The notes under the pieces: model-generated
Told to the model about the DNA's origin: nothing
Databases searched by the model: none
What the model saw: only the letters and a program-made list of their open reading frames with translations
Program-made: the position numbers and the translations under genes
NCBI GenBank assembly: GCA_017460175.1
Contig: JAFUBO010000003.1
Span: 222,651 to 286,650, forward strand
Direction: 5' to 3'
From: Bacilli bacterium
Lineage (GTDB): Bacteria > Bacillota_I > Bacilli_A > RF39 > UBA660
DNA: 64,000 bases
Shown: positions 1-64,000 of the stretch, piece after piece
How positions within the stretch are numbered: position 1 is the stretch's first letter
Layout: every line of letters begins with the position of its first letter

Positions 1-1
1 T

Positions 2-637
2 AGACCAGTAATCACATTAAAGAAAAATATGGAAGTATCAGGTGGAGATGGAACTAAAGATAATCCGTATGTTGTTAAAACTAATGATAAAAATTATGTT
101 GATTCTTACATAAAATTAGGAGATGATACATGGAAGGTTTCTAGTGATAATGGTGAAGTATTAAAATTATATTTAAATGATTATTTAAAGATTAATGGTG
201 CAGAAGTTTCTCATAATTATAGTATATATAATAGTATATTTGCTTTAAATGATAGAAGTAATATTGGTTATTATTTAAATACAACTTATCTTGGCAGTTT
301 ACCTTATCAAGATTCTTTAGTAGATTGTAATTATTTTACTGGAGAAATAAGTGATGATACTGGTTATAGTTTTACTAATATATATAGTGACAATGTTACT
401 GCTAAGGTTGGACTATTAAATATATTTGATTATATTTCTAATAATGAGCTTTCAGATTATTTCCATATTAATACTACTAGTCAAGTTGGTAGTATGGAAT
501 ATAATGTTTATTCCAATGGTTTATTAGAAGAAGCAGATGTAAGAGATTCTAAGCATATAGTACCAGTTGTTTGTATATCAAAGAATTCTATTAAAAGTGG
601 AGATGGAACAAATAATAATCCTTACAAGATGGAGTGA
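2..637 (+). CDS. C-terminal part of a large surface protein with GDGTxxNPY repeats (partial)
   Basis: The reading frame is open to the left edge of the window, so this is the tail of a longer gene. It begins with RPVITLKK and contains the repeat GGDGTKDNPY near the start and SGDGTNNNPYKM at its last residues. The same closing pattern (GVRPMMTIKG ... GNGTKDNPY and SGDGTVEKPY) occurs in the Ig-domain surface protein at 40337-42136, so the two are paralogues in their C-terminal region. The segment between the repeats is Asn/Ser/Tyr-rich, as is usual for exported proteins. An internal ATG at 29 has no good ribosome binding site and is not a likely start. Function unknown; a surface or pilus-associated role is inferred from the paralogue's neighbours. 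Confidence 0.75.
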   Translation, partial: RPVITLKKNMEVSGGDGTKDNPYVVKTNDKNYVDSYIKLGDDTWKVSSDNGEVLKLYLNDYLKINGAEVSHNYSIYNSIFALNDRSNIGYYLNTTYLGSLPYQDSLVDCNYFTGEISDDTGYSFTNIYSDNVTAKVGLLNIFDYISNNELSDYFHINTTSQVGSMEYNVYSNGLLEEADVRDSKHIVPVVCISKNSIKSGDGTNNNPYKME

Positions 638-642
638 TATAA

Positions 643-1719
643 ATGAAAAAAGTAAAAAGAAAGTTAAGATTTAAAAGATTAAGTAAATTAACTATATTTA
701 TAATATTATTAGATTTGTGTTTTGTAGCAGGTTTAATAGTTATTCATAATAAAAAGTTTAAATCATTTTGGATACCAACTGCAATGACTACAAAATCTCA
801 TAAGTATCTAGCGTATACATTATATGATGAAGATCTCGTATGGAAAATTATGAGCGAAAATTACATAGAGAAAAATGAAGAAGAAGTTAATCTTGATGAA
901 ATAGTTATTGGAAAAGTTAGTGAAAAAACACATTATTCTAATAAGTATGAAAAAGAATTATTTACTAAGGATGAAGGTAATGAGGTTTATAAAACTATTA
1001 GAATAATTGAACCAAATTATAAAGCTTGGTTGATTGGAGTGTATGATCCTAGTGATGTAGAACTTGCGGTTAGTTCTAAGTTGGGTAAAATGGGACAATC
1101 TGTTAATACATTAGTTAAAAATAATAATGCTTTAGTTGGTATTAATGGAGGAGGTTTCGAAGACTTAGATGGTTGGGGAAATGGTTCTATTCCATATGGT
1201 GCTATTATTAAAGATGGAGAACTTATATGGGAACATGCTGGTGGTTCTGGTGGATTAATAGGTTTTACTAAAGAACATAAAATGTGGTTAACTTATAAAA
1301 CACCATCTGAGGCAATATCAGAAGGAATGATGGATGCTGTTGATTTTGGACCTTTCTTAATAGTTAATGGTAAAACAAGTAAAATTCATGGTGATGGTGG
1401 ATGGGGAATTGCACCTCGTAGTGTAATTGCTCAAAGAAAAGATGGAGTTGTTTTAATACTTATTATTGAAGGAAGACTTCCAGGGTATAGTACAGGTGCA
1501 TCGATGAATGATGTTATTGATGTATTATTAAGATATAAGGCTTATAATGCAGCTAATTTAGATGGAGGAGCATCATCAACAATGTCTATTGAAGGTAAAC
1601 TTTGGAATAGACCAAGTGCTGGTGGTGAATATGGAGGTAGAACTGTATCCAATGCTTGGATAGTTACAAATAAGCAAAATAAACCTGCTCAAGCTCCAAA
1701 CAAAAATAATTATAAATAA
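643..1719 (+). CDS. Membrane-anchored phosphodiester glycosidase (NAGPA/DUF2233 family)
   Basis: A 358-residue protein with a basic N-terminus and one membrane segment (about residues 15-37), followed by an extracytoplasmic domain of the NAGPA family (phosphodiester alpha-GlcNAcase-like, often annotated as exopolysaccharide biosynthesis protein). Family hallmarks are NGGGF (168-172), APRS (257-260), a GRLPGYSTGAS segment and DGGASSTM (307-314). Family members cleave sugar-phosphodiester links, so wall polymer or glycolipid trimming is plausible; the substrate cannot be read from sequence. It starts 5 nt after the preceding surface-protein gene and is followed at once by a terminator hairpin, so the two genes probably share a transcript. 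Confidence 0.85.
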   Translation: MKKVKRKLRFKRLSKLTIFIILLDLCFVAGLIVIHNKKFKSFWIPTAMTTKSHKYLAYTLYDEDLVWKIMSENYIEKNEEEVNLDEIVIGKVSEKTHYSNKYEKELFTKDEGNEVYKTIRIIEPNYKAWLIGVYDPSDVELAVSSKLGKMGQSVNTLVKNNNALVGINGGGFEDLDGWGNGSIPYGAIIKDGELIWEHAGGSGGLIGFTKEHKMWLTYKTPSEAISEGMMDAVDFGPFLIVNGKTSKIHGDGGWGIAPRSVIAQRKDGVVLILIIEGRLPGYSTGASMNDVIDVLLRYKAYNAANLDGGASSTMSIEGKLWNRPSAGGEYGGRTVSNAWIVTNKQNKPAQAPNKNNYK

Positions 1720-1738
1720 AAGGGCTTTGCTCTTTTTT
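1718..1738 (+). terminator. Intrinsic terminator after the glycosidase gene
   Basis: A short hairpin (AAAGGGC, loop TTT, GCTCTTT) starts at the stop codon and runs into a T tract. Confidence 0.6.
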
Positions 1739-1745
1739 TATTTTG

Positions 1746-1754
1746 TGATATAAT
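1746..1754 (+). promoter_or_regulatory. Extended -10 promoter of the metallophosphatase gene
   Basis: TGATATAAT, a perfect TGnTATAAT extended -10 element, 21 nt before the ATG at 1776. No convincing -35 box is present, as expected for extended -10 promoters. Confidence 0.6.
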
Positions 1755-1775
1755 AAAGACCGTTTTGGTGATAGT

Positions 1776-2675
1776 ATGAGAAAGTTTATAGTAAGTGATT
1801 TACATGGTAATGGGGAAGTTTATAATTCTATTATTGGATATTTAGAAAATATAAGTTTATGTGAAGATGTAGAATTATATATTAATGGTGATTTGATAGA
1901 TAGAGGTATTGATTCTTTTACTATGCTTATGGATGTTTATGAAAGAATTAATGGTAAGGGAAATATAAAAATTAATTATTTAGGTGGAAATCATGAGTTA
2001 ATGATGTGGCAAGCTTTAAAGGAGAGAAAACCTGGTAAAGCTGTTAGAAGATGGTGTAATTGGATGTGTAATGGTGGATGGGTTGTTGAAGGTGAATTAG
2101 ATAGTAGAGAAGAAAGTTTAACCAATGAATTATTTGCATTCTTAGGTAAATTGAAAATATATCATAAATTTGAAGAAAAAGTTAGAGATGATAATGTTTT
2201 ACTTGTACATGCTCAAGCTCCTAAAAATATAAAAGAAGAATGTCATTTGAAAATAAGCGATGATAATGAAATTATAGAGAAGGCTGTTTGGACTAGAAAA
2301 TTTGATGAATTTAATAGAGTTACTAATTTAGGTAAAAAAGGATTTTTAACTATAACAGGTCATACTCCTATTGTGAATGGTTTTGCTTATTATGGTGATG
2401 ATAATAGTTTTAATATAGATGGTGGATGTGCTGCTTATGCTAATGGTGCATTTGAATATGATAAAGTTCCACTTGTGGAAGTTAAAAATAATATTTTGGA
2501 AATAGTTATATTTAATCATAATAATGAAATAGTAAATGGTTATATATATGATGGTGAATTATATGAAATGGATAATAAGTATTTAAATAAAAAGAGAGAA
2601 TTTATTAATCATGAATATGATGGTTGTATGGAAAAGCAAAAGACTTTAATAAAGGAGATATTAGAGATTAGATAA
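1776..2675 (+). CDS. Metallophosphatase of the PPP/ApaH/PrpE type
   Basis: A 299-residue calcineurin-like phosphoesterase. The metal-binding blocks occur in the standard order: SDLHGN (7-12), NGDLIDRG (37-44), GGNHEL (70-75), VHAQ (about 148) and GHTPI (about 193). This series is typical of diadenosine tetraphosphate hydrolases and bacterial Ser/Thr phosphatases of the PPP family. Substrate choice between Ap4A and phosphoprotein is not decidable here. No membrane segment is seen, so it is cytoplasmic. It is a monocistronic unit with its own extended -10 promoter (1746-1754). Confidence 0.85.
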   Translation: MRKFIVSDLHGNGEVYNSIIGYLENISLCEDVELYINGDLIDRGIDSFTMLMDVYERINGKGNIKINYLGGNHELMMWQALKERKPGKAVRRWCNWMCNGGWVVEGELDSREESLTNELFAFLGKLKIYHKFEEKVRDDNVLLVHAQAPKNIKEECHLKISDDNEIIEKAVWTRKFDEFNRVTNLGKKGFLTITGHTPIVNGFAYYGDDNSFNIDGGCAAYANGAFEYDKVPLVEVKNNILEIVIFNHNNEIVNGYIYDGELYEMDNKYLNKKREFINHEYDGCMEKQKTLIKEILEIR

Positions 2676-2693
2676 GTCTTTTGTTTTTTTTTA
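2637..2693 (+). terminator. Probable terminator of the metallophosphatase gene
   Basis: CAAAAGACTT pairs with AAGTCTTTTG across a loop of roughly 30 nt, followed by a T-rich tract. The long loop makes it weaker than other terminators here. Confidence 0.4.
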
Positions 2694-2726
2694 TTTTGTT
2701 ATATAATTTATATAGTGGAAGGATTG

Positions 2727-5700
2727 ATGAATATGATGAAAATAATGGATGGTAATGAGGCAGCTAGTTTTGTTTCGTATAACTTTACAGAAGTAGCTGG
2801 AATATATCCAATTACTCCAGCTTCTCCTATGGCAGAGTTGACTGATAAATGGAGTAGTGAAGGTAAATTAAATTATTTTAATACACCAGTAAAAGTAGTA
2901 GAAATGGAGTCTGAGGCAGGTGCAGCAGGAATGGTACATGGTTCACTTCAAGCAGGTTGTTTGACAACTACATATACAGCTAGTCAAGGACTATTATTAA
3001 TGATTCCAAATATGTATAAAATAGCAGGTGAATTACTACCATGTGTAATTAATGTAGCAGCACGTAGTTTAGCAACTCATGCCTTATCTATTTTTGGAGA
3101 TCATCAAGATATATATGCAACACGTTCTACTGGTTTTGCAATGTTAGCATCTTCATCAGTTCAACAAGTAATGGATTTAACTGGTGTAGCTCATTTAAGT
3201 GCTATTAAAGGCAGTGTTCCATTTGTTAATTTCTTTGATGGTTTTAGAACAAGTCATGAACTTCAGAAAGTAGAAGTTATAGATACTGAGAAATTAAAAG
3301 AATTAATAGATGAAAAAGCTTTAGATGAATTTAGAAATAGAGCAATGAATCCTAATAATCCAACAATTAGAGGTACTGCACAAAATGAAGATATTTATTT
3401 TCAAGCTACTGAAGTTCGAAATGATTACTATAATAAAATCCCTGATATAGTTAATTCTTATATGAGTGAAATTAATAAAATAACTGGAAAGAATTATAAA
3501 CCATTTAATTATTATGGTAGTCCTAGTGCTACTAAAGTAATTGTAGCGATGGGTTCTGTCTGTGAGACTATAAAAGAAACTGTGGAATATTTATGGAAAG
3601 TAAAAAAAGAAAATGTTGGATTAATTGAAGTACACTTATATAGGCCATTTAGTTCCAAATATTTCTTAAAAGAATTACCTAAGAGTGTTAAAAAAATTGC
3701 TGTTCTTGATCGTACTAAGGAAGCTGGAAGTAGTGGAGAGCCACTTTACTTAGATGTAATTCAAACTATAAAGAATGCAGATGCTAGAGTAAATGTAGTT
3801 GGTGGTAGATATGGACTTTCATCTAAAAATACAACACCAGCTATGATTAAAGGTATATTTGATTTCTTAGATACAAGAGATATTCATACTAATTTTACTG
3901 TAGGTATTAATGATGATATTACTAATTTAAGTATTGCGTATGATTCTAAATTTATGTTACCATCTGATAATGTTGAATTCTTAATATATGGTTATGGTAG
4001 TGATGGTATGGTATCTGCATCTAAAGATTTAATGAAAATTACTGGTACTTATACTAATGCTTTTGTACAAGGATATTTCCAATATGATTCTAAGAAAAGT
4101 GGTGGTGTTACTATCGCAAATCTTAGATTTGGTAAAAAGCCAATTACTAGTACTTATTATGTTGAAAAAGCAAATATAGTTGTGTGTACTAAAGATAGTT
4201 ATTTAAAAAGAATTAAAATGCTTGAGAAGATAGTAGATAAAGGAGTATTTATTTTAAATACAAGTAAAAATGCAGATGAAGTACTTTCAATAATGAGTAA
4301 TCATGATAAAAAGATTCTTCAAGCTAAACATATAAAAATGTTTATAGTGGATGCTAATAAGATTGCAGCTGAAGCTGGTATTCCTGGTAAGATTAGTACT
4401 ATTATGGAAACTATTATATTTAAGTTAGGTAAGATAGTTGATTTTAACTTTGCTGTAGGTAAAATTAAAGAAAATCTTACTGCTAAGTTTGGTAATAAAG
4501 GTGGTAATTTAGTAGAAAAGAATACTAAAGCTATTGATTCATCTTTAGAATGTTTAATACCAGTAAAAATACCATATGTAGATTTTGATAATGAAATAAC
4601 TCCTAAAAAGAGTTTATTTGAAGTAATTGATTCTATGGAAGGAGATAGTTTACCTGTTAGTAGTTTTATTAAAATGCCTAATGGGGAATTTGAAGCAGGA
4701 ACTTCAAAATTAGATAAAAGAGATAGTAGTGATATGGCTCCTTGCTACAACAGTGAAAATTGTATTAATTGTAATTTATGTAGTTTAGTTTGTCCTCATG
4801 GTGTGGTTAGACCGTTCTTACTTGATGAAAAAGAAGAATTAGATGCACCAGAATCTGTTGCTAGACATTTAGTTGATTCTAAGATAAAAGATAAAGATTT
4901 AAAATTTACAATTGGTGTTAGTTTACCTGATTGTACAGGATGTGGACTATGTGCTGAAGTTTGTCCTGGTAAGCAAGGTGCAAAAGCACTTGTTATGAAA
5001 ATGAAAGAAGAACTTTTAAAAGATAAAAGAGATGAAGAATATAAGTATTTATTTAATGAAGTAAAAGAAAAGAAAGATGTAATGCCTACTAATACAGTAA
5101 AAGGTAGTCAATTTGTTAAACCTAAATTTGAATTTCCTGGGGCCTGTGCTGGTTGTGGAGAGACACCTTATTTAAAATTATTAACTCAATTATTTGGAGA
5201 TAAAATGATAGTTGCTAATGCAACAGGTTGTTCTTCAATATATGGTGCTAGTACACCATCTATGCCATATACTATTCCATGGGCTAATTCTTTATTTGAA
5301 GATAATGCTGAATTTGGTTTTGGTATGAAAATAGCTGATGAAGCTATAAAGAATCAAATAGTAGCTTTGATAAAAGATAATTTAGATAAAGTTAAAAAGA
5401 GTGAAAAAGATATTTATAAGGCTTATGTAAATGAAATAAATGAAGAGACAGCTTCTAATTTACTTAGTGTTATAGATGATACTAAAATAGAAAGATTAAA
5501 GAAATTAAAAGACTTTGTAATGCCTAAATCAGTATGGATGATTGGTGGAGATGGTTGGGCATATGATATTGGTTATAATGGTATAGATCATGTTTTATCT
5601 AATAAAAAAAATGTAAATATTTTAGTACTTGATACTGAAGTATATTCTAATACTGGAGGACAGGCTTCTAAATCTACGAGAGTTGGAGCTGTAGCTAAAT

Positions 5701-6158
5701 TTGCTGCTAGTGGAAAAGTAACAGCTAAAAAGAATTTAGCTAAGATGGCTTTAAGTTATCCTCATGTATATGTGGGAACAATATCACTTGGAGCTAATCC
5801 AATGCAAGCGATTAAGGTTATGAAAGAGGCAGAAGCTTATAATGGACCAAGTATAATAATAGCCTATGCACCATGTATTGCTCAAGGAATTATTAAAGGC
5901 ATGAAGAATTCTATTAATGAAGAAAAAGACGCAACAGCATCAGGTTATTTCCCAATATTCCACTATAATCCAACTACAAAGGAATTTAAGGTAGATAGTA
6001 CTGCGGATTTTTCTAAATATGAAGAGTTTACTTTAGGTGAAGATAGATATAGATCTTTAAAGAAACTTAATAAAGAAGGAGATAAACTGCTTGCTAAGAA
6101 TAAAGCAGATGCAGAAGCTACTTATGAATTTTATAAAGCATTAGAAGAAGAAAAGTAG
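2727..6158 (+). CDS. nifJ: Pyruvate:ferredoxin (flavodoxin) oxidoreductase
   Basis: A single-chain PFOR of about 1,143 residues, close to the usual 1,170-1,200. It converts pyruvate and CoA to acetyl-CoA and CO2 while reducing ferredoxin or flavodoxin. It opens with the TPP-domain motif YPITPASPMAE. It carries two 4Fe-4S clusters of the ferredoxin domain (CINCNLCSLVCPHG and DCTGCGLCAEVCPG) and the third-cluster/TPP region (GACAGCGETPY, GGDGWAYDIGYNG, SNTGGQASKST). The start is inferred: GGAAGG at 2717 favours ATG at 2727 or 2733, whereas the in-frame GTG at 2715 overlaps that ribosome binding site. Together with ackA at 16370 this supplies acetate fermentation; no phosphotransacetylase is in the window. 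Confidence 0.97.
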   Translation: MNMMKIMDGNEAASFVSYNFTEVAGIYPITPASPMAELTDKWSSEGKLNYFNTPVKVVEMESEAGAAGMVHGSLQAGCLTTTYTASQGLLLMIPNMYKIAGELLPCVINVAARSLATHALSIFGDHQDIYATRSTGFAMLASSSVQQVMDLTGVAHLSAIKGSVPFVNFFDGFRTSHELQKVEVIDTEKLKELIDEKALDEFRNRAMNPNNPTIRGTAQNEDIYFQATEVRNDYYNKIPDIVNSYMSEINKITGKNYKPFNYYGSPSATKVIVAMGSVCETIKETVEYLWKVKKENVGLIEVHLYRPFSSKYFLKELPKSVKKIAVLDRTKEAGSSGEPLYLDVIQTIKNADARVNVVGGRYGLSSKNTTPAMIKGIFDFLDTRDIHTNFTVGINDDITNLSIAYDSKFMLPSDNVEFLIYGYGSDGMVSASKDLMKITGTYTNAFVQGYFQYDSKKSGGVTIANLRFGKKPITSTYYVEKANIVVCTKDSYLKRIKMLEKIVDKGVFILNTSKNADEVLSIMSNHDKKILQAKHIKMFIVDANKIAAEAGIPGKISTIMETIIFKLGKIVDFNFAVGKIKENLTAKFGNKGGNLVEKNTKAIDSSLECLIPVKIPYVDFDNEITPKKSLFEVIDSMEGDSLPVSSFIKMPNGEFEAGTSKLDKRDSSDMAPCYNSENCINCNLCSLVCPHGVVRPFLLDEKEELDAPESVARHLVDSKIKDKDLKFTIGVSLPDCTGCGLCAEVCPGKQGAKALVMKMKEELLKDKRDEEYKYLFNEVKEKKDVMPTNTVKGSQFVKPKFEFPGACAGCGETPYLKLLTQLFGDKMIVANATGCSSIYGASTPSMPYTIPWANSLFEDNAEFGFGMKIADEAIKNQIVALIKDNLDKVKKSEKDIYKAYVNEINEETASNLLSVIDDTKIERLKKLKDFVMPKSVWMIGGDGWAYDIGYNGIDHVLSNKKNVNILVLDTEVYSNTGGQASKSTRVGAVAKFAASGKVTAKKNLAKMALSYPHVYVGTISLGANPMQAIKVMKEAEAYNGPSIIIAYAPCIAQGIIKGMKNSINEEKDATASGYFPIFHYNPTTKEFKVDSTADFSKYEEFTLGEDRYRSLKKLNKEGDKLLAKNKADAEATYEFYKALEEEK

Positions 6159-6176
6159 AAAATACTTTTCTTTTTT
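6150..6176 (+). terminator. Intrinsic terminator of nifJ
   Basis: AAAAGTA and TACTTTT form a stem spanning the nifJ stop codon, followed by CTTTTTT. Confidence 0.65.
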
Positions 6177-6185
6177 AGTGTTTTG

Positions 6186-6194
6186 TGGTATAAT
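6186..6194 (+). promoter_or_regulatory. Extended -10 promoter of the small membrane-protein gene
   Basis: TGGTATAAT matches TGnTATAAT, 31 nt before the ATG at 6225. Confidence 0.6.
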
Positions 6195-6224
6195 ACATGC
6201 AATAAAAAGGACGGGGATTATATT

Positions 6225-6482
6225 ATGAGTATATATGCTAGATATCAAGATACAGATGAAGAAATAGAAAGAGAAGAAAGTAATTATTCATTAATAAATA
6301 TATTAGCTGTATTGGCTAAATGGTTTATACGTATTGGGATAGTTATTTCAATTATATTAGGAATATATTTTTTAGTGAAATTGCAAATAGTTAATTTATT
6401 ATTATTTATAGTATGTTTATTAATATCTTATTTCTTTGGATATTTCTTTATGTTTTGTTTAGATAAATTAAATTCAAGATAA
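6225..6482 (+). CDS. Small two-helix membrane protein, function unknown
   Basis: An 85-residue protein with an acidic N-terminal stretch (about 20 residues, DTDEEIEREE), two hydrophobic segments (about 24-48 and 51-76) and a short charged tail. The start at 6225 is preferred over an in-frame upstream codon at 6183, because the promoter -10 box lies between them and GGACGGGG precedes 6225. It has its own promoter and terminator, so it is a monocistronic unit. I do not recognise the family. Confidence 0.7.
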   Translation: MSIYARYQDTDEEIEREESNYSLINILAVLAKWFIRIGIVISIILGIYFLVKLQIVNLLLFIVCLLISYFFGYFFMFCLDKLNSR

Positions 6483-6507
6483 GTAATGAATATTCATTAC
6501 TTTTTTT
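6481..6507 (+). terminator. Intrinsic terminator with perfect palindrome
   Basis: A 22-nt perfect inverted repeat (AAGTAATGAAT/ATTCATTACTT) begins inside the stop codon and is followed by a T7 tract. Confidence 0.8.
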
Positions 6508-6513
6508 ATGCAC

Positions 6514-6543
6514 AAAAAAAGAACGTCGGCCACGTTCTTTTTT
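6514..6543 (-). terminator. Bidirectional terminator ending the minus-strand small RNA
   Basis: Stem GAACGT/ACGTTC flanked by A7 and T6 tracts, so it reads as a terminator on either strand. On the minus strand it lies at the 3' end of the RNA that starts near 6650. Confidence 0.75.
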
Positions 6544-6650
6544 GTTTTTAATCTAAGAAGCAGGACCCCCTGAGGCCTGCTTCCAAAAAGAATAAAAAGG
6601 GGTTGGCTAGTGTGATACTAGCGACCAATTCGCCTAATTCCGAATTGGTA
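6514..6650 (-). ncRNA. Candidate small RNA with G-rich hairpin loop, about 137 nt
   Basis: It has a complete transcription unit on the minus strand: consensus promoter (6657-6685), start near 6650 and a terminator at 6514-6543. Three further hairpins are visible: ACCAATTCG/CGAATTGGT (6624-6649), GCTAGT/ACTAGC (6606-6622) and GAAGCAGG/CCTGCTTC (6557-6583). The 11-nt loop of the last reads CCUCAGGGGGU in the RNA. An unpaired AACCCC (plus-strand 6599-6604) lies between hairpins and could form a pseudoknot with that loop. No open reading frame of note lies on this strand and no minus-strand gene follows, so it is not a leader. It does not match SRP RNA, 6S, tmRNA or RNase P signatures that I know. 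The layout recalls staphylococcal RsaI/RsaOG (pseudoknot, G-rich loop), but homology is not claimed. Confidence 0.7.
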
Positions 6651-6656
6651 GTTCTT

Positions 6657-6685
6657 ATACTAATCGATTCGAATTAATTTGTCAA
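6657..6685 (-). promoter_or_regulatory. Promoter of the minus-strand small RNA
   Basis: On the minus strand: TTGACA (6680-6685), 17-nt spacer, TAGTAT (6657-6662). This is a full-consensus -35 with a near-consensus -10. Confidence 0.75.
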
Positions 6686-6774
6686 CAAAAAATTAAAAAA
6701 AAAATTAACTTTTTTTTAAAAAGTAAAATAATTATCTAGAATAGTCTTTTTTTCTTTTCAAAAAATAATAAATA

Positions 6775-6783
6775 TGATATAAT
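6775..6783 (+). promoter_or_regulatory. Extended -10 promoter of recG
   Basis: TGATATAAT, with predicted transcription start around 6790. This placement argues that recG translation starts downstream of 6790. Confidence 0.6.
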
Positions 6784-6815
6784 ATGCCATGGAGATGAGA
6801 AAAGGAAGTGGTATT

Positions 6816-8813
6816 TTGGCAGAGTTAAAAGACGTTAAAGGTATTGGACCTAAATCTCTTTCTTTATTAAATAAAATTAATATAAATTCAATAGAAGATT
6901 TAGTTACTCACTATCCTTTTAGATATGATGTATTAAAAAGAGATGAATTATCTAGTATAGATGATGGTGAAAAGATTATAATAGATGGAAAAATAGAAAG
7001 TATTCCTATATTAATGAGATTTAAAGCTGGACTAAATAAAATGAATTTTCGCCTTGTTACACAAAGTGGAGTAGTAGGTGTATCTATATTTAATAGAGCT
7101 TTTTTAAAAAATAAATTATTAGTTGGAACTGATGTTATAGTAATTGGTAAGTTAGATAAGGGGAAAAATGTAATTACTGCGAGTGATATAAAAATGGATA
7201 CTTTATCTAATAAAGTTAAAATAGAGCCAGTATATCATTGTACTAGTGGATTAACTAATAAAAATATGTCTACATATATTAATATGGCATTATTGATGTA
7301 TGGTAAAGAAATAATGGATTATATTCCGAAAGAATTTCAAGAGAAATATAATTTTGTTAATAAGAAGACTGCTTTGAATATTATTCATAATCCAAGTACT
7401 GCTGAAAAATTAAAAGAAGTAACTGTTAGATTAAAATATGAAGAATTATTCGAGTTTATGTTTAAAATAAATTATTTAAAACAACAAAATAAAAAAGAAA
7501 AGAATGGATTAGTTAGAGTTATAGATAGAGATAAGTTAAATAAGTTTATAGAAAAAATTCCATTTACTTTAACTAATGATCAAAATATTGCGATAGAAGA
7601 AATATTGAGTGATTTAGAGAGTCCTACAAGAATGAATAGATTATTACAAGGTGATGTTGGGAGTGGTAAAACTATCGTTTCATTTATTGGAATGTATGCA
7701 AACTTTTTATGTGGATATCAATCTGCTTTAATGGCACCTACTGAAATACTTGCTACACAACATTATAACAATTTAGTTCATTTTTTAAAGGGTACTAAAG
7801 TTAAAGTTGCTTTACTTACAGGTAGTACTCCTAAAAAGGAAAAGAATGATATATATAAAGGGTTAAGTGATGGAACTATTAATATGGTTATTGGAACACA
7901 TGCTTTAATTCAAGATGAAGTAGAGTATAATAATTTAGGTTTAGTTATTACAGATGAACAACATCGTTTTGGAGTTCATCAAAGAGCTAATCTACAAAAT
8001 AAAGGAGTAAAACCTGATGTTTTGTATATGAGTGCTACTCCAATACCTAGAACTTATGCGTTAACTATATTTGGAGATATGGATGTATCTACTATTAAGG
8101 AAAAGCCTCTAGGTCGCCAAAAAATAGATACTGTTGTTAAAAAGACAAGTGAAATTAAAGAAGTACTTGAAATGATGTATGAAGAATTAAAAAATAAACA
8201 TCAAGTCTATGTAATAGCTCCTTTGATTGAAGAAAGTGAAAATTCTGATTTAACTACAGTAAATGAACTTAAAGATCAAATGAAGTTAGCTTTTAAGGAT
8301 AAATATAAGATTGATATTGTTCATGGTAAGATGGCAAGTGGTGCTAAAGATATGATTATGGAACAATTTAAGAAAAATGAAGTTCAAATACTTATTTCCA
8401 CAACAGTTGTAGAAGTTGGTGTTGATGTTCCTAATGCTACTACTATGGTTATATTTGATGCAGATAGATTTGGACTTTCTACGTTACATCAATTACGTGG
8501 TAGAGTTGGACGTGGTACATCTAAGAGTAGGTGTATACTAATCAGTGATAGTGATACAGAAAGACTAAAAATAATGGAAAGAGAAGATGATGGATTTATC
8601 ATTTCTGAAGAAGATTTTAAGTTGCGTGGTCATGGAGATTTATTTGGTACTAAACAAAGTGGAGATATGGCATTTAAAATAGCTTCTATCAAGAATGATT
8701 ATAAAATTCTTCTTCAAGCTAAAAAAGATTCTAAAGAGTATTTGGAAAATAAAGATAATGATAATGATTTATTGAAGAAAACTTTAATTGAATCTATTAC
8801 TACAGTTAATTAG
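6816..8813 (+). CDS. recG: ATP-dependent DNA helicase RecG
   Basis: About 665 residues, the usual size. RecG regresses stalled replication forks and remodels branched DNA. The wedge/OB region occupies roughly residues 40-150. The helicase core has Walker A GDVGSGKT (about 280), DEQH box TDEQHRFG (about 378), MSATPIPRTYALT, STTVVEVGVDVPNA and the QLRGRVGRG motif VI. Start choice: TTG at 6816 follows AAAGGAAG by about 7 nt and gives the family-typical opening MAELKDVKGIGPKSL. The in-frame ATG at 6789 coincides with the predicted transcription start and has no ribosome binding site. Confidence 0.95.
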   Translation: MAELKDVKGIGPKSLSLLNKININSIEDLVTHYPFRYDVLKRDELSSIDDGEKIIIDGKIESIPILMRFKAGLNKMNFRLVTQSGVVGVSIFNRAFLKNKLLVGTDVIVIGKLDKGKNVITASDIKMDTLSNKVKIEPVYHCTSGLTNKNMSTYINMALLMYGKEIMDYIPKEFQEKYNFVNKKTALNIIHNPSTAEKLKEVTVRLKYEELFEFMFKINYLKQQNKKEKNGLVRVIDRDKLNKFIEKIPFTLTNDQNIAIEEILSDLESPTRMNRLLQGDVGSGKTIVSFIGMYANFLCGYQSALMAPTEILATQHYNNLVHFLKGTKVKVALLTGSTPKKEKNDIYKGLSDGTINMVIGTHALIQDEVEYNNLGLVITDEQHRFGVHQRANLQNKGVKPDVLYMSATPIPRTYALTIFGDMDVSTIKEKPLGRQKIDTVVKKTSEIKEVLEMMYEELKNKHQVYVIAPLIEESENSDLTTVNELKDQMKLAFKDKYKIDIVHGKMASGAKDMIMEQFKKNEVQILISTTVVEVGVDVPNATTMVIFDADRFGLSTLHQLRGRVGRGTSKSRCILISDSDTERLKIMEREDDGFIISEEDFKLRGHGDLFGTKQSGDMAFKIASIKNDYKILLQAKKDSKEYLENKDNDNDLLKKTLIESITTVN

Positions 8814-8831
8814 AAAAGAGGGTAAGGTTAT

Positions 8832-9233
8832 ATGATTATAGGTTATAAAGAAAAATTAAAAGAGTATGGTTATGATGTAGAATCTCAAGGATACATTTAT
8901 TTTGAGGATTTACTAGTTGATTGTATCGAAATGATTAATGATGGTAAAGATATAGAATATATAAAAGAAATATTTCCTAGTTGTTGTTTAGAATATTTCC
9001 ATTTCTTTTATGAAGTAGGTAAAAAGAAGTATTTTAGAGAATTAGAAAAATTTTGTAATAAAGAATTAAATGATACTATTAGTCCTAATAGAGTAAAGAA
9101 GCAAGAAAAAGAACTTCCAAGTATGGATGTATTCGATACAGTAATGTATTTTGCTAATCAATTTAGTAATAAAGAAAAACAAGAAAATAAAGTATATACA
9201 TATAAAAAAAATAAAAACAAAAAAAATAGTTAA
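8832..9233 (+). CDS. Hypothetical 133-residue protein downstream of recG
   Basis: Starts 18 nt after recG with AGAGGGTAAGG upstream, so it is probably co-transcribed. The first 80 residues are mixed alpha-helical, with motifs GYIYFEDLL and FPSCCLEYF. The C-terminus (after about 100) is a Lys/Asn-rich low-complexity tail. No membrane segment. The GYxYxxxLL pattern is faintly like the Spo0A C-terminal helical domain, but the recognition motifs are not clear and I would not assign it. Unknown function. Confidence 0.7.
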   Translation: MIIGYKEKLKEYGYDVESQGYIYFEDLLVDCIEMINDGKDIEYIKEIFPSCCLEYFHFFYEVGKKKYFRELEKFCNKELNDTISPNRVKKQEKELPSMDVFDTVMYFANQFSNKEKQENKVYTYKKNKNKKNS

Positions 9234-9258
9234 TTGCTGGTAAATTAAGAAAAAGCAA

Positions 9259-9287
9259 TTGACTTTTTTTTATTTATCATTTATTAT
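9259..9287 (+). promoter_or_regulatory. Promoter of the plus-strand small RNA
   Basis: TTGACT (9259-9264), 17-nt spacer, TATTAT (9282-9287). Confidence 0.7.
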
Positions 9288-9290
9288 TAA

Positions 9291-9393
9291 GATGCGTGGT
9301 ACATATCACGCCTGATATCTCTAACGATTTTAATGTTAGAGTATTCAACCGAACCCCCTGAAGAGGCACCGAGAGGTGTCTCACTTTTTTTTT
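9291..9393 (+). ncRNA. Candidate small RNA with unpaired C-rich motif, about 100 nt
   Basis: A complete unit: promoter at 9259-9287, predicted start about 9291-9294, and a strong terminator at 9363-9393. Hairpins are GCGTG/CACGC (9294-9311) and CTCTAAC/GTTAGAG (9319-9341). Between the second hairpin and the terminator is a single-stranded stretch, CAACCGAACCCCCUGAA. C-runs of this kind act as anti-Shine-Dalgarno seeds in Firmicute small RNAs such as RsaE/RoxS. The 9-mer ACCCCCUGA (9353-9361) is exactly complementary to the loop of the other small RNA at 6514-6650. No ORF is present. Family unknown to me. Confidence 0.7.
9363..9393 (+). terminator. Terminator of the plus-strand small RNA
   Basis: GAGGCACC, tetraloop GAGA, GGTGTCTC (8 bp, one G-U), then AC and T9. 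Confidence 0.9.
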
Positions 9394-9431
9394 ACATATT
9401 TTTTTATTTATATATTCAATGTCAAAAAATG

Positions 9432-9440
9432 TGATATAAT
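9432..9440 (+). promoter_or_regulatory. Extended -10 promoter of the DUF5684 gene
   Basis: TGATATAAT, 21 nt before the ATG at 9462. Confidence 0.6.
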
Positions 9441-9461
9441 GTAATCAAAGGAGGAGAAAGT

Positions 9462-9977
9462 ATGTATAATAATAGTTTAATTAGTCCAAACACAACAACT
9501 ACACCAGACTATGCTTCTATATTTGGTGGTATGACAGCAGGATTAATAATATTCTTTGTATTCTTAGGGCTTCTTGTTTTAGCATTAGCTATTTTTATGA
9601 TTATTGCTCAATGTAAAATTTATACTAAAGCAGGAGAAAAATGGTGGAAAGCATTTATTCCAGTTTACAGTACTTGGGTAGAAACTAAAATTACAGGACT
9701 AGCTTGGTGGTGGTGCCCAATCTTTCTAGGTGTTTCTGCATTATCTGGAATAAAAGAATTTTCTTACGTACCAGGATTTGCAGTTTTAATTATTGCATTT
9801 AATTACAGTTATAACTTAGCAAAGAAATTTGGAAAATCTAATGGATTCGCAGTATTATATACATTATTACCAATTGTTGGAATTCCAATGTTAGCTTTTG
9901 GTAGTGCTAAATACAATGCTAAGGCTGATACTGATAAAAATGGAATTTTTGCTGTTGAAAAAGATTTAGTTAAATAA
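9462..9977 (+). CDS. DUF5684-type integral membrane protein
   Basis: A 171-residue protein preceded by AAAGGAGGAG. It has hydrophobic segments at about 24-47, 80-95, 100-115 and 125-145. The block KAGEKWWKAFIPVYSTW is the characteristic core of DUF5684, a family of small Firmicute membrane proteins sometimes found next to, or mis-annotated as, signal peptidase. Biological role not established. It is monocistronic, with a promoter at 9432 and a terminator at 9992. Confidence 0.75.
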   Translation: MYNNSLISPNTTTTPDYASIFGGMTAGLIIFFVFLGLLVLALAIFMIIAQCKIYTKAGEKWWKAFIPVYSTWVETKITGLAWWWCPIFLGVSALSGIKEFSYVPGFAVLIIAFNYSYNLAKKFGKSNGFAVLYTLLPIVGIPMLAFGSAKYNAKADTDKNGIFAVEKDLVK

Positions 9978-9991
9978 TTCTAAAGAAAGAG

Positions 9992-10017
9992 CTATTGCTT
10001 TTGCAATAGTTTTTTTT
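9992..10017 (+). terminator. Intrinsic terminator after the DUF5684 gene
   Basis: CTATTGC, loop TTTT, GCAATAG, then T8. Confidence 0.85.
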
Positions 10018-10048
10018 ATGGTAAAATAAATTTAAGAGGTTTTTAAGT

Positions 10049-10486
10049 ATGAGTAATAAAGTGATAATAGAAACAGATAATGGTATCATTAGTATAAATT
10101 TTATTAATAATAGACTTTATTTTGAAAGTGATAATAGTATTATAAAAATAAATAGTAGTGAAGAAGTATATAATCAATTAAATGAATTGTATACTGAAAT
10201 TAGAGATAATATTAGTAACGGAGATAAACCATTTATAAAAGATAAAATAGTATATTATTCAGATGAAGTTAATTATATAGATGATGATTATGCGAGTAGT
10301 ATGACTATATATAAAGATGATACTGATGATTTTATTATTCTGTTTAAAGAGGGTTTTGATACATTAGGTAATAAGACTTCTAAAATTATGATAAATACTG
10401 TTAAAAGTAAGTATAAGGATTATACTGAGTATTTTGTTAGTTTTTATAATAAATTATTGAATATTAATAAAAAAAAGAGTTTTTAA
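10049..10486 (+). CDS. Hypothetical acidic 145-residue protein
   Basis: A soluble, Asp/Asn/Ile-rich protein with no membrane segment or signal peptide and no motif I recognise. It has alternating short beta-like strands in the first 60 residues and a central acidic segment (DEVNYIDDDY). The start ATG has AAGAGG about 10 nt upstream. It is convergent with the transglycosylase gene and the two share a bidirectional terminator. Confidence 0.65.
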   Translation: MSNKVIIETDNGIISINFINNRLYFESDNSIIKINSSEEVYNQLNELYTEIRDNISNGDKPFIKDKIVYYSDEVNYIDDDYASSMTIYKDDTDDFIILFKEGFDTLGNKTSKIMINTVKSKYKDYTEYFVSFYNKLLNINKKKSF

Positions 10487-10495
10487 CTCTTTTTT
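10471..10495. terminator. Bidirectional terminator between convergent genes
   Basis: AAAAAAGAGTT, loop TTT, AACTCTTTTTT. It serves the acidic-protein gene on plus and the transglycosylase gene on minus, overlapping the ends of both. Confidence 0.75.
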
Positions 10496-11771
10496 ATGTC
10501 ATTTGAATTGTATTTACATTATCATTTACTATTTGTATAGAATGATCATTACCATCTCTATCTTTAACTGTAATTATTGTATTACTAGGAATAAAACTAA
10601 ATATATGTTCCACATATTGAGGATCTCCAACTCCTAAGAATTGTCTATAATTTAGCCATAGAGGGTCTGTTACATTACTTTTTATTTCTTCCTTTGAAAC
10701 ATTCTCTAAATCACTACACATAGCTATTGAATTTGCCATATTTCCAGCTCCAAAATTATATCCTTGAATAGATAGAGGAATATTATAATCATATTCTTCT
10801 ATTTTATTTCTTATAATCATTGTTCCTATTTGAATGTTTGTTTCTAGATTTTCTATAGCATCTTGAGTTATTGTTATTTGATCCATTTGTCCAGTTTCAA
10901 AATTGTAAGCACTTATTGTTGAACCAATATTTGGTCCTCTTTCTATTTGCATGATACCAGTAGCATATGTACTATTTAAAGCTTCATAATGCTTGCCACA
11001 GTTTTCTTGCGCTGCAATAGCCATTAATAAATTTTTATCAACTCCATAGCGAGTGGCGTATCTTTCAAAAATATCTTCATATCTTTTAGCGTTAGTAACA
11101 TTTTCATAATTACTTCTATCTTCATATGAAAAATGAAATTGATCACTTTGAAGCATTGTATCCAATTCAACAGATGTTTCTTCTTCTATAACAGGTTCTT
11201 CTGTTTCCATGGTAACTGTTGGAAGTGCGGATAAATTAGATAAATTTTCATCTATATAATCAATATTTTCTTCTAATACAACTTGATTTTCAAAATTTTC
11301 AAATTTTGGTGTAACTTCTTTATTGTTTGTAAAATTAAAATAAGAAATACCTAAAGTAGCTGCTAGAGAAGAGGCAATTACTATTTTAGTAATATGATTA
11401 TTTTGTTTTGTTTTTTTAATACTATCAATAGTTTCTTTAATACTTTTTTTATCAGTATCTACAATGACTATTTTCCCCGTAGCTTTACTTTCTTTTTTTA
11501 ATACAATATTATCAATAGTTTCTATAAGTATTTGAAGTCTCTTTCTTCGTTTACTAATAGAATCATAGTATTTATCAAATTCATTAATAATAGGATCAAC
11601 ATTATCATTTAATAATTTATTACCATTGAACATTTTATTATGTTTATGACAAATGCTTAATAGTTTTTTTATATTATTTGGATTTCTTAATGTACGAACT
11701 TTTCCATTTTTATGTATTTTAGCAGTTAATATATTATCATTATGATAAAGTTCGATATAATTTGTACTCAT
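10494..11771 (-). CDS. Membrane-anchored SLT-type lytic transglycosylase
   Basis: A 425-residue protein with a basic cytoplasmic region of about 125 residues, one membrane segment (about 128-147), an acidic Glu/Thr linker (to about 210) and a C-terminal SLT domain. Catalytic and family motifs are E256 in AAQENCG, GIMQIE (272-277) and QGYNFGAGN (about 332). SLT enzymes cleave the MurNAc-GlcNAc bond of peptidoglycan with 1,6-anhydro formation. The roughly 125-residue cytoplasmic N-terminus is unusually long for a simple anchor and includes a Lys/Arg-rich helix (SKRRKRLQ). The start has AAGGTGAT 10 nt upstream. It is divergent from the Lys-rich small gene. Confidence 0.85.
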   Translation of the reverse strand: MSTNYIELYHNDNILTAKIHKNGKVRTLRNPNNIKKLLSICHKHNKMFNGNKLLNDNVDPIINEFDKYYDSISKRRKRLQILIETIDNIVLKKESKATGKIVIVDTDKKSIKETIDSIKKTKQNNHITKIVIASSLAATLGISYFNFTNNKEVTPKFENFENQVVLEENIDYIDENLSNLSALPTVTMETEEPVIEEETSVELDTMLQSDQFHFSYEDRSNYENVTNAKRYEDIFERYATRYGVDKNLLMAIAAQENCGKHYEALNSTYATGIMQIERGPNIGSTISAYNFETGQMDQITITQDAIENLETNIQIGTMIIRNKIEEYDYNIPLSIQGYNFGAGNMANSIAMCSDLENVSKEEIKSNVTDPLWLNYRQFLGVGDPQYVEHIFSFIPSNTIITVKDRDGNDHSIQIVNDNVNTIQMT

Positions 11772-11850
11772 ATTATAATCACCTTACTATATATATAAAT
11801 TATCATAACTTCATATTATAATCAATAAAGATAATTTTTACTTTACACTA

Positions 11851-11859
11851 TGTTATAAT
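11851..11859 (+). promoter_or_regulatory. Extended -10 promoter of the Lys-rich small gene
   Basis: TGTTATAAT, 18 nt before the ATG at 11878. Confidence 0.6.
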
Positions 11860-11877
11860 ATGTTTAGGAGGTATTTT

Positions 11878-12075
11878 ATGGATATAATTAAAGAATTAAA
11901 AAAACAAGCTAATGATATTATGAAAGATCCTAAGAAGAAGGAAAAAGCTGGTGATGCTGTAGAGGGAGTATTAAAAGAAGTAAAGAAAAATGTAAAAGAT
12001 GATAAGAAAAAAAGTACTCTTGATAAGATAATAAAAGAAGTTGATAAAGCTACTACTACAAAAAAGAAGAAATAA
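11878..12075 (+). CDS. Small lysine-rich helical protein (65 residues)
   Basis: The start at ATG 11878 is fixed by TTAGGAGG just upstream; an in-frame ATG at 11860 lies at the predicted transcription start. The protein is strongly basic, with Lys-rich heptad-like repeats and a terminal KKKK, and is predicted to be wholly helical with no membrane segment. It could bind nucleic acid or act as an antitoxin-like peptide, but neither is supported by a clear motif. It is monocistronic with its own terminator. Confidence 0.65.
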   Translation: MDIIKELKKQANDIMKDPKKKEKAGDAVEGVLKEVKKNVKDDKKKSTLDKIIKEVDKATTTKKKK

Positions 12076-12087
12076 TCTTCTTTTTTT
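12063..12087 (+). terminator. Intrinsic terminator of the Lys-rich small gene
   Basis: AAAGAAGA, loop, TCTTCTTT followed by T-rich sequence; overlaps the stop codon. Confidence 0.7.
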
Positions 12088-12153
12088 ATTGAAAAATTAT
12101 TGTATTAATTGGTTTATGTGTGCTATACTACTTTTCACCTGGAAGTGATTAAT

Positions 12154-12918
12154 GTGACTTTAACAGAATTTTTTAATTCAAAAATAGATGATATAGAACA
12201 ATCTGATATTGAAAATGCTTATTTTATGAGAAGTTTAATAGGTGATGAAGACTATGCGATTAATAAAGTAGAAAAAGTATCAGTTATGGAATCAGTAGTG
12301 AGAAGTTTAAGTACTTTTGATATATATAAAAGTATTCCTTTAAATAAAGAAATAAGTGTTATGAAAAAGAAAATAGCTTATATGCCTTATGGTGATGTTT
12401 CTTTTTGCTTTGGAACACAAATGCTTGTAGGTGATGATGAAGAAATAATCCCTACTATTATTTATCCAAGGGAATTGGATAAAGCATCTTATGTATTTTT
12501 AGGACATGAATTTCATCATGCTTTAAAAGATCTTAACTATAGTGAAAGAAAAATAAGAGATAGATTTGCGGAAGTTATACCAATGTTTTATGAGATGATT
12601 TGTGCTAATGAAGAAACAGATGAAAATGTTTCAAAAGAAATATTTAAAAGAAGATTAATATTATTAAATGGAGATAAAGCAGAAGAAACAGATGATATTA
12701 TTGGACAATTACAGTATTTTAATAGTTATTATTATGCACTTGCTTTGTTTAATAGATATGAAGAAGATAAATTATTAATACTTAGATTGATATCAAGAGT
12801 ATTAGTTGGTGAAATAAGTACTTTAGATTTATTAAATATGTTAGGAATATATGAAAAGGATTTAGATTATACTGTTTCAAAAGAATTGTATAATATAAAA
12901 GAATATATACATAAGTAG
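12154..12918 (+). CDS. Cytoplasmic zinc-metalloprotease-like protein (HEFHH)
   Basis: About 254 residues starting at a GTG preceded by GGAAGTGATT. The upstream in-frame codon at 12109 lies in the promoter region (TGTGCTATACT). The block FLGHEFHHALKD (about residues 112-123) contains HExxH, the zinc-binding and catalytic signature of gluzincin/metzincin peptidases. A conserved third ligand cannot be assigned with certainty; GEISTLDLL and several downstream Glu residues are possible. No signal peptide or membrane segment is seen, so it is probably cytoplasmic. Substrate unknown. It sits immediately upstream of the heat-shock gene but has no obvious shared promoter. Confidence 0.65.
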   Translation: MTLTEFFNSKIDDIEQSDIENAYFMRSLIGDEDYAINKVEKVSVMESVVRSLSTFDIYKSIPLNKEISVMKKKIAYMPYGDVSFCFGTQMLVGDDEEIIPTIIYPRELDKASYVFLGHEFHHALKDLNYSERKIRDRFAEVIPMFYEMICANEETDENVSKEIFKRRLILLNGDKAEETDDIIGQLQYFNSYYYALALFNRYEEDKLLILRLISRVLVGEISTLDLLNMLGIYEKDLDYTVSKELYNIKEYIHK

Positions 12919-12954
12919 TATATATTTTTTTATTTTACATATAATAATATAAAA

Positions 12955-12981
12955 TTAGCACTTATACTTGACAAGTGCTAA
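12955..12981 (+). promoter_or_regulatory. CIRCE operator (HrcA binding site) of hsp20
   Basis: TTAGCACTT, nine bases, AAGTGCTAA: a perfect 9-9-9 inverted repeat differing from the consensus TTAGCACTC-N9-GAGTGCTAA by one symmetrical pair. It overlaps the -35 box, so bound HrcA would block RNA polymerase. Confidence 0.92.
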
Positions 12982-12996
12982 TTTAAGTGGTATTAT
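12968..12996 (+). promoter_or_regulatory. hsp20 promoter
   Basis: TTGACA (12968-12973), 17-nt spacer, TATTAT (12991-12996). The -35 hexamer lies inside the CIRCE element. A leader of about 70 nt follows, with a GTAG/CTAC hairpin. Confidence 0.88.
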
Positions 12997-13072
12997 TAAA
13001 ATGTAGTAAGAAAACTACAGGTATTAATTAAGAGTGCTATTAACGACACTTATTAGAAAGGAAGTTGATATT

Positions 13073-13486
13073 ATGATGTTAATGCCAAAAATATTCGATG
13101 ATGATTTCTTTAGGGATGATTTCTTTGATAGAAAGGATAGAATGAATTATAATTTAATGAAGACTGATATTAGAGAAGATGATAATTCTTATCTATTAGA
13201 AGTTGATCTACCAGGTTATAATAAAGATGATATTAAGATTGATATTACTGATGGATATCTTACTATTAATGCTAAGGTAGAAAAAGAAAACAATGATGAA
13301 AAGAAAAACTATGTAAGACGTGAAAGATTTACTGGTGAAGTATCAAGAAGCTTTTATGTAGGTGATGATATCAAAGAAGATGAAGTTAAAGCTAATTTCA
13401 AAAATGGTATTTTAACTTTGGAAGTACCTAAATTAAGTCTAGAAGATAAAAATAAAGATAAAAAATACATCGAAATAAGTGAATAA
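13073..13486 (+). CDS. hsp20: Small heat shock protein, Hsp20/alpha-crystallin family
   Basis: A 137-residue ATP-independent holdase. The alpha-crystallin domain spans roughly residues 30-125, with the family signatures LEVDLPGYNKDDIKI, DGYLTINA and FKNGILTLEVPK. The C-terminal tail contains a short I-E-I segment that can act as the inter-dimer anchor. The start is the ATG at 13073 after AAAGGAAG; a second ATG follows directly. Expression should rise on heat or protein-folding stress through HrcA release from CIRCE. Confidence 0.93.
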   Translation: MMLMPKIFDDDFFRDDFFDRKDRMNYNLMKTDIREDDNSYLLEVDLPGYNKDDIKIDITDGYLTINAKVEKENNDEKKNYVRRERFTGEVSRSFYVGDDIKEDEVKANFKNGILTLEVPKLSLEDKNKDKKYIEISE

Positions 13487-13489
13487 GTA

Positions 13490-13515
13490 AAAGACTAGTA
13501 ATCTAGTCTTTTTTT
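13490..13515 (+). terminator. Intrinsic terminator of hsp20
   Basis: AAAGACTAG/CTAGTCTTT stem with a 4-nt loop, then T tract. Confidence 0.85.
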
Positions 13516-13516
13516 A

Positions 13517-13525
13517 TGTTATAAT
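13517..13525 (+). promoter_or_regulatory. Extended -10 promoter of the rluD-NUDIX-ASCH operon
   Basis: TGTTATAAT, 21 nt upstream of the rluD ATG. Confidence 0.6.
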
Positions 13526-13546
13526 TTAAGCGATTGAGGTGATTTC

Positions 13547-14431
13547 ATGATAGTAGAAGATAATGAAGGATTAAGACTAGATAGTTATTTATCAGAAAAA
13601 TTAGATCTTTCTCGTAGTAAAGTTCAAAAACTTATTAAAGATGAAAAAGTATTAGTAAATGGTAAGAAAGTTAATAGTTCTTATTCTGTAAAATTAGATG
13701 ATGAAATTATAGTTAATGATGAATTAGATTATGAAATAAAAGTAGATCCTGAAGATATACCTTTAAATATTATTTATGAAGACGATGATTTATTAATCAT
13801 AAATAAAGAGAGTGGTATGGTAGTACATCCTGCTCCAGGTCATTATACAGGAACTCTTGTTAATGCATTACTTTATAGATATAAAGAACTTGCTGGTGAT
13901 AAATTTAGACCTGGTATAGTTCATAGATTAGATAAAGATACTAGTGGATTAATGTTAGTAGCTAAAAATGAATTCACATTAGAAAAATTATCAGAAATGA
14001 TTTCCACAAAAAGTGTGGAAAGAAAATATATTGCTTTAGTAGATGGTGTTATTAAAAATGATTCAGGAGAAATAGATGCACCTATTGGAAGAGATAGAAA
14101 TAATAGACAAAAGATGGCTGTAACAGATGTTAATGGAAAGAACGCTATAACTCACTTTAAAGTATTAGATAGATTTAATAATCATACTTTAATAGAATGT
14201 ATTTTAGATACTGGTAGAACTCACCAAATAAGAGTTCATATGGCATATATTGGATATCCTGTTTCAAATGACCCATTATACGGAAGAGGAAAAGCAGATG
14301 AATATGGTCAACTACTTCATTCATATTCAATTAAGTTAAAACATCCAAGAACAGGAAAAGAATTATCATATGAAATAGATCTACCAGAAGAGTTTAAAAA
14401 TAGATTAGAAAAAATAAAGAATGGTGAATAA
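13547..14431 (+). CDS. rluD: 23S rRNA pseudouridine synthase, RluD family
   Basis: A 294-residue protein with an N-terminal S4 RNA-binding domain (DSYLSEKLDLSRSKVQKL, about residues 10-55) and the RluA/RluD catalytic core. The active-site motif is HRLDKDTSGLMLVA with the catalytic Asp; GRTHQIRVHMAYIG and NDPLYG follow. It isomerises uridines in large-subunit rRNA helix 69 if a true RluD; RluA-family paralogues with other targets cannot be excluded. First gene of an operon with the NUDIX and ASCH genes, with end-to-start spacings of 1-10 nt. Confidence 0.9.
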   Translation: MIVEDNEGLRLDSYLSEKLDLSRSKVQKLIKDEKVLVNGKKVNSSYSVKLDDEIIVNDELDYEIKVDPEDIPLNIIYEDDDLLIINKESGMVVHPAPGHYTGTLVNALLYRYKELAGDKFRPGIVHRLDKDTSGLMLVAKNEFTLEKLSEMISTKSVERKYIALVDGVIKNDSGEIDAPIGRDRNNRQKMAVTDVNGKNAITHFKVLDRFNNHTLIECILDTGRTHQIRVHMAYIGYPVSNDPLYGRGKADEYGQLLHSYSIKLKHPRTGKELSYEIDLPEEFKNRLEKIKNGE

Positions 14432-14432
14432 T

Positions 14433-14942
14433 GTGAAAGAAATAATATATAATCATGATAATTTAAAAGATGAAGATATAGATGAAGTAGTTATTAGAAC
14501 TAAAGGTTTACTAATTAATAGTAAGAATGAAATTACTTTAGGCTATTCTTATAAAACATATCAATTTACAGGAGGACATTTAGAAAAAGGAGAAAGTCTA
14601 GAAGAGTGTTTAATAAGAGAAATAAAAGAAGAGACTGGAATAGAATTAAATAATTATAATATGACTCCTTTCTTTAAAACAGTTTATTATACTAAAAATT
14701 ATCACAATAGTGGAAAAAATAGGAAGAATGAAATATATTTTTATGTAATTAAAACTGATGAAGTATATAATACTAATAATTCTAATTTAACTGAAAATGA
14801 AATAGAAGGTAATTATGAATTAAAAACAATACCTTTAGAAGATGTTGAAAATATATTAATTAGTAGTATTAAAGATAATCCAATAAATGAAGTTATAGTA
14901 GGAGAAATGCTAGAAGTAATAAAAGAATATAAAAGTCTATAG
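14433..14942 (+). CDS. NUDIX hydrolase 1
   Basis: About 169 residues. The NUDIX box GHLEKGESLEECLIREI-KEETG is complete (G, E, RE, EE, G in place). NUDIX enzymes hydrolyse nucleoside diphosphates linked to another moiety using the box Glu residues and Mg2+. The start is probably GTG 14433 preceded by GGTGA, 1 nt after the rluD stop. An in-frame ATG at 14421 would overlap rluD by 11 nt. First of three tandem NUDIX genes that are dissimilar outside the box. Substrate not predictable. Confidence 0.88.
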   Translation: MKEIIYNHDNLKDEDIDEVVIRTKGLLINSKNEITLGYSYKTYQFTGGHLEKGESLEECLIREIKEETGIELNNYNMTPFFKTVYYTKNYHNSGKNRKNEIYFYVIKTDEVYNTNNSNLTENEIEGNYELKTIPLEDVENILISSIKDNPINEVIVGEMLEVIKEYKSL

Positions 14943-14951
14943 GAGGTTATT

Positions 14952-15359
14952 ATGAACGGTAATAGAATTATAGCTCATGCATTAATAAATGTAGATGGAA
15001 AATATTTAGTTACTAAAAGAAGTAAAACAGAAACTCCATTTCCAGAATATTGGGATTTACCAGGTGGTATGGTAGAGTTGGGAGAACTTCCAAGAGATGG
15101 TGTAATAAGAGAGACAAAAGAAGAAATAGGATTAGATATTATTCCTACAAAGATAATACATGATGATAGTAATCTAGATAAAGTAAAGGATAAAATATTT
15201 ATTAGATTTGTTTATTTATGTGAATTAAAGGATGATATTAAAAATATTAAACTACAAGAAGAAGAACATTCTGAATATAGATTAATTAATAGTTTAGATG
15301 AATTAAAAGATGAGAAGATAACACCATTCTTATTAGATTTATTTGAAAATGATTTATAG
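14952..15359 (+). CDS. NUDIX hydrolase 2 (MutT-like)
   Basis: A 135-residue, single-domain NUDIX protein with the box GGMVELGELPRDGVIRET-KEEIG. The size and the opening AHALINVDGKYLVTKRSK resemble MutT/ADP-sugar pyrophosphatase-like family members. Ribosome binding site AGGAGG overlaps the end of the previous gene. Substrate unknown. Confidence 0.88.
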   Translation: MNGNRIIAHALINVDGKYLVTKRSKTETPFPEYWDLPGGMVELGELPRDGVIRETKEEIGLDIIPTKIIHDDSNLDKVKDKIFIRFVYLCELKDDIKNIKLQEEEHSEYRLINSLDELKDEKITPFLLDLFENDL

Positions 15360-15368
15360 GAGGATAAT

Positions 15369-15848
15369 ATGGATGCGAGATTTAAAACCGATGAAGGAAG
15401 ATTAAAATTAAGAGTATCAGGTATTATTATTCATGATAATAAAATATTACTTGAGACATATGAAGATAATTCCTTTTGTTTACCTGGTGGTACTATTAAT
15501 TTAAATGAAGATAGTGAAGATGCTATAAAAAGAGAATTATTGGAAGAAACAGATCAAGAATTTATTGTAGATGAATTAGTAAGTATAAATGAAGAATTTT
15601 ATACTAATTTTAAAGATATAAAAACTCATTGTATTAATTTCTATTATAAAATGAAATTTAAAAATGAAGAGGACGCTAAAACAATAGATTTAGATAGATT
15701 AGAGAATGATCATGGCTATATGATGCAACATCATTATAAATGGATTGAATTAAAAAATTTAAAAAATATGGATTTAATGCCAATAGAGATAAGAGATGAA
15801 ATAATTAATAATGAATATAAATTTCACCATATTATAAAAGAGGTCTAG
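15369..15848 (+). CDS. NUDIX hydrolase 3 with altered box end
   Basis: A 159-residue NUDIX-fold protein with the box GGTINLNEDSEDAIKREL-LEETD. The catalytic RE and EE residues are kept, but the final conserved Gly is Asp. This Gly is structural, so activity is still plausible. A His-rich stretch (YMMQHHYKW) lies near the C-terminus. AGGAGG ribosome binding site; 2 nt separate its stop from the ASCH start, so expression is coupled. Confidence 0.85.
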   Translation: MDARFKTDEGRLKLRVSGIIIHDNKILLETYEDNSFCLPGGTINLNEDSEDAIKRELLEETDQEFIVDELVSINEEFYTNFKDIKTHCINFYYKMKFKNEEDAKTIDLDRLENDHGYMMQHHYKWIELKNLKNMDLMPIEIRDEIINNEYKFHHIIKEV

Positions 15849-15850
15849 GT

Positions 15851-16192
15851 ATGGAAATGATATTTCATTTAGATAGTGATATATTTGATATAGTTAGTAG
15901 TGGTAGTAAAGACGTAGAAATAAGATTAAATGATGAAAAGAGAAGAAAACTAAATATTGGTGATACATTAGTATTTTTAAAAAGACCTGATGATATAGAA
16001 AGTATTAAAGCTACTATTACTAATTTAGTTTATTTTAATAATTTTTTAGAAGTGGTTAATTATTATGATATGAAAAGAATATATTTAGATAATACTTCTA
16101 GTGAAGATTATATTAATTTAATGAAAAGATTTTATAATGATGAAGAAGTAGAAAAATATGGAGTGGTTGCAATAGAGTTTAATAAGAGTTAG
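15851..16192 (+). CDS. ASCH-domain protein
   Basis: A 113-residue protein whose core KDVEIRLNDEKRRKLNIGD followed by TLVF is the ASCH beta-barrel signature: Glu/Arg at the ligand site and the KxxIGD-xxxF turn. ASCH proteins (PUA-like) bind RNA or nucleotides, and some are amidohydrolases for modified cytidine (YqfB). The exact role here is unknown, but its place after three NUDIX genes fits nucleotide clean-up. The last 100 bp (16081-16180) are duplicated at 21636-21735. Confidence 0.82.
   Translation: MEMIFHLDSDIFDIVSSGSKDVEIRLNDEKRRKLNIGDTLVFLKRPDDIESIKATITNLVYFNNFLEVVNYYDMKRIYLDNTSSEDYINLMKRFYNDEEVEKYGVVAIEFNKS
16081..16180 (+). repeat. Direct repeat, left copy (3' end of ASCH gene)
   Basis: Aligns without gaps to 21636-21735 with 88 of 100 positions identical by hand count. 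The two copies bracket the ackA-to-radical SAM block. Confidence 0.85.
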
Positions 16193-16202
16193 ACTCTTTT
16201 TT
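16184..16202 (+). terminator. Intrinsic terminator of the ASCH gene
   Basis: AAGAGT, TAG (the stop codon as loop), ACTCTT, then T tract. Confidence 0.75.
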
Positions 16203-16214
16203 GTGAATAAAAGA

Positions 16215-16242
16215 TTGACAATTTATAATTTTTGAGTATAAT
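16215..16242 (+). promoter_or_regulatory. Promoter of the ackA block
   Basis: TTGACA (16215-16220), 16-nt spacer, TATAAT (16237-16242). Both hexamers are perfect consensus. Confidence 0.88.
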
Positions 16243-16272
16243 ACTATACGTATTTAAGCAGGTGATTATTAT

Positions 16273-16329
16273 ATGAGAAAAAAACTGTTTATAAATCTGA
16301 TATTAATATTGGAGGGTAAAAAACTATAG
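16273..16329 (+). CDS. 18-residue leader peptide of the ackA block
   Basis: Encodes MRKKLFINLILILEGKKL, preceded by GCAGGTGATT with good spacing. It is rich in Leu and Ile with a basic start and end. The last four sense codons and the stop codon form the 5' arm and loop of the terminator hairpin at 16312-16350. Leader ORF, overlapping terminator and structural genes in this order are the signature of translation-coupled transcription attenuation. The inducing signal is unknown. Confidence 0.7.
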   Translation: MRKKLFINLILILEGKKL

Positions 16330-16350
16330 GTTTTTTGCCCTCTTTTTTTT
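16312..16350 (+). terminator. Attenuator terminator upstream of ackA
   Basis: A 13-bp stem (16312-16324 with 16330-16342, one G-U pair), 5-nt loop TATAG holding the leader stop codon, then T8 (16343-16350). One of the strongest hairpins in the window, and it sits between a consensus promoter and ackA. Confidence 0.9.
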
Positions 16351-16369
16351 GTAAAAAAGAGGTGATGGT

Positions 16370-17572
16370 ATGAATAAAGTATTAGTAATAAATAATGGTA
16401 GTACATCATTTAGATTTAAATTATTTGATACAAAAAACTATAACGTATTGGCAAGTGGATCGATTGAAAATATGCTTAAGGATAATTCGTATTTTAAATA
16501 TACTAATGGTTCTGATAATATAAAGAAATCAATTAAGATTAATAATTTTGATGAAATAATAAGTTTAATGGAAGAATTATTGATTGGTGAAAAACTCGGG
16601 GTAATAGATAGTAAAAAAGAAATAGATTCTATAGGGTATAGAGTAGTACATGGTGGAGAAAAATTTAATAAATCTATTATAATTGATAATAAGTCTTTAA
16701 ATGAAATTAAAGAATTGTGTGAATTGATGCCATTACATGGTTCTAAAATTGTAAATTCTATTGAAATTTGTTCTAATGTTTTTCCCAATTCAGTACCTGT
16801 TGCAGTATTTGATACAGCATTTCATTCGACAATTCCTAAAGAAATCTATTTATATGCTATTCCAATTGAATATTATGAAAAATATGGAATTAGAAAATAT
16901 GGATTTCATGGAATATCATATAATTATGTTTTCAATAGATATTTAAATATAACCAATACAAAAAAAGAATCTTATGATGGTGTTATATGTCATTTGGGTG
17001 GAGGTTCAAGTCTATGTGCAATTAAAGATGGCAAATCATATGATACAACAATGGAATTTACTCCTTCATCTGGAATGATAATGGCAAGTAGAGTTGGTAA
17101 TATAGATCCTATTGCTTTATTTTATATAATGCAAAAAGAAAATAAGTCTATTGAAGAAATTATTGATATGATGAATAAGTATAGTGGATATAAAGCATTA
17201 TGTAATGATACAGATATGAAATCAATAGTTGATAGAAGTGAAAATAATGATGCTGATGCAATACTAACTAGGAGAATGATTGAAGTTGATTTTAAAAAGA
17301 ATTTGTTGTCAATGATGGCTAATTTAGATAGAGTTGATTCTATTATTTTTACCGGTGGAATAGGTACTAAAAACAAAGAACAAAGAGAAATGTTATTACA
17401 AAATTTATCATATTATGGTATAGAAATAGATAGAGAACTAAATAATAAGTGTTTTAATAATGAAATGATGATTAGCAGACATGGTTCAAGAATACCAGTA
17501 TATGTAATACCTGATGATGAGGAAAAGGAAATAGCAAGTGAGTGTGTTCAATTAATAAAAAGGAGGGGATAA
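16370..17572 (+). CDS. ackA: Acetate kinase
   Basis: A 400-residue ASKHA-fold kinase interconverting acetate plus ATP and acetyl phosphate plus ADP. Residues known from Methanosarcina thermophila acetate kinase fall at the same numbers: R91, H123, D148, H180, R241 and E384. The acetate-pocket residues V93, L122, F179 and P232 are also present. Differences lie around these sites: PLHGS instead of PLHNP, and TPSSGMIMASRVGN instead of the usual TPLEGLxMGTRSGD. So it is a divergent member that probably still uses acetate or a close short acid. First gene of a five-gene block under the leader attenuator; ribosome binding site AGAGGTGATGG. Confidence 0.88.
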   Translation: MNKVLVINNGSTSFRFKLFDTKNYNVLASGSIENMLKDNSYFKYTNGSDNIKKSIKINNFDEIISLMEELLIGEKLGVIDSKKEIDSIGYRVVHGGEKFNKSIIIDNKSLNEIKELCELMPLHGSKIVNSIEICSNVFPNSVPVAVFDTAFHSTIPKEIYLYAIPIEYYEKYGIRKYGFHGISYNYVFNRYLNITNTKKESYDGVICHLGGGSSLCAIKDGKSYDTTMEFTPSSGMIMASRVGNIDPIALFYIMQKENKSIEEIIDMMNKYSGYKALCNDTDMKSIVDRSENNDADAILTRRMIEVDFKKNLLSMMANLDRVDSIIFTGGIGTKNKEQREMLLQNLSYYGIEIDRELNNKCFNNEMMISRHGSRIPVYVIPDDEEKEIASECVQLIKRRG

Positions 17573-17573
17573 T

Positions 17574-19544
17574 GTGAATAATAATGTATTACTTGTGGGA
17601 TTAGGACCACATTCTAAAAGAATATATTTAAAATACTTAAAAACAAGTGATTGTACTTTATTATACTTGTTAGAACTTGAAAGTAAAAAAGATAGTTCAA
17701 GAAAGTATTTAGATGAAAATGGATATGAGAATGTAAAAATATATACAATACCTGATAAGTATAAAGATTATAATAAATTACCTAAAAAGTATTATGATGA
17801 GTTGCTTGCTACTTGTAAGCAAAATAAAATTAATAAAATTATTATTTCTACTGAGCCCAAGGCACATCATATGTACTTAAAGTTTGCAATTGAAAATAAT
17901 ATTGATGTTTTATCTGATAAACCAATAATAGTATTAAAAGATATGCAAAAATTAAGTAGTATTAATAAAATGAGAGATGAATATTATGAGTTATTAGATT
18001 TACATAAAAAAAATAAATCACAATGTAAGATAATGTGTCAGAGATTATATCATAAAGGATATATTTATATAAAAGAATTATTAAAAGAAGTAGTATCAAA
18101 GTATAATATTCCAATAACTTACATTGATATATATCATTGTGATGGTAACTGGGAGTTTCCACATGATTTAGATAAAGAAAATCACCCATATAAATATGGA
18201 TATGGGAAACTATATCATAGTGGATTTCATTTTATAGACTTATTGGCAGAATTATTAAAAATAAATGAGTATGTTAGTGGTGATAAATCAATTACTAATG
18301 GATATTTACATGGCAATATATTTACACCTGATGATGAGTTGGCTGTATTTAATAAGAATGATTACAATAATATTTTCCCAGAATCTAGAAAAGATAAATT
18401 TTATAAAAAATTAAATAGTATTAATTTTGAAAATTATGGTGAAAAGAATTTTTATAGTCAGTTATACTTTTATAATAAGAATAATAAATTAATTACTACT
18501 GCCAATTTAAACTTACTACATTATGGAGTTTCTAGAAGAGGATGGTTTCAATCGAAAGATTTTTATAAAAAAAATGGACGAATTAGACATGAGAAAGTTA
18601 GTATTAATGTTGGAACTTTAATGAATATTCAAATAACTAGTTGTCAGTCTAAAGAAATAAAGGACAGAACAAATTCTATAGATGAAATATACGAAGGCGG
18701 ATTAGAACATTTTGATATTGATATATATAGAAATGTTGATATAATTGGTGGTAAAGCCCATGAAAAAATAAGATTGTATGATTTATATAATGAGAATATG
18801 AATTCAGATGAGTTTATAGGATTTAATGAGAAATCTCGTGAAGATTGTATTAATGCTTTTTTAAATAATAATAGTAAAATAGGTGAAATTGAAGAAGAAA
18901 AATTAGGAATTGAAATACTGTATAGTGCTTCAAAAGTAATATATAATAAATTAAAGAATAAAGATAAATTGATTAATATAGATATTCCTAAAGCAAGAAG
19001 TAATTTTAAATGTATAGCTACTATAACAGATTGTGATTTTGGAGAAGCAAAAGTATCGTTTAATAAACCTAGAAAAAGGGTTGCAGCTAGGGGAATAGTT
19101 ATTAGAAAAGATGGTAAGATAGCTTTATTTAATAAGGCTAATAAGAATGAGTATAAATTACCTGGCGGTGGAGTAGAAGATAATGAGAATCTTGAAGAAG
19201 CGTTTAAAAGAGAAATAAAAGAAGAAACAGGATGTGTTGTAAAAATAGTTGAAGGCTTAGGAACAATAAAAGAGGAAAAGAGCAAAGACAATTTTAAACA
19301 AACTTCATATATTTATGTAGCTAAAGTTATTAGAAATACTAAGAAATTAGAACTAACAAAGAAAGAGCAAGATGAAGGTGGAAAACTAATATGGGTTACA
19401 GTTGAAGATGCTTTAAAATTGGTAAGTAATTGCATGAATAAATTAAAACCTTCAAAATATGAAAATCTATATCATAGTAAGTTTATTGTGTTAAGAGATA
19501 AAAAAATATTAGAATATTATATAAAAGAAAGAAAAGGTGATTAA
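17574..19544 (+). CDS. Gfo/Idh/MocA-like oxidoreductase fused to a NUDIX domain
   Basis: A 656-residue fusion. The first roughly 130 residues form a Rossmann-type NAD(P)-binding region (LLVGLGPHSKR at 6-16; ISTEPKAHH; VLSDKPI), as in Gfo/Idh/MocA sugar or inositol oxidoreductases, and a long middle region follows. The last 150 residues are a NUDIX domain with the box GGGVEDNENLEEAFKREI-KEETG (about 531-553). The start is GTG 17574 after AGGAGGGG, 1 nt past the ackA stop. The dehydrogenase-NUDIX union suggests action on a nucleotide-linked or phosphorylated substrate; this is inference. The middle region is not one I recognise. Confidence 0.78.
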   Translation: MNNNVLLVGLGPHSKRIYLKYLKTSDCTLLYLLELESKKDSSRKYLDENGYENVKIYTIPDKYKDYNKLPKKYYDELLATCKQNKINKIIISTEPKAHHMYLKFAIENNIDVLSDKPIIVLKDMQKLSSINKMRDEYYELLDLHKKNKSQCKIMCQRLYHKGYIYIKELLKEVVSKYNIPITYIDIYHCDGNWEFPHDLDKENHPYKYGYGKLYHSGFHFIDLLAELLKINEYVSGDKSITNGYLHGNIFTPDDELAVFNKNDYNNIFPESRKDKFYKKLNSINFENYGEKNFYSQLYFYNKNNKLITTANLNLLHYGVSRRGWFQSKDFYKKNGRIRHEKVSINVGTLMNIQITSCQSKEIKDRTNSIDEIYEGGLEHFDIDIYRNVDIIGGKAHEKIRLYDLYNENMNSDEFIGFNEKSREDCINAFLNNNSKIGEIEEEKLGIEILYSASKVIYNKLKNKDKLINIDIPKARSNFKCIATITDCDFGEAKVSFNKPRKRVAARGIVIRKDGKIALFNKANKNEYKLPGGGVEDNENLEEAFKREIKEETGCVVKIVEGLGTIKEEKSKDNFKQTSYIYVAKVIRNTKKLELTKKEQDEGGKLIWVTVEDALKLVSNCMNKLKPSKYENLYHSKFIVLRDKKILEYYIKERKGD

Positions 19545-19545
19545 G

Positions 19546-20217
19546 ATGAGTAATAAAAAGGATAGATGGAATAAGTTGTATGAAGAAAAGATACAGGAAG
19601 AATTTGAAAATTTTGATGAGTATTTTAAGACTAAGATGCAGCTTAAACAAGCATTCTTAAAACAAGTTATAAAATATGCTAAAGATAAACCAATTCTAGA
19701 ATGTGGATGTGGAACTGGCAAAGCAACCGTTTATTTAGCTAGCAAAGGTATTAAGTCATATGGAATGGATTTGGAAGAAGCTATGGTGAAACAGACAAAA
19801 GAATTATCTAAAAAGGTATGTAAAGAAAATCCTGTTAAAACAGTTCAAGGTGATATTAAAAATATACCATTTAAAGATAAATTTTTCTCAGTAACACATA
19901 GTAGTGGAGTATTAGAACATTACTCAGATGAAGAGATAATTGAACTTATTAATGAACAATTGAGAGTGTCAGATATTTGTGTTTTTAGTGTTCCTACTAA
20001 GTATTTTGATAAGAAAATGCTTGGTAATGAAAGATTTATGACAAGAAAAGAATGGGTATCAATAATTAATAGAAGTAATGCTAAAATTATTAAGAAATTT
20101 GGATATCATTACAAAAAACTTGGTAAGAGAGTTATTGATATATTAAAAAAACCTAAGAGAATTTTTAAACCAATTGCATTATATGGTTTTGTATTAGAAG
20201 AAAGGAGGGTAAAATGA
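19546..20217 (+). CDS. Class I SAM-dependent methyltransferase
   Basis: A 223-residue protein with SAM-binding motif I ILECGCGTGKA (about residues 50-60), an acidic residue closing strand 2 (YGMDLEEAM), motif II/III VQGDIKNIPFKD and the methyltransferase-11 signature HSSGVLEHYSDEE. Start ATG 19546 after AAAAGGTGATTAAG, 1 nt after the previous stop. The acceptor is unknown; placement among small-molecule enzymes suggests a metabolite rather than RNA or protein. It overlaps the next gene by 4 nt (ATGA). Confidence 0.88.
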   Translation: MSNKKDRWNKLYEEKIQEEFENFDEYFKTKMQLKQAFLKQVIKYAKDKPILECGCGTGKATVYLASKGIKSYGMDLEEAMVKQTKELSKKVCKENPVKTVQGDIKNIPFKDKFFSVTHSSGVLEHYSDEEIIELINEQLRVSDICVFSVPTKYFDKKMLGNERFMTRKEWVSIINRSNAKIIKKFGYHYKKLGKRVIDILKKPKRIFKPIALYGFVLEERRVK

Positions 20218-20744
20218 TATATATAGTAAGACATGGTCAAACAGATTGGAATGTTGAAGGAAGATATGCAGGAAGAAAAGATATAGATATCAATGAAAAA
20301 GGAATAGAACAAGCTAAAATAATGAGAGATGAGCTTATTGATGTAAAATTTGATAAAGTTATTTCTAGTCCTTTGAAGCGTGCTGTTCAAACAGCTCAAA
20401 TAATATCACAGTTTGATAATGTTGGTGATATCATAATTGATGAAAGAATTATAGAAAGATGTAATGGTGAATTAGAAGGTAAATTAAAGACTGAAGTACC
20501 GCAAAATATAGATTTTAATGATCCAAATACAGGATATGGTATTGAGACAATTACAGATTTTAGAAAGAGGATAAAAGATTTCTGTGATGAGTTAAAAAAT
20601 AAATATAAAGACGAAGATGTTTTAGTAGTTACACATGGCGGAGTAAGTATATATATAAGATGTTACTTTGAAGGCGAACCAGAAAAAGATGATTATCTAA
20701 AGTATAAAATGAAAAATTGTGAAGTAATCAAATATAAAAATTAG
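20214..20744 (+). CDS. Histidine phosphatase family protein (phosphoglycerate-mutase-like)
   Basis: A 176-residue branch-1 histidine phosphatase. It has the phospho-accepting RHGQTDWN (7-14), SSPLKRAVQTA, acid residue region IIERCNGELEG and the second catalytic His in VTHGGVS. Members dephosphorylate small phosphorylated metabolites (for example CobC, PhoE and nucleotide phosphatases). Translationally coupled to the methyltransferase by ATGA overlap. In this block it may remove a phosphate from a pathway intermediate; the substrate is not identifiable. Confidence 0.9.
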   Translation: MIYIVRHGQTDWNVEGRYAGRKDIDINEKGIEQAKIMRDELIDVKFDKVISSPLKRAVQTAQIISQFDNVGDIIIDERIIERCNGELEGKLKTEVPQNIDFNDPNTGYGIETITDFRKRIKDFCDELKNKYKDEDVLVVTHGGVSIYIRCYFEGEPEKDDYLKYKMKNCEVIKYKN

Positions 20745-20757
20745 GAGGGTATAGGTT

Positions 20758-21600
20758 ATGGATAAAAGAAAATATATTACTGAAGATGGTGAACATAAAG
20801 AGGACATCATTGTATCATGGATTATTACACATGGATGTCCAGAAAGATGTGCTTATTGTATAAGCCCAGAAAAATGTGAAGAAATAACAGATTATGAAAC
20901 TCATAAGGCAATTCAAGATCAAATGATTGCAACAGGATTAACAAAGAATAGATATATAGGTGGAGAACCATTATTATTGCCACATCTTCCAAAATTAATA
21001 AAGGAAGCTAAAGAAAATGGTTTAAATACTAGATTAAGTACAAATGGTATATTATTGACTAAAGAAAAGTTAATTGAAATACGAGATTATTTAGATTCAA
21101 TGGCATTACCATTTGAATCATGCAATGACGAATTAAATAGAAGTATTAGAGGTACAAAGAATCATAGTGAAATAGTATCTTCAAGAATTAAAATGGTACG
21201 TGAAATGAGTGATATTGGTGTATTAGTAAATACTTGTGTTCACAAAGAAAATATTAATGAATTAGAAAAACTAGCATATCATTTAGAGACATTAGGAATT
21301 GATCACTGGAAATTAAGAATGTTTAATTCATCAAGTGGTAGAGGAGCAGTTCCTAATAAAAATAGATTTGAAATATCAGAAGAACAATTTTTTGAAATTG
21401 TTGATCATATTAAGAGTCTAGGATTAAATTATAGAATTGATGGAAGATTACCATCTAAATTAAACACTAGATTAATGGTATCGCCAACAGGAGAATTATA
21501 TAGAATGATTGGTGGAGATGATGAACAAGTTCATTATGGTAATGTATTAACAAAGAAACTTAACATAAGAGAAATATATAAACGTGATGGATGTAATTAA
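20758..21600 (+). CDS. Radical SAM enzyme with viperin-like features
   Basis: A 280-residue radical SAM protein. The 4Fe-4S motif is CPERCAYC (C27, C31, C34), then GGEP (68-71) and STNGILL (94-100). From residue 110 on, YLDSMA, DELNRSIRGTKNH, NTCVHKENINE, HWKLRMFN and NRFEISEEQFF follow the order and spacing of viperin's YLDILA, GKKNH, INSVINRFNVEE, RWKVFQ and ERFVIGDEEFE. Viperins make ddhCTP and occur in bacteria as antiviral enzymes. Because general MoaA-like enzymes share part of this pattern, the assignment is a hypothesis. No SPASM cysteine cluster is visible at the C-terminus. Last gene of the block; AGGAGGGT ribosome binding site. Confidence 0.8.
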   Translation: MDKRKYITEDGEHKEDIIVSWIITHGCPERCAYCISPEKCEEITDYETHKAIQDQMIATGLTKNRYIGGEPLLLPHLPKLIKEAKENGLNTRLSTNGILLTKEKLIEIRDYLDSMALPFESCNDELNRSIRGTKNHSEIVSSRIKMVREMSDIGVLVNTCVHKENINELEKLAYHLETLGIDHWKLRMFNSSSGRGAVPNKNRFEISEEQFFEIVDHIKSLGLNYRIDGRLPSKLNTRLMVSPTGELYRMIGGDDEQVHYGNVLTKKLNIREIYKRDGCN

Positions 21601-21630
21601 TAAATGTTAATTTATCAATGATACAAATAA

Positions 21631-21750
21631 TTAATATATTTAGATAATACTTCAAAAGAAGATTATATTAATCTTATGAAGAGATTTTATACTTTAGAAG
21701 AAGTAGAAAAATATGGAGTAGTTGCGATAGAGTTTAAATTAGAAAAATAG
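21631..21750 (+). pseudogene. Truncated ASCH pseudogene (C-terminal third only)
   Basis: The frame opens after a stop at 21628-21630 and reads LIYLDNTSKEDYINLMKRF, then YTLEEVEKYGVVAIEF, then KLEK and a stop. It matches residues 77 onward of the ASCH protein at 15851-16192, and similarity fades upstream. There is no start codon or ribosome binding site for this fragment. It lies directly after the radical SAM gene and 7 nt before the phosphotransferase gene. Confidence 0.85.
21636..21735 (+). repeat. Direct repeat, right copy (ASCH remnant)
   Basis: Counterpart of 16081-16180, 88 of 100 identical, same orientation. Confidence 0.85.
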
Positions 21751-21757
21751 GTGATTT

Positions 21758-22612
21758 ATGATGGATAATAATATAAAAACTATTTTTAAAAATTTAAATA
21801 TTGAAGTTAATGATATAATTCCTGCAAATAATTCTTTTAATGCTGAAGTATTTATTATTAATTCTAATAATAAAAAGTATATTTTTAAGATATGTAATAA
21901 AGAAAAGAAAATAGAAACAGTAGTTAGATATATGTCACATTTATCTAATTATTTAGATACTGCGGAAGTATTAGACAGTGGAATTATTAATAATAAGTAT
22001 TATGTTATTATGAGTTATATTGAAGGAGAAAATAAATTTGATGAAGAAATAGATACTTTATCAGATAAACAATTAATAGAGATGGGTAGGTTACTTGCTA
22101 AATTACATAATGCTCCTTTAATAGATGAAGATGATGATTCATGGATTAAATATTTAAATGAAAAGTTAGAAGATTCTCAAGAAGTATTAGATAATGTATT
22201 TGGTGAGAATAATAAAGTAATTTATGATTATTTAAAAGATTATATAAATAATGATATAAAAGGTAATTATAAAAATTCTATTTTACATATGGATTTTAGA
22301 ATAGGTAATTTAATATTTAATAATGATAAAATTAGTTTAATTGACATGGATAGTATGAAAAATGGAGATTATATATGTGATTTTTTTAGAATGTATAATG
22401 ATCTATCTAAAGAAAAATTTAATATATTACTATCAGGATATAAAGAAATTAGAAATATAGATGATAATTTCTATGAAAGATTAAAATTCTATAGTTTATT
22501 TACTTCTTATATAGTTTTATATTGGTGTATATCAAGAAATAAAAAAGATGATAACTTTTATAATAAAAACTATAATATAGTAATGAATTATTTAAAAGAT
22601 TTAAAAAAATAG
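21758..22612 (+). CDS. APH/choline-kinase-type phosphotransferase
   Basis: A 284-residue protein-kinase-like small-molecule kinase. It has the catalytic loop HMDFRIGNLIF (HxDxxxxN, about residues 176-186) and a DFG-equivalent IDMDS (about 194). An upstream Lys in the strand KKYIFKICNK probably binds ATP. Aminoglycoside, choline, fructosamine and homoserine kinases share this fold, so the substrate is open. It begins 7 nt after the ASCH remnant, which suggests that it once followed an ASCH gene directly. ATGATG start; ribosome binding site AGGTGATT. Confidence 0.83.
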   Translation: MMDNNIKTIFKNLNIEVNDIIPANNSFNAEVFIINSNNKKYIFKICNKEKKIETVVRYMSHLSNYLDTAEVLDSGIINNKYYVIMSYIEGENKFDEEIDTLSDKQLIEMGRLLAKLHNAPLIDEDDDSWIKYLNEKLEDSQEVLDNVFGENNKVIYDYLKDYINNDIKGNYKNSILHMDFRIGNLIFNNDKISLIDMDSMKNGDYICDFFRMYNDLSKEKFNILLSGYKEIRNIDDNFYERLKFYSLFTSYIVLYWCISRNKKDDNFYNKNYNIVMNYLKDLKK

Positions 22613-22637
22613 AAGGTGATTTATATCACTTTTTATT
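22613..22637 (+). terminator. Intrinsic terminator after the phosphotransferase gene
   Basis: AAGGTGAT, loop TTAT, ATCACTTT (one G-U), followed by TTATT. Confidence 0.6.
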
Positions 22638-22711
22638 ATGTAAACTAATTTACATAAAGTTTGAATTAGTTAAAAAATAAGGTTAAAATTATGATTAGGA
22701 GTTGATAAAAC

Positions 22712-22740
22712 TTGCAAAAATATCGAAAATATGTTATAAT
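22712..22740 (+). promoter_or_regulatory. Promoter of the AMP-forming ligase gene
   Basis: TTGCAA (22712-22717), 17-nt spacer, TATAAT (22735-22740) with the TGT extension. Confidence 0.75.
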
Positions 22741-22767
22741 ATGTGCACATATGAGGGGGAATATGGT

Positions 22768-24570
22768 GTGACAAAAGAAGAATTATTAAAATTACGAAAA
22801 GATGTTTTAAATCTAAAGAGGGTAATGGAATTTGAGAAAATGTTACCTAATATGTCTGCTTATGAATTTTTAGCTGATAGTAGTAAAGACAGATTAAATG
22901 ATGTTGCAATTAATTATTTAGGTAGAACTTATACTTTTAGAGAATTATTTGATAAAATTGATAATTTTGCTAAAGGATTATATGAAAATGGTGTTAGACC
23001 TGGTGATACGGTTGGGCTTGGAATGTTAAGTACACCAGAAGCAATTATTTCTTTTTATGCTTTAAATAAAATAGGTGCACTTACATATATGGTTAATGCG
23101 ACACATGAATTAAATGGTATTAAAGAAGAATTATTAGATTCTCAAGCAAAAATACTTATTACAAATACAATTTTTTATGATAAAAACTTTAAAGAAGTTG
23201 TTGATCAAACAAGTATTGAGAAAGTAATAGTTTCTGCTCTCGATGAATCTTTTCCTAAGGGATTCTTTATGGATAAAGCGATGTTTAAAGTTGTTGAATC
23301 TTTAAAGAAAATTGGCAGTGCAATTTCAAAAGATGAGAAATGTACTTCTTGGAGTTCTATTTTATTGGAAGGCGAAAATTCAAAAATTAATATAAAACCT
23401 TATTATGAACCTAATATTGGCATTGCTGTTGCATCTACTAGTGGATCTACTGGAAAACCAAAAAGACCAATGATTACGAACGAAAATATTAATTCTATGG
23501 CAATTCAATTAGGAATGACTGCAGTCAATGAAATTGCACCTAATGATTCGATTCTGACAACCTTACCAATTTGGATTTTTTATAGTCTATTTAATAGTAT
23601 TCATGAACCTTTATGTTTGGGAGTGACTGTAGATCTTGATCCATTATTTAATTCTAAAAGAATAGATAAGAGATTAAGACAATATCGTTTTAATCACTGG
23701 AACACAATTCCTGCTTATATTGAGGATTTTGTAAATTGTAAAAGAATTAAAAATATGGATTTATCACATTTAAAATTAATAACAACTGGTGGTGATTATA
23801 GACCTCCTAAGTTGAAGAAATTGGCAGAGCAAAAATTGAAAGCTAATAATTCTGACATTGAAATAGGGCAAGGTTATGGAGCTTCAGAATGTGGAGGGTG
23901 TTTTGGATATACCTCTGAACGTGGTATGAAACCTGAATCAATTGGTGTTCCTTTAATTGGTAATGCTTATAAAATTCTAGATGTTGATACTCATAAAGAA
24001 TGTCAAGCTAATGAATCAGGTGAGTTGTTCTTGTATTCTCCGACAATGATGAAAGAATATTATGGTGATGAAGAAGCTACAAAAAAGGCATTTATTTATG
24101 ATGATGATGGAACAAAATGGTATAGAACAGAGGATATGGCCCATTTTGATGAAAATGGACAATTGTTTATAGATGGTCGTTTAAGAAGAATTGAAATATC
24201 TAGGGATGCAAATGGTGTACCAACTAAAGTATTCCCTGATAAAGTAAAACAAGTGGTTTCTTTACATCCTGCTGTAGATAGATGTGAAATTGTTATGGTT
24301 GATGATTCTAAAAGAATTACTAGACCTGTTGCATATGTAATTCTACATAATGGTATTACGTTAGATAATGATTTAATTAGAAATATAAATGATTTATGTT
24401 TAAGAAATAATGTTGAAAGTTATATAATTCCTACAGAGTATAAACAATTAAATGAAATACCTATGACACCGAGTCTAAAGGTAGATTTTAGTAAATTAAA
24501 AGATATGTATGAAAAAGAATCTAACCAAAAACAAAAAGTTTTATTTAAATTAAATAATAAAAGAAGTTAA
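22768..24570 (+). CDS. AMP-forming acyl-CoA synthetase/ligase (ANL superfamily)
   Basis: About 600 residues. It activates a carboxylate as acyl-AMP. ANL motifs are present: TSGSTGKPKRPMIT (P-loop), GQGYGASECGG, YRTEDMAHFDENGQLFIDGR (hinge region) and the A10-type Lys in TPSLKVDF near the C-terminus. The start is GTG 22768 after GAGGGGG; the open frame extends to 22702, but the promoter lies inside that extension. The substrate (fatty, aryl or amino acid) is not predictable, and no carrier-protein or CoA-using partner is adjacent. Monocistronic, with promoter and terminator. Confidence 0.88.
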   Translation: MTKEELLKLRKDVLNLKRVMEFEKMLPNMSAYEFLADSSKDRLNDVAINYLGRTYTFRELFDKIDNFAKGLYENGVRPGDTVGLGMLSTPEAIISFYALNKIGALTYMVNATHELNGIKEELLDSQAKILITNTIFYDKNFKEVVDQTSIEKVIVSALDESFPKGFFMDKAMFKVVESLKKIGSAISKDEKCTSWSSILLEGENSKINIKPYYEPNIGIAVASTSGSTGKPKRPMITNENINSMAIQLGMTAVNEIAPNDSILTTLPIWIFYSLFNSIHEPLCLGVTVDLDPLFNSKRIDKRLRQYRFNHWNTIPAYIEDFVNCKRIKNMDLSHLKLITTGGDYRPPKLKKLAEQKLKANNSDIEIGQGYGASECGGCFGYTSERGMKPESIGVPLIGNAYKILDVDTHKECQANESGELFLYSPTMMKEYYGDEEATKKAFIYDDDGTKWYRTEDMAHFDENGQLFIDGRLRRIEISRDANGVPTKVFPDKVKQVVSLHPAVDRCEIVMVDDSKRITRPVAYVILHNGITLDNDLIRNINDLCLRNNVESYIIPTEYKQLNEIPMTPSLKVDFSKLKDMYEKESNQKQKVLFKLNNKRS

Positions 24571-24587
24571 TAATTTAACTTTTTTTA
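24564..24587 (+). terminator. Intrinsic terminator of the ligase gene
   Basis: AAGTTAA/TTTAACTT stem spanning the stop codon, then T7. Confidence 0.75.
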
Positions 24588-24635
24588 TTTTTTGTATAAA
24601 ATTATGATATACTATTTTATAGTAGGTGGTTGTGT

Positions 24636-27176
24636 ATGGGAATAATATGGTTACAAATTACTAGTTTAGTGTATATGAGTGTTTTGTTAATAATATATTT
24701 TTCATCTAAACGAATAAATAGTATTGAAACTGAAATATTCAAAAAAATAATGATAGCAAATTGGTTTGGTTTAATAATTGAATTAAGTTGTTTTTATACT
24801 GTTCACAATATTGATGTTATACCAATTATCAATTATGTTGTAACTCATCTGTTATTAATATATTACATTATATATATATTGTTGTTTACATATTATTTGT
24901 TTATATTTTCAAATAGTGAAAAGGCAGATGAAACATATCGAAAGAAAATAAGAATTTTTTGTTATATATATTTTATAATAAATTCTTTAGCTATAGTATT
25001 ATTACCTTTACATTATAATTTAGAACCGGGAAAAATGTATTCATATGGGCCATCTGTTAATTTTATGTTTATTTCCTATACTGTTTTGACATTAATATGG
25101 ATTATTTGCTTGATTAAGAATTTTAGAAATTTAAAATTAAAAAAGATGTTACCAATAATTATTTTAATTATTTTAGGTGCTATTGTTGGAATGGTTCAAA
25201 GAATTTATCCAGAATTATTATTGATGACTGGTGCCGATACTATAGTTACTTTTATTATGTACTTTACTATTGAAAATCCTGATATGAAGATGATTCAACA
25301 ATTAGAAGTTGCTCGTGAACAGGCTGATAAGGCTAATAGAGCTAAGACTGATTTCTTAAGTAGTATGTCTCATGAAATTCGTACTCCTTTGAATGCAATT
25401 GTTGGATTTAGTGATTGTATTGCTGATGCTAAGAATTTAGGGGAGGCACAAGAAAATGCTAAAGATATAGTTAATGCTAGTCAAACTTTACTTGAGATAG
25501 TTAATGGAATACTTGATATTAGTAAGATAGAAGCTGGTAAGATAGAGATTATTAATACTAAATATAATGCTCCTGAGACATTCGAAGATTTAGCTAAATT
25601 AATTACTCCTAGAATGAATGAAAAGGGTCTTGATTTTAGTTATAGTATTGCTCCTGATTTACCTATGACTTTATTTGGAGATCATGCTAATATTAAGAAG
25701 ATTGTTACTAATCTTTTGAGTAATGCTTGTAAGTATACTGATAAAGGTTTTGTACATTATGAAGTTAATTGTATTAATACAAAAAATGTATCTAAATTAA
25801 TTATTTCTGTTGAAGATTCAGGTCGCGGTATTAAGAAAGATAGTATTGATAAGATGTTTACTAAGTTCCAAAGATTAGATGAAGATAGAAATACTACTAT
25901 TGAGGGTACTGGACTTGGGTTAGCTATTACTAAACAATTAATTGAGTTAATGGGTGGTAGAATTATAGTTCATACTGTGTATGGAGAAGGTTCTAAGTTT
26001 ACTGTTGTTTTAAATCAAAAGATAACTACTGCTGATGAAGTTTCTAATAAGAAAGTTAAATCTACTTTAGATTTAAATGGAGTTAGAATATTAATGGTTG
26101 ATGATACCCCATTAAATATAAAGGTTGGTTGTAAATTACTTGAAAAGTATGGTGCTAACAATATAATTACATGTGATAGTGGATTTGAGTGTATTGATAG
26201 AATTAATCGTGGAGAAGTATATGATGTTATTTTACTTGATGATATGATGCCTAAGATGAGTGGTGTTGAAACACTTAAGAAATTAAAAGAAAATCCTAAT
26301 TTTAAAATACCAACTGTTGCGTTAACTGCTAATGCAATTAGTGGAATGAGAGAAAAGTATTTAGCTGATGGATTTGATGATTATTTAGCTAAACCAATTG
26401 AACAAACTCAATTAATCCAGGTTATGAACCAGGTTCTTGGTAGAAGTGCTACAGAAGATATTAATACTGTTGAAATTAAAAAAGCAGAGGAAAATATAAG
26501 AAGTGAAGAGATACCTAATGTAGAAGACCAAGAAAAAGCAGAAGAAGAAAGAAAGAATAATTCTGAAGAAACTCCTAATCCTGATATTATTCCAGTAGAA
26601 GATAATATTGAAGATATATTAGGTGATGAATTGGATATGAATTATAAAGAAAAAACTATGACTGGTATGCAACCAATAGTAGTAGAGAAAGATGATGAGA
26701 TTGAAATGCTTGATGATCCTACTATTACAGAGGTTAAAAAGGTTGAGACTATTCCAGTTGTTGATATTGGTCCAATACCTGAAGTTAGTAATGTACCTAA
26801 TTTATATGATAGGGAATACTTAGAAGATAATGGAGTAGATGTAGATCATGCATTAGAACTTTTAGGTGATATGGATATGTATAATATGACTATAAGTGAT
26901 TTTGTTAATGATGTAGAAAATAAATGGAATAAAATAGTAGAATATAAAAATAGTGGAAATATGCCGGAATATGCAATAGAAGTTCATTCTTTAAAAAGTG
27001 ATTGTAAGTATTTAGGATTTATGAAACTTGCAGATATAGCTTATCAACATGAGTTGAAGAGTAAAGAAAATGATAGTAATTTTGTTAATAGTAATTTTGA
27101 AGAATTAGAAACTGAGTATAAAAAGGTATTAGAAATTGCTAAAGAATATGCTACTCATAATGTAGTAGAAGGATAA
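24636..27176 (+). CDS. Hybrid sensor histidine kinase with REC and HPt domains
   Basis: About 846 residues. The N-terminus has seven or so hydrophobic segments (to about residue 215). Then come HisKA with SHEIRTPLNAIVGFSD (His about 244), HATPase with NLLSNACKYTDKG, DSGRGIKK and GTGLGLAITKQL (about 423), a receiver domain with MVDDTPLN and phospho-acceptor ILLDDMMP (about 533), an acidic linker (about 600-720), and an HPt-like domain with VHSLKSDCKYLG (His about 783). The full phosphorelay His-Asp-His is in one chain. Start ATG 24636 follows GTAGGTGG. No separate response regulator is nearby, so the output protein must be elsewhere. Confidence 0.9.
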   Translation: MGIIWLQITSLVYMSVLLIIYFSSKRINSIETEIFKKIMIANWFGLIIELSCFYTVHNIDVIPIINYVVTHLLLIYYIIYILLFTYYLFIFSNSEKADETYRKKIRIFCYIYFIINSLAIVLLPLHYNLEPGKMYSYGPSVNFMFISYTVLTLIWIICLIKNFRNLKLKKMLPIIILIILGAIVGMVQRIYPELLLMTGADTIVTFIMYFTIENPDMKMIQQLEVAREQADKANRAKTDFLSSMSHEIRTPLNAIVGFSDCIADAKNLGEAQENAKDIVNASQTLLEIVNGILDISKIEAGKIEIINTKYNAPETFEDLAKLITPRMNEKGLDFSYSIAPDLPMTLFGDHANIKKIVTNLLSNACKYTDKGFVHYEVNCINTKNVSKLIISVEDSGRGIKKDSIDKMFTKFQRLDEDRNTTIEGTGLGLAITKQLIELMGGRIIVHTVYGEGSKFTVVLNQKITTADEVSNKKVKSTLDLNGVRILMVDDTPLNIKVGCKLLEKYGANNIITCDSGFECIDRINRGEVYDVILLDDMMPKMSGVETLKKLKENPNFKIPTVALTANAISGMREKYLADGFDDYLAKPIEQTQLIQVMNQVLGRSATEDINTVEIKKAEENIRSEEIPNVEDQEKAEEERKNNSEETPNPDIIPVEDNIEDILGDELDMNYKEKTMTGMQPIVVEKDDEIEMLDDPTITEVKKVETIPVVDIGPIPEVSNVPNLYDREYLEDNGVDVDHALELLGDMDMYNMTISDFVNDVENKWNKIVEYKNSGNMPEYAIEVHSLKSDCKYLGFMKLADIAYQHELKSKENDSNFVNSNFEELETEYKKVLEIAKEYATHNVVEG

Positions 27177-27188
27177 TATATGTGGATT

Positions 27189-27220
27189 GCACTTAATCTT
27201 TAAAGATTAGAGTGCTTTTT
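27189..27220 (+). terminator. Intrinsic terminator of the histidine kinase gene
   Basis: Long stem GCACT(TAATCTT)/(AAGATTA)AGTGC with a bulged G, then T5C T5. Confidence 0.75.
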
Positions 27221-27243
27221 CTTTTTCTATCATTTATACAATA

Positions 27244-27269
27244 AAAAAAGTACAATTCTGTACTTTTTT
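27244..27269 (-). terminator. Terminator of the tspO gene (bidirectional form)
   Basis: AAAAAAGTACA, loop ATTC, TGTACTTTTTT. On the minus strand it closes the TspO gene. Confidence 0.8.
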
Positions 27270-27726
27270 ATAAATTTAATAAATAGATTGATAGAGATAG
27301 TACTGTTGCGAATACAAGTAGTATTATGTATGGTTGTAATAATTTAGATATTTTGTTATTAAGTAGGGATGTTTCTTCATATAAAAATAAGGCTGATATA
27401 AATGTTCCTAGACATGATACAAATCCTAAGAAATTATTATTTAATCCAAAGAATATTAATGTATAACTTTGGTTAAAAATATAATTAATTAGTAAAGTTG
27501 TTTTATAATTTTTTGGTATATCTTTAAATTTGTATGCTCTTATTACTGTATATATAGTAATCGCTATTAATATATACATTATAGTCCAAACTATTGGGTA
27601 AAATATTCTAGGTGGTGCAAAAAATGGTTTATTAATTGTATTATAATAATCATAATTTAATGGAATAATACTTGATAAAAACCATGGGGCTAAACATGCT
27701 AAAAATAATAAAATCTTTTTAATCAT
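27268..27726 (-). CDS. tspO: TspO/MBR family membrane protein
   Basis: A 152-residue protein with five hydrophobic helices, the family size. The motif NKPFFAPPRIFYPIVWTIMY is the classical TspO KPxxxPPxxxFxPVWTxxY block between helices 1 and 2; NYIFNQSYTLIFFGLNN matches the NxxWxxxFF region. TspO proteins bind porphyrins and other tetrapyrroles and modulate stress responses; no porphyrin genes are nearby. Ribosome binding site GAGGAGATGATC. Convergent with the histidine kinase and divergent from the rhomboid gene. Confidence 0.88.
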   Translation of the reverse strand: MIKKILLFLACLAPWFLSSIIPLNYDYYNTINKPFFAPPRIFYPIVWTIMYILIAITIYTVIRAYKFKDIPKNYKTTLLINYIFNQSYTLIFFGLNNNFLGFVSCLGTFISALFLYEETSLLNNKISKLLQPYIILLVFATVLSLSIYLLNL

Positions 27727-27795
27727 TTGATCATCTCCTCTTTTATTATTTTATGTTTTATTATATAATATTATTAGTCTTTTAGGAGGAAATTT

Positions 27796-28953
27796 ATGGA
27801 AAATGAAATAATGCTTGATGATAAGAATGTTTTAGCTATGAAATTATTACATTATTTTATAACTGAAAAGAATTATAATCCTATTATTTTACAGGGTATA
27901 GATAATGAGATTTGGTTAGAAAATTTAGATGAAGATTGTAAAGTAATAAGAATAGTTTCTGGTTATATTCATAATGATGAACAATATGATTTTGATGTTT
28001 TTAAGACTAAAAGAATAATGAAAAAGATAAAGAGAAAAACATTTTCATTTAATATGAATGTTATGAGTTTCTTTTTAGATATGGGTGATAATGTTACTAA
28101 GGATATTAATACTGATTCTAAATTAATGGGTATTAAAGTTAGTAATGAATCTGATATTGATAAGAGTGATATTGTTAAAAAGATATTTCCTGATATTAGT
28201 AAAAAGTTAGAATATAATGAAGAGGGAGTAGAGTTATTTGCAAAAATAACTAGTGATATCAATGAACATAACAGACGTGATGCTAATAGAATAGAAAATG
28301 TTTTTAAAGATAAAGGACCTTATATTACTTACATTTTAATTGCGATTAATGTTTTATTATATATAATTCCTATATTATTAGGTCAATATAGTAATATTAT
28401 TAATGATTATTGTATACATGGACCTAGTATTAGAATTGGACAGTATTACAGATTAATCACAGGTGTTTTCTTACATGGAAATATTTTTCATTTATTTTTT
28501 AATATGTATTCTTTATATATAGTAGGTTCTCAAATAGAAAATTATTTAGGAAGAGTAAAATATGTTATTATATATTTATTTTCAGGACTAATGGGTGCAT
28601 TATTTTCAATGATATTTGGTGGTAATGTGGCATCTATTGGTGCAAGTGGAGCTATATTTGGACTAATGGGTGCTTTACTTTATTTTGGATATCATTATAG
28701 AGTTTATTTAGGAACTGTTTTAAAAAATCAATTGATTCCTTTAATAATATTTGCTTTAGTATTAGGGTTTATATTACCTGGGGTAGACAATTTTGCTCAT
28801 ATAGGTGGATTAATTGGAGGAGTTATGGTTACTTCTAGTTTAGGTATAAAGGACAAGTCTACTACATCTGATAGAATTAATGGTACAATAATTACATTAA
28901 TATTTACTGCTGTGATTATATATGTAGCATTTGTTTATAGTGTAAGAGGTTAA
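27796..28953 (+). CDS. Rhomboid-family intramembrane serine protease
   Basis: A 385-residue protein with a soluble N-terminal region (about residues 1-170) and six or more membrane helices. The catalytic Ser is in GASGAIFGLMGALL and the catalytic His in NFAHIGGLIGG. GVFLHGNIFHLFFNMYSLY carries the conserved HxxxHxxxN-type helix. Rhomboids cleave membrane helices of substrate proteins. The size and N-terminal domain resemble B. subtilis GluP/YqgP. TAGGAGGAAA ribosome binding site; followed 1 nt later by an unknown gene, probably co-transcribed. Confidence 0.92.
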   Translation: MENEIMLDDKNVLAMKLLHYFITEKNYNPIILQGIDNEIWLENLDEDCKVIRIVSGYIHNDEQYDFDVFKTKRIMKKIKRKTFSFNMNVMSFFLDMGDNVTKDINTDSKLMGIKVSNESDIDKSDIVKKIFPDISKKLEYNEEGVELFAKITSDINEHNRRDANRIENVFKDKGPYITYILIAINVLLYIIPILLGQYSNIINDYCIHGPSIRIGQYYRLITGVFLHGNIFHLFFNMYSLYIVGSQIENYLGRVKYVIIYLFSGLMGALFSMIFGGNVASIGASGAIFGLMGALLYFGYHYRVYLGTVLKNQLIPLIIFALVLGFILPGVDNFAHIGGLIGGVMVTSSLGIKDKSTTSDRINGTIITLIFTAVIIYVAFVYSVRG

Positions 28954-28954
28954 T

Positions 28955-30013
28955 ATGAGTGATTTAGTTATAAAAAATGTATTAGATGCTATTCATTATG
29001 TTTTAAAACATAATGGATTTGAATTTACTGATAAACAAATTCAGAGAGTAGATAATGAAATAATTCCTTTAATAAAAGAAAGTAATGATTTTTCAGATAA
29101 AGAATTTAGAGTAAAACGTCCTGGTGTTCCAATTCTTGTTCATGATAAAAGAATAAATTCTTTTTTGATTAAGTATTTTGCGATAATTGAGGGTAATTTA
29201 AGTTTATATAATAGTTTAATGGAAGTTAATTATAATTTTGATAATAATGTTGATGGTATTAAATTTTATGCTTTGGATAAGATAATGACTTCTAATTTTA
29301 AGAAAAATGAATTTGTAAAGTTAATTATGAAGAATGATGAAGTAATAGGAACATTTTATTCAACTCTTAGAGGCTTAGAAAAGTCTGAAAAGGAAAAATA
29401 TTGTTCTGAATTTAGTAATATCATTCATATAGATGCTTCTACAATGAAGGTTGGATATGATCCTAAAGGTGATTATAATTCTTATAATTTTCTTATTAAA
29501 AGAAATATAGATTATTTTGGTAGTGATTTTTTAATTAATACTAATAAGAATCAGCGTGATATAATTAATTCCTTACACTTTCATATGAAAATGGATGATG
29601 CTGATAAGATTAAAGAATTATTAATTAAGTATCCTAATTGTCATCTTAATATTATGATTAATAGTGATGTTTTATATAATTTTACAATAGATGAGATTGT
29701 TAATATGAGTTTAAAAGATGCTAAACTTTATGAGGTTGCATTAAAATCTAATTTAGTTTCTAGGATTAAAGAATTATTAAAAATAAATCCTAATTTTGAT
29801 TGTCCTAGTTCTTTTATTAGCGAAGAAATATTTAGGGTAATTGATAATGAAACAATTTTGGGGTTAACAGATGAAGGAATTTTAGAAATTTCTAAAATTA
29901 AAATTCCTGAAATAGATAATGTAGTTGTTATGCCTGTTAAAAAGATTAAAAAAATTGTATTTATGGATAATATGCGTAAATTGAAGGATGAGAAATTTGG
30001 GTTTCATAAGTAA
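28955..30013 (+). CDS. Hypothetical 352-residue cytoplasmic protein
   Basis: Starts immediately after the rhomboid gene. No signal peptide or membrane helix; predicted mostly alpha-helical. Visible segments include an early helical region (IKNVLDAIHYVLKHNGFEF), a central HIDAST region and ankyrin-like helical stretches (DADKIKELLIKYPNCHLN; LVSRIKELLKINPNFDCP), which are weak and not a confident repeat domain. The C-terminus is basic. I do not recognise the family; its link with the rhomboid protease is positional only. Confidence 0.7.
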   Translation: MSDLVIKNVLDAIHYVLKHNGFEFTDKQIQRVDNEIIPLIKESNDFSDKEFRVKRPGVPILVHDKRINSFLIKYFAIIEGNLSLYNSLMEVNYNFDNNVDGIKFYALDKIMTSNFKKNEFVKLIMKNDEVIGTFYSTLRGLEKSEKEKYCSEFSNIIHIDASTMKVGYDPKGDYNSYNFLIKRNIDYFGSDFLINTNKNQRDIINSLHFHMKMDDADKIKELLIKYPNCHLNIMINSDVLYNFTIDEIVNMSLKDAKLYEVALKSNLVSRIKELLKINPNFDCPSSFISEEIFRVIDNETILGLTDEGILEISKIKIPEIDNVVVMPVKKIKKIVFMDNMRKLKDEKFGFHK

Positions 30014-30023
30014 TAAATTTTTA

Positions 30024-30052
30024 TTGTAAATGATATATGTAAATGATAAAAT
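30024..30052 (+). promoter_or_regulatory. Promoter of the ireB-ruvX-yrzB-mltG operon
   Basis: TTGTAA (30024-30029), 17-nt spacer, TAAAAT (30047-30052) with TGA extension. Confidence 0.65.
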
Positions 30053-30081
30053 AGTATTATAAAAAAGGTAGAGGTGATATT

Positions 30082-30336
30082 ATGTCTCAAGAACAAACTA
30101 GTTTATTTGATATTGAAAAAATTAATATTGAACTTGTTAGAACTACTTTAAAGAGTGTTTATGATTCTTTAGAAGAGAGAGGATATAATCCAACTAATCA
30201 AATAGTTGGTTACTTAATTAGTGGCGATCCTGGGTATATTTCTAACTATCAAGATGCTAGAAGTAAAATTCAAGAAATTGATCGTGCTAAAATAGTAGAA
30301 ATTCTTCTTAATGAATTTCAAAATAATAACAAATGA
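30082..30336 (+). CDS. ireB: IreB-family regulatory phosphoprotein (DUF965, YrzL)
   Basis: An 84-residue protein matching the IreB/YrzL family along its length: SLEERGYNPTNQIVGYLISGDPGYISNYQDAR is highly characteristic when read as two halves, SLEERGYNP-TNQIVGYL and SGDPGYIS. In Enterococcus, IreB is phosphorylated by the PASTA kinase IreK and restrains cephalosporin resistance. First gene of the ireB-ruvX-yrzB set, which is conserved across Firmicutes; overlaps ruvX by 4 nt (ATGA). Confidence 0.93.
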   Translation: MSQEQTSLFDIEKINIELVRTTLKSVYDSLEERGYNPTNQIVGYLISGDPGYISNYQDARSKIQEIDRAKIVEILLNEFQNNNK

Positions 30337-30761
30337 GATATTTAGGATTAGATTTAGGTAGTAGAACTTTAGGAGTTTCTCTTAGTGATAAGACAGGGCT
30401 TATTGCGTCTAATTTGAAGGTTATTCGTCATAATGAAGAATATGATAAATTGCTTTTTGATGTTAAAGAATTGGTTCTTCAATATGAAGTAGATGCTGTT
30501 GTATTAGGATTCCCTAAAAATATGAATAATACAATTGGTCCTAAAGGAGAACTTAGTTTAGAATTTAAAGAGAAGTTAGAAAAGATTCTTGATATACCTA
30601 TTTATCTTCAAGATGAGAGACTTTCAACTAAAAGTGCTATTGATACATTAATTCAAGGTGATGTGTCTAGAAAAAATAGAAAAAAAGTAGTTGATAGTGT
30701 AGCTGCTACAATAATATTACAAACTTTTTTAGATAGGAGAGATAAAAATGAAGAAAAATAG
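30333..30761 (+). CDS. ruvX: Holliday-junction resolvase-like RuvX (YqgF family)
   Basis: A 142-residue RNase H-fold protein. The catalytic Asp lies in LGLDLGSRTLGVS at the N-terminus; VLGFPKNMNNTIGP and the acidic DERLSTKSA block follow, with the last acidic residue in VDSVAATIILQ. The family acts in pre-16S rRNA maturation and possibly as a nuclease on branched DNA. Overlaps ireB by ATGA and the next gene by 14 nt. Confidence 0.93.
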   Translation: MRYLGLDLGSRTLGVSLSDKTGLIASNLKVIRHNEEYDKLLFDVKELVLQYEVDAVVLGFPKNMNNTIGPKGELSLEFKEKLEKILDIPIYLQDERLSTKSAIDTLIQGDVSRKNRKKVVDSVAATIILQTFLDRRDKNEEK

Positions 30762-31038
30762 TTTTTCAATGATAGATGAAAATGGAAATGAAATAGTATA
30801 TGATGTTTTATTTACTTTTGAAAGTGACGAAACTAATAAGAATTATATAGTATATACAGATAATACAAGGGATGAAAATGGTAATATAGTTGTGTATGCT
30901 TCTATATATGATCCAGAAAATCCAAATAGTAAGTTAGAGGCTATTACTACTGATAAAGAATGGAAAGTAATAGAAACTATACTTGAAACATTACAAGAAG
31001 AAGTACGTAAGAAAAAAGAAGAAAATAATGAGCAATAG
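30748..31038 (+). CDS. yrzB: DUF1292 protein (YrzB-like)
   Basis: A 96-residue acidic protein with DENGNEIVYDVLFTFE and KNYIVYTDN segments diagnostic of DUF1292, always found beside ireB and ruvX in Firmicutes. Function unknown. It overlaps the end of ruvX. A GAGC/GCTC hairpin just before its stop could act as a weak attenuator before mltG. Confidence 0.88.
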   Translation: MKKNSFSMIDENGNEIVYDVLFTFESDETNKNYIVYTDNTRDENGNIVVYASIYDPENPNSKLEAITTDKEWKVIETILETLQEEVRKKKEENNEQ

Positions 31039-31062
31039 CTCTTTATTTTTCTTGGAGGTATT

Positions 31063-32130
31063 ATGAAAAAGAAGAAAAAAGCAAAACCATTATTATTTAT
31101 ATTAATAATAGCTTTTTTATTAATAATTATTGGTGGAACAATATTGTTTTTAACAGGTCCTGTTAATGCTTTTGATAAAAAAGATGTTGAAGTTCAAATT
31201 AATAGTGGTACTAGTAGTGATAAAATTGGTGATATTTTAAAAGAAAAAGGATTAATTAGAAGTAAAAGTGTTTTTAAATTATATTTAAAAATTAAGAAAG
31301 TTAATAATTTAAAGGCGTCTACTTATCTTTTTAATAAAAGTATGAACTTAGATTCTATAATTAAAAAACTACAAGAAGGTAGTGAGTATAATCCTAATTT
31401 AGTAGTTATTACTTTTAAAGAAGGTAAGAGAATTACTGATTATGCTAAGTTAATAGATAGTAAAACTAATAATAGTTATGATGATGTTATTAATACTATT
31501 AGTGATAAAGATTATATAAGTGAGTTAATATCTAAATATTGGTTTTTAACTGATGATATATTGGATTCAAATATTTATTATCCATTAGAGGGTTATTTAG
31601 CTCCTGAAACATATCATTTTGATAATAAAGATGTTACTGTGAAAGAGATTATTGAAACTATGTTGAAACAGGAAGAGAAGCACTTAGAAAAATATAAGAG
31701 TAAAATGAGTAGTAATCCACATTATTATATAACTATGGCTTCTATTGTAGAATTAGAAGGAACTAATACTGAAAATAGAAAAATGATAGTAGGAATATTT
31801 GAAAATAGATTAAATATAAGAATGAATCTTGGGAGTGATGTTACTACTTATTATGGATTACAAGTAGCAATGACTAGTGATTTAAATAGTGAACAATTTT
31901 CTAGTGATAATATGTATAATACACGTAATCCTAAGATGAGTGGAAAAATGCCAATAGGACCAATTTGTTCTATTAGTGAATCTTCAATTGAAGCTAGTGT
32001 TAATCCAACTAAAAATGATTATTTGTACTTTGTAGCTGATAAAAAAGGAAAAATTTATTATACTAAGACATTAGCTGAACATAATCAAAAGATTACAGAA
32101 ATTAAGAATAATGGAGATTGGATTTGGTAG
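31063..32130 (+). CDS. mltG: Endolytic transglycosylase MltG
   Basis: A 355-residue membrane-anchored protein with a Lys-rich N-terminus, one membrane helix (about 8-31), a LysM-like region (EVQINSGTSSDKIGDILKE) and the YceG domain. Motifs: PLEGYLAPETYHF, catalytic Glu in ASIVELEGT (about 228), LGSDVTTYYG and MPIGPICSISESSIEA. MltG cuts nascent glycan strands and sets their length. Its position after yrzB is the B. subtilis yrrL position. GGAGG ribosome binding site. Confidence 0.95.
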   Translation: MKKKKKAKPLLFILIIAFLLIIIGGTILFLTGPVNAFDKKDVEVQINSGTSSDKIGDILKEKGLIRSKSVFKLYLKIKKVNNLKASTYLFNKSMNLDSIIKKLQEGSEYNPNLVVITFKEGKRITDYAKLIDSKTNNSYDDVINTISDKDYISELISKYWFLTDDILDSNIYYPLEGYLAPETYHFDNKDVTVKEIIETMLKQEEKHLEKYKSKMSSNPHYYITMASIVELEGTNTENRKMIVGIFENRLNIRMNLGSDVTTYYGLQVAMTSDLNSEQFSSDNMYNTRNPKMSGKMPIGPICSISESSIEASVNPTKNDYLYFVADKKGKIYYTKTLAEHNQKITEIKNNGDWIW

Positions 32131-32134
32131 TATT

Positions 32135-32725
32135 ATGAATAATGATTTTTTGATTAGGGAAATGAAAAATTATGCAGAATTAAATAATGTTCCAATTATG
32201 ACTGAAGGTGGAATTGATTATTTAATGAAATATATAAGGAAAAATAATATTAAAAATATCCTTGAAATTGGAACAGCTATTGGGTATTCAGCAATTATGA
32301 TGTGCAGTGTAGCTGAAGATATTTGTGTTACTACAATAGAAAGAGATGAAAAAAGATATTTAGAAGCTATTAAAAATGTGAAAAAAGCAAACATGGAAGA
32401 TAGAATAGATTTAATATATAATGATGCTTTAGAAGTTACTTTTGATAAAAAATTTGATCTTATATTTATAGATGCAGCTAAAGCTCAAAATAGGAATTTA
32501 TTTGAAAGGTTTGAAAAGAATTTAAACGATGATGGGACTATAATTACTGATAATATGAATTTTCATGGATTAGTTCATAAAGATTTAGAAAGTATAGAAA
32601 GTAGAAATTTACGCCAATTAGTTCGTAAAGTAAGAGAATATAAAAGTTTTTTAATTAGTAATTCTAAATTTACTACAGAGTTTTTTGATATTGGTGATGG
32701 AATTGCTATAAGCAAAAGAGTATAA
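32135..32725 (+). CDS. trmR: tRNA 5-hydroxyuridine methyltransferase TrmR (YrrM)
   Basis: About 196 residues, O-methyltransferase family 3 fold: LEIGTAIGYSAIMM (SAM motif I), TTIERDEKRY, FDLIFIDAAKAQ and ITDNMNFHG. In B. subtilis the enzyme at this locus, YrrM/TrmR, converts ho5U34 to mo5U34 in tRNA. The start ATG 32135 lies 4 nt past the mltG stop; an in-frame codon at 32111 inside mltG has no better support. The trhP-type genes that make the ho5U substrate are at 34403 and 35248. Confidence 0.88.
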   Translation: MNNDFLIREMKNYAELNNVPIMTEGGIDYLMKYIRKNNIKNILEIGTAIGYSAIMMCSVAEDICVTTIERDEKRYLEAIKNVKKANMEDRIDLIYNDALEVTFDKKFDLIFIDAAKAQNRNLFERFEKNLNDDGTIITDNMNFHGLVHKDLESIESRNLRQLVRKVREYKSFLISNSKFTTEFFDIGDGIAISKRV

Positions 32726-32744
32726 TTAGAATAGGAGTGATTGT

Positions 32745-33614
32745 ATGGAATTATTTCAAATATTAGATTGTAATACTACATTAGGTACATGCTGTAGTGA
32801 CTATGGTCTTGTAGTTGTATTAGATACTACTAGAAAGATATTTGAATTATTTCAATTTATCGTACCTATTCTTTTAATTATTATGGGAACTGTTCAATTT
32901 GTTCATTTATCTATAAATCCTGAATTGAAAGATGGATTTAGAAAAATACTTAATAAGTTTATTGCAGCATTTATTATATTTTTATTACCTGTTTTAATTG
33001 ATGCTGTATTAGGACTTATGTCAGATACTTATCAGGTTTCCGCTTGTTGGGAAGAAGCAAAAGTCAATGCAGAAATTGTGCGTTCAACAGGTAATAGTTA
33101 TATTGATATGGAAGATGAAAATAAGTTTTCGAAGATGCTTATTGATACTACTAGATATAAAAAATATGTTTTAGGATCTGCACAGATTGGTTCAAATACT
33201 ATTGATCAAGGTAATGGTGAAGGTAGTCAAACAGGTAAATCTATAGCTAGATATGCCAAAAAGTTTGTAGGAGAAAGTTATGTTTATGGTGGAACTTGGA
33301 ATGGAGAAGAACCATATACCGCAACAGATTGTAGTGGATTTGTAAGTGGAGTTTTTAAGCATTTTGGTTATTCTTTATATCCTCAGACTGCAGTTATGTG
33401 GAATGATACTAGTAAATATGATTTAGTAACAACTGGTAATATAAAAGCAGGGGATATTGTTATGTATGATGGGCATGTTGGAATTTTAACAGGTAATGGT
33501 AATGAAATAATTCATGCTAAAGGTAGTAGATATGGAGTTGTTAAAGAATCTGATTACCGTACTTGTTCAAGTAAACAAATATTAGGTATTATGAGAGTAA
33601 AAGGAGTTAATTAG
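32745..33614 (+). CDS. VirB2-like two-helix membrane domain fused to NlpC/P60 hydrolase
   Basis: A 289-residue protein. Residues about 25-100 hold two hydrophobic helices separated by a basic loop: VPILLIIMGTVQFVHL, then GFRKILNKFIAAF and FLLPVLIDAVLGL. This has the same pattern as the VirB2-like proteins at 52582 and 52991. A linker follows, then an NlpC/P60 domain with catalytic Cys in DCSGFVSGVF (about 195), His in GHVGIL (about 242) and a third polar residue near IIHAKG. NlpC/P60 enzymes cut peptidoglycan stem peptides. I infer a wall hydrolase built onto a secretion-subunit-like module. It interrupts the otherwise conserved trmR-trhP order. Confidence 0.8.
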   Translation: MELFQILDCNTTLGTCCSDYGLVVVLDTTRKIFELFQFIVPILLIIMGTVQFVHLSINPELKDGFRKILNKFIAAFIIFLLPVLIDAVLGLMSDTYQVSACWEEAKVNAEIVRSTGNSYIDMEDENKFSKMLIDTTRYKKYVLGSAQIGSNTIDQGNGEGSQTGKSIARYAKKFVGESYVYGGTWNGEEPYTATDCSGFVSGVFKHFGYSLYPQTAVMWNDTSKYDLVTTGNIKAGDIVMYDGHVGILTGNGNEIIHAKGSRYGVVKESDYRTCSSKQILGIMRVKGVN

Positions 33615-33625
33615 GAGGTAATCCT

Positions 33626-34354
33626 ATGATGGAAAAATTAAATGATGATACTAAGAAAAAATTAATTATTGGTTTTGGAATATTATTAATAATTATACTA
33701 ATAGTATTTTCTTATTTTGTAAGGCAAGGAAGAAATTATAATAATATTAAATTAAATAAGAATAATTATTTAGTATATACTTTAAAATCAAAAAAGAAAA
33801 AGGATATATATACTGTTAATATGCCTTATGTTAATATAAAGGGTGAATTGGGTAAAAAAGTTAATAATGATATTTCAACATTTCTTAGTAAATATATGGA
33901 TAAAGAAAGAACTGTTGTATCATATGAGTATAATATTAGTGGAGATATTCTTTCAATAATTTTAAAAGTTGTTGATTATGAAACAGAGTTTGCTCCTGAA
34001 GTTTATTTTAAAAGTTATAATATTAATTTAAGAAAGTTAGAATTAATTGATAATGGTGCTTTATTTAATTTATTTGGGATAGATGAAGATACTATTTCAA
34101 ATATATTAGAAACTCAATTCAATAACTATTATAATGAAATATTAGATGAAGAGTATTATGATGAAAGAGAATGCAATTATGAGTGTTTTTTAAAAAATAG
34201 AGAAATAGATAATTACTTAGATGATGTTAGTTATTATGTTAAAGATGGTAATTTAATTGCTTATAAACCGTTTATATTTTATTCTATTTATGGTGAAGAA
34301 AATTTCTTTACTGATAAACACTTTGAATTTATACTTGTAAAAAAAGAAAGTTAA
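33626..34354 (+). CDS. Membrane-anchored extracytoplasmic protein (DUF4163/DUF3298-like)
   Basis: A 242-residue protein with one N-terminal membrane helix (about 13-33) and an outside domain of alternating strands. The overall plan, VNMPYVNIKG-like start, YNISGDILSIILKV strand pair, YFKSYNINLRKLELID and a late YKPFIFYSIYGEENF, resembles the DUF4163-DUF3298 pair seen in PdaC and RsiV. The match is by pattern only. Two Cys (CNYEC) could pair outside the cell. AGGAGGTAATCC ribosome binding site; probably co-transcribed with the NlpC/P60 gene. Confidence 0.6.
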   Translation: MMEKLNDDTKKKLIIGFGILLIIILIVFSYFVRQGRNYNNIKLNKNNYLVYTLKSKKKKDIYTVNMPYVNIKGELGKKVNNDISTFLSKYMDKERTVVSYEYNISGDILSIILKVVDYETEFAPEVYFKSYNINLRKLELIDNGALFNLFGIDEDTISNILETQFNNYYNEILDEEYYDERECNYECFLKNREIDNYLDDVSYYVKDGNLIAYKPFIFYSIYGEENFFTDKHFEFILVKKES

Positions 34355-34370
34355 AACTTTCTTTTTTTTT
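34344..34370 (+). terminator. Intrinsic terminator before trhP1
   Basis: AAAGAAAGTT, loop, ACTTTCTTT followed by T tract, overlapping the stop codon. Confidence 0.8.
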
Positions 34371-34402
34371 AATATTGCTTTATAATATGTTCGAGGTGGA
34401 TT

Positions 34403-35251
34403 ATGAAGTTATTAATTGAAGTAAGTGATAAATCTAATTTATTTTTAGACAAAACAGATGGAATTATTCTACCTATTGATAAATATAGTGTAGAATCTAT
34501 TTGTACTTTTAGTTTGGATGAAATTAAAGATATCGTTAATAAGACAAAAAAAGAAGTATTTATTAAGATTAATAAAAATATAATGAATGATGATATTAAT
34601 GATTTAAAGAAAATTTTAATTGAATTGGACAATTTAAATATAAAAGGAATATTTTTTTATGACTTAGCTTTACTTCAATTAAAGAAGGAACTTAATTTAA
34701 AAATGGATTTAGTATGGAATCAAACTCATATGGTTAATAATTATAAGACATGTAATTATTATTATAGTAAAGGTGTTAAATATGCTTTATTAGGAAAAGA
34801 AATAACGTTAGATGAGATTATTGAAATTATAAAAAAATCAGATATTATTAGTATGGTAGAAGTAGTTAGCCATCCTAGTGTAGCTTTTTCTAAGAGAAAA
34901 TTACTTACTAATTATTATATAAATTTAAATAAAGAAGTAAAAAAGGATTTAATTGTTACTGAGAAGATGACTGATACTAATTATCATTTAATAGAAGACG
35001 ATAATGGAACTACATTTTATTTAGATATTATTACTAATGGAACTAGTATTATTAAAAGTTTATATGAAGCAGGTTGTAAATATATTATTTTTAGAGAATA
35101 TGGAATAGATGATTTTGAAGAGTTAATTGATGATACTGAAAAGTATATTAATGGTAAATGTATTGATGATTCATATGTAGAAAAATATAAGAAGTTAGGG
35201 GATAGTACGAATTTCTTTTTTAAGAAAACTATTTATAAGGTGAAAAAATGA
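34403..35251 (+). CDS. trhP1: U32-family protein, tRNA hydroxylation TrhP1-like (YrrN)
   Basis: A 282-residue U32 'peptidase'-family protein, shorter than the 400-residue partner, as is B. subtilis YrrN. It has TIM-barrel-type strands such as IKGIFFYDLALLQL, DLVWNQTHMVNN, VKYALLGKEITLDEI and GCKYIIFREYG. YrrN/YrrO-type proteins are needed for 5-hydroxyuridine at tRNA position 34, not for proteolysis. Overlaps trhP2 by 4 nt (ATGA). Named by synteny and family; low direct motif content. Confidence 0.78.
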   Translation: MKLLIEVSDKSNLFLDKTDGIILPIDKYSVESICTFSLDEIKDIVNKTKKEVFIKINKNIMNDDINDLKKILIELDNLNIKGIFFYDLALLQLKKELNLKMDLVWNQTHMVNNYKTCNYYYSKGVKYALLGKEITLDEIIEIIKKSDIISMVEVVSHPSVAFSKRKLLTNYYINLNKEVKKDLIVTEKMTDTNYHLIEDDNGTTFYLDIITNGTSIIKSLYEAGCKYIIFREYGIDDFEELIDDTEKYINGKCIDDSYVEKYKKLGDSTNFFFKKTIYKVKK

Positions 35252-36441
35252 GAAAGATAGAATTATTATCTCCAGCAGGAGATTTAGAGAGATTAAAGGT
35301 AACTCTTTTATATGGAGCAGATGCTGTGTATATTGGAGGACAAAGTTATAGTTTAAGGGCTAATGCTAATAATTTTAATCTTGATGAAATAAAAGAAGGA
35401 TGTAGTTTTGCACATAAATTGGGTAAAAAGGTACATTTAACTTTAAATATAGTTTTTCATAACGAGGATATGAGTGATGTAGAAGATTATATTAAAAAAG
35501 TTGTTGAATGTGGGATAGATGCATTTATTGTTAGTGATCCATTTATTATTTCATATATTAAAAATAATTTTCCTAATGTTGAAGTTCATTTAAGTACACA
35601 AAATTCTACAAGTAATTATGAGGCTATTAAATTTTTTGAAAAAGAAGGAATAGATAGAGTAGTACTTGCAAGAGAACTTAGTAAGAAAGAGATAAAAGAA
35701 ATAATTGATAAAGTAAATTGTGATATAGAAGTATTTATTCATGGAGCTATGTGTACTTGTTTTAGTGGTAGGTGTGCACTTTCCAATTATGTAACAAATA
35801 GAGATGCTAATCGTGGTGGATGTGCTCAAGTATGTAGATTTAGTTTTGAAAATAAAGGCGAAAAAGATTTCACAATGGCTTTAAAAGATATGAATATGGC
35901 AGAATATATTCCTGATTTAATTGAAATTGGAGTACGTAGTTTAAAAGTAGAAGGTAGAATGAGATCTTTATATTATTTAGCTACTGTAATTGGTACATAT
36001 AGGGAAATAATAGATAGGTATTATGATAATAGTTTAGATGAGGATGTTATGAAAATACTTCAAGAGAGATTAGATAGAGTGGCAAATAGAGAAACATCAA
36101 CTCATTATTTTATGAAGGAAGCTAATTGGACTGACCAGTATTATACAGGAAGAAGTGAGGTTTCTAATCAGGATTATTTGGGGCAAGTAATAGAATATAA
36201 AAATAATTTAGTTAAGTTCTATGAAAGAAATTATTTTGAAGTAGGTGATAAAGTAGAATTATTTACACCTTCAGGTGAACATATTAATTTTGTAGTAGAA
36301 GAATTATTTGATGAAGATAAGAATGAAGTTGATGTAGCTCGTCATCCTGATAATATATATTATTTAAAATTAGATAGTGATATAGAAATTCCAGAGTATT
36401 CTATGATTAAAATAGTTGAGAGGAGAAATGGTAATGACTAA
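35248..36441 (+). CDS. trhP2: U32-family protein, tRNA hydroxylation TrhP2 (YrrO)
   Basis: A 397-residue U32 protein with clear family motifs: ELLSPAGDLERLKVTLLYGADAVYIGG (read as ELLSPAGDLE and YGADAVYIGG), VEVHLSTQNS, and the signature EVFIHGAMCTCFSGRC with SNYVTNRDANRGGCAQVCR, which holds the four Cys for an iron-sulphur cluster. It makes ho5U34 in tRNA together with prephenate-dependent chemistry in known systems. Coupled to trhP1, with 8-nt overlap into the HD-domain gene. Confidence 0.9.
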   Translation: MRKIELLSPAGDLERLKVTLLYGADAVYIGGQSYSLRANANNFNLDEIKEGCSFAHKLGKKVHLTLNIVFHNEDMSDVEDYIKKVVECGIDAFIVSDPFIISYIKNNFPNVEVHLSTQNSTSNYEAIKFFEKEGIDRVVLARELSKKEIKEIIDKVNCDIEVFIHGAMCTCFSGRCALSNYVTNRDANRGGCAQVCRFSFENKGEKDFTMALKDMNMAEYIPDLIEIGVRSLKVEGRMRSLYYLATVIGTYREIIDRYYDNSLDEDVMKILQERLDRVANRETSTHYFMKEANWTDQYYTGRSEVSNQDYLGQVIEYKNNLVKFYERNYFEVGDKVELFTPSGEHINFVVEELFDEDKNEVDVARHPDNIYYLKLDSDIEIPEYSMIKIVERRNGND

Positions 36442-37555
36442 TTTAGAAATAGCTAAAAAGAATTTATTAAAAGAAGAGTATTTGAATGAATATGCATGTA
36501 AAAATAGTGATGCTATTAGAATAAAAGTTGAAGAAGATGATATTCGTCCAGAATTTTTTCATGATATAGATAGAATTATTCATTCTTGGAGTTATACAAG
36601 ATATTTAGATAAGACACAAGTATTTACTTTGAATGAAAATGATCATATTAGTAAAAGAATTACTCATGTGCATTTAGTTAGTAAAATTGCGCGTACTATT
36701 GGGAGAGCATTAAAATTAAATGAAGATTTATGTGAAGCAATAGCTTTAGCTCATGATATTGGACATACTCCACTTGGACATGTAGGAGAATCTTTATTAA
36801 ATGAAATTTCTTTAAGAGAATTAGGGGAGTTTTTTGGACATAATATTCAAGGTGTTAGACATTTAATGAGTGTTGAAAATAAAGGATTAGGATTTAATTT
36901 ATGTATACAGGTATATGATGGTATAATGTGCCATAATGGTGAAATGTTAGATTCAACATATATTCCACAAGAAAAGGATGCGGAAGAAGTATTAAGGGAA
37001 TATGAAAGTGCTTATAAAGATTTAAGAGCATTTAATAAGAATAGACCAATGACTTTAGAAGGTTGTGTAGTTAGAATTAGTGATATTATTGGTTATATTG
37101 GAAGAGATATTGAAGATGCTGTTATGTTAGGATATATTAAGAGAGAAGAGATTCCTAAAGAAATAAGTAGTGTTTTAGGTACTACCAATAAAGAAATTGT
37201 TAATACTATTATTTTAGATATTATAGAAAATAGTATGAATAAACCATATATAAAATTAAGTGATGATGTATATAATGCTTTATTTAGTTTAAAAAGATTT
37301 AATTATAAACATATTTATAGTAAAGCAATGACTTCAAATGAAGTGGAATATTATCGAGTTGGAATGAATAAAATATTTGAAAGATACTTAAATGATATTA
37401 AAAATAAAAATACTAAAAGTATTATTTATACATTGTTTTTAAATGATCAAGATAATGAGTATATTCAAAATACTAATGATAAAAGAAAGGTTATTGATTT
37501 TATTGCTGGTATGACAGATGATTTATTTGTAAAGGAAATAGGTTATACTGATTGA
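36434..37555 (+). CDS. HD-domain dGTPase-like phosphohydrolase
   Basis: About 373 residues. The HD motif is complete: THVHLVSKIAR (first His), ALAHDIGHTPLGHVGE (His-Asp) and a later Asp in RISDIIGYIGRDIEDA. FHDIDRIIHSWSYTRYLDKTQVF is the dGTPase-family substrate-site region. Such enzymes cleave dNTPs to nucleosides and triphosphate. The start ATG 36434 is set by GAGAGGAG 8 nt upstream; it overlaps trhP2. It occupies the place of udk in the B. subtilis cluster. Confidence 0.88.
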   Translation: MTNLEIAKKNLLKEEYLNEYACKNSDAIRIKVEEDDIRPEFFHDIDRIIHSWSYTRYLDKTQVFTLNENDHISKRITHVHLVSKIARTIGRALKLNEDLCEAIALAHDIGHTPLGHVGESLLNEISLRELGEFFGHNIQGVRHLMSVENKGLGFNLCIQVYDGIMCHNGEMLDSTYIPQEKDAEEVLREYESAYKDLRAFNKNRPMTLEGCVVRISDIIGYIGRDIEDAVMLGYIKREEIPKEISSVLGTTNKEIVNTIILDIIENSMNKPYIKLSDDVYNALFSLKRFNYKHIYSKAMTSNEVEYYRVGMNKIFERYLNDIKNKNTKSIIYTLFLNDQDNEYIQNTNDKRKVIDFIAGMTDDLFVKEIGYTD

Positions 37556-37580
37556 TTTTTTTAACGAAATATGTTATAAT
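37552..37580 (+). promoter_or_regulatory. greA promoter P1
   Basis: TTGATT (37552-37557, overlapping the upstream stop codon), 17-nt spacer, TATAAT (37575-37580) with TGT extension. Confidence 0.65.
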
Positions 37581-37621
37581 ATGACTACTTTTCGTGAAGA
37601 AAAAAGTTTAAAAAAAATGTA

Positions 37622-37650
37622 TTGAAAATTAAAAAAAAGTATGCTATACT
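37622..37650 (+). promoter_or_regulatory. greA promoter P2
   Basis: TTGAAA (37622-37627), 17-nt spacer, TATACT (37645-37650) with a TGC extension. A short direct repeat GCATGTT (37654 and 37669) follows. Confidence 0.75.
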
Positions 37651-37695
37651 TTTGCATGTTGACAGTAAGCATGTTACATATAAGAGGTGAAAATT

Positions 37696-38166
37696 ATGAC
37701 TAATAAAAATACAGTATATTTAACTCAACAAGGGTTAGATGATTTAAAGAAAGAATTAGATGAATTAATAAATGTAAGAAGACCTGAAAATGTTCAAGCA
37801 ATTAAAGAAGCTCGTTCTTTAGGTGATTTATCTGAAAATGCAGAATATGATGCAGCTAGAAATGAACAAGCTCAAATAGAGGCTAGAATTGGTCAACTTG
37901 AAAAAATGTTAGAGAATGTATCTATTATTGAAGATGTTAATACTGATACAGTAAGTATTGGTAATACAGTATCTATTAAATATGTTGATGATGATGAAGA
38001 GGATGAATATAAAATAGTAGGTAGTCAAGAAGCAGATCCATTTGCTAGTAAAATTTCTAATGAAAGTCCAATTGCTCAAGCTTTATTTGATCATAAAGTT
38101 GGAGATGTTGTAACTGTAGAAAGTCCAAATGGAAGTTATGATGTAGAAATTATTTCAATAAAATAG
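37696..38166 (+). CDS. greA: Transcription elongation factor GreA
   Basis: About 156 residues, standard length. The N-terminal coiled coil carries the tip motif DLSENAEYDAARNEQ; the C-terminal FKBP-like domain has SPIAQALFDHKVGD and the terminal VESPNGSYDVEIISI. GreA rescues backtracked RNA polymerase by stimulating transcript cleavage. ATG 37696 is preferred after AAGAGGTGAAAAT; an in-frame GTG at 37687 lies within that site. Confidence 0.96.
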   Translation: MTNKNTVYLTQQGLDDLKKELDELINVRRPENVQAIKEARSLGDLSENAEYDAARNEQAQIEARIGQLEKMLENVSIIEDVNTDTVSIGNTVSIKYVDDDEEDEYKIVGSQEADPFASKISNESPIAQALFDHKVGDVVTVESPNGSYDVEIISIK

Positions 38167-38191
38167 ATATTTCGACAAATTATTTATAATT

Positions 38192-38226
38192 AATAACTTA
38201 TTCTTATAGAGTAAGTTATTTTTTTT
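38192..38226 (+). terminator. Intrinsic terminator of greA
   Basis: AATAACTTATTC, loop TTATA, GAGTAAGTTATT with one G-U pair, then T8. Confidence 0.88.
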
Positions 38227-38235
38227 GGAGGAATT

Positions 38236-38697
38236 ATGAAAAATGTCAAATATTATCTATTTTATTTTATTTTACTTTGTTTAATACTATTGTATTTTTA
38301 TAGTAATAGTAAAATAGTTATTAATACTATTAATGAAGAAGCTATTCCTATAAGAGAGTATGATGAGATAACTGCAATGAATTATAATATTACATTAAAT
38401 GATATAAGAACTAATAATATAAAGATTTCTTCATCTATATTATCTAGTATTTATCATTACAAGGATATTAGTAATATTAATGATTTTTTAGTTTATTTAA
38501 ATATCGATAATAATACTAGTTTTAATTATTTGATTAATAATATTAGTATTGTTGATAAAAGAAATAAAAAAATTATAAAAAAAATTAAATATAATAACAA
38601 TGAAAATAATATTTATTTTAATCTAAATAAAACAGATTTTAATAAATATGATAATAATTGTGATATTGTGATAACACTTAGAAAAAAATATTTGTAA
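38236..38697 (+). CDS. Hypothetical signal-anchored extracytoplasmic protein (153 residues)
   Basis: One N-terminal membrane helix (about 6-22) and an Asn/Ile-rich outside domain with no recognised family. Preceded by TTGGAGG and followed by a terminator that overlaps its 3' end. The AT-driven Asn/Ile/Lys richness is extreme. It lies just ahead of the secretion locus but is separated from it by the terminator. Unknown function. Confidence 0.6.
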   Translation: MKNVKYYLFYFILLCLILLYFYSNSKIVINTINEEAIPIREYDEITAMNYNITLNDIRTNNIKISSSILSSIYHYKDISNINDFLVYLNIDNNTSFNYLINNISIVDKRNKKIIKKIKYNNNENNIYFNLNKTDFNKYDNNCDIVITLRKKYL

Positions 38698-38714
38698 AAT
38701 AAGTGTTTTTTTTT
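38673..38714 (+). terminator. Intrinsic terminator overlapping the gene end
   Basis: AACACTTA (inside the coding end) pairs with TAAGTGTT across about 19 nt, followed by a T tract. Confidence 0.6.
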
Positions 38715-38779
38715 AAATAATCTTTTAAAATAAAAAAAAATAAGTTATACTTATAGAAGATAAGAATAGGGGTGAAGAT

Positions 38780-40327
38780 ATGATTATTAGAAAACCTTAT
38801 GCTTTTTTAATTAAGAATTTTAAAAAAATTCATATCTTTTTGCTTGTATTTAGTATTTATGTTGCTTATAGAGTAATTGATGTTAGTAGTTTTGTTAATG
38901 AATTTATGAATTTAGGTACATATGATTTATTTAAAGATCCAATTACTAATCATATTACTTGGGTTTTAAATGTTTTTATACTTTTATTAATATTAGGAAA
39001 TATAGCAATTCTTTTTTTATTAAATCATAAGAAAAAGCCATGGAAATTATATTTAGTGCCAATAATAGAATATTTTGCTTTATTCTTAGTTTTTAGTATG
39101 ATTAAAAGTTTCTTCAAATCATATACTGCTGATGTTAAAGTTCAAGATTTAAGATTAGCTAGAGATTTGCTTATGATTTTCTTAATAGCACAGCTTCCTG
39201 TAATAGGAATATATGTAATGAGAGTTTTTGGATTAGATATTAAGAAATTTAATTTTAATATGGATCAAGAATTCTTAGAACTTAGTGAAGAAGATCGAGA
39301 AGAATTTGAAATAGGAATTGATATAGATAAAGATACTTTTAAAAGAGGTTATAAAAGATTTATTAGACATATAAAGTATTTTTATGAGGAACATAAAGGT
39401 ATTTGTAGAGGGATACTTGTTTTTTTAATAGTTATTGGTGGTTTTATTATATATAAAAATGTTTTTATTACTCATAAAAGTTATAAAGAGGGAGAATTAT
39501 ATTATGTAAATGGTTATACTTTTAGAGTAAATAATGCTTATTTTACTGATAAAGATTATAAAGGTGATGTAATTACTGATAAAAGTAATTTTGTAGTTAT
39601 TGATTTAACTATAAAGAATAATTCTGCTCCTAGAACTGTTTATTTAGAAAATTTTCATATAAAAAATGGTGATAAAGATTATGTAACTACAACTAAAGTG
39701 TATGCTAAAGAGTTCCAAGATTTAGGAAATACTTATGAAGTTACTAGAGAAGTAAAAAGAAATGAAGAACTTAATTGTATTGTTGTTTATAGAGTTGATA
39801 AAAAATTGGATAAAAATAGATTTGTTTTATATTATCAAGAGGATTCAGGATATTTAAGAAAAATAAAATTAAAAATAAAGGATTTAAGTAATATTAGTGA
39901 ACCTATTAGTCTAAACTTAGGTGATGAGTTTGATTTAAATTTAAAAAATAAGAATGACACAATTATATTTGATGATTATGAAATAGATAGTTCATTTGAT
40001 TATACAATTAGAAAATGTAAGACTACAGGATGTGAGATTACTAAGAGAAAGATTGATGCGGGAGAAGGTAATAAAATTCTTAAAATAGATTTTGCATCAG
40101 AGCTATGGGAATCTAAAAATATGATTGACTTTTTGACTCAATATGGTAAACTTATATATAAGGATAGTAATGATGTAGAAGGAACAATAGAGATTAAAAA
40201 TCCTATTAGTAAAACATACTACGGAAAAACTGTTTTTTTGAAGGTGCCGGTTGAATTAGAAAATGCTAAAGAATTAAGTATTGATTTGATTGTAAGAGAT
40301 AAACATTTTGTTTATAAGATTTTTTAG
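38780..40327 (+). CDS. Polytopic membrane protein with C-terminal outside domain
   Basis: A 515-residue protein with hydrophobic segments at about 14-32, 57-80, 88-110, 128-150 and 207-227. An acidic cytoplasmic stretch (ELSEEDREEFEIGIDIDKD) lies before the last helix. The C-terminal half is beta-rich; its first part (VNGYTFRVNNAYF ... VVIDLTIKNNSAPRTVYLENFHIKN) has the DUF4352 plan used by secreted lipoproteins. Two Cys (KCKTTGCE) may pair. First gene of the secretion locus by position, with GGGGTGAAG ribosome binding site; function unknown. Confidence 0.7.
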   Translation: MIIRKPYAFLIKNFKKIHIFLLVFSIYVAYRVIDVSSFVNEFMNLGTYDLFKDPITNHITWVLNVFILLLILGNIAILFLLNHKKKPWKLYLVPIIEYFALFLVFSMIKSFFKSYTADVKVQDLRLARDLLMIFLIAQLPVIGIYVMRVFGLDIKKFNFNMDQEFLELSEEDREEFEIGIDIDKDTFKRGYKRFIRHIKYFYEEHKGICRGILVFLIVIGGFIIYKNVFITHKSYKEGELYYVNGYTFRVNNAYFTDKDYKGDVITDKSNFVVIDLTIKNNSAPRTVYLENFHIKNGDKDYVTTTKVYAKEFQDLGNTYEVTREVKRNEELNCIVVYRVDKKLDKNRFVLYYQEDSGYLRKIKLKIKDLSNISEPISLNLGDEFDLNLKNKNDTIIFDDYEIDSSFDYTIRKCKTTGCEITKRKIDAGEGNKILKIDFASELWESKNMIDFLTQYGKLIYKDSNDVEGTIEIKNPISKTYYGKTVFLKVPVELENAKELSIDLIVRDKHFVYKIF

Positions 40328-40336
40328 GAGGCCTTT

Positions 40337-42136
40337 ATGAATAAAGAGATGGTTAAAAAAATTAAAGTAGCTGTAACGATAATTTTTGTTGTTATATTTG
40401 TGTGGTTTTTAATTATTTCACCAATGATTACTTTTTATAATAATGAGAAGAAATTAACTGATGCTGCTAAGAGATATTATGAGTTAAATAACAATGAACT
40501 TCCTACAGGTGAAAGAGTTAAAACTTTAAGTTTAAAAACTTTATATCACAAATCATTTATAAAGGGTGATTTATATATTCCATATACTAAGAAAACTTGT
40601 TCAATTGAAAATAGTTGGGTAAAGGTTAAACGTGAAAATGGAGAATATAAGTATTATACATATTTAGAGTGTGGAATTTTATCATCAACAATAGATCATA
40701 AAGGACCAGTTATAACTTTAAATGGTGGAAATAAAGTTACAGTAGGTAAAGATGAGAAATACAAAGATACTGGAATTAAGAGTGTTGTTGATAATAATGA
40801 TGGTAAATTAAAAGTAGAAGATGTAACTGTTTCAGGAGAAGTGGATACATCTAAAGTTGGAACATATGAAATAACTTATACTGCGTTTGATAGTCTAAAT
40901 AATAAGACAGTAGTAATTAGACAAGTAGAAGTAGTTCAAAAATTAAACAGTACATTAAAAGCTACTTTGAAAGATGCTAAGAATTTTAAAGGTATGCCAC
41001 AAAATAATTATATAAGATTATCTAATATGTTATTTAGAGTTTATGGAATAAATAATGAAGATAATGTTGTTGTTGTAGCAGATGAAGATGTTAGTAATGT
41101 TAATTATTCTAAGATAGATAAATGGTTAGATTATTATTATAAAAATTTAAATAATTTTACTAAAAAGATAATTGTAAATGCAAAATATTGTAATATGAAT
41201 GTTACAGATACTACTTTAGATAGTACTCAATGTTCATCATATACAGGTAATAAAAAAGTATATATACCATCTATTATTGAGGTAAATAATGCAGCTAGTG
41301 GTGAAGGTAATTTTATGAGACCTGCTACAATGAGTTGGATTGCTAATAAGAAAGATGATAAGAATGCATATTTAACAAGAAATTACTTCTTTGATAATAA
41401 TAAAGATAAAACATATTTACCATATAGTGTTGATGAAAATTATGGTGTAAGACCAATGATGACTATTAAAGGAGATACATTAATAGTTGATGGAAATGGT
41501 ACTAAAGATAATCCATATACATTTGGTGATGTTAAGAAAGCTAAAGGTGGTTCACTATTAAATGAAAGATTTACTGGTGAATATATAAGTATAGATGGAA
41601 GTGTTTATAGAATTATAAAAACTGAGAATGATGGAACTACAAAGGTTATTAGTGATTTTACAGTTTCTGATTCAAAAAACGGAAGTGGTATGACAGCTGC
41701 TAATCCTACTAGTAAGAAAATTGTTTATAATCCTAAAAATAAAGATAGTGTTGCTTATTTTATAAATAACCGTACATCTGAATATATAGACACAAGTTAT
41801 TTTACAAAGCATCAAATAGAAGTTCCAATTTATAAGAATAAAATAATTTATGGAAAAGAAATAAAAACAAAAAAATATTCTGTATTGTTATCAGCACCTA
41901 ATATGTATGAAATGTTTAGTGCTCAACCACAAAATTATAAATGTACTTCATATTGGATGCTTAATACATCAGAGGCTGAAAGAATTGGAGCTGCAGTTTA
42001 TAATATAGGTGTACCTATTAATATAAAAATAGATAGTACAATTAAATTTAATATTAGGGTTGTAGGATTTATTAAGAATAATACAATTATTAGCAGTGGA
42101 GATGGAACAGTAGAAAAACCATATATTATAAAGTAG
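40337..42136 (+). CDS. Surface protein with Ig-like (DUF5011) domain and GDGTxxNPY repeats
   Basis: A 599-residue protein with one N-terminal membrane helix (about 10-30). A pilin-like stretch (AAKRYYELNNNELPTGERV, then Cys-containing strands) runs to about 115. An Ig-like DUF5011/HYR domain covers about 118-195 (GPVITLNGG ... YKDTGI ... VDTSKVGTYEITYTAFD). The C-terminal region ends in two GVRPxMTIKG/GNGTKDNPY and SSGDGTVEKPY repeats, shared with the partial gene at 2-637. Probably exposed on the cell surface and perhaps part of the appendage. ELPTGE is not a standard LPxTG sorting signal. Confidence 0.75.
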   Translation: MNKEMVKKIKVAVTIIFVVIFVWFLIISPMITFYNNEKKLTDAAKRYYELNNNELPTGERVKTLSLKTLYHKSFIKGDLYIPYTKKTCSIENSWVKVKRENGEYKYYTYLECGILSSTIDHKGPVITLNGGNKVTVGKDEKYKDTGIKSVVDNNDGKLKVEDVTVSGEVDTSKVGTYEITYTAFDSLNNKTVVIRQVEVVQKLNSTLKATLKDAKNFKGMPQNNYIRLSNMLFRVYGINNEDNVVVVADEDVSNVNYSKIDKWLDYYYKNLNNFTKKIIVNAKYCNMNVTDTTLDSTQCSSYTGNKKVYIPSIIEVNNAASGEGNFMRPATMSWIANKKDDKNAYLTRNYFFDNNKDKTYLPYSVDENYGVRPMMTIKGDTLIVDGNGTKDNPYTFGDVKKAKGGSLLNERFTGEYISIDGSVYRIIKTENDGTTKVISDFTVSDSKNGSGMTAANPTSKKIVYNPKNKDSVAYFINNRTSEYIDTSYFTKHQIEVPIYKNKIIYGKEIKTKKYSVLLSAPNMYEMFSAQPQNYKCTSYWMLNTSEAERIGAAVYNIGVPINIKIDSTIKFNIRVVGFIKNNTIISSGDGTVEKPYIIK

Positions 42137-42146
42137 AGGTATTAAA

Positions 42147-42989
42147 ATGAGTTGGAAGAGAAAAAAGAAAAAAATAGATAAAGTAAAACATAAGGCAATT
42201 GCTATAACATGCCTTATGTTTGCTGTCGTTTTAGGACTTGTAATATTCTTATTATTTAGGTTAATTAAAAATAATAATAATTATTACTCTATAGAATCTA
42301 GAACTTCAGAATTAGAAAAAATTAAGCCTTTTAAAGATTCTAATTATAGGGCAATAGGTTGGTTAAGAGTACAAGGTACTAATTTGGATCTTCCAATTGT
42401 TTATAGTGAGAATAAATATGAAGAGTTTCCAGTAGAGTTAGAAAACTTTGTATGGTCTAGAAATAGAGATACTAAGTTTACTAATTATATTGATATTACT
42501 GGTCATAATATATTTAATTTATCAGCAAATCCAAAGATTAAATCAGATTCATTTAGTAGATTTGAAGAATTGATGGCGTTTGTATATTATGATTTTGCTA
42601 AAGATAATGAATATATTCAATTGACTTTAGATGGAAAAGAATATCTTTATAAAATATTTATGGTAGGGTTTGTTGATAAGTCAGATGAAACATTCTTTCC
42701 TAAAAATGATGATGTTTCAAAAGATAATTTAAAACAACAACTTAAATGGTTAGAAAAAGATAATATTTATAAATATAATATAGATGTTAATGAAAATGAC
42801 AAATTAATTGCTTTGTCAACGTGTACTCGTTTCTATGGAGAAAAACAACAAGTTAGTTTTTATGTAGTAGGAAGACTTTTACGAGATGGCGAGGAAATAA
42901 ATCATTATAAAGTTACTAAGAGTAGCAAGTATAAAAATATTGAAAAAATATTGAAAGGTGATGAAAATAATGAAAAAGATAATGTGTAA
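42147..42989 (+). CDS. Class B-like sortase
   Basis: A 280-residue protein with a basic cytoplasmic start, one membrane helix (about 17-38) and a sortase fold. The opening IGWLRVQGTNLDLPIVY is the SrtB-type strand. The catalytic triad is visible as His120 in TGHNIF, Cys in LSTCTRFYG (about 225) and Arg in VVGR (about 242). Sortases link surface proteins to peptidoglycan or to pilins. No protein in the window ends in a recognisable LPxTG or NPxTN motif with a hydrophobic tail, so the substrate is unknown. It overlaps the next gene by 20 nt. Confidence 0.9.
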   Translation: MSWKRKKKKIDKVKHKAIAITCLMFAVVLGLVIFLLFRLIKNNNNYYSIESRTSELEKIKPFKDSNYRAIGWLRVQGTNLDLPIVYSENKYEEFPVELENFVWSRNRDTKFTNYIDITGHNIFNLSANPKIKSDSFSRFEELMAFVYYDFAKDNEYIQLTLDGKEYLYKIFMVGFVDKSDETFFPKNDDVSKDNLKQQLKWLEKDNIYKYNIDVNENDKLIALSTCTRFYGEKQQVSFYVVGRLLRDGEEINHYKVTKSSKYKNIEKILKGDENNEKDNV

Positions 42990-45951
42990 AAGAATAATGG
43001 GGTTACTTATTTTTACAATTGCATTTCTATGTATTGGTCTTATTCCTACTTATGCAGAAGAATCAAGTGCATGTAAACAGAAAGTTCAACAGTATAATGA
43101 TGATTTATTCTTATTAAGAGATAGATATGGACTTAATATGGAATTTGATATTGATAATAATCAATATGTAATCACAATGGCAAAAGTTTCAAGTGGTTCT
43201 ATAATTTCATCTTTAGCAAATTCTAATAAGTTAAAGTTTAAGATAGCTGAAATATCTTATTATACTTCAAATGGAACAGTTTCAACTACTGTTAAAGATT
43301 CTTCAAATAAGAATACGACTGTGACATATACACCTTTAGATAAGAGAACACGTGTAAAGAAATATGAAGGCGATAATGAAATATCAGCATTAAAAAATTA
43401 TGGTATTGCTAGTGAGACAACTATAAAACCAAAAGGTTCTATAAAAATTAAAAGAGAACAAGTTAGTGATGGTTTTGAAGTTGTATTAGTACCGGATGGA
43501 TTTAATGATCCTGATTTAGCTTCAGTATGTACTAATTCTAGTTTTAAGATTTATCTTGATGTTGAAGTAGAAGCTGGATCAGAAGTACAAGCAAAAGTAA
43601 TTTCTTATTCAGGTGGAAGTGGTAGTTCAGCATATCATAATTATGTTGATTGTAGTGGTGATTATGCATCTAGATATACTGATAAGAATAGTTTTGAATA
43701 TAATTTCTGTTATGATAAAGAAAAAGCTTTAGCTGATTCTAATACAAAGAAAATATCATTCAGTAATGATTCAAAAGGAAAAATTCTTAAATATGGTGAT
43801 TCAAAGGAAAAACCATTAGAGTTTAAATGTGATTGGAAAAATACAATTGTACCAGGAGATAATGTAACAGATTATTATGTAAATAAAAAATATGTAATTG
43901 GTACTGGAACAATAGAAATTACAGAAGATAATTACGAGTATCATACAGAATATACTCCAGGTTCTATAACAACTACTTCTGATGCCAAATGTAAAATTAA
44001 CTGTGAAGAAGTTGTAAAAGTAGAATATGGTCCTCCAATTAGTACAAAGAATGGATTCTGTTTTGAATATAAAGTAAAAGTAACAAGTCGTATTAATTGT
44101 GAATTAAAAGAAGGTCCTACACCACCAAAAGATGCAATTACATGTACACCTACACCATATTGTATTCATAAGAGTGGTTATGAATCTACTGAAGGTGGAC
44201 CAAATAAACAGTTTGATAGCTGTGTAAAATCATGTGATGGTGGAAAATATACTTCTAAATGTAGCAAGAAATGTTATAAGAAAGTATATGGAAAGAGTGT
44301 AGCTAGAAAAACAAGTAATGATGGAATTAATTTATTTGCACAAAAAATGGCAAGTGTTAATGATCAAAAATTATATACATATATATATTTAGATTCAGAA
44401 AGTGATAAGAGATATAGAATTGTATGGAAAAATGATGTAGATAGAAGAAATAATGATGGTAGACCTTCAGGATTCTATGTAAGTCCAACAGATTCTTATT
44501 GGCATTATCTAAAAGGTAACGATTGGGGTAGATCAACAAGTTATTATTCTGTATATGAAAGAGGAATTCCTAAAACAACAAGTTGTACAAGTGATTGTTA
44601 CTGGGTTGAAAATAGTGATTCTAGATGTAAGAGTGATGATTCAAATGTAGTTCGTTACTTAAATGATCCAGAAGTATATGAATTAAGAAATAAATATTTA
44701 GGTACTTCTGATAAGTCACCAGTTGAAAGTGATAAAGAGAAAAATGAAAAGAAATTTGAACAATTAAAAGCAAGATGTGAGGCATATGCATCATGTAATA
44801 CAAAGACTGCTGAATTTACAATATCAGTTGATTATACACAAAAAGGAAATAATAAGAAAGTTACAATTGATTTCCCATACTCAACAGGAAAAGATACAAT
44901 TACTGCAACAAATAAGACTAATGATGAAGTTAAATGTACATCAAAAGCAGAAGAAAATAAATCAATATTCTTAAGTTATGCTGGATGTTATGGTTGTGGT
45001 AAAACACCAGGAGATAAGAGATGGTATCAAACTGAGTGGACATTCCCTGGAACATGGGTACACTTAAAAACTGGTAAGATTACTTATGATGCAAGTCAAA
45101 TAACTGATTCTGTTTCATGGAAGAGTTATGATAATTACTTCTGTTTACCAATGGATTTAAAAGAGGTTAATACTAATTGGTACAAATACTATATAGCTAA
45201 GGTATATAGTAATGATCCAAGTATGTCATGGAATGGATTATATTCAGAGTTCCCAATAATTGAATGTCCAAATGGTGAAAAGAAAAATACTAAGTGCATT
45301 AGTTACTATAAGGAAGCTGCTAAATCTACATTTACAGATAAAGATATAGATTGGAATATTCATGCAGCAGCTAAGAACTTTGGTATGTTTGAATGGGATA
45401 TTAACATAGATTGTTTCTATGCATATGATTCAGCTTATCCAGGAGATAAAAACTGTGATATTGAATGTAAAAAATCTGATTCAAGTGGAGAAGCTTATGA
45501 AATTAGAACACCAGATTTAACTAACTTATTCCCAGATAGTGAAGGTAATAAATTAGCAAGTCCTGATAAGACAGGAAGAGCACCAGGATTTAACTGGAAT
45601 CAATATTCTTCACAAGTAATTAAAGATACTGAATATAAATCTCAACCTTCTAATTATGCTAAGTGGGTACAAGCTAAAGGTTATGGAGTTTATTCAGATG
45701 AATATCTAGATTATGAAGTTGTATTAACAAAGGAAATAATTAATGAACTTAAGAAGAAAGATAAGAAATACACTAATTGGGAAGGTAAAACTGAAATTAA
45801 TAGTGTAGTTAATTATCAAAGTCCATTATTTAGAAATGGTGGAATATTATCTGGAAGTGCTAAGTATCCAAATGGAGAAGCATTAAAATGTAATAACATG
45901 AAGAATTATAAATCTTCTGAATGTCAAGAATTCGTAGGGGAGGGAAATTAA
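42970..45951 (+). CDS. Large secreted cysteine-rich protein (993 residues)
   Basis: Start ATG 42970 is placed about 11 nt after AAAGGTG; the GTG at 42958 overlaps that site. A Sec signal peptide (GLLIFTIAFLCIGLIPTYA, probable cleavage before EES) precedes a long extracellular chain with several dozen Cys, often as CxxxC or CxxC pairs (CDGGKYTSKCSKKC, YAGCYGCGK). No membrane anchor, LPxTG or known domain is seen at the C-terminus, which ends SSECQEFVGEGN. Disulphide-rich exported proteins are rare in anaerobic Firmicutes. It lies between the sortase and the Tad genes, so a tip adhesin or shaft-associated role is a reasonable guess. Confidence 0.75.
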   Translation: MKKIMCKRIMGLLIFTIAFLCIGLIPTYAEESSACKQKVQQYNDDLFLLRDRYGLNMEFDIDNNQYVITMAKVSSGSIISSLANSNKLKFKIAEISYYTSNGTVSTTVKDSSNKNTTVTYTPLDKRTRVKKYEGDNEISALKNYGIASETTIKPKGSIKIKREQVSDGFEVVLVPDGFNDPDLASVCTNSSFKIYLDVEVEAGSEVQAKVISYSGGSGSSAYHNYVDCSGDYASRYTDKNSFEYNFCYDKEKALADSNTKKISFSNDSKGKILKYGDSKEKPLEFKCDWKNTIVPGDNVTDYYVNKKYVIGTGTIEITEDNYEYHTEYTPGSITTTSDAKCKINCEEVVKVEYGPPISTKNGFCFEYKVKVTSRINCELKEGPTPPKDAITCTPTPYCIHKSGYESTEGGPNKQFDSCVKSCDGGKYTSKCSKKCYKKVYGKSVARKTSNDGINLFAQKMASVNDQKLYTYIYLDSESDKRYRIVWKNDVDRRNNDGRPSGFYVSPTDSYWHYLKGNDWGRSTSYYSVYERGIPKTTSCTSDCYWVENSDSRCKSDDSNVVRYLNDPEVYELRNKYLGTSDKSPVESDKEKNEKKFEQLKARCEAYASCNTKTAEFTISVDYTQKGNNKKVTIDFPYSTGKDTITATNKTNDEVKCTSKAEENKSIFLSYAGCYGCGKTPGDKRWYQTEWTFPGTWVHLKTGKITYDASQITDSVSWKSYDNYFCLPMDLKEVNTNWYKYYIAKVYSNDPSMSWNGLYSEFPIIECPNGEKKNTKCISYYKEAAKSTFTDKDIDWNIHAAAKNFGMFEWDINIDCFYAYDSAYPGDKNCDIECKKSDSSGEAYEIRTPDLTNLFPDSEGNKLASPDKTGRAPGFNWNQYSSQVIKDTEYKSQPSNYAKWVQAKGYGVYSDEYLDYEVVLTKEIINELKKKDKKYTNWEGKTEINSVVNYQSPLFRNGGILSGSAKYPNGEALKCNNMKNYKSSECQEFVGEGN

Positions 45952-45954
45952 TAT

Positions 45955-46446
45955 ATGAATAAAGGAATGTTAACTGTAGGTATTATCTTATTAAGTGTAA
46001 TTGCTTTACTATTAATTAATGTATTAACAAACTTCTCTACTGGAAGTGAACTAGATTATTATTTAGTAAAGGAAACAGCAGATGCTGCAATGGAAGATTC
46101 CATTGATAAAGTTTATTTAAGAACATGTGGTTTATATAGAATCGATAAAGAGAAGTTTGTTGAAAACTTCGTTTATCGATTTGCTAACAACGTAGATAGT
46201 ACTAGAAATTATGATATTAAGTTTTATGATATTAATGAAGTACCACCTAAAGTTAGTATAAAAGTTGATTCTTTAACTACTTTAGCATTTAAAACTGATA
46301 AAGAAAAATCTCAAGCAGCAGATATAACTACTAGTTATGATGCAATACTTGAAACTAACTACTATGGTGATCCAATGGTAGAAGTAGCATTACATAATAA
46401 TAATTATGATCAATGTAAATCTTTATCATCAGGTATCCTAAAATAG
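45955..46446 (+). CDS. TadE-like pseudopilin candidate (DUF5411-like)
   Basis: A 163-residue protein with an N-terminal hydrophobic helix (MLTVGIILLSVIALLLINVL) directly after a short MNKG leader, then an outside domain with two Cys. The arrangement matches TadE/F-type pseudopilins, and the sequence resembles the DUF5411 family seen with Tad loci. The start follows GGGGAGGG. First gene of the cpaB-tadA-tadB-tadC run. Confidence 0.7.
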   Translation: MNKGMLTVGIILLSVIALLLINVLTNFSTGSELDYYLVKETADAAMEDSIDKVYLRTCGLYRIDKEKFVENFVYRFANNVDSTRNYDIKFYDINEVPPKVSIKVDSLTTLAFKTDKEKSQAADITTSYDAILETNYYGDPMVEVALHNNNYDQCKSLSSGILK

Positions 46447-46461
46447 GAAGGAGAGAATAAA

Positions 46462-47268
46462 ATGGGAAATTTGGTAACAAACTTTAAAAAATTTTTACAA
46501 AACAAAAATACTGTTACGGTTATTGGTGTTATTCTAGCAATTATAGTACTTTATTTCGCATATACTATGAGAATAAATTCAGCAATTAATCCTGTTTCTG
46601 TACCATATGCTGCAGAACAGATAAAAGCTGGTACACAAATAACAGAATCTATGATTTCCACAAGAGAAGTACCTCCTGCTATGTTAGAGGGAGATGTCAT
46701 TTTAAATGTTGGAGAAATAATAGATAAATATGCAGCCGCAGATACAGTTATACCTGAAGGTAGTTTATTCTATAAACGAGCTGTTGTGGAAAAAGAACAA
46801 TTACCTGAAAATATAATATTAGATTATCCAAAGAATTATGTTTTATATAATTTAGATGTTGATACTAATTCAACATATGGTAATTCAGTATTCCCTGGTA
46901 ATTATGTTGATATTTGGTTAAAAGCAGTTAATAAATTACCAGAAAATCAACAATCATATGGTGCTGATGCTGATAAAATTATGTATGGTAAATTAATATC
47001 AAATGTTCAAGTATTAGCAGTTAAGGATGCATCTGGACAACCTGTTTTCCAAAATATAGATGAAAATAGAACTCCAGCTATGGTAGTATTTGCATTACCT
47101 AGTGAATATTATGTATTACTTCGTAAAGCAAGTTATATGAGAAGTTATGATACTAGTATAGAATTAGTTCCAACTAATGAAGGAAATAAAGATGAACCTG
47201 GAGAATTGGAACTATCTAGTGAAGATTTAAAAGAATGGATTAATAATCATACTTATTGGACTGATTAA
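46462..47268 (+). CDS. cpaB: CpaB/RcpC-type SAF-domain pilus assembly protein
   Basis: A 268-residue protein with one membrane helix (about 18-36) followed by an SAF domain: VPYAAEQIKAGTQITESMISTREVP (read as VPYAAEQIKAGT and ITESMIST). Then come the CpaB-type strands ADTVIPEGSLFYKRAVV and VFPGNYVDIWLKA. In Tad systems CpaB/RcpC is an envelope assembly component. Gene context (tadA, tadB and tadC directly downstream) supports the call. GGAAGGAGAG ribosome binding site. Confidence 0.85.
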   Translation: MGNLVTNFKKFLQNKNTVTVIGVILAIIVLYFAYTMRINSAINPVSVPYAAEQIKAGTQITESMISTREVPPAMLEGDVILNVGEIIDKYAAADTVIPEGSLFYKRAVVEKEQLPENIILDYPKNYVLYNLDVDTNSTYGNSVFPGNYVDIWLKAVNKLPENQQSYGADADKIMYGKLISNVQVLAVKDASGQPVFQNIDENRTPAMVVFALPSEYYVLLRKASYMRSYDTSIELVPTNEGNKDEPGELELSSEDLKEWINNHTYWTD

Positions 47269-47307
47269 TAATAAAGAATAAAAAATGAATAAAAGGAGTT
47301 GAGTTAA

Positions 47308-48591
47308 ATGAACGAGAATATATTTGATAAATTAGACTTTGGACCATTTCGTTCTTTACTTGATAATGATGATATTACCGATATTTCTTATGATAACGGT
47401 GGTCAAATTTGGATTCGTTCATTGACTCAAGGGTCTTTGAGAGTAGAAGTTGAGGGAGCAACTCCAGAGTTTGTGGAGAAGCTCGCTTTTCAGTGCTCTA
47501 ATGTAATGGGTACAACATTTAATAATGCTAAGCCATTCTTAGATGCTGAATCAAGTGAATTACGTATGAACTTTGTTCACCAATCAATTGCCACTAATGG
47601 TATTGCGATGGTTATACGTAAAACACCTGCTAAAATAAGACTTGAAAAAGAAAAATTAATTCAAGAAGATTATTTTACTCCAGCTATACATGACTTTTTA
47701 ATTAAATGTGTTGAAGGTCATTGTAATATAATGGTTTCTGGAGAAACTGGTTCAGGAAAAACAGAGTTTGTTAAGTACTTAGCCAGTCATACAAAAACAA
47801 ATGAAAAAATAATAACAATAGAAGATACATTGGAACTACATTTAGATAAAATATTTCCACAAAGAGATATTGTAGCGATGAAAACTAACAATGTTGCATC
47901 ATATTCAGATGTATTAGTTACATGTATGAGACAGAATCCTAAATGGATTTTATTATCTGAGGTTCGTTCTGCAGAAGCAGTTAGTGCTGTACGTAACTCA
48001 ATAAGTTCTGGACATAATATTTTATCCACAATACATGCGGATAAAGCATCTGCTATACCATATCGTTTATATTCTTTGATGGAAACAGATTTAGATGTTA
48101 AACAATTCTTATCTACAATATATAGATATATTCAATTAGGAGTACATATAAAAGCTTTCTATAGTAAAGAATATGGTAAATTTCATCGTGAAGTAGATGA
48201 AGTATGTGAATTTTATGTAGATGATGATAATGTTCCAAAAAGTAGAATAATATATCAAAAAACTTTTGGTAAACCTATGATGTGTAAACCAAGTGCACAT
48301 TTAATTGAATATTTAGAAAATCAAAATATTGAGGTGCAAAATATTATAGCTGGTTTACCTGATGAATTACCAGTATTTAATAAAGAAGAAATGGATTCTG
48401 TAAATATTTCTGAGACAGAAGATAAAACAAAAAAAGAAGTAAAAGAGACTCCTCAACCAGTAGTTACTCCTTTGGTACAGCCAACAGTTAATAGTACTCC
48501 TGTTTTGAGTCAGACTCCATTAACTCCAACTATAATACAGACAGTTCCTGGTAATAATCAAGTTAATAATTCACTTACAAAATTAGAATGA
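47308..48591 (+). CDS. tadA: TadA/CpaF-family secretion ATPase
   Basis: A 427-residue cytoplasmic VirB11/TadA ATPase that powers pilus subunit assembly. It has an N-terminal domain (DDDITDISYDNGGQIWIRS), Walker A SGETGSGKTEF (about 144-153), Asp box ITIEDTLEL, Walker B-like WILLSEVRSAEAV and the His box GHNILSTIHADK. The C-terminal 70 residues are a Pro/Thr/Val-rich low-complexity tail not usual in TadA. Either a Tad motor or a VirB11 motor by family; the adjacent TadB/TadC genes favour Tad. Confidence 0.93.
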   Translation: MNENIFDKLDFGPFRSLLDNDDITDISYDNGGQIWIRSLTQGSLRVEVEGATPEFVEKLAFQCSNVMGTTFNNAKPFLDAESSELRMNFVHQSIATNGIAMVIRKTPAKIRLEKEKLIQEDYFTPAIHDFLIKCVEGHCNIMVSGETGSGKTEFVKYLASHTKTNEKIITIEDTLELHLDKIFPQRDIVAMKTNNVASYSDVLVTCMRQNPKWILLSEVRSAEAVSAVRNSISSGHNILSTIHADKASAIPYRLYSLMETDLDVKQFLSTIYRYIQLGVHIKAFYSKEYGKFHREVDEVCEFYVDDDNVPKSRIIYQKTFGKPMMCKPSAHLIEYLENQNIEVQNIIAGLPDELPVFNKEEMDSVNISETEDKTKKEVKETPQPVVTPLVQPTVNSTPVLSQTPLTPTIIQTVPGNNQVNNSLTKLE

Positions 48592-48604
48592 TAGGAGGGG
48601 TTAT

Positions 48605-49507
48605 ATGTATATTGAAGAGTTATTTATAATAATTATCTTTGTAGTTTTTATATATTTATATAGAAATTATAAAGGTGAAAATGTTGGAAAATATGTTTTG
48701 ACTCAAGTACAAAGTATGTATGATAGGTTTGCCCCTTATTCTTTTAAGGTTGTACGTGAAAAAACAAAACAATTAGGACAAGAATATACTCCTCGTCAAT
48801 ATGCTATACAAGTATCTATATTTGCATCTTTTGCAGCTGTAGTTACTTATTTATATTTCTATAATTTAATTATAAGTATAATATATGCTTTAATTGCAGT
48901 TGGATTTGTTCCATATATATCTTATTTAAGATGTAAAAAGGTATATTCAGAATTTTTGTTTGAACAAATACAAGTATATACATCTAATACTATTATGGAA
49001 TTTGCGACAACACAGTCTTTTGTAAAAGCATTAGAAGGTGTAGCTAATTCTGGAATATTAGAAGATCCTGTACTAAGTGATGTTAGACAGATGATAACTA
49101 TGAGTTATGATAATGGTACGATAGATGAGGCACTTGATTATATGAGTAAACTATATCCATATTATATAGTTAAAAATATGCATCAATTGTTTTTACAAAT
49201 TACTAAAGAAGGTGCACAAAATTCTGCTGATTCATTGGAAAATATGCAATTAGATATTGATATGCTTGTTGAGAGTGTATATAGAGATAGAATTGAAAGA
49301 GCTACATTTCATAAGTCGTTTTTACAGTTTGGTATTATGCTGTATTTATTAGTTATGTTAGTTCAATACTTATTAGGAAGAGAAACTTATTTAGTATTAT
49401 TACAACGTTGGTATATCCAGTTTTTAATGCACGGTGTATTGATTGTAAATTCTTATTTCCTTTTAAAAGGGGAAAGATATTATTATGAGAATGTAGGTGC
49501 TGAATAA
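48605..49507 (+). CDS. tadB: TadB-like inner-membrane platform protein
   Basis: A 300-residue membrane protein with helices at about 4-20, 78-95, 99-115, 248-265 and 270-287. The type II secretion F (GspF/TadB) region between them has ATTQSFVKALEGVANSG, DNGTIDEALDYMSKLYP and the ENMQLDIDMLVES helix. TadB and TadC form the membrane platform on which TadA acts. AGGAGGGG ribosome binding site; the stop overlaps the next ATG by one base. Confidence 0.85.
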   Translation: MYIEELFIIIIFVVFIYLYRNYKGENVGKYVLTQVQSMYDRFAPYSFKVVREKTKQLGQEYTPRQYAIQVSIFASFAAVVTYLYFYNLIISIIYALIAVGFVPYISYLRCKKVYSEFLFEQIQVYTSNTIMEFATTQSFVKALEGVANSGILEDPVLSDVRQMITMSYDNGTIDEALDYMSKLYPYYIVKNMHQLFLQITKEGAQNSADSLENMQLDIDMLVESVYRDRIERATFHKSFLQFGIMLYLLVMLVQYLLGRETYLVLLQRWYIQFLMHGVLIVNSYFLLKGERYYYENVGAE

Positions 49508-50310
49508 TGGAGATACTAATAGTAGGAGCAATAATTATCTTTATATTAATTTATAATAATACCATTGATAAAGATAAATTTTTTGCAGATAATCAAAAAT
49601 ATTTAGAAGCTTTTAAAGAAGAAGACTATCAATTCTTAGTTTATGCTAGATATGGTGAAGATGTTGATGTAGATCAATTATATTCAAAAAGAATTACTTC
49701 AGCTTTTATTGGATTTTTAGTAGTATTAGTACTTACTATTACTAATAATAATTCTGCTGAAATAATTAATTCACAATTTTTCTTAAATTTAGTATTATCT
49801 TTAGTAGTAGCAGTTGTAGTGTTTAAAGCACCATATACTCAATTAAAAAAATATTATAAACAACATTTGCATGAAATCGATGTAATGTTGCCATACTATT
49901 TAAAGAGTTTAGAAATTTTAATACAACACTATACTGTACCAGTAGCAATAGGTAAAAGTATTGCTGATGCACCAGATATTTTTAAACCTGGGTTAAGAAG
50001 AATGATAGATAGAATTAATTCTGGTGATGCAACAGTAGATCCTTATATGGAATTTGCTAATACATATCCAGTTAGAGATTCTATGAGAATGATGAGACTT
50101 TTATATCGTCTTGGAATTGGTTCTCAAGAAAAGAAACAAGAGAGACTTATGATGTTTTCTAGGACAGTTTCTAGTTTACAAAATAAGGCAAGAGAAACAA
50201 AATATAAAGAAAGATTAAATCACATGGAAGGTCAAACTATGATAATGCTTGTAGTTACAGGTGTTGGAGTAATGTTGATTATATTAATTTCTATGATGAT
50301 GATGTTCTAA
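49507..50310 (+). CDS. tadC: TadC-like inner-membrane platform protein
   Basis: A 267-residue partner of TadB. It has an N-terminal helix (about 2-16), two central helices (about 67-82 and 92-108), a GspF-like stretch HEIDVMLPYYLKSLEILIQ and FANTYPVRDSMRMMRLLYRLG, and a final helix (VTGVGVMLIILISMMMMF). The order tadA-tadB-tadC is that of classical Tad loci. No terminator is obvious before the next promoter. Confidence 0.83.
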   Translation: MEILIVGAIIIFILIYNNTIDKDKFFADNQKYLEAFKEEDYQFLVYARYGEDVDVDQLYSKRITSAFIGFLVVLVLTITNNNSAEIINSQFFLNLVLSLVVAVVVFKAPYTQLKKYYKQHLHEIDVMLPYYLKSLEILIQHYTVPVAIGKSIADAPDIFKPGLRRMIDRINSGDATVDPYMEFANTYPVRDSMRMMRLLYRLGIGSQEKKQERLMMFSRTVSSLQNKARETKYKERLNHMEGQTMIMLVVTGVGVMLIILISMMMMF

Positions 50311-50323
50311 AATGTAAAATGAG

Positions 50324-50352
50324 TTGTTAACAAAAATAAAATTTGTTATAAT
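50324..50352 (+). promoter_or_regulatory. Promoter of the Flp-like pilin gene
   Basis: TTGTTA (50324-50329), 17-nt spacer, TATAAT (50347-50352) with TGT extension, just after tadC. Confidence 0.72.
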
Positions 50353-50385
50353 AAAAATGTAAGGTAAGAAAGGATGGGATGATTA

Positions 50386-50535
50386 ATGAAAGCTGCTACA
50401 GGTGAATTAAACTTAACAGTTATTACTATAATAGCTATTGCTGCAGTTATCGCTTTTTTCTGGGTAATGTGGCCTAATATTCAAAAAACTATTAATTCTC
50501 AATGGTCTAATATTTCTACATATAAAGGTAATTAA
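50386..50535 (+). CDS. Flp-like pilin candidate, 49 residues
   Basis: A short gene opened by AAGAAAGGATGGG and ATG. The protein has a short polar leader with Gly-Glu (MKAATGELN), one hydrophobic helix (LTVITIIAIAAVIAFFWVMW) and a polar tail ending YKGN. Size, the G-E just before the helix and position after tadABC match Flp pilins, which are cleaved after Gly and carry Glu near position 5. Here the Glu is adjacent to the Gly, so processing is uncertain; no TadV peptidase is in the window. Own promoter 34 nt upstream, as expected for an abundant subunit. Confidence 0.75.
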   Translation: MKAATGELNLTVITIIAIAAVIAFFWVMWPNIQKTINSQWSNISTYKGN

Positions 50536-50551
50536 TATAGGGATTTAGCTT

Positions 50552-50983
50552 ATGAAGGATGCTTTTGGTGGAGTTTTAAATATAGTATTAATAGTCGTAT
50601 TTTTAGTAATTGTATCTGGAATATTGGGATTATTAGTTAATTATACTAAAGCTTTTCGTATGAAAAATATAGTTATTTCAACTATAGAGAAATATGATGG
50701 AGCTAGTGGTTGTTTTAACAGTAGTAAAGATAGTGATTGTAAAAACAAAATTATTGAAGGAGCTAATCAGATAGGTTATCATCCTTCTAATTTACGTTGC
50801 TCAGTTTCAGATGGATTTACAAAAAGTTATGATTATTTTTGCTATAAGAAAGTAAAAACTGCAAATAATAACTATGTGTATACAGTAATTACACAAGTTG
50901 ATATAGATATTCCAATTATTAATAGAATGATGGGATTGTCTATTTTCCAAGTTCATGGAGATACTAGAATTGTTAGTAAATAA
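50552..50983 (+). CDS. TadE-like pseudopilin A
   Basis: A 143-residue protein with a short N-terminus, one hydrophobic helix (LNIVLIVVFLVIVSGILGLLV), the block NYTKAFRMKN and a Cys-containing outside domain (four to five Cys). It ends VDIDIPIINRMMG and FQVHGDTRIVSK. It is a tandem paralogue of the next gene. The plan (helix near the N-terminus, then small beta domain) is that of TadE/TadF minor pilins. Confidence 0.75.
   Translation: MKDAFGGVLNIVLIVVFLVIVSGILGLLVNYTKAFRMKNIVISTIEKYDGASGCFNSSKDSDCKNKIIEGANQIGYHPSNLRCSVSDGFTKSYDYFCYKKVKTANNNYVYTVITQVDIDIPIINRMMGLSIFQVHGDTRIVSK
50639..50669 (+). repeat. 31-bp perfect direct repeat, copy 1
   Basis: Identical to 51087-51117; encodes NYTKAFRMKN in pseudopilin A. 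Confidence 0.9.
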
Positions 50984-50999
50984 TAGTAGGTGGTAATAT

Positions 51000-51449
51000 A
51001 TGCGTGATTCAATTGGTGGATCTGTTACATTAGTTGTCATAGTTGTATTTATCGTTATTGCTTTAGGATATATGGCATTTAATGTCAATTATACTAAAGC
51101 TTTTCGTATGAAAAATAAAATTATTTCTGTGTACGAAGATTTTAATGGTGATTGCAGTAAGGCTGAATGTAAAAAAGAAATAAAAGATTATTCAAATACA
51201 ATAGGTTACCCTAGAGCACGTGATTTGAGTTGCCCTAGTGGATACAACAATTTAGATAATTTGTATTGTGTAAAAAAAGTATACGTTCAAGGAAAAGATT
51301 TGGAAAAAGGCGTAGTTAATGATTTGAAAGTTAAGTATTATTATAAGATAATTACAAAAATAAATTTAGAAATACCTGTTATAAGAAATATATTTAATTA
51401 CAGATATTTTTATATAACTGGAGATACAAAATCTTTTGAACAAAAATAA
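51000..51449 (+). CDS. TadE-like pseudopilin B (tandem paralogue)
   Basis: A 149-residue protein with the same plan as its neighbour: GGSVTLVVIVVFIVIALGY helix, NYTKAFRMKN block, Cys-containing domain and a closing INLEIPVIRNIF ... YFYITGDTKSF. The Cys positions are only partly shared. AGTAGGTGGT ribosome binding site. Divergence outside the shared block suggests different places in the appendage. Confidence 0.75.
   Translation: MRDSIGGSVTLVVIVVFIVIALGYMAFNVNYTKAFRMKNKIISVYEDFNGDCSKAECKKEIKDYSNTIGYPRARDLSCPSGYNNLDNLYCVKKVYVQGKDLEKGVVNDLKVKYYYKIITKINLEIPVIRNIFNYRYFYITGDTKSFEQK
51087..51117 (+). repeat. 31-bp perfect direct repeat, copy 2
   Basis: Identical to 50639-50669; encodes NYTKAFRMKN in pseudopilin B. 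Confidence 0.9.
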
Positions 51450-51464
51450 AAAGTGGTGATTTAA

Positions 51465-52511
51465 ATGAATGTTATTGTTGCTAATAAAAAACAAAGTGAA
51501 TTAGCTAATTTAGATATTGATATTATAAAGAACTTAAATGGTGAATATGATGTTAATACTTTAATCGATATGTTTAAAAGTTTTTTCTACAATAAGATGA
51601 TTTTAGATGTAACTGCTATTAAAAATTATAATGATTTAGAAACTTATGAAATACTTTCTAAAGGATTAGGAACTGATAAAATAATATTTTTACTTCCAGA
51701 AGGTAGTAAGTTATGTACTCCTAATTTTTTAAGTCATTTAATAGACTTAGGAATATATAATTTTACTACTAATTTAAATGGTGTTAAATATTTGTTAAAA
51801 AAACCTAATACTTTAAAAGATGTGGAACATATTCAAAAGATGGTTAATAATGTAGATAGTACAATAGAGAATCAAAATAGTAATATTAATAGTAAAGAAA
51901 AAGAAGAAGTTAATAATACAATAGTTTCTACAGCAAAAATAAAAGATGGACTAACTATTGTTGGATTTAGAAATGTTACAGAGAGTGCAGGAGCTACTAC
52001 TTTAATATATATGTTAAAGAAAGAGTTAGGTCGTACTTATGGTAACGATAATGTTATTGGTATAGAAATTAATAAAAATGACTTTGTTTATTTTAATGAT
52101 AAACATCTAATTTCTATAAGAGAGAATGAAATTAAAAATACATTAGATAAATATGCTGATGCTAATGTTATTTTAATAGATTTAAATAATTCAGTAGATG
52201 ATAGTTTTTGTGGAGATATTATTTATATAATAGAACCAACTACAATAAAACTTAATAAATTGATTCAAAGAAACAAAGTTATTTTTAGTAAATTACTTAA
52301 TAAAAAAGTAATTTTAAATAAGAGTTCTTTGTTGAATAATGATGTTAGTGATTTTGAAAAAGAAGCAGGGATTAGAGTCTTCTATAATATGCCATCATTA
52401 GATGAAAGAAAAAGAAATGAAGTTATTAATGATTTTTTAATAAGATTAGGATTAATCAACAATAATAACAACAACAATTCAGGTGGAATTTTTGGATTGT
52501 TTAGACGTTAA
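51465..52511 (+). CDS. TadZ/CpaE-like protein with degenerate P-loop
   Basis: A 348-residue cytoplasmic protein. The first 115 residues resemble a receiver-like alpha/beta domain (IIFLLPEGSKL; HLIDLGIYNFTTN), followed by a linker and a MinD/ParA-like domain (about 165-330). Its P-loop reads ESAGATTLIY, lacking the signature Lys of GKTT. VILIDLNNSVDD takes the Walker B place. The C-terminus has a run of seven Asn and the amphipathic-looking GGIFGLFRR, similar in style to MinD membrane-targeting tails. TadZ proteins mark the pole for Tad assembly and are often P-loop deviant. Called by context and fold pattern. Confidence 0.65.
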   Translation: MNVIVANKKQSELANLDIDIIKNLNGEYDVNTLIDMFKSFFYNKMILDVTAIKNYNDLETYEILSKGLGTDKIIFLLPEGSKLCTPNFLSHLIDLGIYNFTTNLNGVKYLLKKPNTLKDVEHIQKMVNNVDSTIENQNSNINSKEKEEVNNTIVSTAKIKDGLTIVGFRNVTESAGATTLIYMLKKELGRTYGNDNVIGIEINKNDFVYFNDKHLISIRENEIKNTLDKYADANVILIDLNNSVDDSFCGDIIYIIEPTTIKLNKLIQRNKVIFSKLLNKKVILNKSSLLNNDVSDFEKEAGIRVFYNMPSLDERKRNEVINDFLIRLGLINNNNNNNSGGIFGLFRR

Positions 52512-52527
52512 TTTGACATTAAATTGA

Positions 52528-52556
52528 TTGACAAAGTAAAATATATGATATATTAT
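52528..52556 (+). promoter_or_regulatory. Strong promoter of the VirB2-like gene
   Basis: TTGACA (52528-52533), 17-nt spacer, TATTAT (52551-52556). Another TTGACA (52513-52518) lies upstream without a matched -10. Confidence 0.8.
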
Positions 52557-52581
52557 ATTGTTAGTAAAGGAGTGTTTATTT

Positions 52582-52899
52582 ATGGACGGATGTCATGGAT
52601 TATTACCATTAGTAAAAATAATTGCTATTGTAGTTAAAATTTTCTGGATATTAATTCCAATTGCATTAATTATTTTTGGTACAATTGATTTAGGAAAAGC
52701 TGTTATCGCAAGCGATGAAAAAGAAGTAAAGGGTGCTCAAGGAAGATTAATTAAAAGATTTATTTATGCAGCACTTGTATTCTTTATTCCTATGTTAGTA
52801 TCTGCTGTAATGGGTATTGTTGCTGAAAGTGGAGACTATAGAGAAGATGATACAGATAACTGGAGAACTTGTGCACAAAATGCAGGATTAATTAAATAA
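52582..52899 (+). CDS. VirB2/TrbC-like pilin subunit candidate
   Basis: About 105 residues with two hydrophobic helices: IIAIVVKIFWILIPIALIIF, then a basic loop (QGRLIKRF), then IYAALVFFIPMLVSAVMGIV. This two-helix hairpin with a positively charged cytoplasmic loop is the VirB2/TrbC pilin plan. Start ATG 52582 is set by AAAGGAGTG; the codon at 52558 lies at the promoter. Sandwiched between its own promoter and terminator, so it can be made in excess over the machine. Paralogous to 52991 and to the N-terminal part of 32745. Confidence 0.72.
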   Translation: MDGCHGLLPLVKIIAIVVKIFWILIPIALIIFGTIDLGKAVIASDEKEVKGAQGRLIKRFIYAALVFFIPMLVSAVMGIVAESGDYREDDTDNWRTCAQNAGLIK

Positions 52900-52910
52900 A
52901 AATAAATGTA

Positions 52911-52944
52911 AAAAAAATAGTAATATGATTGCTATTTTTTTTTT
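52911..52944 (+). terminator. Terminator of the VirB2-like gene
   Basis: AATAGTAA, loop TATGA, TTGCTATT (one G-U), flanked by A and T runs. Confidence 0.8.
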
Positions 52945-52970
52945 GTTTTGATATACTTATTGTGATATAC

Positions 52971-52979
52971 TGTGTTAAT
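52971..52979 (+). promoter_or_regulatory. Extended -10 (TGTTAATGG region weak); probable promoter just upstream of the second VirB2-like gene
   Basis: A TGATATACT element stands shortly before this point (about 52961-52970), giving a promoter for the downstream type IV secretion genes after the terminator. Position is approximate and the -35 is poor. Confidence 0.4.
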
Positions 52980-52990
52980 GGAGTGGAATT

Positions 52991-53449
52991 ATGAGAAAGA
53001 GAATAATTACAATTATTTTAATTATTACAACTGTATTATTTATATCTCCAGTAAATACTAGGGCACTATCAATAAATAGTGCAAGTGAGAAAATTATTAG
53101 TAATGTTTATATATTAGACAATGAACAAGTAGTTACACAAGATATAGATGAATGTGAAGGTAGTAATTCAATATTTGGTGATCCTACCGATGAAGATTCT
53201 GTAGCATGGTTAATTCAACAAATAATGAATTATATTAAAGTTATAGGACCTATTTTAGTCTTATTACTTAGTAGTATAGATTTTATTAAAGTAATTGTAA
53301 AAAGTGATGATGAAGCAATGGCAAAGGCTAAGAAAAAGTTAATTATTAGGCTTATTTTGGCAGTGTTATTATTCTTAATTCCTACATTAGTACAAGCACT
53401 TTTAGGAGTATATGGAATATCATCAGATCCAACATGTGGAATACAATAG
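52991..53449 (+). CDS. VirB2-like protein with signal peptide
   Basis: A 152-residue protein. A Sec-type signal sequence (RIITIILIITTVLFISPVNTRA) is followed by an acidic outside segment with a Cys, then two helices: VIGPILVLLLSSIDFIKVIV, basic loop (KAKKKLIIR) and LILAVLLFLIPTLVQALLGV. The same hairpin plan is found in 52582-52899, but with a cleavable leader, closer to proteobacterial VirB2 precursors. First gene of the VirB6-VirB3-VirB4 run. GGAGTGG ribosome binding site. Confidence 0.7.
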   Translation: MRKRIITIILIITTVLFISPVNTRALSINSASEKIISNVYILDNEQVVTQDIDECEGSNSIFGDPTDEDSVAWLIQQIMNYIKVIGPILVLLLSSIDFIKVIVKSDDEAMAKAKKKLIIRLILAVLLFLIPTLVQALLGVYGISSDPTCGIQ

Positions 53450-53470
53450 AATGAAAAGAGGTGTCATTTA

Positions 53471-55702
53471 ATGCTAGATACTGTAAATATGATAACAACA
53501 TCAGCCAGAACTTATTTAGGTATGGTTGATTTTGCTGTTTATTATTTATTAAGATATGCATATGAATTGTTCTTTAATGTAGCAACTTCCAATTTTTTAA
53601 ATGGCGAGATTATTTTTTCGGTGTTTAGTAGAATCCAATTAATAATTGGAATTTTTATGATGTTTCAACTTACAATGACAATTATTAAAGGTATTGTTAA
53701 TCCTGATTCATTTACAGATGGTAAAACAGGATTTGGTAATATAGTTACGCGTATTGTTATATCATTAACTTTATTGACGCTTTTAGTACCTTTAAATATT
53801 GCTTCTCCTAGTAATAAATATGAAAGACATATAAATAATAGTGGTATTTTATTCGGAACTTTATATTCTTTACAAGAAAGAATATTATCAAAAAATACTA
53901 TTGGAAGATTAATATTTGGTAATGATGATACAGATTATACATCTGATTCATCTGATAGAACAGAACTTGAATCTTCGGCAAATAAATTTGTATCAACAGT
54001 ATTAAAAACATTTTATGTATTAAATACTAATGAAGATGGAGATTTTGTTTGTAGTGATGGTGAAGATATCGAAGATGCATATAATGAAGAAGATGTTAGT
54101 CCAATTTATATAATATTATTGGGGTCTCAAACATGTAGTACTGATGAAGAAACAAGTCAGTCACCTCTTGGAATACTTTCTATATTTGGACTTTCAGCAT
54201 TTGGAGTAACAGGGCTTGGAAATGTTTCTAATCAAGTATATGTTATTTCGTTGTTTCCTATAATTCCAGGAATAGTTGGTATTATACTTGTTTGGTTGAT
54301 ATTCAAATTAACTTTTGATGTAGCAGTTCGTGTTATTAAACTTGCAGCATTACAGTTAATGGCACCAATTCCAATTGTTTCATATATGGATCCAAAAGGT
54401 AGTAAAGATGGAGCATTTAGTTCATGGGTTAAGTTATTATCAACAACTTATTTAGATTTGTTCACCCATCTTGCAGTTATATATTTTGCCATGGCAATAA
54501 TTAGTAAATTGATTATGGAAATTAATTTAAGTATTCCATCAGCAAGTGAAACTACTGGAAATATTTTTTCATCAACATTATTATTAAAAGATACATTTGT
54601 TATTTTAGTAATTGCAATATTTATATTTGCTAAAGATGCACCTAAGTTCTTTAAACAGATGTTAGGTATAAAAGGTGATGGTAAATTCTTTAGTGCATTT
54701 GGTGATGCTTTAGGAATAGGAACTTCGGCATTTTTATCTGTTGGTAATGCTGTAGCTGGAGCTAGGGCTAGTAGAATGGCAGATGAAACGCGTCAAGCAG
54801 AGGGTAAAAAAGATATATTTGGTAATAATGTAGATCCAAATGGTAGTTTTAATAGGGCTAAGCATGCACTTGCTGGTATATTTGGCGGTGTCAGTGGATT
54901 TACTACAGGTGTTGGAGCATCATTGGGTGCCAAAGATCATAAAGCAAAAGCCGCTTGGGATGTTATGCAAAAGAGAAATGCTACAGCACTTGCTAGAGGT
55001 AGTGATGGTTCTACAATATTAGGACGTATGAGTTCTAGTGCTCTTACTGCATTTACAGGTGAAGGTGCTGCTGGTGCTACTGAAAGAGAGATTTCAACTA
55101 ATAAGGCTAGAATCGATGCATTGAAAGCTATTCAATCACGTGTCAAAAGTGAAATGGTTAAATCTACTTATACAGTAGGTAAACTTGGTGTTGTTGGTGC
55201 TGATGGAAGATCAGCTCGTGCTAATTATAAAGACTTTATGTCTAGATATGAAGCTGCTAAAACTCAACAATTGAATTCTTTTCAATATATGAACTTAACT
55301 ACTGGTCAGTTAGAGACTATAGATATGAAAACTGCTGAAGATCAAAAAGGATTTTTACTTAAAAATAATGAAGATAATTATATTAAACGTATGTTAGGTA
55401 ATTATGTTCCTACTGCTGCTGAGATACAAGATGGTGATAGGGCTGATAACTATTCTCTTTCTGGAAATGAAAAACAAGATAATTTATTCACTACATTAGT
55501 GCGTAATGCTAAAACATTGGGTGCTTCTGTTGAATTTTCAAGCGATGCTGATGGTAAACTTACTAAAATTAGAAATACAGATATTACAAGTAGAGATTCT
55601 ATCAATACTGCGATTGATAACCTTACTGCATATAATGTTCAACTTGGTCAAGAAAATGCCATTAACAAGGCAAATGATCGATATAGTGGAAATAAGAATT
55701 AG
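53471..55702 (+). CDS. VirB6/TrbL-like polytopic channel protein
   Basis: A 743-residue protein. The first 400 residues contain about seven membrane helices with the VirB6/TrbL plan (FSRIQLIIGIFMMFQLTMTII; IIPGIVGIILVWLIFKL; VIKLAALQLMAPIPIVSYM; TFVILVIAIFIFAKDAPKF). The last roughly 330 residues are a soluble Ala/Gly-rich domain (AGARASRMADETRQ; GIFGGVSGFTTGVGASLGA). It is the expected inner-membrane channel of a Gram-positive type IV secretion system. GAGGTGTC ribosome binding site; the VirB3-like gene follows after 23 nt. Confidence 0.8.
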   Translation: MLDTVNMITTSARTYLGMVDFAVYYLLRYAYELFFNVATSNFLNGEIIFSVFSRIQLIIGIFMMFQLTMTIIKGIVNPDSFTDGKTGFGNIVTRIVISLTLLTLLVPLNIASPSNKYERHINNSGILFGTLYSLQERILSKNTIGRLIFGNDDTDYTSDSSDRTELESSANKFVSTVLKTFYVLNTNEDGDFVCSDGEDIEDAYNEEDVSPIYIILLGSQTCSTDEETSQSPLGILSIFGLSAFGVTGLGNVSNQVYVISLFPIIPGIVGIILVWLIFKLTFDVAVRVIKLAALQLMAPIPIVSYMDPKGSKDGAFSSWVKLLSTTYLDLFTHLAVIYFAMAIISKLIMEINLSIPSASETTGNIFSSTLLLKDTFVILVIAIFIFAKDAPKFFKQMLGIKGDGKFFSAFGDALGIGTSAFLSVGNAVAGARASRMADETRQAEGKKDIFGNNVDPNGSFNRAKHALAGIFGGVSGFTTGVGASLGAKDHKAKAAWDVMQKRNATALARGSDGSTILGRMSSSALTAFTGEGAAGATEREISTNKARIDALKAIQSRVKSEMVKSTYTVGKLGVVGADGRSARANYKDFMSRYEAAKTQQLNSFQYMNLTTGQLETIDMKTAEDQKGFLLKNNEDNYIKRMLGNYVPTAAEIQDGDRADNYSLSGNEKQDNLFTTLVRNAKTLGASVEFSSDADGKLTKIRNTDITSRDSINTAIDNLTAYNVQLGQENAINKANDRYSGNKN

Positions 55703-55725
55703 AATAAAAAGGAGTGTGATATTAA

Positions 55726-56043
55726 GTGTATAATCAATATTTAATTCCTGCTAATACAAAGAGAGGAAAATTGATACTTGGATGGTTTAGACCATTTGAT
55801 TTAGCACTATTTGGTAGTGGTATACTTGTAACGCTTGTATTACTTGCTTTTCTACCATTAGGTAGTACACTATTAACTATTTTAGTATTATCACCGGCTT
55901 TAATTACTGCATTTTTAGTAATGCCGGTTCCTAATTATCATAATATGCTAAATGTTATAGTGGAGTTATATCAATTTTTAACAAATAGACAAACATATAG
56001 ATGGAAAGGTTGGTGTTGGAAAGATGGCAAAGGTAAAAAGTAG
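55726..56043 (+). CDS. VirB3/PrgI-like protein
   Basis: A 105-residue protein with start GTG 55726 after AAAAGGAGTG. It has two close membrane helices (LALFGSGILVTLVLLAFL and LLTILVLSPALITAFLVM) and a Trp-rich C-terminal tail (RWKGWCWKDGKGKK). Size, helices and place right before VirB4 fit the PrgI/VirB3 family. It overlaps the next gene by 20 nt. Confidence 0.8.
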   Translation: MYNQYLIPANTKRGKLILGWFRPFDLALFGSGILVTLVLLAFLPLGSTLLTILVLSPALITAFLVMPVPNYHNMLNVIVELYQFLTNRQTYRWKGWCWKDGKGKK

Positions 56044-56572
56044 TGGCTTTACAGAAGATTGGTTGCCAGTAAAGGCTATTCAAAATAATATGATTATTAC
56101 TAGTAATAATGATAAAGTTACTGGTGTAAAGATTACACCTAAAAATATATTTATTTTGGATTCTGTTACTCAAGAAAATATATTGATAGGGTTACGTAAT
56201 TTTTATAATACTATTGATTTTGAATTTTGGTTAGTTGTTGCTGATAGACCAGTTGATATTTCTGTATATATGTCACAATTACAATTATTGTTTCAAGAGG
56301 CACAATCTCCTGCAGTTAAAAAATTAATAGCTCAAGATATTGAAAAAGGAGAAACTTTTATTCGTAATAATGTATGTGATACAGAATATTATTTTATGTT
56401 TAAAGGAAAAGATCCAGATTTACTTATGAAAAGGGTTCGTCAAATGATTAATGGTTTAGCAACATGTGGATTAAATGCATCTTTAATAAGTAATGAAGAT
56501 TTAAGATTAGTATTAGAGAATTTCTTAAATGGGGGTAATACTACAGAGTTTGGAACGGTGATGCCAGTATGA
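56024..56572 (+). CDS. VirB4 N-terminal half as a separate protein
   Basis: A 182-residue soluble protein that matches the N-terminal region of TraC/VirB4-type ATPases (EDWLPVKAIQNNMIITSNNDK; ITPKNIFILDSVTQENILIGL). In typical members this is joined to the ATPase domain. Here it ends TVMPV and its stop overlaps the ATG of the ATPase gene (ATGA), so the two chains are made together. Either a natural split or a fixed ancestral separation seen in this lineage; a sequencing frameshift is unlikely because both ORFs have proper ends. Confidence 0.75.
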   Translation: MAKVKSSGFTEDWLPVKAIQNNMIITSNNDKVTGVKITPKNIFILDSVTQENILIGLRNFYNTIDFEFWLVVADRPVDISVYMSQLQLLFQEAQSPAVKKLIAQDIEKGETFIRNNVCDTEYYFMFKGKDPDLLMKRVRQMINGLATCGLNASLISNEDLRLVLENFLNGGNTTEFGTVMPV

Positions 56573-58359
56573 GTACAAGTATAAGAAGTCAATTAGCTCC
56601 TAAGGGACTACATTTTTCTCCTAGTGATTTTATAATTAGTGATAAATATGCAACTATATTAACAGTTGTTTCATATCCTAAATATATTATGCCTGGTTAT
56701 TTATCATCACTTACTAATATGAGTGGAATTAAAGTAGTAGTTAAACATATACCAGTTCCATTTCAAGAAATGAGTAAGATGTTAAACAAGCAAATTGCTG
56801 AATTAAGGGAAAGATATAATACAGAAAGAGATCAAACAGTAAGAGAAAGAATAAGACAAGATGCAGAAAGTTTGGAATATTTTACGTCTATGCTTGCTGG
56901 TAGTCAAGCTCGTATATTTGATTTTCAAATGCACATAATGATTACTGCTGATACTAAGGAAGATTTAGAATTAAAGAAATTAAATGTAAAGAATTATTTA
57001 GATGCAATGGAATTAAAAGCTATTTCTTTAAGATTTGAACAAGAAAAAGTTTTAAAATCAATTATTCCTGTATTTCCTAGTCAAGATATTGAACAAAGAA
57101 TTGGTACTCCTATTCCTTCAGTTACAATATCTGCTATGTATCCATTTATATTTGATAGTATAAAAGATCCTGGATTATCTACATTACTTGGAGTTGATTT
57201 TTCTGGGGGTGTTATATTATTTAATCAATTCTTATATAGAATTCGTAAAGAAAATAATAGAAATAATGCTAATATGATTATGTTAGGTACATCTGGTAGT
57301 GGTAAATCTACTGCTGCTAAATTACTATTAAGAAGTCATATACGTAATGGGTATCAAATTGTGATTATTGATCCAGAAGATGAATTTAGAGAATTAACTC
57401 GTGCTTATGGTGGTGATACAATTGATATTGCAAAGGGTGGACAATTTGGTCTTATAAATCCACTTGAAATAGTAATAGATGCTGATGAGGAAGAAATTAG
57501 ACAGGGACTTGGTTATACTGTTTTAACTAGAACTTTACAATTTTTGAAAGCATTTATGAAGTATTATGATCCATCTATTACAGAAGATGTTTTAACAATG
57601 TTTTCTGAAATAGTACAAGATACATATAGACGTTTTGGTATTGATTTTACTAGTGATTTTTCAAGATATACATCAGCTGATTACCCAACATTTAGTGATG
57701 TATATGCTACTATTAAAGGAAGACTTATGTCTATGACTGAGCAAACTCAAGAACGTGATATAATGGAAAGACTTGAGTTAAAAGTTAGACCAATTGTTAA
57801 TGAATTGAAATTTTATTTTGATGGTCATACTACTATTCGTAGAGGTAGTGACTTCATGGTATTCAATATAAAAGAATTAATGAATAGTGATAGTACTGTT
57901 AAAAATGCATTATTCTTCAATGTACTTAAATATGCTTGGGGATTATGCTTAGATTTTAATAAAAATACTGTATTAATGGTTGATGAAGCTCATGTATTAT
58001 TAGGTGATAATAATGCACTTGGAGCTGATTTCCTTGCACAGGTACAAAGACGTGCACGTAAGTATAATACAGGTACAGTAATTATTACTCAACAACCTAG
58101 TGATTTTTCAGATCCTGCTGTTATCACTCAAGGTAAAGCTATTTTCGATAACTCATCATATTATTTGATTATGGGTCTTAAAAAGCAAGCTGTTGATGAT
58201 TTATCATTATTAATTGATTTAAATGAAAGTGAGAAAGAAAGTATAAAACATTATTCTCAAGGTGAAGCATTGTTTGTATGTGGAAATAGAAGAATGAGAA
58301 TTAATATTGCTGTTACACAAGAAGAATTAGATTCCTTTGGTATAGGTGGAGGATTCTAG
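56569..58359 (+). CDS. virB4: VirB4-family secretion ATPase
   Basis: A 596-residue ATPase of the TraG/VirB4/FtsK-HerA type. Walker A is GTSGSGKSTA (about 240), Walker B LMVDEAHVLLG (about 467), and RRARKYNTGTVIITQQP and the Arg-finger region GLKKQAVDDL follow. VirB4 energises substrate and pilin handling at the inner membrane. The N-terminal part (to about 220) has the VirB4 coiled region (ELRERYNTERDQTVRE). The missing N-terminal cap is supplied by the preceding gene. Confidence 0.93.
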   Translation: MSTSIRSQLAPKGLHFSPSDFIISDKYATILTVVSYPKYIMPGYLSSLTNMSGIKVVVKHIPVPFQEMSKMLNKQIAELRERYNTERDQTVRERIRQDAESLEYFTSMLAGSQARIFDFQMHIMITADTKEDLELKKLNVKNYLDAMELKAISLRFEQEKVLKSIIPVFPSQDIEQRIGTPIPSVTISAMYPFIFDSIKDPGLSTLLGVDFSGGVILFNQFLYRIRKENNRNNANMIMLGTSGSGKSTAAKLLLRSHIRNGYQIVIIDPEDEFRELTRAYGGDTIDIAKGGQFGLINPLEIVIDADEEEIRQGLGYTVLTRTLQFLKAFMKYYDPSITEDVLTMFSEIVQDTYRRFGIDFTSDFSRYTSADYPTFSDVYATIKGRLMSMTEQTQERDIMERLELKVRPIVNELKFYFDGHTTIRRGSDFMVFNIKELMNSDSTVKNALFFNVLKYAWGLCLDFNKNTVLMVDEAHVLLGDNNALGADFLAQVQRRARKYNTGTVIITQQPSDFSDPAVITQGKAIFDNSSYYLIMGLKKQAVDDLSLLIDLNESEKESIKHYSQGEALFVCGNRRMRINIAVTQEELDSFGIGGGF

Positions 58360-58382
58360 AATACAGCAAAAGTTAGGTGGTG

Positions 58383-60692
58383 ATGTCAGTGGAAGATGAA
58401 GATTATGAGGTAAATAAATCCGAGCAAAAAAAAGCTGATCGTACGAGAGCGGATGCTAATAATGTTCAAAATGTAAAAAATGCTGCTGATATTGCTGTTG
58501 CTAGTGGACATCCTATTGCTGCTGCTGCAGGTGGAACTGTTAAAGCTGTTGACGCTGCAACTGGTGGTAAGGGTAGTGAAATAGTTGGAAAGGCTTTAAC
58601 AAGAGCTAATGAATTTACTCCGGGTGGTAGAATTCTCCAATCAGGTTTAAATAAAGCTAATGAAAGTGGGATTGGAGATGTTGCTGGTAAGGCTGCTTCA
58701 ATAAAAAATAAAGCTAATGCTAGTAAAGGTGGAGATACACCTAATCAAGTAAAAAAAGAAGATGCAGAAGGAGGAGAAAAGAAAGATTCTCTTCCTTCTT
58801 CTGATGATAAAAATAAAAATCAACAGTCAGATATAAGAGGTACTGTACCTAAACAAGAAGATGATAAAGGAAAAGATGATTCTGATGTAGATAATCAAGA
58901 TTCAGATTCATCTACAGTAAATACTAAGAGTTCTGTTAAAATGATAGCTGGTGTACCGGTTGCTGGAGGATTAATAATGATAGGTGTTATGCTACTTCCT
59001 ATGTTATTACTTTTTCTTCTTATAGCTAGTACTGGTGGAATTTTATCTAATTATGATGATGCTTTTGGTATTAGTGCAGCTCAAGGTGAAGATATTGGCG
59101 GAATGGTATATAATGCATCAAGCCAAGTTCAAATAGATTTTTTTAATAGAATATTAGAGGTTAAAGAAGATTATCAAAACGATGGTAAAAACGTTGATCC
59201 TTTGAAAATAGTTGCTGTTTATACAGTTATGAGAAATAAAGGAGCAGCATTAACTTATGATACTATGACTACTGAGGTTATTGAGGATATAGCTGATTGT
59301 ATGTTTTCAGGTACGGCTTATAGTGAGGATACATTTAAGAATAATTTAATTAATGATTTTATTCCTACTTATTTACCAAATACTTCAGAAAAAGATCGTC
59401 AAAATATAGTTAAAGAGATATTTGAATATATAGATAATTATTATGATTTAGTTGGAAAAGAAGTTCCTTCAGGTTGTTCTTCTACTGGTACTTGTAATTA
59501 TAATATAGAAGGATTTTATATTGATGGTAGTGGTAATGTTAAAAATAGTTTACAAGTAAGTAATTTGTATGTTCGTTTAATGCAATGTGGAACAAGTGGT
59601 AGTTATAATTATGGAGGTCAATGGGGACTACCATTACCAGGTGAAGAATTAGTTCCTTTTGAAAAATATATATTGGGTGTTGCTTATGCAGAAATTGGTA
59701 GTGGGGCACCTACAGAGGCAATTAAAGCACAAATGATTGCGGCACGTAGTTATATATTAGCTCGTCCTACGGCAGCAGGAGGTTCAAGTAGTTGGAGATC
59801 ATTAAAAGAGGAAAATGGTAAATGGGTATTACAAGCAGCTGCATGTACAGCTGATCAGGTTTATTGTGATCCAGATCAGGGTTGTTCATCAAATAATGGG
59901 CAAGCTTCACAAGTACATAGTGGATTAGGTCATGGTACTGGTATGCAAAGAAATCCATTACCAGAAGATTCTCCATTACGCCAGTATGCCGCGGAAACAC
60001 AAGGGGAAGTTTTAGTTAATAGTAATGGGTATGTTATATATACTCCTTATACTTCAACTGAACAAAATCAATTTATGGCTCTTGCGAGAAATGGGTATAA
60101 CTATAAGCAAATAATGATGCAAATGTATAATAAATTTGGTGCATCTGATATTTATAAAGCAAGTTGTGGTAATTGTATTTCTAATAGTAATTATGCTAAT
60201 TGGAAACAATATGAAGGAGAATGGATTAATGTTCCTATTGGTACAAGTGGTAGAACAATTAAAAATATAGGTTGTTTAGCTACTTCTATGGCAATTCAAA
60301 TTGCGAGAAGTGGAGTATCTACAAATGTTAGTGGTGAATTTAATCCTGGAAGTTTTGTACAATATTTAAATGATCATGGAGGATTTAGTGGTGGAGACTT
60401 AAATTGGTCTGGACCAACTACTGCAGCTCCTGGATTTGTTTTAGAAAATGATGAATATTTAAGCGGAATGAGTAAAAATGAGAAATTAAATAGAATAAGG
60501 GTAATAGTTAGTCAACCGGGAGTGTATGCTGTTTGTGAAGTAAAAGGTAATACTGGACAACACTGGGTAGCTATAGATTCAGTTAGTGGTAATACTATTA
60601 ATATGATGGATCCAGGTAGTACTTCTACAGATATGTGGGCTACATATGAATGGTATAATACTTCAAGAATAGTTTATTATAAAGTTAGTTAG
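58383..60692 (+). CDS. SpoIID-domain plus C39-like bifunctional cell-wall hydrolase (VirB1-like role)
   Basis: About 769 residues. The N-terminus (about 190 residues) is cytoplasmic, Ala/Asp/Lys-rich and low-complexity; one membrane segment follows (about 195-220, GVPVAGGLIMIGVMLLPML). Then comes a SpoIID/LytB domain with the acidic catalytic motif LGVAYAEIGSGAP and AIKAQMIAARSYIL (Glu about 433), and a C-terminal papain-like C39 peptidase domain with Cys in NIGCLATSMAI (about 630), His in TGQHWVAID (about 726) and Asp in MMDPGS (about 742). It probably opens peptidoglycan for the secretion channel by cutting glycan and peptide bonds. The start is ATG 58383 or GTG 58389 after AGGTGG. Confidence 0.85.
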   Translation: MSVEDEDYEVNKSEQKKADRTRADANNVQNVKNAADIAVASGHPIAAAAGGTVKAVDAATGGKGSEIVGKALTRANEFTPGGRILQSGLNKANESGIGDVAGKAASIKNKANASKGGDTPNQVKKEDAEGGEKKDSLPSSDDKNKNQQSDIRGTVPKQEDDKGKDDSDVDNQDSDSSTVNTKSSVKMIAGVPVAGGLIMIGVMLLPMLLLFLLIASTGGILSNYDDAFGISAAQGEDIGGMVYNASSQVQIDFFNRILEVKEDYQNDGKNVDPLKIVAVYTVMRNKGAALTYDTMTTEVIEDIADCMFSGTAYSEDTFKNNLINDFIPTYLPNTSEKDRQNIVKEIFEYIDNYYDLVGKEVPSGCSSTGTCNYNIEGFYIDGSGNVKNSLQVSNLYVRLMQCGTSGSYNYGGQWGLPLPGEELVPFEKYILGVAYAEIGSGAPTEAIKAQMIAARSYILARPTAAGGSSSWRSLKEENGKWVLQAAACTADQVYCDPDQGCSSNNGQASQVHSGLGHGTGMQRNPLPEDSPLRQYAAETQGEVLVNSNGYVIYTPYTSTEQNQFMALARNGYNYKQIMMQMYNKFGASDIYKASCGNCISNSNYANWKQYEGEWINVPIGTSGRTIKNIGCLATSMAIQIARSGVSTNVSGEFNPGSFVQYLNDHGGFSGGDLNWSGPTTAAPGFVLENDEYLSGMSKNEKLNRIRVIVSQPGVYAVCEVKGNTGQHWVAIDSVSGNTINMMDPGSTSTDMWATYEWYNTSRIVYYKVS

Positions 60693-60700
60693 GTGATATT

Positions 60701-61468
60701 ATGAGATCAAAAAAAACATATGTATTTTTAATATTAATAATAGTAATATTCTTTATTATTATGTTTTTACTTTTTGGTTTAGACGGTTTAAGAAAAGAAA
60801 AATACTCTACTACGATTGTAGTTGGAGAAAATGCTACATGGGGATTTAAAAATAAAAAATGGACTAATATATCTACATATGAAGATCTTAATTGGGAAAA
60901 ATTTCATGTGTATACCAATAATGTAGAAATTGGTAATTATTATTTATGGCATAATGATAAGTGGTATGTTTTTAATGATAAAAAAGAAGCGGTTATATTA
61001 GATGGGGAAATGATTGCTTATAAAGCTAATCATAATATTTCTATAAAAGAGTTTAATCAACAAAGTATAGATGATTATACTTATGTATATCAAGAATTAG
61101 ATAATAAAGGTATTTCTACCACAAGTAAGTATACAGCTGATTATAAAGTATTATTTGATTTTGATAGTGACGGAGTAGAAGAAGAGTTTTATGTAATTAC
61201 TAATGCTTTTCCAACAGGTTTTAATCCAGATAAAATATTTTCTTTAGTATTTATGGTAAAAGATGATAAAATTTATCCAATATATGAAGATGTTTTAAAG
61301 AATAAATCATTTAATGGATGTAAACCATATTTTAATAGTTTTATTGATGTAGATGATGATAATAAATATGAAATTATACTTAGTTGTGCTGAATATAGTG
61401 TAAGCAAGACTAAAGTTATGTTATATACTATGGAAAATCAAGAGTTTAAAACTTTAATTTCTAATTAA
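60701..61468 (+). CDS. Membrane-anchored protein with FG-GAP-like acidic motifs
   Basis: A 255-residue protein with one N-terminal helix (about 7-26) and an outside domain. Two segments, DFDSDGVEEEFYVITN and DVDDDNKYEIILSC, resemble the Asp-rich calcium loops of FG-GAP/VCBS repeats. No catalytic motif. It lies between the wall hydrolase and VirD4 in the same direction, so a role in the secretion apparatus is likely but undefined. TTAGGTGATATT ribosome binding site. Confidence 0.65.
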   Translation: MRSKKTYVFLILIIVIFFIIMFLLFGLDGLRKEKYSTTIVVGENATWGFKNKKWTNISTYEDLNWEKFHVYTNNVEIGNYYLWHNDKWYVFNDKKEAVILDGEMIAYKANHNISIKEFNQQSIDDYTYVYQELDNKGISTTSKYTADYKVLFDFDSDGVEEEFYVITNAFPTGFNPDKIFSLVFMVKDDKIYPIYEDVLKNKSFNGCKPYFNSFIDVDDDNKYEIILSCAEYSVSKTKVMLYTMENQEFKTLISN

Positions 61469-61526
61469 TAATTGATGACTTTTTTTAAAAGTTAAGTTAT
61501 AATACTGTGTGAAGGAGTCGAGGTAT

Positions 61527-63716
61527 ATGAAATTTAAATTTCGTGCAGATCCAGAAGATTTATTAATATTTGTAATATTTGCTTTGTTTTTATTATATAT
61601 TGTTGCGATAAGTGTTGCTAATGTTCATGCTTTTGCAGCAGAAGGTCATTTGTCTGGATTAAATCCATTTCCAGCTTTTGCACCTGATCGTATTTTATCA
61701 ACTATATTATTATACCTTGTTGCTTTATTAGGTTTATTTGCAAGCGTTAGTTCAATGTTCTTTGATAGAGAAAAAGGTTTTGGATTAACAACTGATAAAA
61801 AAGATAAGGGTTATTCTAGATGGGCTAAGGATAAAGAAATAAAAGAAGAATTGGAATGTGTTCCAATTAAATCAAAGAGTTCTAATGCTGCTGGTGTACC
61901 TATAATTTTAAAAGATAATGAAATGTGGGTAGATAATGGGGATTATCATTCACTTGTAATTGGTGCTACTGGTTCAGGTAAAACGCAAGGAGTTATTTTA
62001 CCAACTGTACATAGTTTAGCTAAAGCAAAAGAGTCTATGATTATAACAGATCCTAAAGGTGAAATATATGAAAAAACTTCTAATATGCTTAGAAGTAAGG
62101 GATATCAAATACTACTTTTAAATTTCCGTGATCCACAAAACGGTAATGCATGGAATCCTATGAGTTTACCATATCAAATGTATAAAAGTGGTAATCAAGA
62201 TAAAGCTATTGAGTTACTTGATGATCTTGCTTTAAATATTTTGTATGATGAATCCAATAAGAATGCAGATCCTTTCTGGGAAAAGACATCAGCTGATTAT
62301 TTCTCAGGTGTGGCATTAGGTTTATTTGAAGATGCAAAAGAGGAAGAAATTAATATTAACAGTATTTCTTTAGCTACTACGGTAGGTGAAGAAAAATTTG
62401 GTGGATCTACTTATATTAAAGAATATTTTAATGGAAAAGATCCTAATAGTGCGGCATCTATTAATGCCTCTAGTACTATTATGGCTCCAAATGAAACAAA
62501 AGGTTCTATTTTATCTGTATTTAAACAAAAAGTTAAATTATTTGCATCTCGTGAAAATTTAAGTGAGATGTTAAGTTATAGTGATATTGATCTTGAAAGT
62601 ATTGGTAAAAAACCAACAGCAGTATTTATTGTTATTCAAGATGAAAAGAAAACATATCATTCATTAGTTACAATTTTATTAAAACAAATTTATGAAACAT
62701 TAATTAGAGTTGCACAAGAGAATGGCGGACAATTACCAATAAGAACTAATTTTTTATTAGATGAGTTTGCTAATATGCCACCATTAAAAGATGTTACTAC
62801 AATGATCACTGCAGCACGTTCAAGAAGAATTCGTTTTACAATGATAATTCAAAACTTTGCACAACTAGATGATGTTTATGGTAAAGAAGAAGCTGAAACG
62901 ATACGTGGTAACTGTGGTAATATAATTTACTTGATTACTACTGAATTAAAGGCTTTGGAAGAAATTTCTAAGATGTGTGGTGAGGTTAAATCTAAGAAAG
63001 ATGATAAGACAGCATCAACTCCACTTGTTACAGTAAGTGATCTACAAAGAATGAAACAATATGAAGTAATTATACTTCGTCTTAGAAAACAACCATTTAA
63101 GACAAAAATTACTCCATACTGGAAGTTAGATTGGGGTGTTAAATATCCTTTAGCAAAGTATCCAGTTAGAAAAAAACATGATGTACATACTTTTGATATT
63201 AAACAATTTGTTAAAGATCAAAAGAAAAAGAAATTATTAGAGATGATGAATTCTGCTGATGATGGTAATGGTGGATTTGGTAATTCTTTACCATTTGAAT
63301 TTCCATCACCAAGAGATATGAAATCAAAAGAAGTAATACCTGATTTCTTAACTAGAAAATCATCTATAGAAAAGGAAGATAATATTAAAATTCCTCCAAT
63401 TCCAAGTTATGAAGATATAAAAGAAGAACCAATTATAATGCCTAAGGTAAAACCTAGTGAATCTAAATTTTCAGAAGAAGATGATGATTTAGGGTTTGAT
63501 GTAGATGAACTTGTTAAAAAGATTGATGCTAAAATTGCAGAACTTGAGGCAGAGGAAAAACGTGAAAAAGAAGAAGAGGAAAGAAAGAAAAAGGAAAATG
63601 GTTCAATTGAACCAGTTCATTTAGAACAACAAGAACAAGTTAATAATAATTCTGCTATTAAATTGGATGATGAAATAGATGATGATGATTTCTTTGATGA
63701 TTTTTTTGATAATTAG
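61527..63716 (+). CDS. virD4: VirD4/TraG-family coupling protein
   Basis: About 729 residues. Two N-terminal membrane helices (about 10-33 and 55-75) precede the coupling ATPase: Walker A GATGSGKTQG (about 146), ITDPKGEIYEKTS, Walker B LLDEFANMPPLKD (about 410) and IIQNFAQLDDVYGKEEAE. The C-terminal tail (after about 590) is Glu/Lys/Asp-rich and ends DDDFFDDFFDN. Coupling proteins pick substrates (protein or relaxase-DNA) for a type IV channel. Start ATG 61527 follows GAAGGAGTCGAGG; an in-frame GTG at 61509 overlaps it. Confidence 0.93.
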   Translation: MKFKFRADPEDLLIFVIFALFLLYIVAISVANVHAFAAEGHLSGLNPFPAFAPDRILSTILLYLVALLGLFASVSSMFFDREKGFGLTTDKKDKGYSRWAKDKEIKEELECVPIKSKSSNAAGVPIILKDNEMWVDNGDYHSLVIGATGSGKTQGVILPTVHSLAKAKESMIITDPKGEIYEKTSNMLRSKGYQILLLNFRDPQNGNAWNPMSLPYQMYKSGNQDKAIELLDDLALNILYDESNKNADPFWEKTSADYFSGVALGLFEDAKEEEININSISLATTVGEEKFGGSTYIKEYFNGKDPNSAASINASSTIMAPNETKGSILSVFKQKVKLFASRENLSEMLSYSDIDLESIGKKPTAVFIVIQDEKKTYHSLVTILLKQIYETLIRVAQENGGQLPIRTNFLLDEFANMPPLKDVTTMITAARSRRIRFTMIIQNFAQLDDVYGKEEAETIRGNCGNIIYLITTELKALEEISKMCGEVKSKKDDKTASTPLVTVSDLQRMKQYEVIILRLRKQPFKTKITPYWKLDWGVKYPLAKYPVRKKHDVHTFDIKQFVKDQKKKKLLEMMNSADDGNGGFGNSLPFEFPSPRDMKSKEVIPDFLTRKSSIEKEDNIKIPPIPSYEDIKEEPIIMPKVKPSESKFSEEDDDLGFDVDELVKKIDAKIAELEAEEKREKEEEERKKKENGSIEPVHLEQQEQVNNNSAIKLDDEIDDDDFFDDFFDN

Positions 63717-63731
63717 AAAGGATGTTGTATT

Positions 63732-64000
63732 ATGGGTATAAATTTTAATATTGTTAAAAAACCTAAACATGATGAAAATGAAAATATTGAAGAACAAGAA
63801 GAAGAATTAGAAGAAGAAGATTTAGATGTAGATGTTAAATCTAATAATTATGATCCTAAAAGAAAAATGTTTAGATTTATGGGTATAATTGTAGGAATAA
63901 TGATACTTATTTTATTAATATTATTTATTATGTCTCTAGGTAATAATAAAAAGAGTTATTCTTATTCTCAAATAGAAAGAATTATGGAAAAAGCAGCTAA
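63732..64000 (+). CDS. N-terminal part of a membrane protein (partial, runs off the window)
   Basis: Begins at ATG 63732 after AGAAAGGATG. The first 50 residues are acidic and cytoplasmic (ENENIEEQEEELEEEDLD), then comes one hydrophobic helix (MGIIVGIMILILLILFIMSL) and the start of an outside region (KKSYSYSQIERIMEKAA). It follows virD4 closely and probably continues the secretion operon. Family cannot be told from the visible 89 residues. Confidence 0.7.
   Translation, partial: MGINFNIVKKPKHDENENIEEQEEELEEEDLDVDVKSNNYDPKRKMFRFMGIIVGIMILILLILFIMSLGNNKKSYSYSQIERIMEKAA

What the first reader, a model, noticed from the sequence alone, without database searches (positions are those of the whole stretch)
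16215..16370. Leader-peptide attenuator controlling the ackA block
A perfect -35/-10 promoter is followed by an 18-codon ORF with a good ribosome binding site. The last codons and stop of this ORF form the 5' arm and loop of a 13-bp, T8-ended terminator; ackA starts 20 nt later. A ribosome reaching the stop codon would sit on the hairpin and allow read-through, whereas absent or early-arrested translation would allow termination. This links block expression to translation of a Leu/Ile-rich peptide, as in antibiotic- or amino-acid-responsive attenuation. No such leader is known to me for acetate kinase genes.
Basis: partly seen in the sequence, partly recalled or inferred. Interest (0 to 1): 0.72.

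Follow-up and report, generated by a model that had tools for sequence, protein, structure and literature searches.

The report
Leader-ORF attenuator before ackA-like cassette
A strong bacterial promoter is followed by a tiny reading frame that runs into a transcription stop signal just ahead of an acquired five-gene cassette, so the cassette is probably switched by whether ribosomes reach the stop signal; this is a known style of switch at a new place, and nothing here shows what signal it senses.

Summary
A perfect TTGACA-16-TATAAT promoter (16215-16242), an 18-codon ORF with a 7-nt Shine-Dalgarno match (ATG 16273, UAG 16327-16329) and a strong T8 terminator (16311-16350) precede an acetate-kinase-family gene (ATG 16370). 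No other promoter-like site lies between the terminator and the gene, so the cassette should be expressed by readthrough. An attenuator is therefore likely (about 0.85). Involvement of leader translation is plausible (about 0.5): ORFs this good, ending in the hairpin, arise in 0.03-0.15% of shuffled leaders. Conservation does not support it. One ortholog of the gene was found in 386 family and 288 order genomes, and it has its own promoter with no leader and no terminator. There is no antiterminator, no run of regulatory codons and no TTNTTT pause motif, so Leu/Ile or antibiotic sensing is speculation. The gene is not housekeeping ackA: it is a third, divergent paralog that starts a five-gene cassette flanked by a 105-nt direct repeat of the ASCH gene's 3' end and absent from the closest relative. 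The mechanism resembles the Streptococcus gallolyticus pil1, msrDL and pyrBI attenuators. Verdict: probable new member of a known kind, modest interest.

The parts
16215..16242 (+). sigma-70-type promoter, TTGACA-16-TATAAT, 12/12 match; inferred start of transcription about 16248-16250
16260..16266 (+). Shine-Dalgarno AGGTGAT of the leader ORF (7-nt match to the anti-SD)
16273..16329 (+). leader ORF, 18 codons plus UAG, MRKKLFINLILILEGKKL; includes two CTG codons (CTG is 0.36 per 1000 codons in the genome)
16311..16350 (+). intrinsic terminator: stem 16311-16343, loop AUA 16326-16328, T tract to 16350
16339..16362 (+). possible alternative hairpin: terminator 3' arm plus T tract paired with the A-rich tract and Shine-Dalgarno of ackA, -10.7 kcal/mol, z -2.9
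16370..17572 (+). acetate-kinase-family kinase, 400 aa, divergent paralog; first gene of the cassette
17574..19544 (+). Gfo/Idh/MocA-type oxidoreductase fused to a Nudix domain
19537..20217 (+). SAM-dependent methyltransferase
20214..20744 (+). histidine phosphatase superfamily, branch 1
20758..21600 (+). radical SAM protein, last gene of the cassette
16078..16182 (+). left copy of a 105-nt direct repeat (3' end of the ASCH-domain gene 15851-16192)
21633..21737 (+). right copy of the direct repeat, 89% identical (a fragment of an ASCH gene)

Best explanation
A translation-coupled transcription attenuator at the 5' border of an acquired five-gene cassette. RNA polymerase starts near 16249 and, by default, stops at 16344-16351, giving a transcript of about 100 nt. 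When a ribosome follows closely enough to reach the last codons or the UAG of the leader ORF while the hairpin is being made, it covers the 5' arm and loop, the hairpin cannot form, and transcription continues into the kinase gene and the four genes after it. Shown from sequence: promoter, terminator, ORF and their overlap. Inferred: that the terminator is efficient, that the ORF is translated, that ribosome occupancy decides readthrough, and that a signal modulates it. What is sensed is unknown; a simple report of leader initiation and ribosome-polymerase spacing needs no ligand.
For: Perfect promoter of a class that is always intergenic here; strong terminator where 0.1 is expected by chance, -19.2 kcal/mol, z -6.3; ORF with a 7-nt Shine-Dalgarno match and its stop in the loop, 0.025-0.15% of shuffles and 0.07 expected genome-wide; no promoter-like site in the 20 nt between terminator and gene; the leader upstream of the hairpin is otherwise unstructured (z +0.4) and matches no Rfam family, which argues against a riboswitch. 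Precedents pil1, msrDL and tR2/pyrBI. The same architecture is conserved elsewhere in this genus, upstream of serine recombinases.
Against: No conservation of leader or terminator: the one ortholog, G312, lacks both, and the hairpin occurs in none of the other 385 family genomes. In-genome scans show that looser versions arise by chance (1.2 expected at SD of 5 nt or more), and one of the three hits is a structured RNA with a spurious ORF. No TTNTTT pause motif before the hairpin's 3' arm, and terminators in the first 100 nt of an ORF are reported to be poorly repressed because coupling is not yet established (PMC4824070). No expression data.
Confidence: 0.5

Rival explanations
1. A terminator-based attenuator that does not use the ORF: termination is fixed (a volume control for an acquired cassette) or set by an RNA-binding protein or small RNA; the ORF is incidental or merely tolerated.
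For: Terminator and promoter are the strongest parts. Short ORFs with moderate Shine-Dalgarno matches fall into terminators by chance, and the example at C1:289648 is demonstrably not an ORF in its homolog.
Against: The 7-nt Shine-Dalgarno match at good spacing with an ATG is hard to get by chance. No known protein-binding antiterminator or riboswitch matched.
Confidence: 0.25
2. A self-contained small transcript (small protein or sRNA gene) with its own promoter and terminator; the cassette is expressed from elsewhere, for example by leakage from the upstream Nudix/ASCH operon.
For: Promoter, ORF and terminator form a complete 100-nt unit; the peptide is basic then hydrophobic, like a small membrane peptide (inference).
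Against: There is no promoter-like site between the terminator and the gene, a hairpin-like sequence lies at the end of the ASCH gene (16184-16204, by eye), and no homolog of the unit was found on its own.
Confidence: 0.12
3. Amino-acid-responsive attenuation: ribosomes pausing at scarce Leu codons (two CTG) set termination, in the manner of leu or trp leaders.
For: 5 Leu and 3 Ile in 18 codons; CTG is 0.36 per 1000 codons in genes of this genome yet occurs twice here.
Against: Leu codons are not consecutive; no antiterminator or pause hairpin; the cassette is not a Leu/Ile pathway; a pause at codons 5 or 9 would leave the hairpin free, so starvation would switch the cassette off. CTG twice is about 0.5% in random sequence of this composition (own estimate).
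Confidence: 0.06
4. Antibiotic-responsive attenuation: a drug-stalled ribosome at the end of the ORF opens the terminator, as with msrDL.
For: Same geometry as msrDL; MRKK carries an Arg-X-Lys motif.
Against: No resistance gene in the cassette; the Arg-X-Lys motif is at the start of the peptide, far from the hairpin, so a stall there would not open it. The APH-like gene at 21758 lies outside the cassette, beyond the right repeat.
Confidence: 0.07

Closest known systems
Streptococcus gallolyticus pil1 leader peptide attenuator (PMC3894217)
   Same: Promoter, leader ORF with RBS, stem-loop terminator (-18.7 kcal/mol against -19.2 here), first structural gene; stop codon within the hairpin gives the 'on' configuration; no ligand needed.
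   Different: pil1 leaders carry GCAGA repeats and phase-vary; here there are no repeats and the stop is fixed in the loop.
msrDL leader peptide of msrD (PMC10314930)
   Same: Short ORF just ahead of or overlapping a Rho-independent terminator; the stalled ribosome obstructs the hairpin.
   Different: msrDL is MYLIFM, sensing macrolides, with a TTNTTT pause site; here no such motif, no resistance gene, 18 codons.
E. coli pyrBI attenuator (discussed in PMC4824070)
   Same: Terminator lies within the leader coding region; ribosome-polymerase spacing decides.
   Different: pyrBI relies on UTP-sensitive pausing in U-rich tracts; no comparable tract precedes the hairpin here, and the genes differ.
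trp/leu-type amino acid attenuators
   Same: Leader peptide plus terminator upstream of an operon.
   Different: No run of regulatory codons, no antiterminator, no biosynthetic operon; their terminators lie more than 20 nt after the leader ORF (PMC4824070), here they overlap.
Leader ORF/terminator units before serine recombinases in the same genus (L261, L262, L264, L265; also G000 C6:59429)
   Same: Promoter, Shine-Dalgarno, ORF whose last codons form the terminator 5' arm with the stop in the loop.
   Different: No sequence similarity to the ackA leader seen; those are conserved between species and go with mobile-element recombinases.

Membership tests
Ribosome-mediated transcription attenuators with leader ORF overlapping the terminator (pil1/msrDL/pyrBI type) | Intrinsic terminator between promoter and first structural gene | tested here: met
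Ribosome-mediated transcription attenuators with leader ORF overlapping the terminator (pil1/msrDL/pyrBI type) | Short ORF with functional initiation signals | tested here: inconclusive
   Strong Shine-Dalgarno and ATG, 0.025-0.15% by shuffling, but translation not shown and no homologs to test for coding selection
Ribosome-mediated transcription attenuators with leader ORF overlapping the terminator (pil1/msrDL/pyrBI type) | Stop codon within or a few nt from the hairpin | tested here: met
   UAG 16327-16329 in loop of stem 16311-16343
Ribosome-mediated transcription attenuators with leader ORF overlapping the terminator (pil1/msrDL/pyrBI type) | Readthrough depends on leader translation | not testable with these tools
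   Needs a reporter or RNA-seq
Ribosome-mediated transcription attenuators with leader ORF overlapping the terminator (pil1/msrDL/pyrBI type) | RNA polymerase pause that lets the ribosome catch up (TTNTTT in Bacillota examples) | tested here: not met
   No TTNTTT between 16243 and 16330; other pause signals not excluded; not present in every member of the kind
Ribosome-mediated transcription attenuators with leader ORF overlapping the terminator (pil1/msrDL/pyrBI type) | Conservation of the unit in relatives | tested here: not met
   Only one ortholog locus, without leader or terminator; hairpin unique among 386 genomes
Amino acid biosynthesis attenuator (leu/trp type) | Run of codons for the regulating amino acid and a mutually exclusive antiterminator | tested here: not met
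   5 scattered Leu codons; no antiterminator in folds
Antibiotic resistance leader (erm/msr/vml type) | Downstream resistance gene and arrest motif placed to open the terminator | tested here: not met
   Cassette genes are not resistance genes; Arg-X-Lys only at residues 2-4
Riboswitch or T-box (Rfam) | Match to a described RNA family or structured aptamer upstream of the hairpin | tested here: not met
   No gathering-level hit, sub-threshold hits only; region 16248-16310 z +0.41

The most novel reading that the evidence does not exclude
A leader peptide senses a specific cue (Leu-tRNA status through rare CTG codons, or a small molecule at the ribosome) and so gates an acquired, uncharacterised cassette of an acetate-kinase-family kinase, an oxidoreductase-Nudix fusion, a methyltransferase, a phosphatase and a radical SAM enzyme.
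Probability: 0.08. Interest if true: 0.55.

Novelty: new member of a known kind. Interest (0 to 1): 0.3.

Why it matters
If true it shows an acquired metabolic cassette under ribosome-gated transcription in a small AT-rich genome, outside the usual resistance and amino-acid settings. The more useful by-product is the conserved leader-ORF/terminator units before serine recombinases in the same genus, which suggest that such attenuators control mobile elements there.

Tried and rejected
Conservation of the leader: DNA search in 39 genus genomes gave only generic matches to the ackA Shine-Dalgarno/start region and other short AT-rich matches; exact hairpin pattern in 386 family genomes and in viral contigs gave only the window itself. 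Orthologs of the kinase: genus search found only 30-40% paralogs; family and order searches found one ortholog, G312, 57% identical; GTDB contig scan gave at best 42-43%; viral contigs none. Riboswitch or other Rfam RNA: rejected. Same architecture at C1:289648 taken first as support, then rejected: the RNA is conserved in G032 but the ORF is not. Antiterminator: none in folds. Leucine leader: rejected on codon arrangement. Paper search for ackA plus leader peptide plus attenuation: no paper holds all terms.

Full report
What is in the sequence. The promoter at 16215-16242 is a perfect -35/-10 pair with a 16-nt spacer. In this genome such 12/12 sites number 17, all intergenic and directed at a gene, where 2.7 are expected in Markov sequence of the same composition, so I take the promoter as real. 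The weaker promoter-like matches around it are at chance level (121 found, 117 expected in 13.9 kb). The ORF starts at ATG 16273 after AGGTGAT, reads MRKKLFINLILILEGKKL and stops with UAG at 16327-16329. The terminator stem spans 16311-16343, with 15 pairs counting G-U, loop AUA and a T tract to 16350; it folds at -19.2 kcal/mol with z -6.3. ackA begins at 16370 with its own strong Shine-Dalgarno (GAGGTGAT).

Is it more than chance? The terminator is: 1 found and 0.1 expected in 1.4 kb. For the ORF I shuffled the 68 nt between the -10 box and the hairpin, keeping dinucleotides and the hairpin. ATG ORFs ending in the hairpin with a Shine-Dalgarno match of at least 5, 6 and 7 nt arise in 1.2%, 0.15% and 0.025% of shuffles. 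Across all 108 terminators of the genome, 1.2 cases are expected at 5 nt or more and 3 are seen; 0.07 are expected at 7 nt and 1 is seen, this one. The statistical case for the ORF is therefore fair, not overwhelming, since the architecture was noticed before it was tested.

What the other two genome-wide cases teach. The unit at C1:289648 looks like a leader ORF, but its homolog in G032 keeps the RNA and terminator and not the ORF; it is a structured RNA, and a warning. The unit at C6:59429 goes the other way: related leaders with different peptides, all with the stop codon in the terminator loop, are found in G005, G002, G001 and G032, and two of them stand directly before serine recombinase genes (Resolvase and Recombinase domains confirmed for one). 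That shows the architecture is really used in this genus, though not by relatives of this leader.

The gene downstream. The protein is a member of the acetate/propionate kinase family, but the genome has two other ackA-like genes in tandem at C1:122196 and C1:124381, and the present one is only about 38% identical to them. Among 386 family and 288 order genomes a close ortholog occurs once, in G312, at 57% identity. In both genomes it is followed by the Gfo/Idh-type gene (61%), and methyltransferase (67%), histidine phosphatase (71%) and radical SAM (68%) relatives lie nearby. I call this a cassette. Its biochemical product is unknown.

How the cassette arrived. The 3' end of the ASCH gene (16078-16182) is repeated at 21633-21737 with 89% identity, so the five genes sit between direct repeats 5.5 kb apart. 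The closest relative at this locus, G018, has rluD (93%), Nudix (91%) and ASCH (88%) followed by a different small gene and then the TspO homolog, with no cassette. Across the genus the order rluD, variable Nudix/ASCH genes, AMP-binding enzyme, histidine kinase, TspO is kept. The leader lies just inside the left repeat, at the border between resident and acquired DNA. Insertion by recombination at the repeat is an inference.

Conservation of the leader. Upstream of the G312 ortholog there are 79 nt, with TTGACA and a -10-like TAATAT 17 nt further on, and no ORF and no terminator (spacing read by eye). The hairpin sequence occurs in no other family genome and in no viral contig. So the unit may be recent or specific to this lineage, and selection on the ORF cannot be tested.

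Mechanism. With the stop codon in the loop, a ribosome at the end of the ORF covers about 15 nt on either side and so the whole 5' arm and loop. S. gallolyticus pil1 provides the experimental precedent: leader peptides that end within the hairpin raise transcription, destroying the leader start lowers it, and chloramphenicol lowers it (PMC3894217). In E. coli a terminator a few nt after a stop codon is almost fully repressed, and repression needs translation (PMC4824070). The same paper warns that terminators early in a transcript are less repressed unless polymerase pauses, and the TTNTTT pause motif discussed for msrD and vmlR is absent before the hairpin's 3' arm. I therefore put 0.5 on the translation-coupled version and about 0.85 on a terminator-based attenuator of any sort.

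Sensing. Five scattered Leu codons, two of them the very rare CTG (0.36 per 1000 codons), are suggestive, but CTG twice is not very improbable in unselected sequence of this composition (about 0.5%, own estimate), there is no antiterminator, and a pause at codon 5 or 9 would leave the terminator free. Drug sensing lacks a resistance gene. A further structural detail: the terminator 3' arm and T tract can pair with the A-rich tract and Shine-Dalgarno of ackA (-10.7 kcal/mol, z -2.9); this might damp ackA translation while a ribosome holds the 5' arm, but the terminator hairpin is the stronger of the two.

Verdict. Observation confirmed; interpretation partly supported; probable new member of the known leader-ORF/terminator class of attenuators; no evidence for a new signal or a new principle.

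Noticed in passing
G000 C6:59355-59525 (outside the window; L231:19355-19525) and L261, L262, L264, L265: Leader ORF with its last codons forming the terminator 5' arm, similar in at least four other genomes of the genus and, in two of them, directly before serine recombinase genes; looks like a conserved attenuator of mobile elements.
   Followed up: partly
G000 C1:289590-289720 (outside the window; L199:9590-9720) and L240: Structured RNA with terminator behind a perfect promoter, upstream of a GNAT-like gene; 72% identical in G032 where the apparent ORF is lost; no convincing Rfam match. A candidate undescribed RNA family.
   Followed up: partly
window 16078-16182 and 21633-21737: 105-nt direct repeat of the ASCH gene 3' end flanking the five-gene cassette; suggests how the cassette was inserted.
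   Followed up: partly
window 13547-27726: rluD - variable Nudix/ASCH genes - AMP-binding enzyme - histidine kinase - TspO order is kept across the genus, with a variable middle that looks like a gene-exchange spot.
   Followed up: partly
window 17574-19544 and L063-L071: Gfo/Idh-type and Nudix parts are fused here but are adjacent separate genes in several family genomes, often in the order Nudix then oxidoreductase.
   Followed up: no
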